From a virus, in IMG/VR virus record IMGVR_UViG_3300030102_001245, positions 1 through 42,920 of that record: a stretch of DNA of 42,920 nt. One strand, written 5' to 3'. How positions within the stretch are numbered: position 1 is the first letter of the stretch; the number at the start of each line of letters is the position of its first letter. Below are positions 1 to 42,920 of this stretch, piece after piece. The notes under the pieces are model-generated. The model was not told where the DNA came from. It saw nothing but the letters and a program-made list of their open reading frames with translations, and did not search any database. A program made the position numbers and the translations under genes.

Positions 1-1379
1 TGAGTAAATGCCGCTATCGTAGCCGCACCGTCCCCCATTCTAACAGGCACAGACTCTTGGTTTCCATCATATAAAAAACTTTGATAAAATTCGTATGTTA
101 ACCCTTCCCAATCACCATCCGCTGTACCATTGCTAACACCAATATTAAAACCTACCCCCCTTCTTAATATAGGAGTTTCGTTATCTGAGTAACTGTCTGA
201 CCCTACACCACCATAATTTCTTTCGTATTGAACATTAGCCGCTAACCCAGCCGCAGGCTTTGTACAAAATAATATTTCCGTTGGTCTAGCATCATAATCT
301 GTGTTAATCGTTATTAATTCACCTGCAAAATTTTGATCTAAGACATCATTAGTTCCATCGTCAAAAACAAAAGAGTTAGAAGTTGCGTTTACAGAGCCAT
401 CTAATAATAAAGCAGTGTCACTTGCATTTCTTAGCTTTCTAGCCACTCCTCTTGATTTATTACTAGCCTCAAGAAAGTATGCACCTGCTGTGTCAGCCGC
501 ATGAGTTGTGTGACCAAAGGCTATTGTAAGGTTAGCACTGTTTGTTTCTGGCGATCTTAAAACGCTAGAGTGCTCTTGCCACTCTGCAAAAGTCAAACCT
601 AAATTGTGATTGAATTGATTTCTTTGTATATATCCAAACCATTTTATGATGCTTGTGTTAGTAGTTTCTGTATCACATACTCGTAGAACCTCATCTACAA
701 AATGATATATATATTTAGCACCATTTATACCTGCTAGCGTTGGGTTTATTTTTCTGCTAGTCCAGCCATTGCCTGTTTGGGTGTAATCTGTAGTGGCATT
801 ATTAGACCAAACATCTACACCAGCCGCATTTGCACTTGTTCCTCTTTTTCCCAACGCACACATTTTATCGCCAGTAGATCGAATAACTCGTATGGTAGGA
901 TTAGCACCAGTATCGTCTTCATTAGTAATGCCAGTTCCTTTTAATACATAGTATACATCTCTATCACCAAAAGTTAAAGTTGTTCCTCCGGAAACATTTG
1001 ATAATGTTGCTTCTGATATTTCAAAAGTGGCCGGATCACTTGTTTGAGTCACTGAAGAAATAATTGTTCCGGGTTTTATGTGAGTTCCACTTACAGACAA
1101 GCCAGCAGTTATGTTCGTATTAGCCCCATCCATTATAATTGTTGTTGTTGGAGTAGGTAATGCGGTAGATCTTGTATTATCTGTAAATGTACTACCTAAG
1201 CCAGAACCGCTATTTAAGTTATCTACAACCTGAGCAACTAGAAAAATACCATTGTTTTCTTCCGTGCCTGTAATCTTTACTAGATCACCAACCTTAATTA
1301 AGCTACTGGTAAATATAGTACTTATGGTAGAGGTTGCACCACCTACTAGCTTTAGATATGAAGTTGAAGGTATTGGCAT
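1..1379 (-). CDS. Tail (nozzle-like) protein, variant A, 3' portion, runs off window
   Basis: An uninterrupted reading frame runs from ATG at 1379 to the window edge (at least 459 codons, no stop by hand translation). It is homologous to the middle of the 903-residue protein at 40126..42837: both carry a block IKW(F/Y)G(Y/W)IQR followed later by TYEF or EYEF, then (S/T)F(L/I)YD.NQES. It lies in the same frame as the 134-codon ORF at 1380..1784 and is separated from it only by one TAA codon, so the two are probably one gene interrupted by a stop, or a split gene. Its role is inferred to be that of its relative: a large virion protein of the short tail. The region may be a strain variant joined to this contig, because the sequence that follows it is also found at the other window end. 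Confidence 0.75.
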   Translation of the reverse strand, partial: MPIPSTSYLKLVGGATSTISTIFTSSLIKVGDLVKITGTEENNGIFLVAQVVDNLNSGSGLGSTFTDNTRSTALPTPTTTIIMDGANTNITAGLSVSGTHIKPGTIISSVTQTSDPATFEISEATLSNVSGGTTLTFGDRDVYYVLKGTGITNEDDTGANPTIRVIRSTGDKMCALGKRGTSANAAGVDVWSNNATTDYTQTGNGWTSRKINPTLAGINGAKYIYHFVDEVLRVCDTETTNTSIIKWFGYIQRNQFNHNLGLTFAEWQEHSSVLRSPETNSANLTIAFGHTTHAADTAGAYFLEASNKSRGVARKLRNASDTALLLDGSVNATSNSFVFDDGTNDVLDQNFAGELITINTDYDARPTEILFCTKPAAGLAANVQYERNYGGVGSDSYSDNETPILRRGVGFNIGVSNGTADGDWEGLTYEFYQSFLYDGNQESVPVRMGDGAATIAAFT

Positions 1380-1784
1380 TTACAGGCCACTTCCTTGCTC
1401 CGGTGCTTGGGTATTCCCGTCTGGATTTGTAGACACCTGAACAAAAGCTATGTTACCGTCACTTGTACCAATAGTCAATGCTGTACCGCTTTTGGTTTCT
1501 GTTATGGTTTGATCTGCATCTTTACTATGGTCTGACTCAAAATAAAACAAACCAAAGCCACCTAAAACTGTGCTATTTGCAGATGGAATATATTGAGTTA
1601 AGTTTGTAGAACCATCGGAGTCTTCGATGTGATTATATAACCCACCAGCAGTTTTTATTTTTCCTAATGCATCAATAGACATATTCTTAATAAACGGATA
1701 CTGCCTGTCTGGCAAGTCTCTAGGGTCTTTACGATTATTCATACCACCAGACCAGTCATTTATTTTGTATATCTGTTTAGGCAT
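1380..1784 (-). CDS. Tail (nozzle-like) protein, variant A, N-terminal portion (134 aa)
   Basis: The start MPKQIYKINDWSGGMN matches MPRRLYKLNDFSGGLN of the protein at 40126..42837, and both later have GFG/GYG-L-(F/G)-YFE(S/T)DH, so this is the N-terminus of a homologous tail protein. It ends at a TAA and the next codon in the same frame is an ATG (TAA-ATG). The homologous 903-residue protein has no break at this point. The stop therefore most likely reflects a point mutation, an assembly or sequencing error, or a real split into two polypeptides. The ATG overlaps the stop of the upstream gene at 1784..2011, as in the intact copy, which suggests translational coupling. The function beyond virion structure is not known. 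Confidence 0.75.
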   Translation of the reverse strand: MPKQIYKINDWSGGMNNRKDPRDLPDRQYPFIKNMSIDALGKIKTAGGLYNHIEDSDGSTNLTQYIPSANSTVLGGFGLFYFESDHSKDADQTITETKSGTALTIGTSDGNIAFVQVSTNPDGNTQAPEQGSGL

Positions 1785-1867
1785 TACTTACCTTTAAATA
1801 CACCTTCTAGCATATCTGTCATTACATCAACCAACTTTTCAAAAAGCTCCTGCTCTTTTTCTTCGTT
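1778..1867. repeat. 90-bp exact direct repeat, internal copy
   Basis: These 90 bases are identical to 42831..42920, the very end of the window. The shared stretch covers the start codon of the tail gene and the 3' part of the 75-residue gene upstream of it. Just outside it (1777 T versus 42830 C) the two sequences diverge into the two tail-gene variants. This is the pattern expected when an assembly of a circular genome carries a variant branch. Joining 42920 to 1868 restores the complete 75-residue gene upstream of the 903-residue tail gene. Confidence 0.95.
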
Positions 1868-2011
1868 GATCCAAGGTATGTTTACCTTCTCGTTAATTTT
1901 TGTAGCTAAATTTTTTGTAAACTCATCAGATGCTAAATGCTTTAATGCTTCTTCTTGCATCTTATCTGCTTGCTCCTCAGCAAGCTTTACTAACATTGAC
2001 TTAATATCCAT
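1784..2011 (-). CDS. Small helical protein upstream of tail gene (75 aa)
   Basis: The product is an acidic, apparently all-helical 75-residue protein with no membrane segment and many Glu, Lys, Leu and Met residues in amphipathic spacing. I do not recognise a family. It begins two bases after the end of the 48-residue membrane protein (TAA ATG) and its stop overlaps the start of the tail gene, so it is tightly coupled to both. The 90-bp window-end repeat reproduces its 3' end in front of the intact tail gene at 42837. On the circular map it therefore sits between the lysis cassette and the 903-residue tail protein. A chaperone or assembly role for that protein is possible but purely positional. 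Confidence 0.75.
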   Translation of the reverse strand: MDIKSMLVKLAEEQADKMQEEALKHLASDEFTKNLATKINEKVNIPWINEEKEQELFEKLVDVMTDMLEGVFKGK

Positions 2012-2158
2012 TTAATCTTCCTTTATTTTCTTGGTTTTTAAATATAAATAATAAATTTGCACTGCAAACATTATACACATTAAAACACCAGACAGTAAAT
2101 CTGTCCAGTATACAACACCTAAGCTTGTGCTTAGCCCAGTTACTTTTAAGCTATCCAT
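2012..2158 (-). CDS. Tiny single-span membrane protein, holin-like (48 aa)
   Basis: ATG at 2158 overlaps the stop of the upstream gene (TAATG), and TAA at 2012-2014 lies directly before the next ATG. The 48-residue product begins MDSLKVTGLSTSLGVVYW, has a hydrophobic stretch at about residues 20-40 (LLSGVLMCIMFAVQIYYLYL) and a charged tail KTKKIKED. One short membrane span with a basic tail, in a run of other membrane proteins, fits a holin or pinholin. It could also be an accessory membrane protein. Its size put it below the usual ORF cut-off, but the start and stop overlaps with both neighbours support it. Confidence 0.75.
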   Translation of the reverse strand: MDSLKVTGLSTSLGVVYWTDLLSGVLMCIMFAVQIYYLYLKTKKIKED

Positions 2159-2475
2159 TAGTGTTTACCGTTTATCCTGCTAAGGGAACCATCTATTCTA
2201 GATACTTGATTATCTAAGTCATTTATCTCTTTTGTTAAAGCATCAAACTTACGATCTAGTTTGTCATCTGATTGGTTCCACCTGTTAATGAGTTTTATAA
2301 TCATGCCTTCCATATTCTGCAATGTTTCTGACTGGCCTTTGTTTTCGATCTTTAAATTTTCCAACTGCTCTTGTTGTCTTGCACTTTTATTTGATAATGA
2401 TATGACTAAATATACGAACATAGCACCAACCACTCCTATCATTCCCGCTTCACCGTATATTGCTAAAAAATCCAT
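2158..2475 (-). CDS. Membrane-anchored coiled-coil protein (105 aa), lysis cassette
   Basis: An N-terminal hydrophobic segment (about residues 9-28, GEAGMIGVVGAMFVYLVISL) is followed by a long polar heptad-like region (SNKSARQQEQLENLKIEN onward) that should form a coiled coil. This topology is shared by inner-membrane spanins and by some holins. ATG at 2475 overlaps the stop of the preceding gene. The next gene encodes another protein of the same layout, so the two may be partners or divergent paralogues. Family membership is not recognised; the lysis role is inferred from topology and neighbours. Confidence 0.7.
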   Translation of the reverse strand: MDFLAIYGEAGMIGVVGAMFVYLVISLSNKSARQQEQLENLKIENKGQSETLQNMEGMIIKLINRWNQSDDKLDRKFDALTKEINDLDNQVSRIDGSLSRINGKH

Positions 2476-2795
2476 TATTTCTTTTTTCTTTTACCCCAGC
2501 TTAGAGGATTAATATTAAACTCTTTTTCGTAAAAAGCTACTTTCTCTGCCAACTCTTCTCGCTCAGCCCTTTCTTCCATGATATGTTTACTAAGCAAATC
2601 CCCAATTTGTTCATTTGCAACAATAACATTATCTTCAAGTTTCGCAATCCTAGTTTCAATTTGCCAATAACCATATACCAACATTCCGATAAGAACTCCA
2701 ATTTGAGCCAACCATTTAAGGTTAATACTAACAATGGCGTTATCATCAAGGACAGTAGCACGATAACTTCTAGCGGTATCTGGTTTCTCACTCAC
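2475..2795 (-). CDS. Membrane-anchored coiled-coil protein, i-spanin-like (106 aa)
   Basis: I place the start at GTG 2795. It overlaps the stop of the upstream lipoprotein gene (GTGA) and has a GAGG four bases upstream; a longer reading from TTG 2816 lacks such support. The product has a cytoplasmic N-terminus of about 25 residues, one membrane span (LKWLAQIGVLIGMLVYGYW), then a charged helical region (ETRIAKLEDNVIVANEQIG onward) and a basic tail GKRKKK. Membrane anchor plus coiled coil next to a small lipoprotein is the classic two-component spanin layout of phages of Gram-negative hosts. Sequence similarity to a known spanin was not established. Confidence 0.65.
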   Translation of the reverse strand: MSEKPDTARSYRATVLDDNAIVSINLKWLAQIGVLIGMLVYGYWQIETRIAKLEDNVIVANEQIGDLLSKHIMEERAEREELAEKVAFYEKEFNINPLSWGKRKKK

Positions 2796-3025
2796 TTTAC
2801 CTCGACTTTTTCCCAATCATTATGTAGATAGCACCAATTAGTATAATCAGACAAACGACCATGGAACAAATGTGTAATAGAGTCAGCATCAATTATCTCT
2901 ATAAACACTGTATTTGTAAATTTTTCCTCTTCTCCTATTGGTATGTTTGCTACTACCCACCCTTGATTTGTGCAACTGTGAATTAGAAATATACTTAACA
3001 GGAATGTTATAACTCGTATGTACAA
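2792..3025 (-). CDS. Small lipoprotein, o-spanin-like (77 aa)
   Basis: Translation starts at TTG 3025, preceded by GGAGA about nine bases upstream. The N-terminus is a signal peptide (YIRVITFLLSIFLIHSC) with a lipobox ending in Cys at about residue 18, so the mature protein should be lipidated and outer-membrane anchored. About 59 residues follow the cysteine, ending WEKVEVK. It is followed by an overlapping gene for a single-span coiled-coil protein, so the pair resembles an o-spanin and i-spanin that fuse the membranes in the last step of lysis. The family is not recognised by sequence; the assignment rests on lipobox and context. Confidence 0.65.
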   Translation of the reverse strand: MYIRVITFLLSIFLIHSCTNQGWVVANIPIGEEEKFTNTVFIEIIDADSITHLFHGRLSDYTNWCYLHNDWEKVEVK

Positions 3026-3064
3026 CTTTAAAGTCTCCGTTCTTTAATGTTTTAATTGTTTTAT

Positions 3065-3358
3065 TCATAGCACCATCCACCAAGCTATACCAGTTTCTAC
3101 TACAATATCAGCCATAGTGTTATATGCCCACGCTTTTTTGGTTCCGTATGTTTCTTCATCGCCTTCAATAAACCATTCAAATACTTCCCATAGAACACCT
3201 ATAATAAACACACCCATTACGCACCAAAAATCTGACCAACTTAACCATTGAAATATCTTACATAAGAAAGCACCAGCCGCTAAATGATAAGCTGTCCAAC
3301 CGTCTAGTTGACCTGTGCTGTATTGCCATGATACTAATGTTGCTAAAGGATTTTTCAT
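3065..3358 (-). CDS. Small multi-span membrane protein (97 aa)
   Basis: The protein is rich in Trp, Phe and Ile, with a His in a Gly/Ala-rich first segment (GWTAYHLAAGAFLCKIFQWL), a second span (FWCVMGVFIIGVLWEVFEWF) and a third near the C-terminus (VVETGIAWWMVL). The order H..AG, G..WE(V), then N..AD...ETG resembles small membrane proteins of the DUF2279/YfiM type, in which conserved His, Glu and Asp line the membrane segments; this match is from memory and tentative. It is the first of the membrane-protein run that ends with the candidate holin, so a role in lysis is possible. Confidence 0.6.
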   Translation of the reverse strand: MKNPLATLVSWQYSTGQLDGWTAYHLAAGAFLCKIFQWLSWSDFWCVMGVFIIGVLWEVFEWFIEGDEETYGTKKAWAYNTMADIVVETGIAWWMVL

Positions 3359-3645
3359 TTTTCTGTTATAACGTTATTTACCAATTCATGCTTGCCAACT
3401 AACATCCTTCCTGTTCCACCACCATGTTCATCATCGCATTTATCAACATAAGCTTCTTCTATTGTATCCCAACTATCGCTTCTCTTTATGACTTCCCCAT
3501 TGTAAACTAAAAAATAATTATATCTAGAAGGATAAGTAAGGGTCTCTGTTGTACCATCTGGGTATTTCTTTGTACGAGTCGAACCGGGAGTTGTATTTCT
3601 ATACAGCTTTAGGTCGTGACCCTTAGAACTTTTCCTTATCAGCAT
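3355..3645 (-). CDS. Hypothetical small protein (96 aa)
   Basis: A soluble, beta-rich looking protein of 96 residues. It contains a Thr/Pro/Tyr-rich stretch (TKKYPDGTTETLTYPSRY) and an acidic/Gly segment (CDDEHGGGTG). I do not recognise a family and see no catalytic signature. The start codon follows the stop-start junction of the 76-residue gene (ends 3646) and its own stop overlaps the start of the membrane protein at 3358, so all three are probably made from one message. Confidence 0.6.
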   Translation of the reverse strand: MLIRKSSKGHDLKLYRNTTPGSTRTKKYPDGTTETLTYPSRYNYFLVYNGEVIKRSDSWDTIEEAYVDKCDDEHGGGTGRMLVGKHELVNNVITEK

Positions 3646-3876
3646 TTACTTGCCCTCTGGTTTCTCTTCTTTAGATAAAGATTCTTTAAGCATGTTTACA
3701 AATGCATTGTATCCGACTGCTAGCTGTTCAGCTACGAATTGATTTGTTCTTTGCTTGTTCTGTATATCGTTAATATGATTTACCATTATTTTTTGCTCAT
3801 CAGTCATATCCTCAATGATATATTCTTTATCATCTAAGGTCAAGACTGGCTTCTGTTCTTTTTCTTTTTTAGCCAT
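3646..3876 (-). CDS. Small conserved phage protein, DUF6447-like (76 aa)
   Basis: The layout is a basic start (MAKKEKEQKPVLTLDDKEY), then E(D)MTDEQKIMVNHINDIQNK, then a helical segment ending in AFVNMLKESL. I recall this order of D.KEY, LT/MT.EQK..VNHI and a C-terminal AF..ML..SL from a family of short phage proteins annotated as DUF6447; the match was not checked against a database. Function unknown. It is preceded by AAGGAGTCAAA, a reasonable ribosome binding site. Confidence 0.65.
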   Translation of the reverse strand: MAKKEKEQKPVLTLDDKEYIIEDMTDEQKIMVNHINDIQNKQRTNQFVAEQLAVGYNAFVNMLKESLSKEEKPEGK

Positions 3877-3892
3877 TTTGACTCCTTGTTTG

Positions 3893-4138
3893 TTAAACTT
3901 CTTCAGCCTGTTTATCTGCCCATGCTTTCTTTACTTCATCAGTCCACAAAGCATCAGCTAGAGCTTGTATTTCTGCTGACTCTCCAGATACATCCATATC
4001 TGGGGTTAATACTTTTCTATGATACTTGTAAGAAAGTTCTGCACCATCTTCCATTATAGATATTTTAGTGCGTACTTGAATGTGTTTCCACTCTGTACGA
4101 ACTTCATAATCATCTTTTTCTACTTTTGATAAAGCCAT
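3893..4138 (-). CDS. Hypothetical small protein behind the fibre gene (81 aa)
   Basis: The protein combines a beta-like N-terminal half (YEVRTEWKHIQVRTKISI) with a helical C-terminal half containing ALADALWTDEVKKAWADK. No known motif. It lies immediately downstream of the long fibre gene, a position often held by fibre-assembly chaperones, and its size would fit one. No sequence evidence supports that role. Confidence 0.6.
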   Translation of the reverse strand: MALSKVEKDDYEVRTEWKHIQVRTKISIMEDGAELSYKYHRKVLTPDMDVSGESAEIQALADALWTDEVKKAWADKQAEEV

Positions 4139-4164
4139 ATTATTTTTCCTTTTTAATTATCCAA

Positions 4165-7100
4165 TTAAACAAAATATGTTCCACTAATTCTCATAAAAAA
4201 ACCTGTTCCAGCAAAATCAGCTTGTGAACATTGAACTGTAACTTCAGTATTGTCATCAACTGATTCAAAAAAACTAATAGTTGTAGCACCGCCATTTACC
4301 ATAGCACTTAATTGAATCGCATTTGATGAATAATTAAACTTTCTTATAAAACCAAAATTCACACATCCTTCAGAAGTGCTTGAAGCTGAAGTAAATGGCA
4401 ATCCTGTTAAAAGCAATGCACCACTTGCAGAACCTATGCTACCTGTGCCAAATTCAGCATTAAAATGAACAGCCCTTCCAACTTTTGTATAATTTGCATT
4501 TTGATTTGATGCCATAGTAAAATTATTTGTACCATCTGATAAAACAGGAGTCCATGTACCTTCTTCGTATCCATCAAGAACCTCTGATGTAGAAGTACCA
4601 GCATCTGGAGCTGGTTGAGTAGCTGAAAAGTCTATTCCAGCACAATGAACTGTAGCACCACTATCTTGTGCCATATAAACATCAGTTACATCTGCATTAC
4701 CAAGTGTTACTGAGTTATCTGCTTGTCCTGTTGCATTGTAACCAATTACAGATTGATTTTGTCCATTGTTACCACTTGGGTCTGCTCCACTTCCTATGAT
4801 TGTGTTGAAATCTCCTGTTGATATTACATCACCAGCGTTACTTCCTACGGCAGTATTATGACTTGCAGAAGTTCCTGTATCTAATGCATTATATCCTATC
4901 GCAGTATTATCTGAATAACCCGTAAGTGCTGTTAATGTTTGATAACCTAATGCTGTATTTCTTTGTCCTGTAGTAGTTGCATCTAAACTTTGATAACCTA
5001 CTGCTGTATTACCAGCTCCAGAAGTCAATAACGAAAGACTTGATCTTCCTATAGCAACTGTACCATCTGCTGTAGCAACTCCACTTCCCATTGCAAAGTT
5101 ACCTATGACGACACACTCGTCTGCATCTACAGTTTGATGAAATGCTTGATGACCTAAAACAGTATTTCTTTGCCCTGTCGTAACTGATTTTGCAGATTCA
5201 AAACCTACTGCGACATTTTTACCACCAGAAGTCAATGCTGTAAGTGATTGATAACCTACAGCAACTGTACCATCTGCTCCTGTATCATTAATTGCATCTC
5301 CAGCTAAACTGCCTATAATCGTATTGTTACTTCCAGAAGTAATAGAAGCACCCGAATTATAGCCAACTGCAACATTATTACTTCCTGTATCAAGATTAGT
5401 TAATGATTGTGTTCCTAAACTTATATTTTGATCACCTGACGTAAGGTCACTTAAAGCACTCCAACCAACACCTACATTAGATATAGCATTATTCATTGAA
5501 GCATCTGATACGTTTTCTCCAATAAATGTATTAAAATTACTTCCAGCATCTAATGAAGCACCTGCACTTTTACCAAAAATTGTATTTGATGTACCACTAT
5601 CATTATTAGAAAGTGAGATTCTGGAGTTGTCATCAAGAACAAAATGATCTACTTCTGCACTTGGATTTCCAGCTCTAAAATATAATTTTGGATTACTTGC
5701 TTTTAATCCTATACTCCATAATTTTTGATCTGCTTGTCTTATACCAATAAAATTATCATTTCCATTTGATACATCTAGCTGAACTTTATGGCTGGGACTT
5801 GAAGTTCCAATACCAACTGCACTTGCCGAAGAATCTGAAAATAAAAGAAAATTATTAGATGCATCTCTCGTATAGAAATCACCATCTTGAGAAACTAAAG
5901 CAACTGCCGAATTATTAGAATTAGGTTTAGATAAAAATAATCCAGATGTTCCATGTATTAGTTTGTAAGTCTCTTGTCCACTTCTGTCAAACTGAATTGT
6001 ATTACCATCGGATGGAGTGTCAATATGCAACTTTGCTGAAATACTACTACTAACTCCAATACCAACATTTCCAGAGCTGTCAATCATCATTCGCTCTGCA
6101 ACACCACCACCCGAAGCTGTGAAAAATTTTAAAGCTATAGAATCAGTTGCCCCATCATTCAACGATCTAATTATCGCTCTTGCTGCTCCTGTAGTTCCGT
6201 CCGATGCAAATTGAGTAAAATTTATGTCTCCTAAAATTCCTGTTGTGCTTGTAGAGTATGCACCTAAATTTAATGCTACATAATTATTTGCAGTTGATCC
6301 ACCAGAAATAGTCATAACTGGATGTGTCTTACCATCTCCACTATAGTTCCAAGCATCAGGACTTGCAGAACCAAGACCTAACTTACCATTACTATCCAAC
6401 CTCATGCGTTCAGTTGAATTAGTCTCAAATGCTATTTCTCCTGTGCTTGTTTGAGCGTTTAAAACTACTGTATCATCATTGTTTGTAGTGGATTGTGTTT
6501 CTATTAATAAACCTCTGCTATCTTGACCAGAAAACATAGCATGAACACTATTTAGACCACCTCTTACGTCAAGCTTTTGAGTAGGTGTTCCACCAATACC
6601 AACCTTACCAGCGGCATCTATTCTCATAGCTTCTGTAGCACCTCCAGCGGCAAAAAGTATATTTGATTGATTTCTTATGCAAAAATCATTTGTGGCAGAA
6701 CCTGTAATCATATCACCAGAAGAAGTAGCAACCTCAAAACCAGCTTTAAAATCTGTTGAGTTAAAAAATCTTAATTTTAAATGGTCTGTTGCTTGTATGT
6801 CTATCTTTCCTCCTGTTGTTGCATCGGGGGTCATCCCAATACCCAAGCCTGTAGAGGTAAATCTTGCTATTTCAGATCCATTGTTAGGTCGCATTGCAAT
6901 ATGCTGACCACTTGCTGAATCTAAATTAAGTGCATTATTTACATTTTTTACAGAGTTAGCACCAGATAAAAATAAATTTCCACCTAAAGCTCTTATTGTA
7001 CCACTTACATCTAAAGCATGTGAAGGTGCTTGGTTTATACCCACCCTAGAATTAGTTGTATCTACTATAAATACATCACCAACATCTCCATTTTTTCTAA

Positions 7101-7389
7101 CCAGCAGTGCTTCTGTAGAGTCTACATCTATTACTTGCGTACCTTCTATTATTTCATCAAATGCTAAACTGCCTCCACCCTGTACAGTTAAATCGCCTGT
7201 AATCGTAACGTCACCTGAAATAGTATTACTACCACCAAGAGATACATTCAGTCTGCTGTTAGAAACATCAAGTACAGCGTTTAGTGCTTCTTGGGATGTG
7301 TGAGAATTTGCGGCTACGGAGTTGCCTGAAGAATCTAGAAGCACCTTGTTTAGTACTTCTTTTGTAGTGAATTTATTTATGTCTGACAT
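4165..7389 (-). CDS. Tail fibre with YadA-like head repeats (1074 aa)
   Basis: The N-terminus (about 1-75) ends in the pattern SGDVTITGDLTVQGGGS, typical of marine phage fibre attachment regions. The middle (about 80-590) holds repeated V(G)IG...LDV units, for example KVGIGGTPTQKLDV. Residues of roughly 590-900 contain about 18 copies of a 14-22-residue repeat N(T/V)(A/I)(V/I)G..(A/S), the signature of YadA-type trimeric left-handed beta-roll heads. The C-terminal ~180 residues begin GYEEGTWTPVLSDGT and include YTKVGR.VHF, a terminal block seen in many marine phage fibres and probably the receptor-binding tip. The length and the trimeric repeats indicate an elongated trimeric adhesin. Coding of the repeats is diverse rather than nearly identical at base level, suggesting old duplications. 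Confidence 0.85.
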   Translation of the reverse strand: MSDINKFTTKEVLNKVLLDSSGNSVAANSHTSQEALNAVLDVSNSRLNVSLGGSNTISGDVTITGDLTVQGGGSLAFDEIIEGTQVIDVDSTEALLVRKNGDVGDVFIVDTTNSRVGINQAPSHALDVSGTIRALGGNLFLSGANSVKNVNNALNLDSASGQHIAMRPNNGSEIARFTSTGLGIGMTPDATTGGKIDIQATDHLKLRFFNSTDFKAGFEVATSSGDMITGSATNDFCIRNQSNILFAAGGATEAMRIDAAGKVGIGGTPTQKLDVRGGLNSVHAMFSGQDSRGLLIETQSTTNNDDTVVLNAQTSTGEIAFETNSTERMRLDSNGKLGLGSASPDAWNYSGDGKTHPVMTISGGSTANNYVALNLGAYSTSTTGILGDINFTQFASDGTTGAARAIIRSLNDGATDSIALKFFTASGGGVAERMMIDSSGNVGIGVSSSISAKLHIDTPSDGNTIQFDRSGQETYKLIHGTSGLFLSKPNSNNSAVALVSQDGDFYTRDASNNFLLFSDSSASAVGIGTSSPSHKVQLDVSNGNDNFIGIRQADQKLWSIGLKASNPKLYFRAGNPSAEVDHFVLDDNSRISLSNNDSGTSNTIFGKSAGASLDAGSNFNTFIGENVSDASMNNAISNVGVGWSALSDLTSGDQNISLGTQSLTNLDTGSNNVAVGYNSGASITSGSNNTIIGSLAGDAINDTGADGTVAVGYQSLTALTSGGKNVAVGFESAKSVTTGQRNTVLGHQAFHQTVDADECVVIGNFAMGSGVATADGTVAIGRSSLSLLTSGAGNTAVGYQSLDATTTGQRNTALGYQTLTALTGYSDNTAIGYNALDTGTSASHNTAVGSNAGDVISTGDFNTIIGSGADPSGNNGQNQSVIGYNATGQADNSVTLGNADVTDVYMAQDSGATVHCAGIDFSATQPAPDAGTSTSEVLDGYEEGTWTPVLSDGTNNFTMASNQNANYTKVGRAVHFNAEFGTGSIGSASGALLLTGLPFTSASSTSEGCVNFGFIRKFNYSSNAIQLSAMVNGGATTISFFESVDDNTEVTVQCSQADFAGTGFFMRISGTYFV

Positions 7390-7440
7390 AATCTATCCTA
7401 TATTTCCACCACCACCGCTTTAAAGCATCCATATAGTTAA

Positions 7441-7471
7441 ATTATATGTCGTGAAACTTAACCTAGATCAA
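7441..7471 (-). promoter_or_regulatory. Possible promoter for the fibre gene
   Basis: In the 104-base gap before the fibre gene, the minus strand reads TTGATC (7471-7466), 19 bases, then TATAAT (7446-7441). The spacing is two bases longer than the usual 17, and the early promoter -35 box (GGAAC) is absent. It may allow extra fibre transcription within the late operon. Weak evidence. Confidence 0.3.
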
Positions 7472-7493
7472 GACAAATAATCAATCAATAATC

Positions 7494-7922
7494 TTATGTA
7501 AAACTAGCTGGAACGACTGCTCTGGTTCCTCCAGTCTTACTTCTTTTCTTTGTGCCATATTTCTTAATGGCCATATCAAATTTTCTTTCATGTCTCATCA
7601 TCAGGTTCATTGCCATCTGTGCTCTGTTACCATCCGATGTTTTTCCTGCACGATCCATGTATAAACATTTCTTTACATAATCCACAATCGCAGAATGATA
7701 TAAGTTATCGACATCTGGAGTATCCGTGATTGCTGTAACCTTATTAGGATTTCCATAATAATGTATAAGTAGTCCGTTTGTAACCGAGTGGTCAAACGCT
7801 TGAAAAGCCTTCCTATCTGTTCTTGATTCACCTGTTGAAGAAAATGTTGTAATTAATCCTAAATGATCTCCTCTGATAAAGTACAATACCTTATCTTCTG
7901 GATGTTTAATATTGCTAGCCAT
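7494..7922 (-). CDS. Virion connector-region protein (142 aa)
   Basis: A 142-residue protein with alternating polar beta-like and helical regions and a basic tail (KKYGTKKRSKTGGTR). It overlaps by one base the gene at 7922..8272. Genes between capsid and fibre in podoviruses usually encode head-tail connector proteins, and this triplet (7494, 7922, 8272) fits that position. I see DHSVTNGLLIHYYGNP and DVDNLYHSAIVDYVKKCLY, neither of which I can assign to a named family. A structural role is likely; the exact one is open. Confidence 0.6.
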   Translation of the reverse strand: MASNIKHPEDKVLYFIRGDHLGLITTFSSTGESRTDRKAFQAFDHSVTNGLLIHYYGNPNKVTAITDTPDVDNLYHSAIVDYVKKCLYMDRAGKTSDGNRAQMAMNLMMRHERKFDMAIKKYGTKKRSKTGGTRAVVPASFT

Positions 7923-8272
7923 TATGAAGGCTCCTCTATTGCAGACTCTGAAGTAATATCAAACATGAGTGGCTCACCATCCAATACCCTTGGAATCCTT
8001 ATGTAATCACCATCATTGTCCATTATGTCTACCCTGTATACTTTGTTTATCCCCATTGCGTTACTAGAAGAATCTGTAGCACTATCAGATAAATCATAAA
8101 ATGTTTGATTTGCTACTATGTTAACTTTTGCAGACATTGACTTTTGAGAGTATTGACCAAGTTCATTTAATGCATCGTTAATTAAAGATATAATATATGT
8201 TTCTGGGGCATCAGGAAAAACCTGTCTAACCCTACTGATAATTTGTTTTACTGTTAAAGAATGTATTGCCAT
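7922..8272 (-). CDS. Head-tail adaptor-like protein (116 aa)
   Basis: The N-terminal helix pair (VKQIISRVRQVFPDAPETY, then LINDALNELGQY) followed by a beta-rich part (NIVANQTFYDLSD) and YRVDIMDNDGDYIRIPRV resembles the layout of short phage adaptor proteins that dock on the portal: helical bundle plus small beta domain. It starts directly at the stop of the 368-residue gene (overlap of one base). Assignment is by layout and position. Confidence 0.55.
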   Translation of the reverse strand: MAIHSLTVKQIISRVRQVFPDAPETYIISLINDALNELGQYSQKSMSAKVNIVANQTFYDLSDSATDSSSNAMGINKVYRVDIMDNDGDYIRIPRVLDGEPLMFDITSESAIEEPS

Positions 8273-9378
8273 TATTTCAACGCCTGTATTCCCTTATCAT
8301 AATCTGCCTGTAATTTAGCTTGTTGTTTCTCATATTTACCATACTCACTTGCATCAGCCGCTAGCCTTGCCTGCACTTCATTTCCATAGGCCTGAGCGAT
8401 GTTAATTTTTGCTTGTATTTCGTTAGCGTATCCTTGAGCCGCATTTAGCAACCCGCTTACTACCTGACCATAACCACTTACTTGAGACATTCTAGCGTTT
8501 ACTTCTCCAGCAAAAGCCTGTGCTTCATTTGCGGATGCATTAGCCTCAGACAAAAAACCATTTCCTACCTGAACATGACTAGCCGCTAATTCCGTATCTT
8601 CATTAGAAGAGTTAGCTGAAATTACTGCTAAATCAAATTCTGAATTAGCCAGAGACACAGCCGTATTTATCTTATCAGCCGCAGTGTTAATAGCTGTTAA
8701 TGCAGTATCTACATCAGCATCTACTTGAGTTGCAGATTCTCCAAGCTGTGTAACGGCATCGTCTACCTGAGTATTAATTAAATCGCATATAGATTGAGTT
8801 TCATCTAACTCTGTGTTTATAGCAGTTAAGGCTGTTAACACATCTGAATTAACAGATTTACTTGCTAATATATTTTGTAAAGATTTTATTGCACCATAAA
8901 TAGGAACAAGGTATTCAGCATCATCTGGAAACTTAGCAATGGTGCTGTCACCAAAAGCAACCGTAGGATAATTCAGTGTATGCACATGAGCGTTCTGAGC
9001 ATTAGTAGGTGAAGGGACAACAACTAAAGTATTATTTGTAACATAGTAGGCAGGGTCTGTAACGGTAGCCGCCATCATGTCATCAGCATCTCTAATACGT
9101 CCATTTAACTCAGCAGGTACTCTTCTGCAAGGCTGGTTTATTGCACCATCATCTCTAGTTACACTAAATATCTCAGAACCCAAAAGAGTAAGGCTTTGAC
9201 TACTGCCATTCAAATCGTTTGCAGTTGTAAACAAAGCTTGCTTTGATCTTGGTAGTGTATTTAAGATTTCTTTAGCACCATCTGTTAAGAACTGAGAGAG
9301 TTCTGACTGTGTTGGTGCACTACTACCATCTATATCTAAACTTGTTAACGCTTCTACCTGTGCTTCAAATGTTGCCAT
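8272..9378 (-). CDS. Adaptor or tail-tube protein with long coiled-coil tail (368 aa)
   Basis: The first ~170 residues look like a folded domain with SQFLTDGAKEILNTLPRSK and PSPTNAQNAHVHTLNYPTVA. This kind of N-terminus is common in predicted connector proteins of marine phages. From about residue 175 the protein becomes Ala/Asn/Glu-rich with repeated units such as ANEAQAFAGEVNARM and QAYGNEVQARLAADASEYG, indicating a long helical, trimer-like stalk. The combination suggests a tail component that attaches a fibre or plugs the tail. It lies between the basic-protein cluster and the adaptor-like gene. Confidence 0.6.
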   Translation of the reverse strand: MATFEAQVEALTSLDIDGSSAPTQSELSQFLTDGAKEILNTLPRSKQALFTTANDLNGSSQSLTLLGSEIFSVTRDDGAINQPCRRVPAELNGRIRDADDMMAATVTDPAYYVTNNTLVVVPSPTNAQNAHVHTLNYPTVAFGDSTIAKFPDDAEYLVPIYGAIKSLQNILASKSVNSDVLTALTAINTELDETQSICDLINTQVDDAVTQLGESATQVDADVDTALTAINTAADKINTAVSLANSEFDLAVISANSSNEDTELAASHVQVGNGFLSEANASANEAQAFAGEVNARMSQVSGYGQVVSGLLNAAQGYANEIQAKINIAQAYGNEVQARLAADASEYGKYEKQQAKLQADYDKGIQALK

Positions 9379-9381
9379 GTA

Positions 9382-9696
9382 TTACTTCTTCTTTCTTCTA
9401 GTCGTTGTTTTCTTTTTAGCTGTTTTCTTTTTACCACCACGTATTAAATCTGCATCTGCTTTTCTAGCCCCACCTTTACCCGTAGCAAAACTTCTTACCC
9501 TGCCAGCGGCCCATTGATGAGCACTGACTCCGGGTCTAGAACCACTGGAGTAATATGCACCCAAACCCCTTGAGTACACTTTAGACAAAGTTCCTTTCGA
9601 TATTCCAGAGCTTTTGGAATACTTAGCAAGAACTGCGGCTTTACTTCCTCCGCTTTTTTTTCTTGCTGGTTTTCTTTTTGCTGGTTTTCTTGCCAC
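9382..9696 (-). CDS. Lys/Arg-rich protein with SKGTLSKVYSRG core (104 aa)
   Basis: Start is GTG 9696 with AAAGGAG five to six bases upstream. The protein has a basic head (MARKPAKRKPARKK), a folded core ISKGTLSKVYSRGLGAYYS, then RPGVSAHQWAAGRVRSF, and a basic tail (GKKKTAKKKTTTRRKKK). The core resembles the small DUF5824 domain of phages and giant viruses (from memory). The first 56 bases overlap, in a different frame, the end of the preceding gene; both frames encode Lys/Arg tails. Very basic ends suggest DNA or RNA binding, perhaps packaged with the genome, but this is inference from composition and its place among virion genes. Confidence 0.7.
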   Translation of the reverse strand: MARKPAKRKPARKKSGGSKAAVLAKYSKSSGISKGTLSKVYSRGLGAYYSSGSRPGVSAHQWAAGRVRSFATGKGGARKADADLIRGGKKKTAKKKTTTRRKKK

Positions 9697-9874
9697 TCTT
9701 ACTCCTTTGTTTCGATATCATATCCATCATTGCAGGTGTCAATGCACCTTCTCTATACATCTTACGTGTTCTTAATATCTCATCCTGTGTTTTCTTTTGG
9801 TTCTTAGAACCTTTAACATATTTTTTGGGTACGCCTCGTTTTGTCTTTGGTACTTTTTTAAACTTCCTAGTCAT
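9641..9874 (-). CDS. Very basic small protein (77 aa)
   Basis: Composed largely of Lys, Arg, Thr and Ser: MTRKFKKVPKTKRGVPKKY at the start and KKTSKKKTSKKKKRRK at the end, with a short helical patch (MYREGALTPAMMDMISKQR) in the middle. The 3' end overlaps the next gene by 56 bases in another frame. Starts one base after the stop region of the upstream gene. No catalytic motif. Composition resembles histone H1-like or protamine-like tails; a nucleic-acid condensing or virion role is plausible but unproven. Confidence 0.65.
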   Translation of the reverse strand: MTRKFKKVPKTKRGVPKKYVKGSKNQKKTQDEILRTRKMYREGALTPAMMDMISKQRSKSGKKTSKKKTSKKKKRRK

Positions 9875-9875
9875 G

Positions 9876-10172
9876 CTACTTTTTCTTTTTATTTGCTCTT
9901 CTAATAGCTTCTTTACCTTTTTTAAAAATCTGTACCTGTGTTCTCTTTCCCGCTACCTTTGACCTTTGCTCTCCAACTGTTAGTATCTGTATCTTACGAG
10001 CAAAAGGCTTTCTAATCCTTTTTACTTTTGCAACCGTTGCTCTGGCATCAGCAGGCGTTGCATATTTAATTCTTACTGTATCTTTTGGGTTTTCATCTGT
10101 GTACAATCTACGTCCACTGCCCTTTGGCTTTTTACCCGTGCCAACCTTCGGGTCTTTTTTCTTTCTAGTCAC
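9876..10172 (-). CDS. Very basic small protein (98 aa)
   Basis: Start is GTG 10172, overlapping the TAG of the 40-residue gene by one base. The product is strongly cationic (TRKKKDPKVGTGKKPKGSG; ending FKKGKEAIRRANKKKK) with a possible beta-rich middle (DTVRIKYATPADARATVAKV, then FARKIQILTVGEQRSKV). It is one of six consecutive small basic proteins between the capsid-stabilising protein and the connectors. Family not recognised. Confidence 0.65.
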   Translation of the reverse strand: MTRKKKDPKVGTGKKPKGSGRRLYTDENPKDTVRIKYATPADARATVAKVKRIRKPFARKIQILTVGEQRSKVAGKRTQVQIFKKGKEAIRRANKKKK

Positions 10173-10294
10173 TACTTCTTAATCTTCTTAACTTTACCGT
10201 TTTTTGTTCTAGCAAACTTATGGGTTTTTGTCTCTCTTATCAAGGTTCCATAATGTCTCTTTCCACCCCACATCCAGCTAACGGTTTTTGCCAT
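10172..10294 (-). CDS. Tiny basic protein (40 aa)
   Basis: ATG at 10294 overlaps the TAA of the upstream gene (TAATG) and the TAG at 10174-10172 overlaps the next GTG. The product starts MAKTVSWMWGGKRHYGTL and ends KNGKVKKIKK; Trp and aromatic residues in the first half, Lys-rich second half. The start and stop overlaps with both neighbours are the main support, since no ORF of this size is significant alone. Function unknown; it belongs to the same basic cluster. Confidence 0.65.
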   Translation of the reverse strand: MAKTVSWMWGGKRHYGTLIRETKTHKFARTKNGKVKKIKK

Positions 10295-10542
10295 TACTTT
10301 CCAACTTTCTTCTGAGCCATTTTATGAGAAGCTCCAAAGCTCTTACCTTTCTTCATTGCATTAGCCATCATCTTCAAGTGTTTTGCTGTGTGATGCTTTG
10401 AATGTTTTTTCATAGCATTTGCCTGTCTCGTAGTAAGACCAGCCATAGAAACACCTTTTACACTCTTTGGTGCTTTCATTGCTTTTGCTTTTGCTTTTGG
10501 CCTTCCTTTTTTAGAACCATATGTTCCCTTACCCATTGGCAT
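10294..10542 (-). CDS. Lys/Met/Ala-rich small protein (82 aa)
   Basis: MPMGKGTYGSKKGRPKAKA at the N-terminus and repeated helical units (AMKKHSKHHTAKHLKMMANA, then MKKGKSFGASHKMAQKK). The His/Lys/Met-rich helices give a strongly positive amphipathic protein similar in feel to minor capsid-associated or DNA-binding peptides. Preceded by AAAAGGAG. I recall similar MP.GKGTYG.KKGRP starts in predicted proteins of marine phages, without a known function. Confidence 0.65.
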   Translation of the reverse strand: MPMGKGTYGSKKGRPKAKAKAMKAPKSVKGVSMAGLTTRQANAMKKHSKHHTAKHLKMMANAMKKGKSFGASHKMAQKKVGK

Positions 10543-10554
10543 AATAAACTCCTT

Positions 10555-10857
10555 TTACCATTTTACTTTATGACTCCAATACCTAGCAGATAACTTACTA
10601 GGATTAGGGTCTTGTGCATTATGTCTAGCGTAATATGATTTACGCCTTGCTTTGTCTTTTTTGCTTTTTGGATTTTTACCAGCACCTCGTACTCCCTGCT
10701 GTCCAAACCTTATTGTTTTTACTTTTGATCCCACCTTAGCAACCACAACATGTGATTTAGTAGGATGACCGGGAGTTCTTTTTGGTTTGTTATAACCAGA
10801 CACTCCTGCCTTTGCAAGCCTTGAATCTTTCTTTTTTCCTTTTTTTTTAGCTGGCAT
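10555..10857 (-). CDS. Basic protein with GNxxxxKKD(K)ARRKSYYARH motif (100 aa)
   Basis: A 100-residue Lys/Arg-rich protein. The C-terminal half contains KDKARRKSYYARHNAQDPN and then LSARYWSHKVKW. The block ARRKSYYARH next to PSKLSARYWSHK is recognisable as a recurrent element of predicted proteins from large DNA viruses and marine phages, but I cannot give it a secure domain name. It overlaps the upstream zinc-ribbon gene by 11 bases. Probably nucleic-acid binding or a virion component. Confidence 0.65.
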   Translation of the reverse strand: MPAKKKGKKKDSRLAKAGVSGYNKPKRTPGHPTKSHVVVAKVGSKVKTIRFGQQGVRGAGKNPKSKKDKARRKSYYARHNAQDPNPSKLSARYWSHKVKW

Positions 10858-11053
10858 AGCCTAAATTTTTTCTCATTTTTTCTGTATTTTGTTGTATGGA
10901 CTGAGTTGACAACTCTACATCTGTTCTCTTTCCTAGGTCAGATGTCATCCATAGATTTGTAGTAAATTTACTTTCAGAAGCTTTTTTACCGCAATACTTA
11001 CAGTAAAACCATCCCTCTCTGTTTTCTTTATCACAATGCATACACTTTTTCAT
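10847..11053 (-). CDS. Zinc-ribbon protein (68 aa)
   Basis: Four cysteines in CxxC pairs (C4, C7, C18, C21: KKCMHCDKENREGWFYCKYC) form a short zinc ribbon followed by a helical region containing QSIQQNTEKMRKNLGY. AAAGGAGAAACT precedes ATG 11053. It is the first gene of the basic-protein cluster and is separated from the capsid genes by a 10-bp perfect hairpin. Small zinc ribbons of this type bind nucleic acids or stabilise structure; the precise role is not known. Confidence 0.7.
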   Translation of the reverse strand: MKKCMHCDKENREGWFYCKYCGKKASESKFTTNLWMTSDLGKRTDVELSTQSIQQNTEKMRKNLGYAS

Positions 11054-11074
11054 AGTTTCTCCTTTCTAGGTTTC

Positions 11075-11101
11075 AGGGGTTGTCTTTTATTGACAACCCC
11101 T
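11075..11101 (-). terminator. Intergenic hairpin between capsid and basic-protein genes
   Basis: AGGGGTTGTC (11075-11084), a 7-base loop and GACAACCCCT (11092-11101) form a perfect 10-bp stem. Read on the minus strand it lies after the 143-residue gene and before the zinc-ribbon gene. No U-run follows, so it is more likely a partial terminator or a transcript-stability element that favours the upstream capsid genes than a strong terminator. Confidence 0.55.
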
Positions 11102-11136
11102 ACAGTACCTAAAACTGTTATCCTTATTTATTCGGA

Positions 11137-11568
11137 TTATGATGTTGTTATAGAACCGTTAATACCGGACAGTGCACTTCCAACATACTCACCACCAACA
11201 AACATAAGCTCAACATAATCAGCTTTTTGAGCTGAAGTGCCAATGATTACGTTTGATACTTGAGTTCCAACTGTAGAAGCCGCTGTTCCAGTTACGTCTA
11301 GACCAACAAAACTAATGATAGCACTTCCAGCCGCTAATGTAATAGCACCTGTTGGCGTTTCTTCCTCTACGATGAATTTATAGTATACACCATCTTCACC
11401 AGAAGAAGCTGTTGGCAATGTTATTGAATAAGCACCGCCAGCAGAATCAAGCAAGAAAACCTTGCCACTATCGTCATTTGTTAAGGTTCTAGCCGCTACG
11501 ATTTTTTCAACCTTTTTCTTTAATCCAAAAGTTGAACCGCTACTTTCATTAAGATAATCAGCTCTCAT
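11137..11568 (-). CDS. Probable capsid decoration or stabilising protein (143 aa)
   Basis: Encoded directly after the major capsid gene. Beta-rich, with ARTLTNDDSGKVFLLDSAGG and YSITLPTASSGEDGVYYKFI. The block LT..DSGK.F.LD..GG...TLP is typical of a family of small beta-fold phage virion proteins often labelled decoration proteins. It probably trimerises on the capsid surface. The assignment rests on position and the motif; no search was run. Confidence 0.65.
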   Translation of the reverse strand: MRADYLNESSGSTFGLKKKVEKIVAARTLTNDDSGKVFLLDSAGGAYSITLPTASSGEDGVYYKFIVEEETPTGAITLAAGSAIISFVGLDVTGTAASTVGTQVSNVIIGTSAQKADYVELMFVGGEYVGSALSGINGSITTS

Positions 11569-11569
11569 C

Positions 11570-12934
11570 TTAGACTCCTTCTAGGTTAAACAGTGCATGT
11601 GACTCAGGAAGAGTTACTTCAAGACCAGCTTCGGTCAAGATCATATCTTTCCTTAAATCCTCATCAGCACCTTGTACGTTAGTCATAACTTGCGTATCAC
11701 GATTGATACCGTTACCGATCAACGGACGATATGCCAACTGAGTCATGTCAGCCATAAGCATAAAACCAGATGCAATACCTCTAAACAATGGCTCTTTTAC
11801 AAGATTCAATGTTCCGTGTATTGTATCAATGACCATTACAGAATGACCAAATGACCCTTCTCTAGAATCAAAATTCATTCTAAAAGGCATATTGTTTGCT
11901 GAACCTATAGAAGCATCAAGGAACTTTCCATCACCTAGTTTGTTGAAGAATGTAATTACTGGTAAACTACATAGAACCAGTTTTTCTGACATTCCACCCC
12001 TAGCAGGATCAAAGATTACCTCAAGGTCTCCAAGCAATCTATCGTAAGTTAGGTTTGCCTGTGATACACTTCTATAGTAAGCACTACCAGATGCATAGCT
12101 GAAATCATCTGTTCCAGTTTTTGGAGATACATTTTTCACAATGTGTCCAACTAGACCTTCAGTGTACTGGATGCCACCTACACGAGCTTTTTGACCGAAG
12201 AGCATAGCTCTTTCAATATCAATTTTGTGCTCACGTAATTTAGTAGCCCAGATACGATTCCACTCTTCAGCATACCCACGATAGCGAGTTGCATAAGCAG
12301 TGTTTGTCATCTCTGCCGCTGTTTTAAAAATCTGGGTGTACCCAAAATCGTCTTCTAACTCAGAAGAGAATACATCGGGTGAACCAGAACCTTCTTCAAA
12401 TGAAGAACCTATGATTTGAGCTACGTCATCATCAGCAATGCTATTACTTCCACTTACAGCAGATACATCAATTACCTTACCTGTAAATGTGGATTGATTG
12501 CTTGCATGAGCAACTCCTGAATCTACTCTCACTAATGCCTGACCGTATCCATCTGTATCATCTTTCGTTCCGACGGCTAAGACCATACCTTTAATCAGGT
12601 ACTCTACAGCGGCTCCATCAGCAGTATCAACAGTAAATGAATACGAAGAACCTGCGGCAACCGTACCAACAGCACCCTTAATCAAAAGAGAACGGTCTGT
12701 AAAACTAATTCGGTTACGATTTTCTAAATAACGGAACACGGGGTCATCGGTAGGTGATTTAGCAACCTGATTAAGATATACGAAGAATGGTGATTCTTCT
12801 GGAACTAACTCGGCAACTCTGTCACCGAAGTTAAATATTCGTCTTCTATCCGGTCTTTGACCTACACCAGCATCAGAGGTAGTAGCTGTTATATCACTGG
12901 ATTTTAATACTCCAGAATTAAATGATATTGCCAT
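11570..12934 (-). CDS. Major capsid protein, SU10/DUF5309-like (454 aa)
   Basis: Length, position after the scaffold gene and sequence fit the SU10-type HK97-fold major capsid protein family (DUF5309). N-terminal arm MAISFNSGVLKSSD; PEESPFFVYLNQVAKSPTDD; a helical stretch TAYATRYRGYAEEWNRIWAT followed by REHKIDIERAMLFGQKAR, which resembles the spine-helix region of these proteins; and late beta-rich segments. It forms the icosahedral shell around the genome. A glycine/serine-rich insertion at about residues 90-190 may be a surface domain. Preceded by AAAGGTAAT. Confidence 0.85.
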   Translation of the reverse strand: MAISFNSGVLKSSDITATTSDAGVGQRPDRRRIFNFGDRVAELVPEESPFFVYLNQVAKSPTDDPVFRYLENRNRISFTDRSLLIKGAVGTVAAGSSYSFTVDTADGAAVEYLIKGMVLAVGTKDDTDGYGQALVRVDSGVAHASNQSTFTGKVIDVSAVSGSNSIADDDVAQIIGSSFEEGSGSPDVFSSELEDDFGYTQIFKTAAEMTNTAYATRYRGYAEEWNRIWATKLREHKIDIERAMLFGQKARVGGIQYTEGLVGHIVKNVSPKTGTDDFSYASGSAYYRSVSQANLTYDRLLGDLEVIFDPARGGMSEKLVLCSLPVITFFNKLGDGKFLDASIGSANNMPFRMNFDSREGSFGHSVMVIDTIHGTLNLVKEPLFRGIASGFMLMADMTQLAYRPLIGNGINRDTQVMTNVQGADEDLRKDMILTEAGLEVTLPESHALFNLEGV

Positions 12935-12967
12935 TTTATTACCTTTGTGTTATGTGGTTATTATTAA

Positions 12968-13753
12968 TCACGGTAATCTTCCAGAACCTCCAGTCGATAT
13001 GATCGAGTCAAACATCCTATCAGCATCATTGCGTTGAGATGTCTGTGGCTGTCCTTGAAGCACTCCTGCTGTGCGAGGAGCCTGCTTTGCCGCAGTTACC
13101 GCTTCCATTGTATCATTGTTTGCAACAGATTGACCGTTTTGCATCTGCCAAAGTTTAACTAGATTGTTCAAACCTACTCTCTCTTTTGGCTGTGTTGTGA
13201 ATTGCAAGAAATCATTTATGTCATTGTCTGACATCTTGTATGTTCCCCTTAATTCATTCACAGTGTTTTGCATTTGCATTTCAGACTGTATCTGTTGCTG
13301 TTGTTGGGATAATGCAGACTGCAATCTCTGCTGAACCATATTTTCTATTTTGTTATTTACATATCGTCCAGATTCAGAGTTTTCATCTGTAAAAGCATCC
13401 CAAGGATTGAAATCGTCCTTACCAACTGTTTGCTCTGGTTGCTGTTGTGTTTGTTTTCCGGCAATACCATCTTCAAGAGTTTTTACCAAGTCTGGTCTCT
13501 GCTCCAGTAGTTGAAGGATTTGAGCACCTTGTTGCAATTTAGCATTTTCGGCCTGAGCACGATCATACATAGATTGAAACTTCTTTGCTTCTGCTTCATA
13601 ATCTATAGAAGTAGACTGTTCTTGTGTAGGTTCTTGATTTTCAGCTACAAGCTCTGGGCCTGCCTGCTGACTGATAATATCCTCTTCAAAAGCACTATTA
13701 GCACCGGGCTGTTCGCTAGGGACATTCATTTCCTGTTGTTCTAGTGTTGACAT
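12968..13753 (-). CDS. Scaffolding protein (261 aa)
   Basis: An acidic, Gln-rich, low-complexity N-terminal half, a coiled-coil centre (FQSMYDRAQAENAKLQQGAQ; QQRLQSALSQQQQQIQ) and a short C-terminal part (NDADRMFDSIISTGGSG). This is the typical make-up of a phage scaffold that directs procapsid assembly, located between portal and major capsid genes as in most podoviruses. The C-terminal helix would be expected to contact the capsid protein. Confidence 0.8.
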   Translation of the reverse strand: MSTLEQQEMNVPSEQPGANSAFEEDIISQQAGPELVAENQEPTQEQSTSIDYEAEAKKFQSMYDRAQAENAKLQQGAQILQLLEQRPDLVKTLEDGIAGKQTQQQPEQTVGKDDFNPWDAFTDENSESGRYVNNKIENMVQQRLQSALSQQQQQIQSEMQMQNTVNELRGTYKMSDNDINDFLQFTTQPKERVGLNNLVKLWQMQNGQSVANNDTMEAVTAAKQAPRTAGVLQGQPQTSQRNDADRMFDSIISTGGSGRLP

Positions 13754-13772
13754 AGTTTCTCCTTAGATGTCT

Positions 13773-15803
13773 TTAGGCTTCTGGAGCAGAACTGACTTTT
13801 CTCTGAACATCTTTCAGATTGTTAGCCAATTTCTCAACCTCAAGCTTCACCTCATTTTCTAGTTTTCCACGTTGTACCCTTCTATCTGCTTTAGACTCAG
13901 AATTGATTTCGGATAGCCTAGATTTAAACTTCTCGACTTCAACTCTCTTTCTATCACTGACAGACTCTCTTTGGGCAGTTTGCAAGTCACCCTGCAAATT
14001 CTTTATCTGTTCCTGCATTGCCTGTATCTGCTGTTGCAACAACTGCTTCTCTTCTGTTCTACGCATAATACCTTCCTTATCAAACAACTCAGGATTCTTC
14101 TTTAACACCTCGTAACGATCAACAATTCCTAACTGGAACGCTTCTAAGTAAACAGCAAGCTCTGCATATTTACTAGATGGCAATGTTGATCCGGGCTCAA
14201 TTCTTACATCATGCTGATCTAACATGTGTCTTTCTTTCTTTAAATCTAACACAGCTTGGGAAACATCTGTATAGAAATTTGCCATAACTTCAGTTATATT
14301 GTTATTTGGCTGTGCTAATCTAAAAATCTTTTTGTATGTGTAGTGACCTTTGGATAGGTTATACAATACCTTACCCAACTTATTCATACTAAACTCTATG
14401 TCTCTGAGTTTAGACTTTGGTCTTTCACTACCCAAGGCAATCATTCTTTCTGTTGCTCTCATAGTCTCTGGAGCTTTTTCTGCAAAGCCATGCATCATCT
14501 CAGGAAGGCCAAATATAAAATCTATATAAAACTCTGACTGCTGTATCAACCTATAGAACTCACCAGCTAAAGGTTGAGGGGCTGGGTAGTGCGGTTCACC
14601 TTGGGATGAATCAACTTCTATTACGGCATTGGGGTTTGCCCAGTCTTTCTCTAACTGATCTATATCGTCCACACTACCCAAAGGAACTAACAATTTTAAC
14701 CCTGCTGAAGCTTGTGCATGAGACAGTGCAAGTGACCATAACTTATTTAAAAGTCTTTGCATAGGTCTAGCTCTTGAAACATCTGACTTGGGATAAGGAG
14801 TGCCAGTCCAGATATTTGGAAGGGGCACTATGGGATATTCATCGGTATTAAGTATCTGTTCATACAGCACAACCTCACCCATCGATGCACACACTTTTAC
14901 ACGAGTTTGTAAAACTTCTATGGTTGTAAATGCTCCAATGTCAAAAGCATCTGAGTTTTCTTCAAAGAACTTAGTATACTCTTCCTGAGAAAGAATATCC
15001 TCCTCCTGAGTCTTCATATCAATAACTCTGTAATAAGGAACTTTTACTTTATAAAATCTTTCTAACACCTGATACTTCTTTACTTGATAGTAGTCTTTGT
15101 CTTTTACATCTGCTGGCGTAAACACCACCATTGAGTTTTTATTCTGTGAAGATGGATAGTCTTCTTCATCGTATGTAAATCCAGATATATCGTTAATTAA
15201 ACCGGGTATAGTTTCTCCTGTTTCTGGATCGACTCTATCTCCTAATTCTGGGTAGAGGTTAACGGCTTGCTCACCTGTTAAGATGGTGGAAAGGATGATA
15301 CCATCAGAATCGCTAAACCAACGATCACGAGAGCTAGGAGAAGCATATACTCTAAACGGATCGACATAAGTAAACTTAACGTCACCTCTACCAAAATCTG
15401 ATTCTCTATCAATATAAGCATATAGATAGCCCATTCCTGTTGTAGCATAATCCTGTATGGCCTGTTTCATTTGCCAGTCACCATCAGAGTTTTGCCACAC
15501 ATAACCCATGATTGTTCTCCATAGAGTAGCAACCTGCACGTCTGAGTCTTCTCTTGGAGTCAATGTAAAAGCTGGTGCTCTTGCAGTTAAGACTGCTTTA
15601 AATTTTTCAATAGCCGCAGATACACGATCCATAGGTATGTCTGCCTGATTACGCTGTGATAGCTCGTCAGACTCGTCTTGACTAAAATGATTACCTAAAT
15701 AAAAATCGATATCTCTACGAGCTTCTGTATCCCACTCTGATCTTGAGTCACGCCACTGGCGGTACAATTCATCGTTATATAATGCTCTTGGGTCTTGTTC
15801 CAT
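13773..15803 (-). CDS. Portal protein, P22-like (676 aa)
   Basis: The start ALYNDELYRQWRDSRSEWD and RRDIDFYLGNHF, then AAIEKFKAVLTARAPAFTLT, match the early part of P22-like portal proteins. FIFGLPEMMHGFAEKAPETM and a late helical region follow. Residues of about 575-676 are a long coiled coil (EEKQLLQQQIQAMQEQIKNL and onward) that would form a helical barrel as in P22. It makes the dodecameric ring at the head vertex through which DNA enters and leaves and binds the terminase. ATG 15803 follows the upstream gene by five bases. Confidence 0.85.
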   Translation of the reverse strand: MEQDPRALYNDELYRQWRDSRSEWDTEARRDIDFYLGNHFSQDESDELSQRNQADIPMDRVSAAIEKFKAVLTARAPAFTLTPREDSDVQVATLWRTIMGYVWQNSDGDWQMKQAIQDYATTGMGYLYAYIDRESDFGRGDVKFTYVDPFRVYASPSSRDRWFSDSDGIILSTILTGEQAVNLYPELGDRVDPETGETIPGLINDISGFTYDEEDYPSSQNKNSMVVFTPADVKDKDYYQVKKYQVLERFYKVKVPYYRVIDMKTQEEDILSQEEYTKFFEENSDAFDIGAFTTIEVLQTRVKVCASMGEVVLYEQILNTDEYPIVPLPNIWTGTPYPKSDVSRARPMQRLLNKLWSLALSHAQASAGLKLLVPLGSVDDIDQLEKDWANPNAVIEVDSSQGEPHYPAPQPLAGEFYRLIQQSEFYIDFIFGLPEMMHGFAEKAPETMRATERMIALGSERPKSKLRDIEFSMNKLGKVLYNLSKGHYTYKKIFRLAQPNNNITEVMANFYTDVSQAVLDLKKERHMLDQHDVRIEPGSTLPSSKYAELAVYLEAFQLGIVDRYEVLKKNPELFDKEGIMRRTEEKQLLQQQIQAMQEQIKNLQGDLQTAQRESVSDRKRVEVEKFKSRLSEINSESKADRRVQRGKLENEVKLEVEKLANNLKDVQRKVSSAPEA

Positions 15804-15808
15804 GCTTT

Positions 15809-16696
15809 TTACTCAGGAAAGTTTCCAAACATTTCTCTAAGTTGCATCTCTCTCATTTGTTGTTCTCTATCTAAAATAGGATTTCCAGTAGGAGAGTCCA
15901 GCATTTCCGCATTACCCAACATGCCCTTTAGCCTCATTAATTGCAAAGCTTTTCTAGCTCGGTTTACAGTATCTTGCTGTATACTATCTTCTAACATCAT
16001 AGCTTGTTCTCTCATAGCACCTAATGTACTACCTTCATACATAGAAGGATCTGCTTGCCTAGCACCAATCTGTAGCGGATCCATAGGTTGAGGTGGTAAC
16101 ATAACCTCACCACCGTCTTGATAGCTCATCATCTTTTTCTTTTTCTTAGCCATTCCACCATATTGCATACCCATCATGTTTTTCTTCATGGCCATTCCAC
16201 CACCCATCATACCCATAAGTGAATCATCTACCATACCACCTTCCTGCATATAGCCCATACGGTTTCTTACCATCTCTGGTAATTTACCTAAGCCGGGATT
16301 GTCTTCTGGTACTGGTTTTAACTGTCCACCTTTTTCCATCATCATCATCTTATCTTTGACCATGCCACCATGACCATAACTCATCATTTTATTTTTTACC
16401 ATACCACCGTGACCATACTGATCCATAACCATACCGCCGCCACGATACGCATCTACCATACCACCAGTACCCATAGGCTTAGGCCCAGCATTTACCATGC
16501 CACCACCGTACATGCCTTTCATGTTTTCTGTTGTTGCCATTTCAATGAGCTTATCGATATTAGAGTGCCCACCCTTTTCTGGCATATTGTTTATCATGTT
16601 CAACATAGGAACTCCTATCATATCTACGGCTTCTTTGCGGATAACAAATTCACCGGGTGTTAAAATTGTTTTTACTGTATCTGTAGTACCGGGCAT
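15809..16696 (-). CDS. Methionine/glycine-repeat virion-associated protein (295 aa)
   Basis: About 48 of 295 residues are Met by hand count. The centre (about 60-200) has eight GGM units, for example GGGMVMDQYGHGGMVKNKMM and YGHGGMVKDKMMMM. The first 35 residues hold LTPGEFVIRKEAVDMIGVPM, a motif I know from tape-measure-like and internal proteins of phages. It sits between portal and endolysin genes and overlaps the endolysin stop by one base. A similar short motif (GGLVEYQNGGSV) occurs in the ejection protein at 38096..39394. Possible membrane-active or internal virion protein; function unknown. Confidence 0.75.
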   Translation of the reverse strand: MPGTTDTVKTILTPGEFVIRKEAVDMIGVPMLNMINNMPEKGGHSNIDKLIEMATTENMKGMYGGGMVNAGPKPMGTGGMVDAYRGGGMVMDQYGHGGMVKNKMMSYGHGGMVKDKMMMMEKGGQLKPVPEDNPGLGKLPEMVRNRMGYMQEGGMVDDSLMGMMGGGMAMKKNMMGMQYGGMAKKKKKMMSYQDGGEVMLPPQPMDPLQIGARQADPSMYEGSTLGAMREQAMMLEDSIQQDTVNRARKALQLMRLKGMLGNAEMLDSPTGNPILDREQQMREMQLREMFGNFPE

Positions 16697-17103
16697 TATT
16701 CTTTAATCTCAAAATGTGGAAAGTCATCAAAGCGATTGTCTTTGACTTCCCATCTACCTTTCTCTTCATACATGTCCCAGTTTCCACCCCATCTTATCTT
16801 ATAGCCCATGCTCCTACCAATGCCAATAACGAACCCAGCAAAGAGGGTTTGTCGTTCCCTGTCCTCCCAATCCACAGGATAAGGGGTAACGTCAACGGCT
16901 TTAGAAGGGCTAGAATTATGCCTACCATTAGGATACCTAACCTTAGTACGTTTTTCATCATATAGTTTATTTTGCCTCTCCTTACTTCTGTGACCTTCCA
17001 GTATAGAGCAGTCTACGTGCTTAATAACCTCATTAAACACCTCCTGCAACCTTTTGTCACAAGTTGCTAATCTTTTCTTTGATCTTGTTGAGTACCTTGG
17101 CAT
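16696..17103 (-). CDS. Endolysin, M15/VanY-type peptidase (135 aa)
   Basis: The single domain has the M15 zinc-peptidase pattern: EGHRSKERQ (36-44), RH62..SSPSKAVD71, then RWGGNWD (104-110) and the terminal DFPHFE with H130. H62, D71 and H130 are the expected zinc ligands; an Asp in FDD before PHFE would be catalytic. Such enzymes cut the L-Ala-D-Glu or related bond in peptidoglycan. No signal peptide, so holin pores would release it. It is far from the candidate holin genes, beside the terminase, unlike a standard lysis cassette. Its overlap with the Met-rich gene suggests co-translation. Confidence 0.85.
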   Translation of the reverse strand: MPRYSTRSKKRLATCDKRLQEVFNEVIKHVDCSILEGHRSKERQNKLYDEKRTKVRYPNGRHNSSPSKAVDVTPYPVDWEDRERQTLFAGFVIGIGRSMGYKIRWGGNWDMYEEKGRWEVKDNRFDDFPHFEIKE

Positions 17104-17155
17104 GTGTGTATTTAGCTATCTTATCTTAACAATAAACAATGTAATAGTGCAACAT

Positions 17156-18745
17156 TTAAAGTCTAGAACCTGTCATCCAGTTGTATGCTTTGTTTTGTAT
17201 CTTGCGTATAGGATGATTATCAACGTTTTCAATAGATTCTAGTTTAGACCTGCTACTCTTTGGTGCTTTTGCAAAATAGTCTGCATAATACAAAGCATCC
17301 ATAACATCATCATTTCTAGGCTTAGGATGTTCAAAGAACTCATCTACTAACTCTGTCATCTCTCTTTGTATATACAACTTCTTAGAATTAACAATAGGGC
17401 CAAGGGTAGTTTCCAACCTGTCTTGTTTTTTGATTCTAGCCGGAGGCTTAACTCCCTTAAATATACCCGGAAGAAGTCTTTTCTCTTTTGCGGAAAGCCG
17501 TGTAACCATATCCCGAACCATCTCCTGTGCCGCAACTGTCTCAATCGTGACTCTACGTACAGGGCTGTATTTGTTTGCAAGTCTAATAATCTCTTTTGGA
17601 ACATCGAATGTTGGTATACGCTCACGAAAATACTCCAGTACATACCGATTATTGCTGGAATCAATGCCCATGACCAGTATGACTTGATAGTCAGAAGTCT
17701 CTGAAGCTGTTGCCGCAAGGTCAACACCCATGTAGATATGGATTGGTATGGCATCTTCACCGTCTATAAGGTAATTAAATTTATTTTTACATTCAACCCT
17801 TCCGTTGTAGTATTGTATTCTATCTATCTTAAACGATGCACTGGTAACATCTCTAGCATCATTCATATACTCCTGAGCAAACTTATTAACCAAACCAGCT
17901 TCAATAAACTCTCTCTTCTTTGCATCTAGTTTCTTTTTGCTAAACTGAGATTCCCATAAAGGTCTACCATCTTCTATAGCCCTGTAAAAGTTTACATCCC
18001 AAGGATATGCCCTTTTGTCCTCTTGTGCCTTCTTCCAACCGTCATACGTCATTTGCAGGTAAGAGTCATAGTGTACAATAGTTCCAGAAAGCCATATCCA
18101 GCCCTCCTTGCCCGGTGTTTCTTCTAAGGCAGGGTACACTGTGGATACGATCCATTTCTTGATGTCTGCACGCCTTTCTGGCGTTTTTGTGTTAAGCTCT
18201 GATTCAAAGTCATCAAGAACAATACCAGTATATCGTACATCTACTTCTGCCCTACCTCTAAGTCTTTGTGATGTACCTTTGGATATTACCCTATCACCTT
18301 TGGGTGTAACTAAATCTTTTTCTGTCCAGCGTTTACCTACACTACCACCATCCATATTTCCAAAGTAGTATCGTATCATTTTATTGTTTTCAAAGTGAGA
18401 GCGGATATATTTTAAATGATCTATAGCCTGTGACTGTTCTTCTGATACCCATGCAATAAAATGTTGCTGGTCATCAGCCGCAAAGCAAAGCTTGTGCATG
18501 ATAGCGGCTTTGGCTACTACAGACTTACCATGACCTCGTGGTATGATATTGCATATCCTAGCTCCGGGTCTTGTATCTATCATCTTCTGACCCATTTCGT
18601 AATGAAAGGGTGCTGATTCTGATTTTTTTAAGAAGTCATTAGGGAGAAAGGCTCTTCCAAAGTAGATAAGGTTTTTATATGCTTTTGCTAGCACCTCATC
18701 TCTCCTGCCCATCTCTGATGGAGGTGGGGTAATGTTAAAACTCAT
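17156..18745 (-). CDS. terL: Terminase large subunit (529 aa)
   Basis: Walker A is IPRGHGKS (about 68-75) and Walker B IVLDDFE (about 175-181), with the second acidic residue catalytic. The C-terminal RNase H-like nuclease begins IYMGVDLAATAS (near 338), continues with the block VETVAAQEMVRDM, and ends with PKPRNDDVMDALYYADYF, where the paired Asp residues bind metal. This is the motor that packages DNA into the procapsid and cuts it. ATG 18745 overlaps the stop of the small subunit gene by four bases. The G-x-G-H-G-K-S Walker A with His is unusual relative to the common GxGKS, but is known from T7-like and marine phage terminases. Confidence 0.9.
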   Translation of the reverse strand: MSFNITPPPSEMGRRDEVLAKAYKNLIYFGRAFLPNDFLKKSESAPFHYEMGQKMIDTRPGARICNIIPRGHGKSVVAKAAIMHKLCFAADDQQHFIAWVSEEQSQAIDHLKYIRSHFENNKMIRYYFGNMDGGSVGKRWTEKDLVTPKGDRVISKGTSQRLRGRAEVDVRYTGIVLDDFESELNTKTPERRADIKKWIVSTVYPALEETPGKEGWIWLSGTIVHYDSYLQMTYDGWKKAQEDKRAYPWDVNFYRAIEDGRPLWESQFSKKKLDAKKREFIEAGLVNKFAQEYMNDARDVTSASFKIDRIQYYNGRVECKNKFNYLIDGEDAIPIHIYMGVDLAATASETSDYQVILVMGIDSSNNRYVLEYFRERIPTFDVPKEIIRLANKYSPVRRVTIETVAAQEMVRDMVTRLSAKEKRLLPGIFKGVKPPARIKKQDRLETTLGPIVNSKKLYIQREMTELVDEFFEHPKPRNDDVMDALYYADYFAKAPKSSRSKLESIENVDNHPIRKIQNKAYNWMTGSRL

Positions 18746-19497
18746 TCAGATAATTGTTTCTTTGTTTCTGGTAATATACCTTGTTCAAATGCTTTGAGTT
18801 TGTCTCTGCTAAATCCAGAGAACTCTTGTATCAATGCTACTGAGTCTACTTTCTTTTCTGTAGACAGTAAGCCAGATATTTTCATCAGTGTTTCCAAGGC
18901 TCTAAGCTTATCATTGTCTTTTGCATCTTTTTTATCTACAACATCTTTAGTGCTTTCCAATAAGTATCTTTTTGTAATACCTACCTCTGACATTAAGTTT
19001 TCTATTTCTTTATCCACTGCTTGCCTCACTGTTTTGTTTTTAAGTAGTAGTGTTGATTTTCTTTCTGCATACTCTAGGCTGTTTGTAGTTGGAAATGCTT
19101 TTTGATATGCTTCTATGGGTTCCATACCATGTGCAATATACTTTGCAAAGTTTTTCTTAGCCAATGTTAAATGGCCTTGAGTTGCTACATCATATCCAGA
19201 TCGTTTTGAAAACCTATACATTTCATCCTTAACTGAACCACTAAAAGGAAGTTTACTTTTTAAGCTAAACATTCCTATGATTGTTCTCGTATATGGAGTT
19301 TTTTTTCTTCTCTTGTAAGCAAAAGAACCTTTTTTAAGTACTTGCACTATTTTACCATCATCTGCAAGACACCAGTCCCCCTCCTCTGCTTTTTTCCAGT
19401 CTGTAATTAGAGGTGTGTTAGGATGTGCAGTACGAAACTCCAATTCAGATTCATAGGCAAAATGCTTAACGCCTTTAATAGTACGGCTTAGTGCCAA
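18742..19497 (-). CDS. terS: Terminase small subunit (251 aa)
   Basis: Start appears to be TTG 19497, directly after the TAG of the preceding gene; the conserved-looking N-terminal text (LSRTIKGVKHFAYESELEFR) supports it. The N-terminal ~90 residues form a separate small domain (EEGDWCLADDGKIVQVL). The central part (about 115-185) resembles terminase small subunit DNA-binding domains: NFAKYIAHGMEPIEAYQKAF and KNKTVRQAVDKEIENL. The C-terminal ~65 residues are helical and probably mediate oligomerisation or contact with the large subunit. It recognises the packaging site. Position directly before the large subunit fits. Confidence 0.75.
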   Translation of the reverse strand: MALSRTIKGVKHFAYESELEFRTAHPNTPLITDWKKAEEGDWCLADDGKIVQVLKKGSFAYKRRKKTPYTRTIIGMFSLKSKLPFSGSVKDEMYRFSKRSGYDVATQGHLTLAKKNFAKYIAHGMEPIEAYQKAFPTTNSLEYAERKSTLLLKNKTVRQAVDKEIENLMSEVGITKRYLLESTKDVVDKKDAKDNDKLRALETLMKISGLLSTEKKVDSVALIQEFSGFSRDKLKAFEQGILPETKKQLSE

Positions 19498-19734
19498 CTA
19501 GTTAGGCTCTTTGTCTGTAAACAGGTTCACGTCTAATATCTGTAGTTCCGGCATATTCTTCATGCGGTACAATAATTCGGATATTAAACCTATTTGCTTG
19601 GAGTTGGGGTCTATAACATCCATAAGCTTTAACTCTGCAGATATCTCACGACAACGCTCTAGGTTTTCAAATACGTTACCTATTTCAAAGTCGCCAGCTA
19701 AGGCTTTTTGGTATAATGTTTTGTATTCTGACAT
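19498..19734 (-). CDS. Small helical protein, first gene of the late arm (78 aa)
   Basis: An acidic helical protein (FENLERCREISAELKLMDV; ISELLYRMKNMPELQIL). It overlaps nothing but abuts the small terminase start (TAG TTG). As first gene of the minus-strand late operon it is the one closest to the divergent control region. No family recognised; a role with the terminase is possible by position only. Confidence 0.6.
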   Translation of the reverse strand: MSEYKTLYQKALAGDFEIGNVFENLERCREISAELKLMDVIDPNSKQIGLISELLYRMKNMPELQILDVNLFTDKEPN

Positions 19735-19737
19735 GAT

Positions 19738-20170
19738 TTAATTTAATAAAAACTTGACAACTATGTTTGATATAATATATATTTAATTATCCTAGTTTAG
19801 TTTGCGGTTGGTTATTTATAATAGTACTATAGTATATATAGTATAATAGTATATATAGTATATATTATATATAATATATATATAATATATATATAGTAAT
19901 ATAGTATATATAGTAATATATAGTAATTATAGTAAGTAGTAAATAGTAATATAGTATATATAGTACCGCCTTTGTATTTGTAGTACCGCCTTTGGGGAAA
20001 ACTTCCAAAAATTTTAAAAAATTATATTAGCATGTGTGTTTTTCTTTTTTTGCACACGGCCGCCCCCCTAATCCGTTTCTAGGTTAGAAATATTGTGTTA
20101 GAAAAAGCAAATTGACTTAAGTCAGTTATATTATACAACGCAAATTTTTTTAAAAAAGTTTAAATATTAT
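19738..20170. other. Gene-free divergent control region with AT-rich microrepeats
   Basis: No gene is supported here. From about 19800 to 19970 the sequence is dominated by overlapping TAGTATATA/TATATAA units and is almost free of G and C, which would melt easily. TAGTACCGCCTTTG occurs twice 20 bases apart (19961-19974 and 19981-19994). A GC-rich island (ACGGCCGCCCCCC) is near 20056-20070. The late operon must start in or near this region, but I could not identify a convincing minus-strand promoter; a candidate TTGACA at 19754 faces the other way with poor spacing. It is a reasonable place for an origin or for late-gene control. Confidence 0.65.
19961..19994. repeat. Tandem 20-bp repeat TAGTACCGCCTTTG
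   Basis: Two copies of TAGTACCGCCTTTG with a 20-base period, embedded in the AT-rich region. Two helical turns between copies puts them on the same DNA face, which is consistent with a protein-binding site. Read on the minus strand (CAAAGGCGGTACTA) they would lie upstream of the late operon and could be regulator sites for it. Confidence 0.65.
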
Positions 20171-20200
20171 GGAACTTTTTTCATTTCTGAAACGTATAAT
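20171..20200 (+). promoter_or_regulatory. Early promoter P1 (family GGAAC-N-TATAAT)
   Basis: GGAAC at 20171-20175, TATAAT at 20195-20200, 19 bases between; T-rich run after GGAAC as in the other copies. It drives the DUF932-like gene, with a leader of about 225 bases. It is one of six matching elements, all on the plus strand in front of early genes (the other five have 18-base spacers). The -10 hexamer lies inside a 56-bp palindrome. Confidence 0.75.
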
Positions 20201-20248
20201 AGTCAAAGACATTGACTAAATGTCTTGATGTTCTTTGACAATTATACG
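20193..20248. promoter_or_regulatory. 56-bp palindrome overlapping P1 (operator or origin candidate)
   Basis: CGTATAATAGTCAAAGA (20193-20209) pairs with TCTTTGACAATTATACG (20232-20248): 16 of 17 positions complementary. Inside, AAGACATT (20206-20213) also pairs with AATGTCTT (20219-20226), and this alternative stem excludes the inner part of the outer one. The left arm contains the P1 -10 box, so the right arm carries a mirror-image -10 on the other strand. A protein bound here would control P1. As RNA, only the inner stem would be fully transcribed. Confidence 0.75.
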
Positions 20249-20433
20249 ATATGCAATCAGCCGATGGTGGTCGGGCTGTACCTTTACTTTGTGATGTATG
20301 TAAGAATGAAGCCGAGTATTGGATACGGTGAAAATAGACCTAGACTTATTATGGAAGCATGGCTACCTGATCGTAGAATGAAGGGTAGCACAAAAAACTT
20401 AATCTTAATCTAAAATAAATAAGGAGCATTAAA

Positions 20434-21381
20434 ATGCAATTACATGATCTTAATAACATCACTGACTTAGTACCAGTTACAGAATCTAACCAAGTTACAG
20501 AACCAACTATTAAAAACTATGGTGGTAACCTTGATCCATTTATGGAAGTTCACAAGGAACAACTAACCTTTCCTGATGGTTCTGTAAATCCTATGGTTTA
20601 TGGTGTTCGATTAGGTACTCAGGATAAATTGTTAGCTGGTAATGTCTCAGCAAATTATTTGTTAGTACCTAATAGGGAACTAATGGATGTTGCTATGGAA
20701 ATTATGGCTGTTAGCGGATTGAAATGGGAACATGAAAAAAGGTTCTTTAATAACAAAGGTCAGTTCAGAGATATATATTTCTGTAAAGATGGTGGATTAG
20801 AGAAACCAGTTCCTAATGTTGGTGATCTTGTGGGGCTAGTACTTGAAGTACAAAACTCTTACAATGGATCAACTGGTGCGGGAATTAGAATCTACTTCCA
20901 GAGATACATTTGTAAAAACGGTATGACTTCTAATAAATATGGCTTTGGTTATATGTTTAGTCATAACAAAGGCCAAAGCCTGAATTGGAAAGATGAGATA
21001 TTCCAAGCAACTAATTTGCTTAGAAACTCATCCGAGTACCATTTAACAAACTTTGTTGAGGCTTGTGGTAAGTTACAGAAACCAGTTGATAATACAGAAA
21101 TCAAGTTAATTAGGGAAAAGTATATTCCTAAAGGAACTAGTGGAAATCAATTACCAATACAGCAATTTGGTCAACTTATGGACAAGTACTATGAAGATGG
21201 TGATTTCACAGCATGGGGTTTGTTAAATGCGGGAACAAGTGTACTATGGCATCCTGAAAAGCTAACCAATGCTAACTTCAGTAATAATAGTGTAGTGGTT
21301 GATGGACTTTTACAATATGGTAAGGATACAGAAGAAACTACTTTTGTAGACCCTAACCAGACTGATATGTTCCAGTCATAA
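20434..21381 (+). CDS. DUF932-like phage protein (315 aa)
   Basis: The features Y.V.PNREL near residue 75-85 (NYLLVPNRELMDVAMEIMAV), the following FFNNKGQFRDIYF, NSYNGSTGAGIRIYFQRYICKNGMT and MFSHNKGQ match DUF932/plasmid- and phage-like proteins (TIGR03299 relatives), which are common in phages and plasmids but lack a proven function. It has its own promoter P1, a good ribosome binding site (AAGGAGCATTAAAATG) and a strong terminator, so it is a single-gene transcription unit, probably expressed early and highly. Ends LLQYGKDTEETTFVDPNQTD. Confidence 0.8.
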   Translation: MQLHDLNNITDLVPVTESNQVTEPTIKNYGGNLDPFMEVHKEQLTFPDGSVNPMVYGVRLGTQDKLLAGNVSANYLLVPNRELMDVAMEIMAVSGLKWEHEKRFFNNKGQFRDIYFCKDGGLEKPVPNVGDLVGLVLEVQNSYNGSTGAGIRIYFQRYICKNGMTSNKYGFGYMFSHNKGQSLNWKDEIFQATNLLRNSSEYHLTNFVEACGKLQKPVDNTEIKLIREKYIPKGTSGNQLPIQQFGQLMDKYYEDGDFTAWGLLNAGTSVLWHPEKLTNANFSNNSVVVDGLLQYGKDTEETTFVDPNQTDMFQS

Positions 21382-21389
21382 CACAAAAC

Positions 21390-21437
21390 AGAGATAGGGA
21401 GCCAAAAGGCTCCCTATCTCTAATTTTTTTTATTTTT
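21390..21437 (+). terminator. Strong Rho-independent terminator
   Basis: AGAGATAGGGAGCC (21390-21403), loop AAAA, GGCTCCCTATCTCT (21408-21421): perfect 14-bp stem with a tetraloop, followed by AATTTTTTTT and more U-rich sequence. It ends the DUF932-like gene message. Confidence 0.92.
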
Positions 21438-21454
21438 ATATTTTTTTATATTTC

Positions 21455-21549
21455 TGTGCACGTAGGTAGATTGTGCACGTAAGTAGATTTTTTATAACTT
21501 TGTGCACGTTGGTAGTTTATTTTTATTATATAGTGTGCACGTAGGTAGG
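21455..21549 (+). repeat. Four iteron-like direct repeats TGTGCACGTaGGTAGa
   Basis: Copies start at 21455, 21472, 21501 and 21534; each is TGTGCACGT followed by AGGTAGA, AAGTAGA, TGGTAGT or AGGTAGG. TGTGCACGT is invariant. They lie in an AT-rich gene-free gap (21382-21753) directly after the terminator and before promoter P2. Direct repeats of this size beside AT-rich DNA are typical of replication origins with initiator-binding iterons, and equally of operator arrays. No initiator protein is recognisable in the window. Confidence 0.8.
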
Positions 21550-21694
21550 TAATCCCCCTAAGTTCTGTAATATGTGGGTATATATGTAAGTTAATTACTT
21601 CTCTTGTTTATACTATATTATATAAGCTGATTTATATACCACATCCCCCTTACACATCCCCCCAAAAAAGATTTAATTTTTTTTTAATTATTTT

Positions 21695-21723
21695 GAAACT
21701 TTTTTTAATGCTTGGAGTATAGT
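21695..21723 (+). promoter_or_regulatory. Early promoter P2
   Basis: GAAAC at 21695-21699 (a GGAAC variant), 18 bases, TATAGT at 21718-21723. Drives the 77-residue gene at 21754 with a good AATAAGGAGTTTT site. Weakest match of the family but spacing and the T-run after the -35 agree. Confidence 0.6.
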
Positions 21724-21753
21724 ATATATAACAATTAATAAGGAGTTTTAAAT

Positions 21754-21987
21754 ATGTCAAATAATAATATGATAACTAGAAAATGGAGTAAACAAAACGT
21801 GCAAGAGGTTTTAAAATCTTTGAGAAGTGCAAAAACAAAAGAAGGAAAAAACATATTTAATGTTGTGAAAAAAGACAACCTTTATGAAGTCAAAGCAAAC
21901 AAAAATAATGAATTAGTTTTTGGGGCAATGCTTGGAAGGGTTGATTATCTAGTAACATTTGATAAAAGATTATTTTCAGAAAAATAA
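21754..21987 (+). CDS. Hypothetical early protein (77 aa)
   Basis: Small mixed alpha/beta protein (KWSKQNVQEVLKSLRSAKT; NVVKKDNLYEVKANKN; LGRVDYLVTFDKRLF). No catalytic motif or family recognised. It is a single gene between promoters P2 and P3, preceded by AAGGAGTTTTAAAT. Confidence 0.65.
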   Translation: MSNNNMITRKWSKQNVQEVLKSLRSAKTKEGKNIFNVVKKDNLYEVKANKNNELVFGAMLGRVDYLVTFDKRLFSEK

Positions 21988-21996
21988 AAAAACTTT

Positions 21997-22025
21997 GGAA
22001 CTTTCCGCAACTCGGATAGTATAAC
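21997..22025 (+). promoter_or_regulatory. Early promoter P3
   Basis: GGAAC at 21997-22001, 18 bases, TATAAC at 22020-22025, then AAGTAA as in P4 and P6. Lies just after the stop of the 77-residue gene and drives the 64-residue gene at 22058. Confidence 0.75.
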
Positions 22026-22057
22026 AAGTAACAAAACAAAAAAATGGAGTAAAAAAC

Positions 22058-22252
22058 ATGAGAACATTTGACAAATACAAACAAAACCTAAGAGCCACAG
22101 ACGATTCTGTATACAGCTATGAAACGAGGGTGGCAGAGATAGACCACAAAAACAGAACAATTACACCGCTTGGGTGGTGGTCTGTAACTACATCAAAACA
22201 TATAAATTATGTGGGTTCTGAATACGGCTACAAAGTACAGAAAGTAAACTAA
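22058..22252 (+). CDS. Small protein, DUF8033-like (64 aa)
   Basis: The text VYSYETRVAEID, then TITPLGWWSVTTSKHINYVG, matches from memory a family of short viral proteins (DUF8033) with the invariant (W)W S.TTSKHIN block. Function is unknown; the Tyr/Ser/Trp-rich fold is small and beta-like. Start ATG 22058 with GGAG eight bases upstream (AATGGAGTAAAAAAC). Followed by a hairpin and then a zinc-ribbon gene. Confidence 0.65.
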   Translation: MRTFDKYKQNLRATDDSVYSYETRVAEIDHKNRTITPLGWWSVTTSKHINYVGSEYGYKVQKVN

Positions 22253-22264
22253 CTTACAGAAATT

Positions 22265-22291
22265 AAAGGGGGTGTGTAATGCATCCCCTTT
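22265..22291 (+). terminator. Intercistronic GC hairpin
   Basis: AAAGGGGGTG (22265-22274), loop of 7, CATCCCCTTT (22282-22291): 10-bp stem with one wobble, followed by T then GGAG of the next ribosome site. Only a short U-run, so a weak terminator or mRNA-stabilising stem placed directly before a ribosome site. Confidence 0.6.
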
Positions 22292-22303
22292 TGGAGAAAT
22301 AAA

Positions 22304-22513
22304 ATGAATAAAAAATATAAAATAGTTTTTGTAGATGATGAAATAGGATGGAGTATTTGTGATGTGTGTAATAAGTACGGAAACTTTTTTGATGGTTATT
22401 TTTACGGATTTAATGGATTTACACAAAAAGAACTAAACAAACTAGGACTATCTCATTTAGATGCAAGTAAAGATAATGTTAGATGTGATGATTGTTTAAC
22501 AATTAAAAAATAA
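22304..22513 (+). CDS. Zinc-ribbon protein (69 aa)
   Basis: Two CxxC pairs: C19/C22 (SICDVC) and C61/C64 (RCDDC), with a Gly/Tyr/Phe-rich linker (NGFTQKELNKLGLSHLDA). Such zinc ribbons bind nucleic acids or proteins. Start ATG 22304 with TTGGAG upstream. Transcribed in the P3 unit; the P4 promoter follows its stop at once. Confidence 0.65.
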   Translation: MNKKYKIVFVDDEIGWSICDVCNKYGNFFDGYFYGFNGFTQKELNKLGLSHLDASKDNVRCDDCLTIKK

Positions 22514-22516
22514 ATG

Positions 22517-22545
22517 GGAACTTTATTTTAAGAGTGTAGTATAAT
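22517..22545 (+). promoter_or_regulatory. Early promoter P4
   Basis: GGAAC at 22517-22521, 18 bases, TATAAT at 22540-22545, then AAGTAAA. A transcription start at about 22552 would place the structured leader 22555-22620 at the very 5' end of the message. Confidence 0.75.
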
Positions 22546-22554
22546 AAGTAAATA

Positions 22555-22620
22555 GGCGAGGAGAACGATAGAGGGAGTAATTACCCTAATCATTGAATTG
22601 ATAATCTTAGTACCCTCGCC
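22555..22620 (+). ncRNA. Structured 5' leader (three-way-junction candidate)
   Basis: GGCGAGG (22555-22561) pairs with CCTCGCC (22614-22620), closing two small hairpins: AGGG (22572-22575) with CCCT (22584-22587), and ATCA (22589-22592) with TGAT (22599-22602). It begins two or three bases after the expected start of the P4 message and ends about ten bases before AAAAGGAGC of the DUF7249-like gene. Could be a leader that protects the 5' end or regulates translation. It lacks a T-loop and is not a tRNA. Confidence 0.5.
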
Positions 22621-22645
22621 AAACAATAAAAGGAGCAGTAATACA

Positions 22646-22945
22646 ATGAGTAATAAATACAACGGATGGACAAATTATGAAACTTGGAATTTTAATTTGT
22701 GGATCACAAACACAGAGGGAGATTATAGACACGCCCTACAACTCACAAAGGATTCTATAAATAAGTATGAGTTATCTAAAGACCTTGAAGAGTGGGCAGA
22801 AGATATGGCTGATGATGTTCTTAGATCATACGAATACGCACATGGATTTATTACAGACATGGTGAATAGTTCTGTAAAATCAGTCAATTTCTATGAGGTA
22901 GCTGAACATTTGTGGGATGAGGTACATGATGAGGAGGAAGAGTGA
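22646..22945 (+). CDS. DUF7249-like protein (99 aa)
   Basis: The start NKYNGWTNYETWNFNLWI is the hallmark of a widespread phage and archaeal small protein family that I know as DUF7249; function unknown. The C-terminus is acidic (DEVHDEEEE). I use ATG 22646, which has AAAAGGAGC upstream and begins directly at the conserved block; an in-frame extension upstream (22598) lies inside the structured leader. Its stop overlaps the start of the next gene (TGATG). Confidence 0.75.
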   Translation: MSNKYNGWTNYETWNFNLWITNTEGDYRHALQLTKDSINKYELSKDLEEWAEDMADDVLRSYEYAHGFITDMVNSSVKSVNFYEVAEHLWDEVHDEEEE

Positions 22946-23127
22946 TGAAGAAGTGGATAATAGTAGAAGGCTTAACAGAAGATGGAAGGCAAAAAGAATA
23001 CCAAGTTTCTGATGGTGAGCCTTATGATGGTACAGATAACAAGAACGAAAGAACAATGTCATACGATTTTACAGACTTACAAGAAGCAAAAGAATTGTGT
23101 AAAAAACTAAATAAAAGGAGCAAATAA
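22945..23127 (+). CDS. Hypothetical small protein (60 aa)
   Basis: ATG 22945 is preceded by GAGGAGGAAG and overlaps the TGA of the DUF7249-like gene. The product (KKWIIVEGLTEDGRQKEY; YDFTDLQEAKELCKKLNKR) looks like a small beta-beta-alpha domain. Function not known. It ends two bases before the next ATG region with AAAAGGAGC. Confidence 0.6.
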   Translation: MKKWIIVEGLTEDGRQKEYQVSDGEPYDGTDNKNERTMSYDFTDLQEAKELCKKLNKRSK

Positions 23128-23128
23128 A

Positions 23129-23635
23129 ATGCACATGATAATAAGAAATATTGTATACGCTAATTCTGGAAGTAAGGCGATTTCCAAAGCTAGAAATAAC
23201 ATGGATAACCTATGCGAAGGGCAGTATCCATTCGACTACTATGATACTTTTGACAATGGAGGTACTTCGTATTGGGGTGATAGACTACAACCCGTATCCG
23301 ATATAAGCACCGCAGAAGGGCGTAAATTGGTGGTAGACGGGTGGAGAAACACATTAAGGGATATGAGGTATCACTTACAAGAAATACGGAAGATTACAGA
23401 AAATAAGAGCGACCTAGAAATCATACAATCTCTGAAAGAAAATCATCTTCAACACCACTATTATTCTATTGGAATGTATCAAGGTTCAGGAGTGTGGATG
23501 TATGACACTGATGGTGAAGGGATAAAGTCTAGGAATCATTTAAACAATGCATTAACCAAATGGGGCGGTATAGATATTACAGAAGAAGAAAGAGATCAAA
23601 AGGTTTTTGTAGTACCCGCAGATGTACATTATTAA
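23129..23635 (+). CDS. Conserved hypothetical early protein (168 aa)
   Basis: Distinct pattern: QYPFDYYDTFDNGGTSYWGD, then AEGRKLVVDGWRNTLRDMRY. I recall related proteins with a conserved FDYY..F and a GR..V..W helix in uncultured marine phages, without function. ATG 23129 follows AAAAGGAGC. Its 3' end contains the ribosome site of the HNH gene (AAGGAGG at 23634-23640). Confidence 0.65.
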   Translation: MHMIIRNIVYANSGSKAISKARNNMDNLCEGQYPFDYYDTFDNGGTSYWGDRLQPVSDISTAEGRKLVVDGWRNTLRDMRYHLQEIRKITENKSDLEIIQSLKENHLQHHYYSIGMYQGSGVWMYDTDGEGIKSRNHLNNALTKWGGIDITEEERDQKVFVVPADVHY

Positions 23636-23646
23636 GGAGGTGTATG

Positions 23647-24066
23647 ATGACAGAAACAAGAACATGTAAAGGGTGTAATGTCAGTATGGATTTATCAGAG
23701 TTTGCTAAAACGGGTATGTTTGACAAGTCGGGCAATCCATACAGAAGATATTACTGTACAAAACATGGGTGCTATTGGGATCACAAAAAGAAAACACCTA
23801 ACGGAAGAATGGAGAAGGCTAGAAAGGTGAGAGAGTACAAAGAACAACTGAGTTGTGGAAGTTGTGGTTACTCTCAGAAATCAAGAGGTAAAAAGTTTTC
23901 TACTTGGGCACTACAATTTCATCATCACGACCATACGAAGGAAGCCAATGTTGGCAACATGATTAGTAATGGATTCGGACTTAAAAAGATATTTGATGAG
24001 ATCAAGAAGTGTATTGTCCTTTGTGCTAACTGCCACATGGAATTACATGGACATCAAAATTATTAA
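23647..24066 (+). CDS. HNH endonuclease with N-terminal zinc finger (139 aa)
   Basis: The N-terminal zinc module has C7/C10 and C37/C42 (CKGC, then YYCTKHGC). The HNH domain follows: C70/C73 (SCGSC), the catalytic block LQFHHHDH (about 89-96), and C126/C129 with H130 and H134 (LCANCHMELH). HNH enzymes nick DNA and are often homing genes. I place the start at ATG 23647, six bases after GGAGG; ATG 23644 is also possible. The longer reading frame upstream overlaps the preceding gene and is a shadow. A second HNH gene of the same architecture is at 27330..27848. Confidence 0.85.
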   Translation: MTETRTCKGCNVSMDLSEFAKTGMFDKSGNPYRRYYCTKHGCYWDHKKKTPNGRMEKARKVREYKEQLSCGSCGYSQKSRGKKFSTWALQFHHHDHTKEANVGNMISNGFGLKKIFDEIKKCIVLCANCHMELHGHQNY

Positions 24067-24074
24067 AATAAATT

Positions 24075-24103
24075 GGAACCAATACGAACTAACCTCGTAT
24101 AAC
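24075..24103 (+). promoter_or_regulatory. Early promoter P5
   Basis: GGAAC at 24075-24079, 18 bases, TATAAC at 24098-24103. It follows the HNH gene closely and drives the cluster of small genes from 24124. The C after GGAAC replaces the usual T-run. Confidence 0.7.
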
Positions 24104-24123
24104 GAATAAACAAAGGAGAAGCA

Positions 24124-24261
24124 ATGGGTAAAATAAAAGCGTTAGTAACCGACATGGGTTACGATAGTGCCAAGAGATACTTGGAAGAGATCAAAAGAAA
24201 ACTAGAGCGTGATAAGGAAAGGAGTAAACATGCCGTATCCAATGACAAAAAAGATAACTAA
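24124..24261 (+). CDS. Tiny basic helical protein (45 aa)
   Basis: ATG 24124 is preceded by AAAGGAGAAGC. The product MGKIKALVTDMGYDSAKRY continues with LEEIKRKLERDKERSKHAV and ends at TAA 24259-24261. It is highly charged and helical. Its 3' end overlaps the following gene by 32 bases, including that gene's ribosome site. First gene after P5; function unknown. Confidence 0.65.
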   Translation: MGKIKALVTDMGYDSAKRYLEEIKRKLERDKERSKHAVSNDKKDN

Positions 24262-24424
24262 GGAAGATGTAGTTATGTTCTTTGAACTAGATATTGACAA
24301 CTGCAAACTAAAGAAAAAAGACTTTTGTGAAGTGATAGCAAGTTTCATAAATGATCCGATTTCTACAAGTAAACTATATAGAGAAGAGATCAATCTATAC
24401 TTTGAAACTAGGAGAGATTTGTAA
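24230..24424 (+). CDS. Hypothetical small protein (64 aa)
   Basis: Start ATG 24230 is chosen because GGAAAGGAG lies five bases upstream; a longer reading from GTG 24209 has no such site. The product (MTKKITKEDVVMFFELDIDN; CEVIASFINDPISTSKL) is helical with no family recognised. Its stop overlaps the next ATG (TAATG). Confidence 0.6.
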   Translation: MPYPMTKKITKEDVVMFFELDIDNCKLKKKDFCEVIASFINDPISTSKLYREEINLYFETRRDL

Positions 24425-24804
24425 TGAATAGAAATAGCATATCAATAGAATTAATGAGAACAACTTATTGCAATAATGATAGTTTACCCCACAGAATAGA
24501 AGAGCTATTTTGGGAATTAGATAGTGATATGAATGGCAACAATGGAGAGGAGTATTTATGGGAGGAAGCAAGAGCAAAAGGACTTGATTGCAACCTAAGG
24601 TATATAACACAGCTATACGAAGATACAATGGATGATGGTTGGTATGATTGGGATGATCACAGTCAAATAGATGACTGTATTAAACATTTTGTAAAATTTT
24701 ATGATCGTGAGGGATATAATCACTATAAAATAGGAGATGCTTGTATTGACACAAATGATAATGGAAAAACTTGGAACATTGCAATTCCATACATAACGTA
24801 TTAG
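24424..24804 (+). CDS. Hypothetical acidic early protein (126 aa)
   Basis: A strongly acidic protein (DTMDDGWYDWDDHSQIDDC). The N-terminal part ISIELMRTTYC.ND and the C-terminal WNIAIPYIT look beta-rich. Its acidity could mimic DNA, as in some anti-restriction proteins, but there is no sequence match to a known one. ATG overlaps the preceding stop. Confidence 0.55.
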   Translation: MNRNSISIELMRTTYCNNDSLPHRIEELFWELDSDMNGNNGEEYLWEEARAKGLDCNLRYITQLYEDTMDDGWYDWDDHSQIDDCIKHFVKFYDREGYNHYKIGDACIDTNDNGKTWNIAIPYITY

Positions 24805-24813
24805 GAGAAACTT

Positions 24814-25155
24814 ATGAACTCAAAAGAATATCAATTTATGAGAGAGGACTTCCTTAAGAAAACTCTCAAACTTTCAGACGACAAACGCATTGAGTATACA
24901 GAAGGACACCATAACTCAAATGTTTTATGGAACTTCGAGAACATAGCAAAAACATTAGGGCTATCACCAATGAAGGTACTTTCTGTATATTTAATGAAGC
25001 ATACAAGTAGTCTTTTTAACTATTTCAAAGATGGTAAAGAATACTCGGAAAGCATAGAAGGTAGGATTATGGACATCATTAACTACCTCTTGTTATTAGT
25101 CTGTATGATAAGAACATATAAACAAAAAGGAGAAGTAAAAGATGAAAGGTTATGA
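24814..25155 (+). CDS. Conserved phage protein, possibly DUF1599-like (113 aa)
   Basis: The text EYTEGHHNSNVLWNFENIAK, then LGLSPMKVLSVYLMKHTSSL and SIEGRIMDIINYLLLLVCMI matches a family of short phage proteins whose last segment (EGR..D.INYLLLL) recalls the nucleotide modification associated domain 1 (DUF1599). Their biochemical role is not established. Preceded by TTAGGAGAAACTT. Its 3' end overlaps the next gene by 14 bases. Confidence 0.6.
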   Translation: MNSKEYQFMREDFLKKTLKLSDDKRIEYTEGHHNSNVLWNFENIAKTLGLSPMKVLSVYLMKHTSSLFNYFKDGKEYSESIEGRIMDIINYLLLLVCMIRTYKQKGEVKDERL

Positions 25156-25312
25156 GCTAGATAAGTTAGCTGAGTTAGTTCACCCTGACCTAGATGAAGC
25201 TATTGATAGAGAGTTAAAGCATATTGCTAGTGAGTATGGATTGAATGAAGAACTGGTAACGATAGCTTGGGAAACATGGGTATTAAAAAGAGCAAAGCAG
25301 GTGGAGGGATAA
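25142..25312 (+). CDS. Tiny acidic helical protein (56 aa)
   Basis: ATG 25142 with AAAAGGAGAAGTAAAAG upstream; TAA at 25310-25312 is directly in front of the next ATG. MKGYELDKLAELVHPDLDE, then IDRELKHIASEYGLNEELV and WETWVLKRAKQVEG. Helical, charged, no family recognised. Overlaps with both neighbours support it although it is too short to stand out alone. Confidence 0.65.
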   Translation: MKGYELDKLAELVHPDLDEAIDRELKHIASEYGLNEELVTIAWETWVLKRAKQVEG

Positions 25313-25313
25313 T

Positions 25314-25553
25314 ATGATACATTGGTTACAATCTTTATCAGAGAATGGATTTGATGTTTTTATAGTCGTATACCTTGCGATACTACACCTTATCTACCAC
25401 TACTTAATGAGGTGGTACATTAAAAACATAACAGAAGAAATTAGTGATAATCAAAAAGTTATATTAAATGTTTTATATATGATGAATGAAGAAAAACCTA
25501 ACATACAATCATATATAAAATGGGAAAGACCATTTGAAGGAGAAGAAGAATGA
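25314..25553 (+). CDS. Small membrane protein (79 aa)
   Basis: One long hydrophobic stretch at about residues 13-33 (GFDVFIVVYLAILHLIYHYL) with a charged C-terminal half ending GEEE. First of three consecutive small membrane proteins in the early arm. ATG 25314 lies one base after the preceding TAA. Topology and role unknown; candidates include superinfection exclusion or host-takeover factors. Confidence 0.6.
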   Translation: MIHWLQSLSENGFDVFIVVYLAILHLIYHYLMRWYIKNITEEISDNQKVILNVLYMMNEEKPNIQSYIKWERPFEGEEE

Positions 25554-25681
25554 TACTAATAGATTTAGCAGAATGGATAGTGAACTTTCTTGTACTTGGT
25601 ATGGGTTTGGTAGCTTTCTCAATGGGAATGTTTTTGGTAACTTTAGTAGTTTACACAATCCAAGACTGGAGGGGAAAATGA
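25550..25681 (+). CDS. Tiny single-span membrane protein (43 aa)
   Basis: ATG 25550 overlaps the stop of the preceding gene (AATGA region) and TGA is at 25679-25681, overlapping the next ATG. The product MILIDLAEWIVNFLVLGMG continues with a single span (VAFSMGMFLVTLVVYTI) and a short tail QDWRGK. GAAGGAGAAGAAGA precedes it. Start and stop overlap with both neighbours; coding quality of the short ORF is otherwise hard to judge. Confidence 0.65.
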   Translation: MILIDLAEWIVNFLVLGMGLVAFSMGMFLVTLVVYTIQDWRGK

Positions 25682-25782
25682 CAGAGTTAGCTATCTTGCT
25701 ATTCATAATAATTTTATGCACAGCGTTTGTAGTTTCCATAGATGAAGTGAAGCGTGAAAAGAAGAAGAGGTTTCGTAAGTGA
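25678..25782 (+). CDS. Tiny single-span membrane protein (34 aa)
   Basis: ATG 25678 sits just after GGAGGGGAAA and overlaps the stop of the 43-residue gene. The product starts TELAILLFIIILCTAFVVSI (a hydrophobic span) and ends in a very basic tail (KREKKKRFRK). A longer ORF in the same frame (from 25534) is a shadow over the preceding genes. Signal-anchor plus basic tail suggests a cytoplasmic C-terminus. Function unknown. Confidence 0.6.
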   Translation: MTELAILLFIIILCTAFVVSIDEVKREKKKRFRK

Positions 25783-26072
25783 ATAAATATAAGGAGTTAC
25801 AGCTAGAACTACTACAGTATGAAGCTATGGTGGAAAGGCGGGATAAGAAGATCAAGAGACTCAAGGATGTTATCAAGGCTCAGGATGAAAACGATTGCAA
25901 AGTGTTCCGATGTTGGCAATGTAAGTCAGAGTTAATATGGGGTGGCGATCACGACATACAAGAGACGTATGAAGACGAACATAGCGAAGGTATCGTATCT
26001 AACTTTACTTGCTCAAATTATGATTGCAATACGCATGTTGAGGTCTACCATATCTTTGACGTGAAAAATTAA
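25779..26072 (+). CDS. Zinc-ribbon protein with N-terminal coiled coil (97 aa)
   Basis: GTG start at 25779 overlaps the preceding TGA. Residues 1-37 form a helix (LQLELLQYEAMVERRDKKIK), followed by a zinc ribbon with C45/C48 (CWQC) and C78/C83 (CSNYDC). Similar modules occur in DNA-binding phage proteins. Last gene of the P5 unit; P6 begins four bases after its stop. Confidence 0.65.
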   Translation: MNKYKELQLELLQYEAMVERRDKKIKRLKDVIKAQDENDCKVFRCWQCKSELIWGGDHDIQETYEDEHSEGIVSNFTCSNYDCNTHVEVYHIFDVKN

Positions 26073-26075
26073 TTT

Positions 26076-26104
26076 GGAACTTTTTGAAACTTGGTGCGTT
26101 TAAT
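26076..26104 (+). promoter_or_regulatory. Early promoter P6
   Basis: GGAAC at 26076-26080, 18 bases, TTTAAT at 26099-26104, then AAGTAA. Upstream of the 79-residue gene at 26150; the only -10 with T at the second position. Confidence 0.65.
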
Positions 26105-26149
26105 AAGTAAGCACGAAGCTTAAAACAACAATAATAAAAAGGAGCTATT

Positions 26150-26389
26150 ATGAAATTACCTAAACCAACAAGAAAGAACGACAAGAAACAATCGTTGTTT
26201 GAGTCTAAGCAAGATGTGATAGACTGGTTGGAATACATGCTACACTATCAAGACTTATCTAGTGCGGAGTGTATGGTAGCACCCTCAGAGAAAATAGAGA
26301 AGCCTTATGTTAAGGTGTTTGTAGATGAGGTTATTAGGAAAAGATACAGAGAGATGATTGACTGGTTAAAGTCAGATCAGGTAGCGTAA
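26150..26389 (+). CDS. Hypothetical early protein (79 aa)
   Basis: Basic start (MKLPKPTRKNDKKQSLFES), then helices (QDVIDWLEYMLHYQDLSSAE) and KRYREMIDWLKSDQVA. No family recognised. Preceded by AAAAGGAGCTATT and followed by a GC-rich hairpin. Confidence 0.55.
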   Translation: MKLPKPTRKNDKKQSLFESKQDVIDWLEYMLHYQDLSSAECMVAPSEKIEKPYVKVFVDEVIRKRYREMIDWLKSDQVA

Positions 26390-26397
26390 ACTAAACT

Positions 26398-26417
26398 GGG
26401 GCGGGGCAACCCGCCCC
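26398..26417 (+). terminator. GC-rich hairpin with GCAA tetraloop
   Basis: GGGGCGGG (26398-26405), loop GCAA, CCCGCCCC (26410-26417): perfect 8-bp stem with a GNRA-type loop, followed by TATAAAAAGGAGC. No U-run, so it is not a standard terminator; it is placed between the stop of one gene and the ribosome site of the next, probably stabilising or partially ending the transcript. Confidence 0.6.
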
Positions 26418-26435
26418 TATAAAAAGGAGCAAGTA

Positions 26436-26669
26436 ATGAAAACTGTAGAACAAGTTAAAAGAAAAATAAAAACCATTGAGAGATTAGAACGTATATGCCA
26501 TCCGAAAGATGAAGAGTTGTTATTTTACTATGAAGGTTGTCTTGATATGTTAAGATGGATAATTAGTAAAGAGCCTATTACAGCTATAGATGGTGGAGGT
26601 TATGGCTGTGTAGTCTGGGACTATGACAAAGAAGAATTTTTCAGGGATGAAAGTTTATTAAACCATTAA
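26436..26669 (+). CDS. Hypothetical early protein (77 aa)
   Basis: A 77-residue protein with a helical start (TVEQVKRKIKTIERLERI), then a Gly/Tyr-rich segment (DGGGYGCVVWDYD). No family recognised. The helical N-terminus resembles regions that bind partner proteins. Good ribosome site AAAAAGGAGCAAGTA. Confidence 0.55.
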   Translation: MKTVEQVKRKIKTIERLERICHPKDEELLFYYEGCLDMLRWIISKEPITAIDGGGYGCVVWDYDKEEFFRDESLLNH

Positions 26670-26680
26670 GAGGAGAAGTA

Positions 26681-26878
26681 ATGAAACTAACTAAGAAACA
26701 AAAACTAAAGCTAAAAGACAAAGGATATGAGCCTTGTGTCAGGCATCTTAATCTTTACCCAGAAGACTTTTACAGACTTAAGACTTGGGTAGAGGTCAGG
26801 GAGTGTCTAGGTATTGATGACTGTGATGAAGTCGTTTTAAGTGTATCAGGTGTTAAAACAAGGCAGGGACAACAATGA
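26681..26878 (+). CDS. Hypothetical early protein (65 aa)
   Basis: MKLTKKQKLKLKDKGYEPC, then HLNLYPEDFYRLKTWVEVRE and DDCDEVVLSVSGVK. No family recognised. ATG follows AAGAGGAGAAGTA and its stop overlaps the next ATG (ATGA). Confidence 0.55.
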   Translation: MKLTKKQKLKLKDKGYEPCVRHLNLYPEDFYRLKTWVEVRECLGIDDCDEVVLSVSGVKTRQGQQ

Positions 26879-27060
26879 AAGAGTATTACTGGACAATAAC
26901 AGCTAGTGGATTTGTGGAAGCTGAGTCAGTTGAGGAAGCTAGATCTATTCTGAAAAAAGATGCGATTGGTTATGTCATGGATGATGAGAAATATCTAGAG
27001 ATAGATGTAGACTCAGGTGAATCAAAAGATACAGAAGGGGGCACTGATGAAACTAGATAA
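26875..27060 (+). CDS. Small protein with DpnD/PcfM-like beta-alpha layout (61 aa)
   Basis: The layout EYYWTITASGFVEAESVEEA (beta then helix) resembles the DpnD/PcfM-like or 'YXWE' small domains that end in EVEA.S.EEA; this is a guess from pattern and needs a profile comparison. Acidic C-terminus. Overlaps the next gene by 14 bases and the previous one by four. Confidence 0.5.
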   Translation: MKEYYWTITASGFVEAESVEEARSILKKDAIGYVMDDEKYLEIDVDSGESKDTEGGTDETR

Positions 27061-27277
27061 GTATACAATAGAATCACTTACAGAAATTGGCATTGATTAC
27101 AGAAAGCTAAACAAAGAACAGATAGATGCCATCATGTTTCCAGAACATGCACCTGAAAACTATTACCAAGATGGAGAGATAGGAGAGAGAGAAGCAGATT
27201 ACCTACACAGCCAGAGACTGATTCAATGTGGAGTTGTCGGGGAGACATATAAGAAAGCATGGAAGCTCGTATATTAA
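27047..27277 (+). CDS. Hypothetical early protein (76 aa)
   Basis: I place the start at ATG 27047, which has GGGGG five bases upstream and begins KLDKYTIESLTEIGIDYRKL. A longer version (27017) would run over the preceding gene's tail. Contains FPEHAPENYYQDGEIG. No family recognised. Confidence 0.55.
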   Translation: MKLDKYTIESLTEIGIDYRKLNKEQIDAIMFPEHAPENYYQDGEIGEREADYLHSQRLIQCGVVGETYKKAWKLVY

Positions 27278-27329
27278 TTGTGGTAATTGAAAATAATTAT
27301 AACTAAATTAAAAAGAATCGAAACTTGAG

Positions 27330-27848
27330 ATGTTGAAGAGATGTGCCACATGCAAAGAAGAGAAACCCCGTAAGGAGTTTTATATCAATCGTGCTAAACC
27401 CGATGGTAGACAATACTCCTGCAAGGTGTGTCAGAAGAAGTATCACAACGATACGTGGTATGAATCTCATAGGCAACACAGGATACAGCAAGTCAAAGAA
27501 AGAAAGGCTCGTGTAACAAGAGAAAATTATAAAAGAATATTTATGGAGTACTTTATTTATGGCTGTGTAGATTGTGGTGAGAATGACCATCGACTTCTGG
27601 AGTTTGATCATGTTAAGGGATCGAAAAAGAGAGGGAAGTTCAGACCAACTGAGGGAGTAGGTCATCTTATAAGAACTGGTTACAAATGGGAAACCATAGA
27701 GAAGGAAATACAGAAGTGCAAGATAAGATGTAGGAACTGCCATCACTTAAAAACCCATAAGCAATTTGGTTATATGAAGCACATAGAAGATATTGTAAAA
27801 GAATATAATAAAAAACGGGAACAAATCAGTAAACGATGCGTTACATAA
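27330..27848 (+). CDS. HNH endonuclease with N-terminal zinc finger (172 aa)
   Basis: An N-terminal zinc module (C5/C8, C31/C34; CATCKEEKPRKEFY, CKVCQKKYH) is followed by a linker and an HNH domain: C79/C82 (GCVDCG), LLEFDHVKGSKK with D93/H94, and C134/C137 with H138 and H143 (CRNCHHLKTH). This is the same two-part architecture as the gene at 23647, so the pair may be paralogues that spread in this arm. Possible free-standing homing endonuclease or host-DNA nickase. The ribosome site upstream is weak, and no GGAAC promoter is found in the 50-base gap before it. Confidence 0.85.
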   Translation: MLKRCATCKEEKPRKEFYINRAKPDGRQYSCKVCQKKYHNDTWYESHRQHRIQQVKERKARVTRENYKRIFMEYFIYGCVDCGENDHRLLEFDHVKGSKKRGKFRPTEGVGHLIRTGYKWETIEKEIQKCKIRCRNCHHLKTHKQFGYMKHIEDIVKEYNKKREQISKRCVT

Positions 27849-27872
27849 TAGAACAACAAAAAGGAGAAGACA

Positions 27873-28112
27873 GTGTTTACAGTATTAAGTAAACTGAAAT
27901 ATCAACTAGCTAAGGAGATCACTAATGTGGAGAAGCAGTGGGACGATAATCCATCTAACGATTATTATTTCGCTGAGATTAGTGGACTAAGAAAAGCCCT
28001 AGAGTTTGTGCAGAAAGCAGAAGCAGATGAGCTAACAGCACTAGACAAATGGGCACAACAAGAACAAGGAAAGGACAATGCAGTCAACATTAGGAAACTA
28101 TCAAGAGGTTAA
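27873..28112 (+). CDS. Hypothetical helical early protein (79 aa)
   Basis: GTG start at 27873 with AAAAGGAGAAGACA upstream. The product (KLKYQLAKEITNVEKQWDD; LRKALEFVQKAEADELTAL) is mostly helical and probably a coiled coil. Function unknown. The stop region overlaps the next gene by 35 bases. Confidence 0.55.
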   Translation: MFTVLSKLKYQLAKEITNVEKQWDDNPSNDYYFAEISGLRKALEFVQKAEADELTALDKWAQQEQGKDNAVNIRKLSRG

Positions 28113-28266
28113 CGTACATAACGTTAAGTCCTTGTCTACTGAGACATCGGCTATTAGGAACGGCAAGTACTACGTCAAGACTATATATGCCAAGACAGAT
28201 GAGGGTGCTGTGATAGAGATTAACTTCTATGCAGACAAAGAAAAAACATTGGAGACAAAAGATTAA
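28078..28266 (+). CDS. Hypothetical early protein (62 aa)
   Basis: A beta-rich 62-residue protein (NGKYYVKTIYAKTDEGAVIE). ATG 28078 lies inside the previous gene, preceded by AAGGA. Last gene before the structured non-coding stretch. No family recognised. Confidence 0.5.
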   Translation: MQSTLGNYQEVNVHNVKSLSTETSAIRNGKYYVKTIYAKTDEGAVIEINFYADKEKTLETKD

Positions 28267-28278
28267 ATGAAATTATTA

Positions 28279-28358
28279 CAGGGCAGGCAGGATCGGTTTT
28301 TGCTCCAACGAATTTTCCGATCCACTCCGCAACTACACATCTCAAAGGGCCTGCCCTG
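28279..28358 (+). ncRNA. Structured non-coding element (nested stems)
   Basis: CAGGGCAGGC (28279-28288) pairs exactly with GCCTGCCCTG (28349-28358). Inside it GGATCGG (28290-28296) pairs exactly with CCGATCC (28317-28323) over a 20-base loop, leaving a single-stranded 25-base section before the outer right arm. This fills the 116-base gap between 28266 and 28383, which has no supported gene. It could be a small RNA, a leader for the nuclease gene, or a terminator-like structure without a U-run. GC content is far above its surroundings. Confidence 0.6.
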
Positions 28359-28382
28359 CCCCATTATACCAAAGGAAAAACT

Positions 28383-29111
28383 ATGCTAGACATTCAAAAA
28401 ATATATGAAGACTGGTTGCGAAAGGGTAACGAACTGCATAGGAAAAAAAGGTATCAGGGGAAAGAAGAGTGGTTTCATGCTTCATCATCTGGAATGTGTG
28501 TTCGTAAACATTACTTCCAACATGTTGCAGAGGTGGAGCCTAAAGAAATAGATGACAACACCATGAGATTATTTAGACTTGGAGACTTAGTGCATGGAGA
28601 TATTCAAGAAGCACTAATGGATTATGCAAGAATTAATGGTTCTCAAATAATGATAGAACGTGAAATACGATTGCCTGATGTAAACGTACGTGGGTTTCTA
28701 GATGTTGCTATTGTTGAAGATAACGCATTGTACGATATAAAAACATGTAACGCTTGGAAGTGGAAAGGTTTGTTTGGTCGTAAGCCAGATCCTAACCCTG
28801 CTGTTAATTATAATATACAGCTAGGAACATACGGTTGGTGGGTAGAAGAACATACTGGGAACAAATTAAAGAAACTTGCGTTATTATATTATAACAAAGA
28901 CAATTCAAGAATGAAAGAAAAGGTAGTGCCAGTATCCTATATTAAAAAAGCAAAAGAATATTGGTACTATGTTAAAGAGAATTTTAAAACAGGTAATCCA
29001 CCTATAGAGTTAGGCATAGCCCCTGTATACAAATGGGAGTGCAACCCTAAATATTGCAACTTCTATGAAGTATGTGGCGGTGGATACAAAGAGAAAGGAG
29101 TCGATCTATGA
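28383..29111 (+). CDS. Cas4/AddB-like PD-(D/E)XK exonuclease with Fe-S cysteines (242 aa)
   Basis: The RecB-type nuclease core is visible: LGDLVHGDIQEAL (His near residue 71), GFLDVAIVEDNALYDIKTC (catalytic Asp near 107, then D-I-K near 117-119), and QLGTYGWW (the motif with Gln and Tyr). Cysteines C39 (MCVRKHYF) and C220, C225, C231 (CNPKYC...C) give the 1+3 arrangement of the 4Fe-4S cluster in Cas4, AddB and related exonucleases. Such enzymes trim DNA ends for recombination or adaptor functions. No CRISPR is in the window, so a phage recombination or host-DNA breakdown role is more likely. It starts a tightly overlapping block of seven genes. Confidence 0.85.
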   Translation: MLDIQKIYEDWLRKGNELHRKKRYQGKEEWFHASSSGMCVRKHYFQHVAEVEPKEIDDNTMRLFRLGDLVHGDIQEALMDYARINGSQIMIEREIRLPDVNVRGFLDVAIVEDNALYDIKTCNAWKWKGLFGRKPDPNPAVNYNIQLGTYGWWVEEHTGNKLKKLALLYYNKDNSRMKEKVVPVSYIKKAKEYWYYVKENFKTGNPPIELGIAPVYKWECNPKYCNFYEVCGGGYKEKGVDL

Positions 29112-29380
29112 AGAACAAAGATCAGGAAATAAAGAAGCTAATTAGAACGTATGAGGATTTATATATTGCCTGTGCTGTAAATATCCCTTTAGAACTAATG
29201 CAGGTTCAAGACCCAACAGATCATGATAGAATAATAAGTACCTCATTAGCAAACAAAATAAAAAAGCTTAGACTTGAGGCTTTGGAAATTAGAGATAAGA
29301 TGTATCCAGAGGAAAAAGATATTTTTAGACTTCCACATCTTAAAGACATGAAAATAAAAAGGAAAGGAGGATCAAAATGA
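29108..29380 (+). CDS. Hypothetical helical protein (90 aa)
   Basis: The start at ATG 29108 overlaps the stop of the nuclease gene and has AAAGGAG upstream; a longer version of the frame is a shadow. Helical and charged throughout (DQEIKKLIRTYEDLYIACA; DIFRLPHLKDMKIKRK). Its tight coupling between a nuclease and the next gene suggests a partner protein of the recombination block. Family unknown. Confidence 0.55.
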   Translation: MKNKDQEIKKLIRTYEDLYIACAVNIPLELMQVQDPTDHDRIISTSLANKIKKLRLEALEIRDKMYPEEKDIFRLPHLKDMKIKRKGGSK

Positions 29381-29784
29381 GTGATCAGCAACCCGATTGG
29401 GATAAAATAACAGAAGGTAAGATACGGCATGGTGTCGCAGTAGCCTTCATTGAAAAAGGGCATGACCTTACACCCGACAACATGAAGACAATGGAGAAAT
29501 GGGTGCAGTTTATCATACATGGTTATCATGGTATTAAAGAAATGCTTGATAAGAAAGAAGCCATGACAGATAAAGAACTGGTTAAGGAGGTAAAGGATAA
29601 GTTTAACGGTACAGTAATTAAAGAGACGGATGAAGAATATGTTGAAAAGCAGATTAAGAAAGCAGTGCAGTCTTTAGGTGCTAAGAACAAAAACAAAGTA
29701 CTGTATCAATTAAAGAACGGCAACATTACTATTGATAATTTAGATGCATGTCTATCTAAAATAGAGGTAATGAAGTCAGCCTAA
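29377..29784 (+). CDS. Hypothetical recombination-block protein (135 aa)
   Basis: Opening DWDKITEGKIRHGVAVAFIE matches the opening of a phage protein type I have seen between recombination or SSB genes, but no function is attached to it. The rest is helical (TMEKWVQFIIHGYHGIKEML) with a charged C-terminal part. ATG 29377 overlaps the preceding TGA. Reported as a probable cofactor in the recombination block. Confidence 0.6.
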   Translation: MSDQQPDWDKITEGKIRHGVAVAFIEKGHDLTPDNMKTMEKWVQFIIHGYHGIKEMLDKKEAMTDKELVKEVKDKFNGTVIKETDEEYVEKQIKKAVQSLGAKNKNKVLYQLKNGNITIDNLDACLSKIEVMKSA

Positions 29785-29785
29785 G

Positions 29786-30259
29786 ATGGATTTAGGAGAT
29801 GCATTTTACCCTGACGATCCGCTTGATTTCAGTAAGTCAGTCCCTGCGGGAAGATACACCGCTAGTATTGTAAGCATGGATATGTCTGAGAACGTAAGGT
29901 TCGGTAGGTATGTGGCAGATATATTCAAGCCTGAATACGCAATAGATAAGGACGAGCATCCCGACTATGCTGATAGTATCGTAAAGGATAATGGGATATT
30001 CAGATACAAGAAGACGGAAGATTCGTTATACGAGCACAAGAAGAACTGGGGCTTTGCAAAGTTTATCTCCATGATGAAGCTTAGGAAAGAAGACGGGAAG
30101 GGTAATCAACTGCCCTTCCTTTATCTTCACGATATTAAAATGGCTAAGGTATTAATAGATGTATACAGGAAGAAATTTATAAACGACTTAGATACAGAAG
30201 TTCACTACCCCGTAGCCAGAGTAATACAATTATTAGATCAACCACCTGTACCATTCTAA
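29786..30259 (+). CDS. SSB-like protein (157 aa)
   Basis: The ending DQPPVPF resembles the C-terminal tip of bacterial SSB proteins (acidic residues then PF), which recruits partner proteins. The N-terminal part (PAGRYTASIVSMDMSENVRF) has the beta-strand spacing of an OB-type fold used in several phage single-strand binding proteins. Its overlaps with neighbours and location in the nuclease block fit a single-strand DNA binding role. The OB fold itself is not proven by any motif. Confidence 0.55.
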   Translation: MDLGDAFYPDDPLDFSKSVPAGRYTASIVSMDMSENVRFGRYVADIFKPEYAIDKDEHPDYADSIVKDNGIFRYKKTEDSLYEHKKNWGFAKFISMMKLRKEDGKGNQLPFLYLHDIKMAKVLIDVYRKKFINDLDTEVHYPVARVIQLLDQPPVPF

Positions 30260-30741
30260 TGGATATACTAACAAAAAAAGGACAAAAGTCTTTAGAGTAT
30301 GAAAGAAAGATGTTAGATAAAATAAACTTTCATATATGCAAAGAACACAAAGAAAACTCTATGTTGATAGAGACTGACAAAAACATGGATGCTAAGGTGG
30401 ATGGGATTATTGTGAAAAACAATCAGGTCTCAGGGATTTTCGAGTCTAAGTGTAGAGATATGAGTCTTATGAAGCTCAGAGAGTTTGGGTCTTGGCTTAT
30501 TACCTTTGATAAAATACTTGAAGGTAGAAAACTATCACAGCTTTTGAGAGTTCCTTTTATTGGCTTTCTTTATTTGATACCAGATGAGATTATTATGTAT
30601 TGGAAAATCACAGATAAATATGGAAACTTTCTGTTTGATTTTGACGTTAAAAATACAAAGACACAGAAAACAATTAACGGTGGTAGCATTGTTAGAACCA
30701 ATGCATACTTACCAGTAAAGAGAGGAGCAGAACTATTATGA
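30259..30741 (+). CDS. PD-(D/E)XK-type nuclease (160 aa)
   Basis: The catalytic pattern is D48 (AKVDGIIVKNN), then E62-S-K64 (GIFESKCRDMS), the D-X(n)-E-X-K core of the PD-(D/E)XK superfamily. The N-terminus GQKSLEYERKMLDKI supplies the helix that normally precedes the core. It is probably an endonuclease or a repair/resolving enzyme that may act with the SSB-like protein and the recombinase-like nuclease. No more specific family is recognised. Confidence 0.7.
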   Translation: MDILTKKGQKSLEYERKMLDKINFHICKEHKENSMLIETDKNMDAKVDGIIVKNNQVSGIFESKCRDMSLMKLREFGSWLITFDKILEGRKLSQLLRVPFIGFLYLIPDEIIMYWKITDKYGNFLFDFDVKNTKTQKTINGGSIVRTNAYLPVKRGAELL

Positions 30742-30992
30742 AAAAATATACATGTACAGCTTTGATTAAATATTCAAAGGAAGAGGTTTCACTGCATATT
30801 AACGCATTGAACATGGCTATACTAAGTTTTAAAGATAATGATATGCATAGTTACATCAAGCCCTACAAGTCTTTATTGAAAGATATGAAGAGGATAGAAT
30901 CTAAAATGACAGACAAAGAAAACAATGCAATCTTAGACAGACTATCTGAAGAAGAATTAATGGTAGAGGGATCGGTAATAAAAAATGTTTGA
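30738..30992 (+). CDS. Hypothetical helical protein (84 aa)
   Basis: Helical, charged protein (EEVSLHINALNMAILSFKD; YIKPYKSLLKDMKRIESK), overlapping the nuclease stop by four bases and the zinc-ribbon start by eight. No family recognised. Confidence 0.5.
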   Translation: MKKYTCTALIKYSKEEVSLHINALNMAILSFKDNDMHSYIKPYKSLLKDMKRIESKMTDKENNAILDRLSEEELMVEGSVIKNV

Positions 30993-31155
30993 TCTCACCA
31001 GAACAAAATATGTAAATGGTCATTACATTATAGAGTATTTGTATGAGTGTGATAAGTGTGACAATACTCACTGGTCAGATTCCAAAAGACTTTACATGAG
31101 TTGCCCTCGCTGTAGAAATAAAAAGGTGCACAGTAAAATGAGGTTAGCAGTATGA
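30985..31155 (+). CDS. Zinc-ribbon protein (56 aa)
   Basis: ATG 30985 lies inside the previous gene's last codons; TGA 31153-31155 overlaps the next ATG. Two CxxC pairs, C22/C25 (ECDKC) and C40/C43 (CPRC), with RLYMSCPRCRNKKVHSK. It looks like a single zinc ribbon, as in proteins that bind DNA or RNA polymerase. Overlapping start and stop with both neighbours support it despite its small size. Confidence 0.65.
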   Translation: MFDLTRTKYVNGHYIIEYLYECDKCDNTHWSDSKRLYMSCPRCRNKKVHSKMRLAV

Positions 31156-31487
31156 AGAATCCTAAAAACGTAAGGCGTGGTAGAAGAGCAAGGCAACGTG
31201 GTGCAGAGCTACAGAGACAAGCAGTACGTATGGCGAAAGAAGCAGGGCTCGAAGCTTTTAACAGAGACCGAGGTGGTGCACAGCATGAACAGGGAGATAT
31301 AGAAATAGAAGGACAATACTTTGGATGCAAAAGAAGAAAACAAATAGCAGTGTGGATGAAGCCAGAGAAACAAGAGCATGGTGTAGTAATCCGTGAAGAT
31401 CGTGGTAAGCCTTACATTGTTTTAGACTATGAATATTTTATTAACACATTATCTATAATGAAGGAGATGGCAAATGAAGACAAATAA
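31152..31487 (+). CDS. Holliday-junction-resolvase-like protein (111 aa)
   Basis: The text RRARQRGAELQRQAVRMAKE resembles the N-terminal helix of archaeal-type resolvases, and GDIEIEGQYFGCKRRK (about 48-63) is the metal-binding strand with D49 and K60. In most Hjc-like enzymes the position two before the Lys is Glu (ECK); here it is Gly (GCK). It may be a natural variant of a phage PD-(D/E)XK clade or an enzyme that uses another acid (E51 or E19). It would resolve DNA branches before packaging. Confidence 0.65.
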   Translation: MKNPKNVRRGRRARQRGAELQRQAVRMAKEAGLEAFNRDRGGAQHEQGDIEIEGQYFGCKRRKQIAVWMKPEKQEHGVVIREDRGKPYIVLDYEYFINTLSIMKEMANEDK

Positions 31488-31683
31488 ATTAATGGGTGCT
31501 AGGGGACTAGTTACATACTATAAAAAAATTATTAAACAAGGTAGAGTTTCACCAAACGGATCAACTTACAAAAGAATGGTGGAGCTTGAAACAAGATTGA
31601 ATAACAAAACAGGGCGACCTGATTCTTACAAAGAGAATGACAATGTAAAGTCTCTCGGTTGGCTAAAAAAGGTAATGAATTAG
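31474..31683 (+). CDS. Small basic protein (69 aa)
   Basis: The start overlaps the resolvase-like stop by 14 bases with AAGGAGATGGCAA upstream. It contains GARGLVTYYKKIIKQGRV and TYKRMVELETRLNNK, a helical and positively charged protein that could bind DNA. No family recognised. Confidence 0.5.
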   Translation: MKTNKLMGARGLVTYYKKIIKQGRVSPNGSTYKRMVELETRLNNKTGRPDSYKENDNVKSLGWLKKVMN

Positions 31684-31706
31684 GTTGCCCATAACTAGGA
31701 GGCAAA

Positions 31707-31916
31707 ATGGCCGAATACAAAATAAAAGACAACAGCTTTACGCTGTGGAAAAACAAGTACAAAAAAGACGGTGATAAAAAGCCTGACTACACTGGCAACG
31801 GTATGGTAAACGGAGAGAAGAAAGATTTTTCTCTCTGGATTAACGAAACCGATAAGGGAGATAGGTATCTTTCTGGTCAGTTTAAGGAAGAGTACAAGAA
31901 AAAAACGCCATTTTAG
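31707..31916 (+). CDS. Small protein with SSB-like PF tail (69 aa)
   Basis: A 69-residue beta-rich protein (SFTLWKNKYKKDGDKKPDY; FSLWINETDKGDRYLSGQF) whose layout recalls the short DUF736-like or OB-fold phage proteins. It ends KKTPF, a PF tip like that of the SSB-like protein at 29786. No catalytic residues. Preceded by TAGGAGGCAAA; followed by a GC-rich hairpin. Confidence 0.6.
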   Translation: MAEYKIKDNSFTLWKNKYKKDGDKKPDYTGNGMVNGEKKDFSLWINETDKGDRYLSGQFKEEYKKKTPF

Positions 31917-31930
31917 GTCTTGTTAATAAT

Positions 31931-31949
31931 AGGGGGGCTACGGCCCCCT
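31931..31949 (+). terminator. GC-rich hairpin after the SSB-tail gene
   Basis: AGGGGG (31931-31936) pairs with CCCCCT (31944-31949) over a short loop, with a later T-rich stretch (AGTTTTTATTT at about 31958-31968). Terminator-like but without an immediate U-run. Confidence 0.55.
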
Positions 31950-31979
31950 TATTCAATAGTTTTTATTTAGGCGATACTT

Positions 31980-32282
31980 ATGTCCAATAATTTATTTTAC
32001 AGCGAAAATCGTGAGATTAGAGGGGGTTTTTTAAAGCCAATGTTTGAAATTTGCAGTAAAACCAATAGAACCTGTGGTTTTTGCGGTAAATCATATTTTA
32101 ACCCACAAAAACAAAAAAATGATGACCAACTTAAAAAATTTTGTGGAGTTGCAGGTAGTTATGACACTCAAGTTTCTTCACTTCCAGAGTGTTGGTTGAA
32201 GATGACAAAGAGTCAAAGGTCTACATACACAAAGAAAAAGAAAGAAGAACTTTTTTCTATACAAATAAGGAGTAGTAAGTAA
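31980..32282 (+). CDS. Cysteine-rich small protein (100 aa)
   Basis: C25, C32/C35 (RTCGFCGKSYF), C55 and C71 suggest a zinc-binding fold around residues 25-75. C-terminus basic (KKKKEELFSIQIRSSK). Upstream ribosome site is weak. Family not recognised. Its stop overlaps the next ATG (TAATG). Confidence 0.55.
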   Translation: MSNNLFYSENREIRGGFLKPMFEICSKTNRTCGFCGKSYFNPQKQKNDDQLKKFCGVAGSYDTQVSSLPECWLKMTKSQRSTYTKKKKEELFSIQIRSSK

Positions 32283-32479
32283 TGGATATAATGGATGACT
32301 TTCCAGTAGAAGAAGAACCTATGGAACCTGAATTGGTTTCTGAGTTTATGGTAATCATTAAAGATTTAAAAAAGAAACGTATTACAGCACAAGTATATTA
32401 CAAAAGATTAGCTAAGTTTTGGGAGAAGCATGGGTTTCCAGAATTTGCAGAGGAAACTTTATTGTACGTTACGGATTAG
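32282..32479 (+). CDS. Hypothetical last early gene (65 aa)
   Basis: Acidic start (MDIMDDFPVEEEPMEPELV), then helix (FMVIIKDLKKKRITAQVY) and KHGFPEFAEETLLYVTD. It converges with the large ejection protein gene on the other strand: stop ends overlap by 11 bases. No terminator is visible between the two arms, so they may transcribe into each other. Confidence 0.55.
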   Translation: MDIMDDFPVEEEPMEPELVSEFMVIIKDLKKKRITAQVYYKRLAKFWEKHGFPEFAEETLLYVTD

Positions 32480-35400
32480 CTCTCTTCTTTGCTTTTAGTA
32501 TAATTCTTTTTGTTATCTCATCTACAGATATATCATCATACAATAAAGGACTTTGGGGAAACGTTCTATTCCAGTTGTTTAGAAGTCTTGTTGCTTTTAT
32601 AGAATCACCATCAATTAAGTGATCTAGTATTCTTGCACGAGTTAATCCTTTTCTGTATTTAACATAAGCCTTACGTTGCCCTTCAGGCTCTATCTGTTCT
32701 GCCAGTCTTCTTGGAACTGTACCTAAAACTGGAGCAACATATTTAGGCATCCTTTGTAACGCACCGATACCTCCATACTCTCCTATGTTTTCCCATGTCT
32801 TCGTCATCGCTGTCCATATCTTATCAAAGTCCTGAACAACGGCAGGCTTACCCGCAAACTCTAAAGCTCTAATTGTATTTTCAGAAGCTACTATATCCAT
32901 GCCTACACCAAAAGCACCAACAGATGCAAACCTATCCAACACATCTCCCCATGTCATTCTATCTACATTTACCAATGAGTTTATTTTTCTATCACCAAAC
33001 GCTACATCTTTTAAGTTTCCAAAATCTAAAAAATATTCATTCTCATCGTACACTTCTCTACCCGCATAAAACTCTGCAAGCCAGTCTCTAGCGTAAGAAA
33101 CAAACTCACCACCTAACAAGCCAGCAGATGCTATTCTTAACATGGGAAAAACATTTCCTCTTTTTAACTCGTTTCCTAACTGACCTCTTACCCAGTTGAA
33201 CTGCTTGTATCCAAACTTCTTAAATAAAAACAAGGGTCTAAATCTAGGATCATTAAAAACAAGAGGCTCTTCCAGTATATTTCTTTGTAACTGTGTATCT
33301 CTTGCAAACTTATACATGGCTTCAGCTTTTTGCCTATCTGTAATTTTATTAATATTTGTCAAACCTAAATCTCTAAGGTTTTGCCTAGCCCAGTTTTGTC
33401 TAAATTTAAAGACACCAGTTCCTTTACCCTGTGCTACTGGTTGCAATAAATCAATCCATTCTTTAGCGGCCGCTGATGAAACCAACTGATTGATTTCGTT
33501 TATCTTCTTAAATCCAGATAGCCATGTTGCCCCCTCTGCAAACTTGCCAAAAAAACCGTCATTTGGATTTAAACCTGCAAGTGATTGATATAATGATATA
33601 TTACTAACTCCAGACTGTCTAATTAGCTTTCTATACTCTGAAGATGTAGATAGCTTGTACATTCCTTTTATTACAGGATAGTATCCGGCTTTCACAGCAG
33701 TAGATATAGATAACTGTGTTATGTTTGGAACAGTTGCAAAGCCTAGTCCTATCTTAGAACCTATTTCAAAATCTACAATATCACTCCAAACTCTTCTGGC
33801 AGAAGCACTTTTCCAATTATAAGATGGGTCGAGTTCTATATTGTTACTTTGTATTTTATAGAGTTGGTCTAATACATCTGCTTCTTTTTTAAAAACTTCA
33901 ATCTGTTTTTCAGTGTATTGATTTCTTTCGTTTCGACTCATCTTTCTAAGTTCACTGATAGATCGTTTCCAAAACTCACCTCTATTACCAAACTGCTCAA
34001 CGCTTGCAACACGTCTTGCCCACTGGTGAGTATACTGTGCCAGTGCAACCCTAGCATCTCTTTCTAACATAAAATCCGGAAGGTCTTTTGCTTTCCTTGC
34101 AATCTCTAAATTTTTAGCAATGTTGTGATATTGTGTATTAACTGTAGTGTTTAACCTTTGAAATACTTTAGAAACTTTTAAATTAAAATCTGGTATCTGT
34201 TCTCTTTTTAAATCTCTTCTAATACCAGCCATTTCATAAATCGCTCTAAGAGATTGTTCTGACATGCTTCCTTTTGAAACAATATCACCTATCACTTTTT
34301 GAAACTCAGGTTTGTTATACATTGCATTTTCAGTAAATAACTGAGGATTTTTATCTCTTAGCTTTGCAATGTCGTTTGATAAAACCTTTAATATATCTTG
34401 CTTAATAATTCTTGGAAAATAAAATTCTTCTTTCGGCCCCAAGTCTACACCTGCTTTACGAGCTATCTCCCACATATCATCAAGTATAGCTCTGTATTCT
34501 CTTACCTTTGGGTCATTAGCAAATGCAGGGTTCTCTAGTTTTTTACCTAATTCAATAGCTTCTTGTCTTGCTTTTTCTTTTGCTTTTGTTGATACAAACT
34601 CTTTTGCCTTTGCCATACCAGAAGCTTCTAAACCAGCATCAGTAAATCTTTGGCTAAATGTGCCCATCAAAGTAAAGTATCTAGCATCTGCATTATCAAC
34701 TTTAGTTTTTACTTCCGTAGCTAATTGAGTATTTAGCCTTTTTCCAGACCTGTCTAAAACTTTAAATCCGTGATAATCAGACAGAGTCTTATTAGGAACC
34801 ATTGTAGTTTCCCATCCATTATTTTTTAAACGCTTTGAAAGCTTAACAACTCTTGTCTCATGTCTCATTTGATTTAACATTTTAAGCTGTTCAAGAGGTG
34901 TCATTTCTTTTACAATTCTACTTGCGTTCTGACCTCTCAAGTCTTTTCCTGTGATAACTCCAGCTCTATCCTGAAAGGTACTATCGTCCATGTTTAAATT
35001 TTTTCTAATGTCAAAAATACCATTTACCCTTCTTTGAGTTAGTTCGGCAGGGCTACCCTTACCCCCTCTTGTAAAGCCTCTTTGTTGAAACTCTGCAAAT
35101 GTAATTGGCTTTAATTGTTTGTTTGTATTAGCATCCTTAAACTTTACAATGTCCTCGTCTATCCTAACTCTCTCTGTTCCTAACTCTGTTTTCTTTTCCG
35201 ATGTAGTTGTAGAACGCTTATCAAAAACAACGTTTTTTACTTTAACTCCATTTCTATCTATAAAGACTTCGTTAGGCTGTATTCTAGTTTCAGTCTCTAT
35301 CTGACCTAATATCTTTGCTCCCTCATCCGCTGTAAGTTTTACATCTTTTTTAGCTTGTGTAATTTTCTTGTATCCCTTAACCAACTTACCCGTTGCGTAT

Positions 35401-36380
35401 TTTTGTGCACCTAAAGCACCTATCACTCCAGCCGCATGTGCAAAATCTTCAGGGGTTGGTAATCGTCCCTCTAAAAGAGGAGCAACTACAGCAAAATCAG
35501 TTGTTTGTGCGGCTTTTGTAGCGGCTACTTGTGTTATAGGATTTAGGTTTCTTGTAGCGGATTGAACTATAGGGCCAAGAGCACCTGTTGTTGCACCTAA
35601 TACAGCACCTTTAGATGCGTTCTTAATATTCATAAGCAAATCAAACTCTTGATCTGGATCAGCTATTTGACCAAGGCTAGACTGTAATCCACTGTAAAAA
35701 CCTAGTTGAGTACCACCGACAGTAGCGGCTTGAAAAGCTTGGTTTACCACTCTTGGTGTAGCTTTTTTTATTACTTCCTCAGCAGTCTTTAGAGGAACCT
35801 TGTTTAACAGTAATCTTCTCTTAGCTTCTTCTGCATTTTTACCAACAATAGCTCTTGCTAAATCGTCACTAACAGCAACTCCTTTTCCAACTCCTTGCTG
35901 TACAGCTTTTTTTACCGCTGTTTTTGTAGCACTCTTTACAGCTAGACCACCAATACCACCCGTTCCTATCATAGTAAGAACATCTGCTGGTTGCAAAAAA
36001 GATATAATACTTGCACCTACATCTTCTAGTATATCTGGTTTGTAATTTGACAAGTCAAACCTAGCTTCTCCGGTAGCTACTTGTTCTGCTAAGCCAGTGA
36101 TGCTCTGATTGTACCCAGCCTTTACCCAGTCTGGTAGCCAGTCTCCGGGTATAAAACCGTACAAGTCTTTATCTTCTTTGGGGATTTTGTGCTCTGTATT
36201 TTTTTCTAAAAGAGCATCGTAGTATGTAGATGAGTCAAATAAATTGTTATCGTAATCTGATTTTTGCTCTAGGTAATCTCCAGTGTTTTGAACTTTCTGT
36301 ATAGAGACATCATCTAAGTCTCCAGATAGATTGTTTAATAAGTCATCGTAATATGAATATTGCCTTGTTGATTCAGCCAT
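32469..36380 (-). CDS. Large internal virion (ejection) protein (1303 aa)
   Basis: The largest ORF in the window. N-terminal part (about 1-110) hydrophilic with DDLLNNLSGDLDD. Then a Gly/Ala-rich hydrophobic part (about 140-160, GTGGIGGLAVKSATKTAVKK) and a long helical central part. The C-terminal half contains FEIGSKIGLGFATVPNITQL. Its size, helical content and place after two other internal-type genes match gp16-like internal proteins of podoviruses, which are ejected into the cell envelope to conduct DNA. No transglycosylase or polymerase motif is evident. The family link is by size and context. Confidence 0.6.
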   Translation of the reverse strand: MAESTRQYSYYDDLLNNLSGDLDDVSIQKVQNTGDYLEQKSDYDNNLFDSSTYYDALLEKNTEHKIPKEDKDLYGFIPGDWLPDWVKAGYNQSITGLAEQVATGEARFDLSNYKPDILEDVGASIISFLQPADVLTMIGTGGIGGLAVKSATKTAVKKAVQQGVGKGVAVSDDLARAIVGKNAEEAKRRLLLNKVPLKTAEEVIKKATPRVVNQAFQAATVGGTQLGFYSGLQSSLGQIADPDQEFDLLMNIKNASKGAVLGATTGALGPIVQSATRNLNPITQVAATKAAQTTDFAVVAPLLEGRLPTPEDFAHAAGVIGALGAQKYATGKLVKGYKKITQAKKDVKLTADEGAKILGQIETETRIQPNEVFIDRNGVKVKNVVFDKRSTTTSEKKTELGTERVRIDEDIVKFKDANTNKQLKPITFAEFQQRGFTRGGKGSPAELTQRRVNGIFDIRKNLNMDDSTFQDRAGVITGKDLRGQNASRIVKEMTPLEQLKMLNQMRHETRVVKLSKRLKNNGWETTMVPNKTLSDYHGFKVLDRSGKRLNTQLATEVKTKVDNADARYFTLMGTFSQRFTDAGLEASGMAKAKEFVSTKAKEKARQEAIELGKKLENPAFANDPKVREYRAILDDMWEIARKAGVDLGPKEEFYFPRIIKQDILKVLSNDIAKLRDKNPQLFTENAMYNKPEFQKVIGDIVSKGSMSEQSLRAIYEMAGIRRDLKREQIPDFNLKVSKVFQRLNTTVNTQYHNIAKNLEIARKAKDLPDFMLERDARVALAQYTHQWARRVASVEQFGNRGEFWKRSISELRKMSRNERNQYTEKQIEVFKKEADVLDQLYKIQSNNIELDPSYNWKSASARRVWSDIVDFEIGSKIGLGFATVPNITQLSISTAVKAGYYPVIKGMYKLSTSSEYRKLIRQSGVSNISLYQSLAGLNPNDGFFGKFAEGATWLSGFKKINEINQLVSSAAAKEWIDLLQPVAQGKGTGVFKFRQNWARQNLRDLGLTNINKITDRQKAEAMYKFARDTQLQRNILEEPLVFNDPRFRPLFLFKKFGYKQFNWVRGQLGNELKRGNVFPMLRIASAGLLGGEFVSYARDWLAEFYAGREVYDENEYFLDFGNLKDVAFGDRKINSLVNVDRMTWGDVLDRFASVGAFGVGMDIVASENTIRALEFAGKPAVVQDFDKIWTAMTKTWENIGEYGGIGALQRMPKYVAPVLGTVPRRLAEQIEPEGQRKAYVKYRKGLTRARILDHLIDGDSIKATRLLNNWNRTFPQSPLLYDDISVDEITKRIILKAKKRANP

Positions 36381-36389
36381 AACATATCA

Positions 36390-38084
36390 TTACTGAATTG
36401 GCTGTGGTGTACCTAAAGGATCAGCCATTGCACCGGGAAGGTTAATAAGTCTTTGCATTAAATTTTGAGTTCGTTGTTGATCTTCATCAAAATTTAATTC
36501 TTTATTTATCTCCGCTAATAATTGACTATCTGCTTTACTTAGCTTGCCTTTGTTGAATTTAAAAGCACCTTTACCACCACGTGCATCACGATCTAATGTA
36601 ACCTGTAAACCAGTAGGATTATTTTTAATAATATCCTTAAACATTTTAATTTGCTTTGCAAACTTTTTTGTTTTAGGTATTTGCCTATACAAATCCTTTA
36701 CCTGACTAACTAAATTGTCACGAGTTTTTAAGGCATTATTTAATTCTATTGTTTTTTGATTAGCACCTCTTCTACCAGCTCCTTCATATTGCTCTGGATT
36801 AAGAGTTAGTGTGCTTAACTTACCAGCTTCTATTTCAAACTGCCTAGCTACCCTATCATAATATTCTGGATTATCCCTCCCCTCTGGTGGTAAATCAAAT
36901 GCAAGTGCGTTAGGGTCTATTCTAAAACCAGAATCTTCTCTTTCACCTTCTTGTATTTTCTGTCCTGCTATACTAAGTCTTTCAATAAGACCACTTATTC
37001 CCGGTAACGGCCTAGATGTAGTAATATCTATGTCTCTACCTTGACTTAGTAAATCCATAGCGTTTTTATATTCTTGACTATCCTCTGGCTCTGTAGCGAG
37101 AACATACTGAGCATTAACTAATTCATTTTGATTTAATGCTTCCCCACGTGTTGAAGCTAAAGTTTCAGTAGCTGTATCGTAATCTGGCCTTGCTATGAAA
37201 GGAGATATTGCAGGAACAACTGTTCCAGTTGGAGCACCAGTTTCTGGTACAGGAGCAGTAATTCTATATTTATTATAAAGTTCATCAACGCCTTTTTGAT
37301 AATTGCCTAATAATCCTTTTAAATTTTTAAGATTTGTTGAAGGGTCAAGCCCAGACTTTTTTAAGTTATTTAATATCTCTTGAGCAGTTTTATTATCAGT
37401 GTCTATACTAGGTATCTTTTTAGCCTCTTCTATCATTTGCCTTTCTATAATAGCAATATTAGCTAGATTTCCTTTTAGTGTACTTTGATCTTCTCTAGAC
37501 ATGGTACGCATATTGGTTTCTCTTTGATTGTCGTACTTGCCCTTTGCTTTTACTAAAGTGTCATAAGCAAACGAATCTCTTTCTTTTAATATGTTTATTT
37601 GCTCTGGAGATATTTTAATTTTATCGTAATCGTAAAAAGTTGCATTTGGGCCGAGATTCTGTATTTGACTTACCTTACTCTGAATTTCAGAAAGGCTAGA
37701 GCTTTGGGCTTCATCTTGAGCATCAAAAAATTGTGCTTGGTCTTCATAGTCATACCTCCTAGCTAACCTTGCCTTACCTTCAAAATCGTATTTTGGCAAA
37801 GCATTAAGGATTCTATTATAGTCACTTTTTCTGATGGCTTTATCTTTGTCATCTTGAGCTTTATCATAGCGTATTTGTTCTTTATCTCTTTGCTCTTTTG
37901 CTATACGTTGGGAATCCTCATACCTTTTATCTGCCAGTTGCTGTCTTTCAAGAGCTAATTGGTTTCTCTGATAATCGTTAAAATAATCTGGCAGTCTATC
38001 TAAAAAGTCTGCAAGAGGATTGTCAAACCTAGCAGGGCCTAACCTTTGTCTTCTACTGTATATACTTCTAGTGTGTCCGGGCAT
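36390..38084 (-). CDS. Internal virion protein, coiled-coil (564 aa)
   Basis: Very charged helical protein with a long coiled coil near the start (YQRNQLALERQQLADKRYE and onwards). It has further helical stretches and few hydrophobic patches. It is encoded directly between the two other internal-type genes, in the same order as the ejection proteins of many podoviruses. The exact role is inferred from context. Confidence 0.55.
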   Translation of the reverse strand: MPGHTRSIYSRRQRLGPARFDNPLADFLDRLPDYFNDYQRNQLALERQQLADKRYEDSQRIAKEQRDKEQIRYDKAQDDKDKAIRKSDYNRILNALPKYDFEGKARLARRYDYEDQAQFFDAQDEAQSSSLSEIQSKVSQIQNLGPNATFYDYDKIKISPEQINILKERDSFAYDTLVKAKGKYDNQRETNMRTMSREDQSTLKGNLANIAIIERQMIEEAKKIPSIDTDNKTAQEILNNLKKSGLDPSTNLKNLKGLLGNYQKGVDELYNKYRITAPVPETGAPTGTVVPAISPFIARPDYDTATETLASTRGEALNQNELVNAQYVLATEPEDSQEYKNAMDLLSQGRDIDITTSRPLPGISGLIERLSIAGQKIQEGEREDSGFRIDPNALAFDLPPEGRDNPEYYDRVARQFEIEAGKLSTLTLNPEQYEGAGRRGANQKTIELNNALKTRDNLVSQVKDLYRQIPKTKKFAKQIKMFKDIIKNNPTGLQVTLDRDARGGKGAFKFNKGKLSKADSQLLAEINKELNFDEDQQRTQNLMQRLINLPGAMADPLGTPQPIQ

Positions 38085-38095
38085 CGTAATTGTCC

Positions 38096-39394
38096 TTAGT
38101 CATATAGATCATCATAATATTCACTCATACCTTGCTCAAATTGATCCTGAGTAATATACTGACCAGAGTCATTGTCCCAAACATAACCAACACCATTAAA
38201 AGTTACAGCACCTTGATCTGACGTTGGTAAGCTTGAAACTGTAGGTGGTGGAGGTGTAAAGCCACTAAACTCTGCACCTTGGTCTGTTAGGCTAGCCGCT
38301 TGCCCTAACGTTTGAGATTCAAAAGCTCTTTGCTGATCTTCTCTTTGTCGATCTAAAGAAGCTTGACTTCCTGACACAGCTTCTGCAATAGCTGATGTTC
38401 GTGCTCCAAAACCAGAGCCAGCACTAGCCAAACCTTGACCACCCGTCATACCCATTAAGCTATCGCTAATCGCTTCAGTAGCTCTAGACAACTGAGTAGG
38501 GTCGAATTGCTCAAACATGGCTAACTGTTGTGGGGTAGCAGTAATCCCAGCATCTTGTAAAATCTGTTGTATATTAACACTACCACCATTCTGATATTCA
38601 ACAAGTCCACCATCTTGAAATGTGCCACCGGGATTATAGCCGGGAAATGTCTCACCCGGAATGTAACCGGGAGCCGCACCACCAAGCACGGTAATAGGCC
38701 CAACCTCTCCGTATAAAGGAGTTGGGTTTTGAGCCATTTCTAGCACATTGCTTACTCCTTGACGACCTAAAGCCGAATAATTAGATATCGAGCTTAAAAA
38801 GTTTTTTGCTTTTCCAATTCCTGCCATTAAGGGCTCATTTAATTTGCCACCAACCTTACCATATATACCACCACCGGGAGAAAAACCTGCCGTAAGCCCA
38901 GCTTTTAAACCGGAAACTATAGCTCTCTCTCCCATACCCCTAGTGTAATCCCTACTAGCCTGCTCTACATCTCTAAAATCCTGCTGTGCAAATACCGTTC
39001 CTTCTGTATCGGCTTGCACTGTCTTACCAGCACCAATACCCTCACCCACTCTTCTACCTAAAGCAGTTCCTAAACCAGAGACAAGTGCAAGACTAGCACC
39101 ACCAGTAACAGGAGCAAGAGCCGCACCAAGTAAACCACCAGCTAAACCACCAATACTACCAAATAAACCACCACGTTTTTGTCTCTCAGCTTCCGCTCTT
39201 TGTTGTTCCTCTAGTTTTCTTATATCTGCACGTCTTTGCCTAGAGCGAGCAAGCATAGCCGCACCACGACTAGGTTGCCCACCAACTTGCATCATCTCCA
39301 TTAGGCTACCTGATTTACCCATGTCAAAGCCCATCATATTAGGGCCGGATTTCATAGGTAAGTAACCTTTTGATTTTGAGGAATGTTCAATCAT
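38096..39394 (-). CDS. Internal virion protein with glycine-zipper segment (432 aa)
   Basis: Residues about 75-125 are rich in Gly and Ala (FGSIGGLAGGLLGAALAPVT), a glycine-zipper type membrane-inserting segment seen in phage ejection and pore proteins. The N-terminus is Met-rich (SGPNMMGFDMGKSGSLMEMM), and near residue 260 there is GGLVEYQNGGSV, reminiscent of the GGM repeats in the Met-rich protein at 15809. Probably a DNA-ejection protein that acts at the membrane. Start ATG 39394. Confidence 0.6.
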   Translation of the reverse strand: MIEHSSKSKGYLPMKSGPNMMGFDMGKSGSLMEMMQVGGQPSRGAAMLARSRQRRADIRKLEEQQRAEAERQKRGGLFGSIGGLAGGLLGAALAPVTGGASLALVSGLGTALGRRVGEGIGAGKTVQADTEGTVFAQQDFRDVEQASRDYTRGMGERAIVSGLKAGLTAGFSPGGGIYGKVGGKLNEPLMAGIGKAKNFLSSISNYSALGRQGVSNVLEMAQNPTPLYGEVGPITVLGGAAPGYIPGETFPGYNPGGTFQDGGLVEYQNGGSVNIQQILQDAGITATPQQLAMFEQFDPTQLSRATEAISDSLMGMTGGQGLASAGSGFGARTSAIAEAVSGSQASLDRQREDQQRAFESQTLGQAASLTDQGAEFSGFTPPPPTVSSLPTSDQGAVTFNGVGYVWDNDSGQYITQDQFEQGMSEYYDDLYD

Positions 39395-39427
39395 GGTATA
39401 ATTCCTTAGAATTTAATAAAGTTTTTA

Positions 39428-40126
39428 TCATATTTCCACCTCTACTCGCCAAACTGATGTAATATAATAATCTATTGTTCCACCAGCAGGATCAATAGTA
39501 GCCGCAATGCTTATACCAGCCTTAGCTCCAGCCTCTATTGTTGGTGGATTATTGAAATCAGACTCATTCACAGTTAGTAAAGTATTGCTAACAAGCTCAG
39601 GAGTATGTGTAAATCTAGCAACTGTATCTGTGCCTGTGTCTCCATCATCTTGCCTGTGTATAGTAAATGAAATGTCGGCTGAAGTAGCACCAGCCAAAGA
39701 TTCTGGCCTAAACAGTATTTTATGACAAGTCATAGTGTATGGAGTTAAAAAAGCACTTGTAGCGTTATTCATATTTGCCTGTTCTCCAGTGCCCTGCCAA
39801 GGCAAAAATGTAAGATCTGTTCCTATGTTATCTGGAAAGTTGTGAATAAATATTCTATGATCTATAAACTTGTTTCTGTATTCCAATATTCCTGTTTTTA
39901 TTTTATTACCAACATCTAAGTCGTTATCAATAGATTGATTTCCATTGTGGTTCATGTCTGAACGCCAGAGTAAACCTTTTTCTTTTCTATATCTAGATAG
40001 AGAACCATTTTTGTTAAAAAATAAAACCTCTTCACCTTCTCTCATAGATTGTACAGATGGTTGAAAATTTACCACACGTATTTTGTCTTGCTTCTTACTG
40101 CTTAAAAAACGACTTACCCTGTCCAC
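39428..40126 (-). CDS. Virion structural protein (232 aa)
   Basis: GTG start at 40126 overlaps the TAG of the upstream gene. Contains SIDNDLDVGNKIKTGILEYR and a beta-rich C-terminal half with PESLAGATSADISFTIHRQD and GGTIDYYITSVWRVEVE. Beta-sandwich-like composition fits a tail or receptor-binding accessory protein. Located between the nozzle-like and ejection proteins; function unresolved. Confidence 0.55.
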   Translation of the reverse strand: MDRVSRFLSSKKQDKIRVVNFQPSVQSMREGEEVLFFNKNGSLSRYRKEKGLLWRSDMNHNGNQSIDNDLDVGNKIKTGILEYRNKFIDHRIFIHNFPDNIGTDLTFLPWQGTGEQANMNNATSAFLTPYTMTCHKILFRPESLAGATSADISFTIHRQDDGDTGTDTVARFTHTPELVSNTLLTVNESDFNNPPTIEAGAKAGISIAATIDPAGGTIDYYITSVWRVEVEI

Positions 40127-42837
40127 TATACACCTTTTCTGTAAAGAACTCTATATTCAATAGATATGTCGTTTATATATACTTTTGCAGATGTAGAGGA
40201 GGTGTCAAGCTGAACGGATATCTTGTTGCAGGTAACAGGAGAAGATGGGGTAAGTTTTACCTTTGCCCAATTAGATGCACTGGAATTGATTGTTCCGCTT
40301 AGAGCACTGCTTGAGTTATCTTCTTCTAACAATGAAAATTTATTCGTTAAGGCAACATCTGATTTGTAAGTGATGTGAACTGCATATACCTTTTTTACCT
40401 GTGCGGGATCACCAAAGTCTATCGCTCTAGTTAAAAAACGAACATTGCTTGTTGCGGCCACCGATCTATTAAGTTGATAAATATCTGTAGACCCACCAGA
40501 ATCGTGACCTATTAAGGTTTGATTACTTTCTGTATCTACAGAGTTAGTTAAGCCATCATTGCTATCCAAAACAAAATCTTTTATAAGTGTAAAGTTTCCC
40601 CTCTTTAAATCACACATAAAAGCATCACCATCGTTGTCTAAACTTTTTATTATAAAAGCCATAGACTCTTGCTCATCATAAATAATACCTGTAAAAAAAC
40701 CTACATGCGTACTCCAGTCAAGATCACTAATTTTGTTTTCCTTTAAATTTCTAATTGATGACCCATCATACAGATATAGACCCTGTTTATTTGCCCATAA
40801 CACACCATATTGCGTTCTTTTTACTGCTTCTGGATGCAACACACCCTGATACTTTTTACTGTCTTCTAAGAACCAATTACGGTCATCTCCTGATATGTTT
40901 ATAATATCTAGGCTTTTATTTTTATAAGCTAACAATCTATCTGCATAAGCTTCTATAGCAACATAGACATCAGCATCGCCCTTAGCCGCTTCTATATAGT
41001 TATCAGATGGAAACGTATCGTATCTGTTGGGCATAGAATACATGATTCTATCGGGATAAGACCTTAAGGTTGCTTCAGCTTTTGTGCTTCCCGTATCTTC
41101 ATCCTTCATTGTAACATTGCAAACAAAAGTTCTATTATTAGCCACAACCACATCTTTCCAATGTTCTCCTGAATCACCCAAAGCATTGCTAAATATACTA
41201 GAGCTAAAACCATTAATGACTTCATAAGTAATAAAGCCTAATTGAGTCACGCTAAAATTTTCAGTTGCAACCCTACTTGGGCAAGAATAAAAACTACCAG
41301 TAAGGGTCAAAGAAACTCCAGATGCGGTTGCAGTAGCATTAGAAGAAATAACTATAACGTTAGAACTGTTATTGGCAGATGATATGGTGGCTCCGGCTGG
41401 TATTCCTGCTCCTGATATGGACATACCCGGAACAGCAAGATCGTTAGATGTGTCCGTAATGTTAGCACTACCACTTGTTGTGTTGCCTGTTAATGATTGA
41501 CTTGGGTTTGTCCAAGCTGTATACTCATCAGATAACTTAGTACGAACTCCTTTTCCAAGGTGAATATCTAATAACATTATATATTCAGAGTCTGTCCCTT
41601 TTTCTCTTATATATATTCTACCACCCGATATTCTTTCATCATAAGGGCCAACTGTAGAAATATTTAGAGATAAAGATTTTAAATTATTAGCATCGGTTAC
41701 TATGTGAGTCGCTGAATAATCAGAAGGTAAAGACTCTTGATTTTCATCATATATAAATGTTTGAGCAAATTCATATTCAGCCGCCTCTATAAATCCATCT
41801 ACATCTGTTTCAGTCGCAACAGCAAGATTAAATCCAGAACCGGCACTCAAAGAGGTAGCGGTTGCAGAATCATTGTCTTGATTTTTTTCGTAGCTAGCTA
41901 ATGCACCAGAAGTTCCAGAGCTTGAGGCTACTGTTCCATCAGTAGGTTTGGCCAAATCATTTTCTTTATCGTGGTATTTCATAAATGAGTTAGGATCAGT
42001 GGAATTTGTTGCACCATTAAAGTGTCTTCTTTGTATCCATCCATACCATTTAATTTTAGAATCATTGTTATCAGCGGTATCACAAGCCCTAATAGAATCT
42101 TCTACTCTATAATACTTAACCTTTGAGGGAATTGAAATGGCAGAACTTCTTAATGTAATTTCTTCATCGTTGTAATCATTAGCAGTTGTTGAAAATACAT
42201 CAATTTTATGATTAGTTGGATTTGCCAGTAGTATGACTTGATCTCCTAAAGACACTCCTTTTAGAGTAGCACCCCAGAAAACTTGAGGAGGTGTCTCAAT
42301 AGATATAGGCATAGCTCTGTCAAAAATTATATTATTACCATTTGTATTTACAACACGATAAATACCTTGAGCCGCTGTGTCAATACCGTTTGCAGGAAAA
42401 GAGGTCGCAGTCATGTGAACTAAAGTACCAACTGGAAAAGAAGATGCTAGGTTTTGCTGTGTTCCACCTGATTTGTACTCTAGCTCTCTTAAGCTACCAC
42501 CGTTAATCCTTGCTATAAAACCAGTTGCAGACCCTTCACTATCATCGTCACCTGTAATTGAACTAGTCTGAGAAACCGTTACCGAATCTCTTGTATGGTC
42601 TGTTTCAAAATACCCTAAACCGTATCCGGGTTGAACAGTGGATATGTCACCATTGTTATAGGCACTTATTTTATTATTGGTAGAGTCTGTCATAATATAT
42701 GCTGGTTGCATACCACCATACACATTAAACATAAGGTTCTGCCCTACCGATACCTCATTGTCATTTATATCAGCAACGTCTTTTACTGTATTTAAACCAC
42801 CGCTAAAATCATTCAGCTTATAAAGCCTTCTAGGCAT
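40126..42837 (-). CDS. Tail (nozzle-like) protein, intact variant B (903 aa)
   Basis: MPRRLYKLNDFSGGLNTVKD is the start typical of a large tail protein in marine podoviruses that is thought to be equivalent to the tail-tube nozzle. The protein is beta-rich and long, with EFAQTFIYDENQESLP in the middle and EAYADRLLAYKNKSLDIINI, then YQGVLHPEAVKRTQYGVLWA and YLYDGSSIR in the later half, suggesting a beta-propeller-like region. A homologous but divergent partial version (variant A) is at 1..1784. ATG 42837 lies inside the 90-bp repeat, so its upstream context is the 75-residue gene at 1784..2011. Confidence 0.75.
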   Translation of the reverse strand: MPRRLYKLNDFSGGLNTVKDVADINDNEVSVGQNLMFNVYGGMQPAYIMTDSTNNKISAYNNGDISTVQPGYGLGYFETDHTRDSVTVSQTSSITGDDDSEGSATGFIARINGGSLRELEYKSGGTQQNLASSFPVGTLVHMTATSFPANGIDTAAQGIYRVVNTNGNNIIFDRAMPISIETPPQVFWGATLKGVSLGDQVILLANPTNHKIDVFSTTANDYNDEEITLRSSAISIPSKVKYYRVEDSIRACDTADNNDSKIKWYGWIQRRHFNGATNSTDPNSFMKYHDKENDLAKPTDGTVASSSGTSGALASYEKNQDNDSATATSLSAGSGFNLAVATETDVDGFIEAAEYEFAQTFIYDENQESLPSDYSATHIVTDANNLKSLSLNISTVGPYDERISGGRIYIREKGTDSEYIMLLDIHLGKGVRTKLSDEYTAWTNPSQSLTGNTTSGSANITDTSNDLAVPGMSISGAGIPAGATISSANNSSNVIVISSNATATASGVSLTLTGSFYSCPSRVATENFSVTQLGFITYEVINGFSSSIFSNALGDSGEHWKDVVVANNRTFVCNVTMKDEDTGSTKAEATLRSYPDRIMYSMPNRYDTFPSDNYIEAAKGDADVYVAIEAYADRLLAYKNKSLDIINISGDDRNWFLEDSKKYQGVLHPEAVKRTQYGVLWANKQGLYLYDGSSIRNLKENKISDLDWSTHVGFFTGIIYDEQESMAFIIKSLDNDGDAFMCDLKRGNFTLIKDFVLDSNDGLTNSVDTESNQTLIGHDSGGSTDIYQLNRSVAATSNVRFLTRAIDFGDPAQVKKVYAVHITYKSDVALTNKFSLLEEDNSSSALSGTINSSASNWAKVKLTPSSPVTCNKISVQLDTSSTSAKVYINDISIEYRVLYRKGV

Positions 42838-42920
42838 TACTTACCTTTAAATACACCTTCTAGCATATCTGTCATTACATCAACCAACTTTTCAAAAAGC
42901 TCCTGCTCTTTTTCTTCGTT
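42831..42920. repeat. 90-bp exact direct repeat, window-end copy
   Basis: Identical to 1778-1867. It contains the start of the 903-residue tail gene and the last part of a copy of the 75-residue gene, cut off by the window end. On a circular molecule it would continue into 1868 and onward. Confidence 0.95.

What the first reader, a model, noticed from the sequence alone, without database searches (positions are those of the whole stretch)
9382..10857. Run of six tiny, extremely basic proteins between capsid and connector genes
Genes at 9382, 9641, 9876, 10172, 10294 and 10555 all encode Lys/Arg-rich proteins of 40-104 residues, preceded by a zinc-ribbon gene. Their place in the virion operon suggests virion-packaged, histone-like or protamine-like DNA condensers, or proteins delivered with the genome. 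I know of no described system of this form.
Basis: partly seen in the sequence, partly recalled or inferred. Interest (0 to 1): 0.75.

Follow-up and report, generated by a model that had tools for sequence, protein, structure and literature searches.

The report
Swappable basic-protein cassette in phage head operon
A marine phage carries six tiny, strongly positively charged proteins among its head-building genes, and related and unrelated phages carry shuffled versions of the same set, so they are probably proteins that bind the viral DNA and travel inside the particle, much like the 'internal proteins' of phage T4, although nobody has shown this yet.

Summary
Six consecutive ORFs (40-104 aa, pI 11.3-11.8, net +12 to +30, total +147) lie between a zinc-ribbon gene and the next tail/connector gene, downstream of an SU10-type capsid gene. 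They are the only small proteins with pI>11 in the window. Five of them (all but E) show purifying selection.

Two belong to known uncharacterised families: 9382 is DUF5824 and 10555 is phrog_7595. In relatives the island keeps its place but its content is swapped: 10555 alternates with a DUF6321 protein, and 9382+9641 with an unrelated +39 protein. In two relatives a three-gene cassette has moved intact to another late-operon site. Synonymous divergence shows the block recombines separately from capsid and connector. The same families recur, permuted, in head, packaging or lysis regions of many marine phages, and as fused domains, e.g. on ICP1's capsid protease.

Virion evidence is thin: one DUF6321 protein was detected in S-CREM2 virions, another was not in S-SZBM1. 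P-SCSP1u's reconstructed capsid shell is capsid protein only.

[quoted passage not shown] Protamine-like condensation is possible but unsupported. I call it a new variant of a known kind.

The parts
9382..9696 (-). Gene A, 104 aa, pI 11.8, net +30: DUF5824 core (predicted four short helices) with Lys/Arg-rich tails
   Evidence: PF19141 1.6e-13 over a cut-off of 25 bits; phrog_28338 5.4e-17; AlphaFold2 model pLDDT 74, helices 19-30, 34-51, 59-72, 76-80; 69-91% identical to 24 of 25 aligned viral-contig relatives, 47% to the most distant
9641..9874 (-). Gene B, 77 aa, pI 11.5, net +28; obligate-looking partner of A, overlapping its start
   Evidence: B-A adjacency found 88 times in 250 loci; phrog_38321 weak, 0.007
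9876..10172 (-). Gene C, 98 aa, pI 11.5, net +27; present or absent in relatives
   Evidence: dN/dS 0.02
10172..10294 (-). Gene D, 40 aa, pI 11.3, net +12; sub-threshold resemblance to Hva1_TUDOR
   Evidence: PF11160 0.12, not significant; dN/dS 0.04
10294..10542 (-). Gene E, 82 aa, pI 11.6, net +23; C-terminal Lys/His-rich module shared with MED4-184, Hodr and P-SCSP2
   Evidence: phrog_31838 1.4e-4; relatives with the same C-terminal module; dN/dS not measured
10555..10857 (-). Gene F, 100 aa, pI 11.3, net +27: phrog_7595 domain, also the C-terminal domain of the ICP1 capsid protease
   Evidence: phrog_7595 1.3e-33; homologues in 84 phage records at E<=0.01 and 158 at E<=0.1; ICP1 gp125 fusion; AlphaFold2 pLDDT 76
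10847..11053 (-). Zinc-ribbon gene, 68 aa, constant upstream border of the island
   Evidence: Weak zinc-ribbon matches, all below the Pfam cut-off; found in 62 of 80 capsid-selected loci, many of which are truncated contigs, and in all 41 capsid-to-connector stretches mapped
11570..12934 (-). Major capsid protein, SU10 type (context)
   Evidence: PF17236 1.2e-25; phrog_1328 1e-20
8272..9378 (-). Acidic 368-aa protein bordering the island downstream (putative tail/connector protein, context)
   Evidence: No significant family match; homologues in 39 capsid loci
7494..7922 (-). SU10-type adaptor (context)
   Evidence: PF24175 8.7e-6, 26.8 bits against a cut-off of 27; phrog_399 1.4e-5

Best explanation
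The six genes are an exchangeable cassette of small, nucleic-acid-binding proteins made late, together with capsid and tail parts. Most likely they enter the head during assembly or packaging, bind the packaged DNA or the acidic interior through small folded cores plus Lys/Arg-rich tails, and are ejected with the genome, where individual members may protect it or act on the host. This would be functionally like the T4 internal proteins IPI-IPIII. Shown by computation: coding status, basicity, head-operon location, swapping of sequence with basicity kept, block recombination, and fusion of the same domains to head proteins. Inferred: DNA binding, presence in this virion, ejection, and any protective role.
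For: (1) Basicity and coding status. (2) Swapping with charge kept: in 41 capsid-to-connector stretches the order acidic protein - zinc ribbon - [0-8 basic ORFs] - connector is constant; the F slot alternates with a DUF6321 protein (pI 12, PF19846 5.5e-24), E with a 56-aa pI 10.6 protein, and A+B with a 127-131-aa, +33 to +42 protein. (3) Block exchange: window against L076, pS is 0.35 for capsid and 0.64 for connector, but 0.02, 0.08 and 0.18 for B, A and C; F-H56-I127 moved as a unit in two relatives. (4) Late neighbourhoods in other phages: large neighbours of F homologues include portal, scaffold, terminase and endolysin families, of A homologues portal, endolysin/tail-lysozyme, holin, terminase and scaffold; next-door small genes of A are basic in 112/118 cases against 8/151 further away. 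(5) Fusions: ICP1 gp125 = Peptidase_S78_2 + F domain; F domain inside phrog_220 'minor head protein and DNA pilot'; DUF6321 at the C-terminus of a cyanomyovirus protein between terS and terL. (6) Virion detection: S-CREM2 ORF137, DUF6321 3.5e-10, 4 unique peptides (PMC10665884). (7) P-SCSP1u has DUF6321 and a 58-aa pI 11.3 protein between capsid and adaptor genes, and its icosahedral shell is reported as capsid protein only, which argues against an ordered decoration protein.
Against: No member of families A-F has been found in a virion in the sources I could read. A second cyanophage proteome does not list its DUF6321 protein (S-SZBM1_192), although small Lys/Arg-rich proteins are easily missed in tryptic digests. 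S-CREM2 ORF137 coverage is only 4.1%, and the whole ORF137 protein is acidic (pI 5.0). Some relatives have no basic ORF, or only one tiny one, in the island, so the set is not strictly essential. No capsid-targeting signal or head protease was recognised. Some copies sit beside lysis genes.
Confidence: 0.5

Rival explanations
1. Head-assembly cofactors: the proteins join the prohead core (for example by binding the acidic scaffold or the inner shell) and are lost or minor in the mature virion; DNA binding is incidental.
For: Fusion of the F domain to a capsid maturation protease and a minor-head protein family; scaffold and portal families among neighbours; five tiny genes between scaffold and capsid genes in P-SCSP2, all pI 10.2-11.4.
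Against: A DUF6321 protein was found in mature S-CREM2 virions; free swapping and relocation suit an accessory better than a dedicated assembly part; several copies lie far from scaffold genes.
Confidence: 0.22
2. Late intracellular nucleic-acid-binding proteins that act in the producing cell (on the host nucleoid, ribosomes, RNA or defence systems) and are not packaged.
For: High turnover of an accessory island is typical of host-interaction genes (general knowledge); positions next to lysis genes in some phages.
Against: Co-location with head and packaging genes in unrelated phages and fusions to head proteins would be unexplained.
Confidence: 0.18
3. True phage chromatin or protamines: stoichiometric proteins that neutralise and condense most of the packaged genome.
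For: Net +147 per set of six proteins. My estimate: about 60 copies of each would balance 10% of the 42.9-kb genome's phosphates.
Against: Content varies from many basic ORFs to none in related phages. P-SCSP1u, with two such genes, shows ordinary concentric DNA layers about 25 A apart. One paper states there is no evidence that basic proteins contribute much to neutralising phage dsDNA (PMC3281028).
Confidence: 0.07
4. Compositional artefact: the coding strand is purine-rich, so spurious ORFs look Lys/Arg-rich.
For: Strong strand skew in this half of the genome.
Against: dN/dS 0.02-0.13 for the five genes measured, family matches, and conservation across unrelated phages. The only ORFs I saw behave this way were out-of-frame ones lying over gene F.
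Confidence: 0.01

Closest known systems
T4 internal proteins IPI, IPII, IPIII (with Alt)
   Same: Small basic proteins packaged in the head, shown to bind DNA in vitro at low salt, dispensable in standard hosts, poorly conserved and replaced by other basic proteins in relatives; IPI is ejected and blocks a restriction enzyme (PMC9026906).
   Different: No sequence relation found; no capsid-targeting propeptide or protease recognised here; more genes; spread over podo-, sipho- and myovirus-type phages.
DUF5824 (PF19141) and DUF6321 (PF19846) proteins of phages
   Same: Gene A is a DUF5824 member; the F-slot alternative is a DUF6321 member. BFVD matches include DUF5824 domains inside 744-854-aa proteins and a protein named DUF6321 that also matches the A fold.
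   Different: Function undescribed in the library searched (no paper mentions either name); here they are stand-alone and clustered.
ICP1 gp125 capsid protease (phrog_9979)
   Same: Its C-terminal ~80 residues are the gene F domain (phrog_7595 6.5e-11).
   Different: There it is fused to a Peptidase_S78_2 protease; here it stands alone and no protease was recognised.
Cyanomyovirus 'T4-like GC 119' protein
   Same: Built of modules seen as separate small basic genes elsewhere, ending in DUF6321; encoded between terS and terL.
   Different: A single large protein in T4-like phages.
Chlorovirus PBCV-1 virion DNA-binding basic proteins
   Same: Set of very basic virion proteins proposed to organise viral DNA (PMC3281028).
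   Different: Eukaryotic large DNA virus; larger proteins; no homology tested here.

Membership tests
DUF5824 (PF19141) | Match above the Pfam gathering score | tested here: met
   Gene A 51.4 bits against a cut-off of 25, residues 26-83
phrog_7595 | Full-length profile match | tested here: met
   Gene F 1.3e-33, profile positions 3-96 of 96
DUF6321 (PF19846) | Match above the Pfam gathering score | tested here: not met
   Gene F only 12.6 bits against 28.5; the alternative protein in the same slot of L076 meets it with 85 bits
DUF5754 (PF19058) | Match above the Pfam gathering score | tested here: not met
   Gene F 16.2 bits against 27.4
T4-type internal proteins | Small basic proteins, with basic substitutes in relatives | tested here: met
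T4-type internal proteins | Present in the mature head and ejected with the DNA | not testable with these tools
   No virion sample; one sister-family detection and one non-detection
T4-type internal proteins | N-terminal capsid-targeting propeptide cut by a head protease | tested here: inconclusive
   By eye the six N-termini share no motif; no protease match among the structural ORFs searched, but an unrecognised one is possible
Histone/HU/protamine DNA condensers | Homology or fold similarity to a known nucleoid protein | tested here: not met
   No such match in Pfam or PHROGs; F searched by sequence against the PDB; Foldseek against the PDB gave nothing at E<0.4 for F and nothing at E<1 for A
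Histone/HU/protamine DNA condensers | Binds and condenses genomic DNA | not testable with these tools
   Needs biochemistry

The most novel reading that the evidence does not exclude
A reservoir of roughly ten small basic protein families forms an unrecognised, recombining 'virion nucleoprotein' module of marine tailed phages. It is carried in different combinations by podo-, sipho- and myovirus types, fused onto head proteins in others, packaged with and bound to the genome, and renewed by cassette exchange as part of the arms race over incoming DNA.
Probability: 0.27. Interest if true: 0.85.

Novelty: new variant of a known kind. Interest (0 to 1): 0.6.

Why it matters
Tailed phages are thought to package nearly naked DNA, the T4 internal proteins being the best-studied exception I know of. 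If this cassette is packaged, protein-associated or protein-escorted genomes would be common in ocean phages, and hundreds of 'hypothetical' genes (DUF5824, DUF6321, phrog_7595 and partners) would get a testable common role. Cultured phages carrying the genes exist (P-SCSP1u, MED4-184/P-HS2, HMO-2011, EXVC031P), so virion proteomics could settle it.

Tried and rejected
Gene E homologue search by iterated HMM picked up out-of-frame ORFs lying over gene F; I discarded that result and rebuilt the family from its C-terminal module. Foldseek against the PDB for A and F gave no significant fold. PDB sequence search with F gave only a 0.6 hit. P-SS2 proteome: none of the families found in the 50-kb part of P-SS2 scanned, so not informative. 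HMO-2011-type, ICP1 and S-EIV1 proteomics searches gave no usable virion table for F or A among the titles and abstracts listed; I did not open most of those papers. P-SSP7 paper and CRP-810 paper: no virion proteome found in the main text. D as a Tudor domain: rejected as sub-threshold. Promoter and terminator scan of the region: no more than chance.

Full report
WHAT IS THERE. The window is the whole of a virus record of 42,920 bases classed as linear, so it may itself be a fragment. Its head module matches the SU10 type: capsid PF17236 1.2e-25, portal phrog_156, terminase phrog_38, adaptor PF24175 just under its cut-off. Six tiny ORFs lie on the - strand between a zinc-ribbon gene (10847-11053) and an acidic 368-aa protein (8272-9378). 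I call them, in transcription order, F (10555-10857), E (10294-10542), D (10172-10294), C (9876-10172), B (9641-9874) and A (9382-9696). Their pI is 11.3-11.8, and their net charges sum to +147. No other small protein in my 74-gene model of the window exceeds pI 11. Neighbouring genes overlap or abut. The scan found no more promoter- or terminator-like sites than chance in this stretch.

REAL GENES. The coding strand is purine-rich, so spurious basic ORFs are a fair worry. Pairwise comparison with relatives gives median dN/dS 0.10 for A, 0.13 for B, 0.02 for C, 0.04 for D and 0.045 for F. E was not measured; its support is the family match and relatives that share its C-terminal module. A is a DUF5824 protein (1.6e-13), F is phrog_7595 (1.3e-33), and E weakly matches phrog_31838. 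The others are unassigned.

THE ISLAND IS CONSERVED IN PLACE AND CHARGE, NOT IN CONTENT. I fetched 80 viral-contig loci with the same capsid gene and mapped 41 stretches that run from capsid to connector, the window included and a few near-duplicates among them. The small acidic protein, then the zinc-ribbon gene, then the connector are constant. Between them lie 0 to 8 ORFs with pI above 10.5 (some of the shortest may be spurious); 26 of the 41 have two or more. The F position is filled either by F or by a 101-110-aa DUF6321 protein (PF19846 5.5e-24). E can be replaced by a 49-60-aa protein, and B+A by a 127-131-aa protein of net +33 to +42. Three capsid relatives have no such ORF there and about a dozen have only one, mostly tiny. 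In two of those one-ORF relatives, L039 and L027, the set F-H56-I127 turns up intact elsewhere in the late operon, in L039 near genes that resemble the window's spanin-like gene at 2158 (phrog_739; the resemblance is by eye). Between the window and L076, synonymous differences per site are 0.35 in the capsid gene and 0.64 in the connector but only 0.02, 0.08 and 0.18 in B, A and C. The cassette therefore recombines as a unit.

THE SAME FAMILIES IN OTHER PHAGES. F homologues occur in 84 phage records at E<=0.01 and 158 at E<=0.1. They include HMO-2011, SIO1, P12053L, S-CBS2, S-EIV1 and CRP-810. Families among large neighbours of F homologues are portal (phrog_1216 in 18, phrog_332 in 18, phrog_156 in 13, overlapping sets), scaffold, terminase and endolysin; around A homologues they are portal, tail lysozyme/endolysin, holin, terminase and scaffold. 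B and A are adjacent in 88 places; patterns such as B-A-G, F-B-A-H56, B-A-F, F-I127 and F-C-I127 recur. Small genes next to A homologues are basic in 112 of 118 cases against 8 of 151 more than six genes away; for F the contrast is weaker, 28 of 75 against 24 of 123. In the cultured phage MED4-184 four basic genes B-A-(E-like)-F, pI 10.9-11.9, stand directly before a scaffold-like gene and the probable capsid gene (those two identified by eye). In T7-like cyanophages S-TIP37, P-SCSP1u and P-SCSP2 a DUF6321 gene lies with other small basic genes beside the capsid gene (in the two P-SCSP phages DUF6321 is recognised by its sequence motif).

FUSIONS POINT TO THE HEAD. ICP1 gp125, annotated 'capsid protease', is a Peptidase_S78_2 protein (2.1e-9) whose last ~80 residues are the F domain (phrog_7595 6.5e-11). 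The F domain also aligns inside phrog_220, 'minor head protein and DNA pilot'. DUF6321 is the C-terminal domain of the cyanomyovirus protein encoded between terS and terL, which also carries other modules that are separate small genes elsewhere. A predicted-structure search links the A fold to large DUF5824 proteins and to a protein named for DUF6321.

VIRION EVIDENCE, BOTH WAYS. In S-CREM2, ORF137 carries DUF6321 (3.5e-10) and was detected in CsCl-purified virions with 4 unique peptides and 4.1% coverage; the adjacent pI-10 ORF136 was detected with 8 (PMC10665884 Table 3). The ORF137 protein as a whole is acidic, pI 5.0. In S-SZBM1 the DUF6321 protein (locus 192) is not among the 30 listed proteins (PMC9146016 Table 1). 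P-SCSP1u, whose DUF6321 and 58-aa basic genes lie between capsid and adaptor genes, has an icosahedral shell reported as capsid protein only, with ordinary concentric DNA layers (PMC10575957). So these proteins are not ordered decorations there; they could be internal and disordered, or absent.

MECHANISM. Predicted structures show small cores with long basic tails for A (helical, pLDDT 74) and a beta-hairpin plus two helices for F (pLDDT 76), without a solved homologue. The closest functional analogue is the T4 internal proteins: small, basic, about 360 copies each, DNA-binding at low salt, dispensable, not conserved in sequence and substituted by other basic proteins, with IPI acting after ejection against a restriction enzyme (PMC9026906). 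I judge a T4-internal-protein-like role most likely (0.5), assembly cofactors next (0.22), then unpackaged late effectors (0.18) and stoichiometric condensers (0.07). Of the chain made late - enters head - binds DNA - ejected - protects or acts, only the late, head-operon context and the basicity are shown; the rest is inferred. Membership in the T4 family is not claimed: there is no homology and no targeting peptide was recognised.

NOVELTY. No paper in the library mentions DUF5824 or DUF6321; two mention DUF5754. One keyword search for a description of such cassettes listed nothing that by title or abstract describes one; the papers it listed were not opened for this, and subscription journals and preprints are not held. 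I therefore rate it a new variant of a known kind.

Noticed in passing
11137-11568: The acidic protein between capsid and zinc ribbon is hypervariable (41% identity to L003 although the capsid proteins are 92% identical) and is replaced by unrelated acidic proteins in some relatives: possibly an exchangeable head decoration protein.
   Followed up: partly
10847-11053: The zinc-ribbon gene has a conserved non-ribbon tail (FTTNxWMxSDxGKRTDVE...) and is present in all mapped relatives whether or not the basic cassette is there; its function is unknown.
   Followed up: partly
L166:6870-7706: ICP1 gp125 capsid protease ends in the gene F domain; the domain may direct the protease into the prohead.
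   Followed up: partly
10563-10706: An out-of-frame ORF inside gene F stays open in many homologues and attracts weak self-similarity; in HMO-2011 an annotated 345-aa CDS (phage1322_68) starts inside the F gene in another frame. Probably a by-product of F's conserved residues.
   Followed up: partly
1380-1784 and 40126-42837: Proteins at the two ends begin alike (MPKQIYKINDWSGGMNN / MPRRLYKLNDFSGGLNT), suggesting paralogous tail proteins, one of them short or truncated.
   Followed up: no
23560-24066 and 27330-27848: Two proteins with paired Cys motifs and His-rich ends read like HNH homing endonucleases in the early region; judged by eye only.
   Followed up: no
L275-L277: DUF5824 genes occur in three marine alphaproteobacterial assemblies (one SAR116), in phage-like neighbourhoods that include the partner gene B or a DUF6321-type gene, hinting at hosts.
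   Followed up: partly
L279:11253-13376: S-SZBM1_194 is a 707-aa pI 9.9 protein near the DUF6321 gene between terS and terL; it looks like another basic multi-module protein.
   Followed up: no
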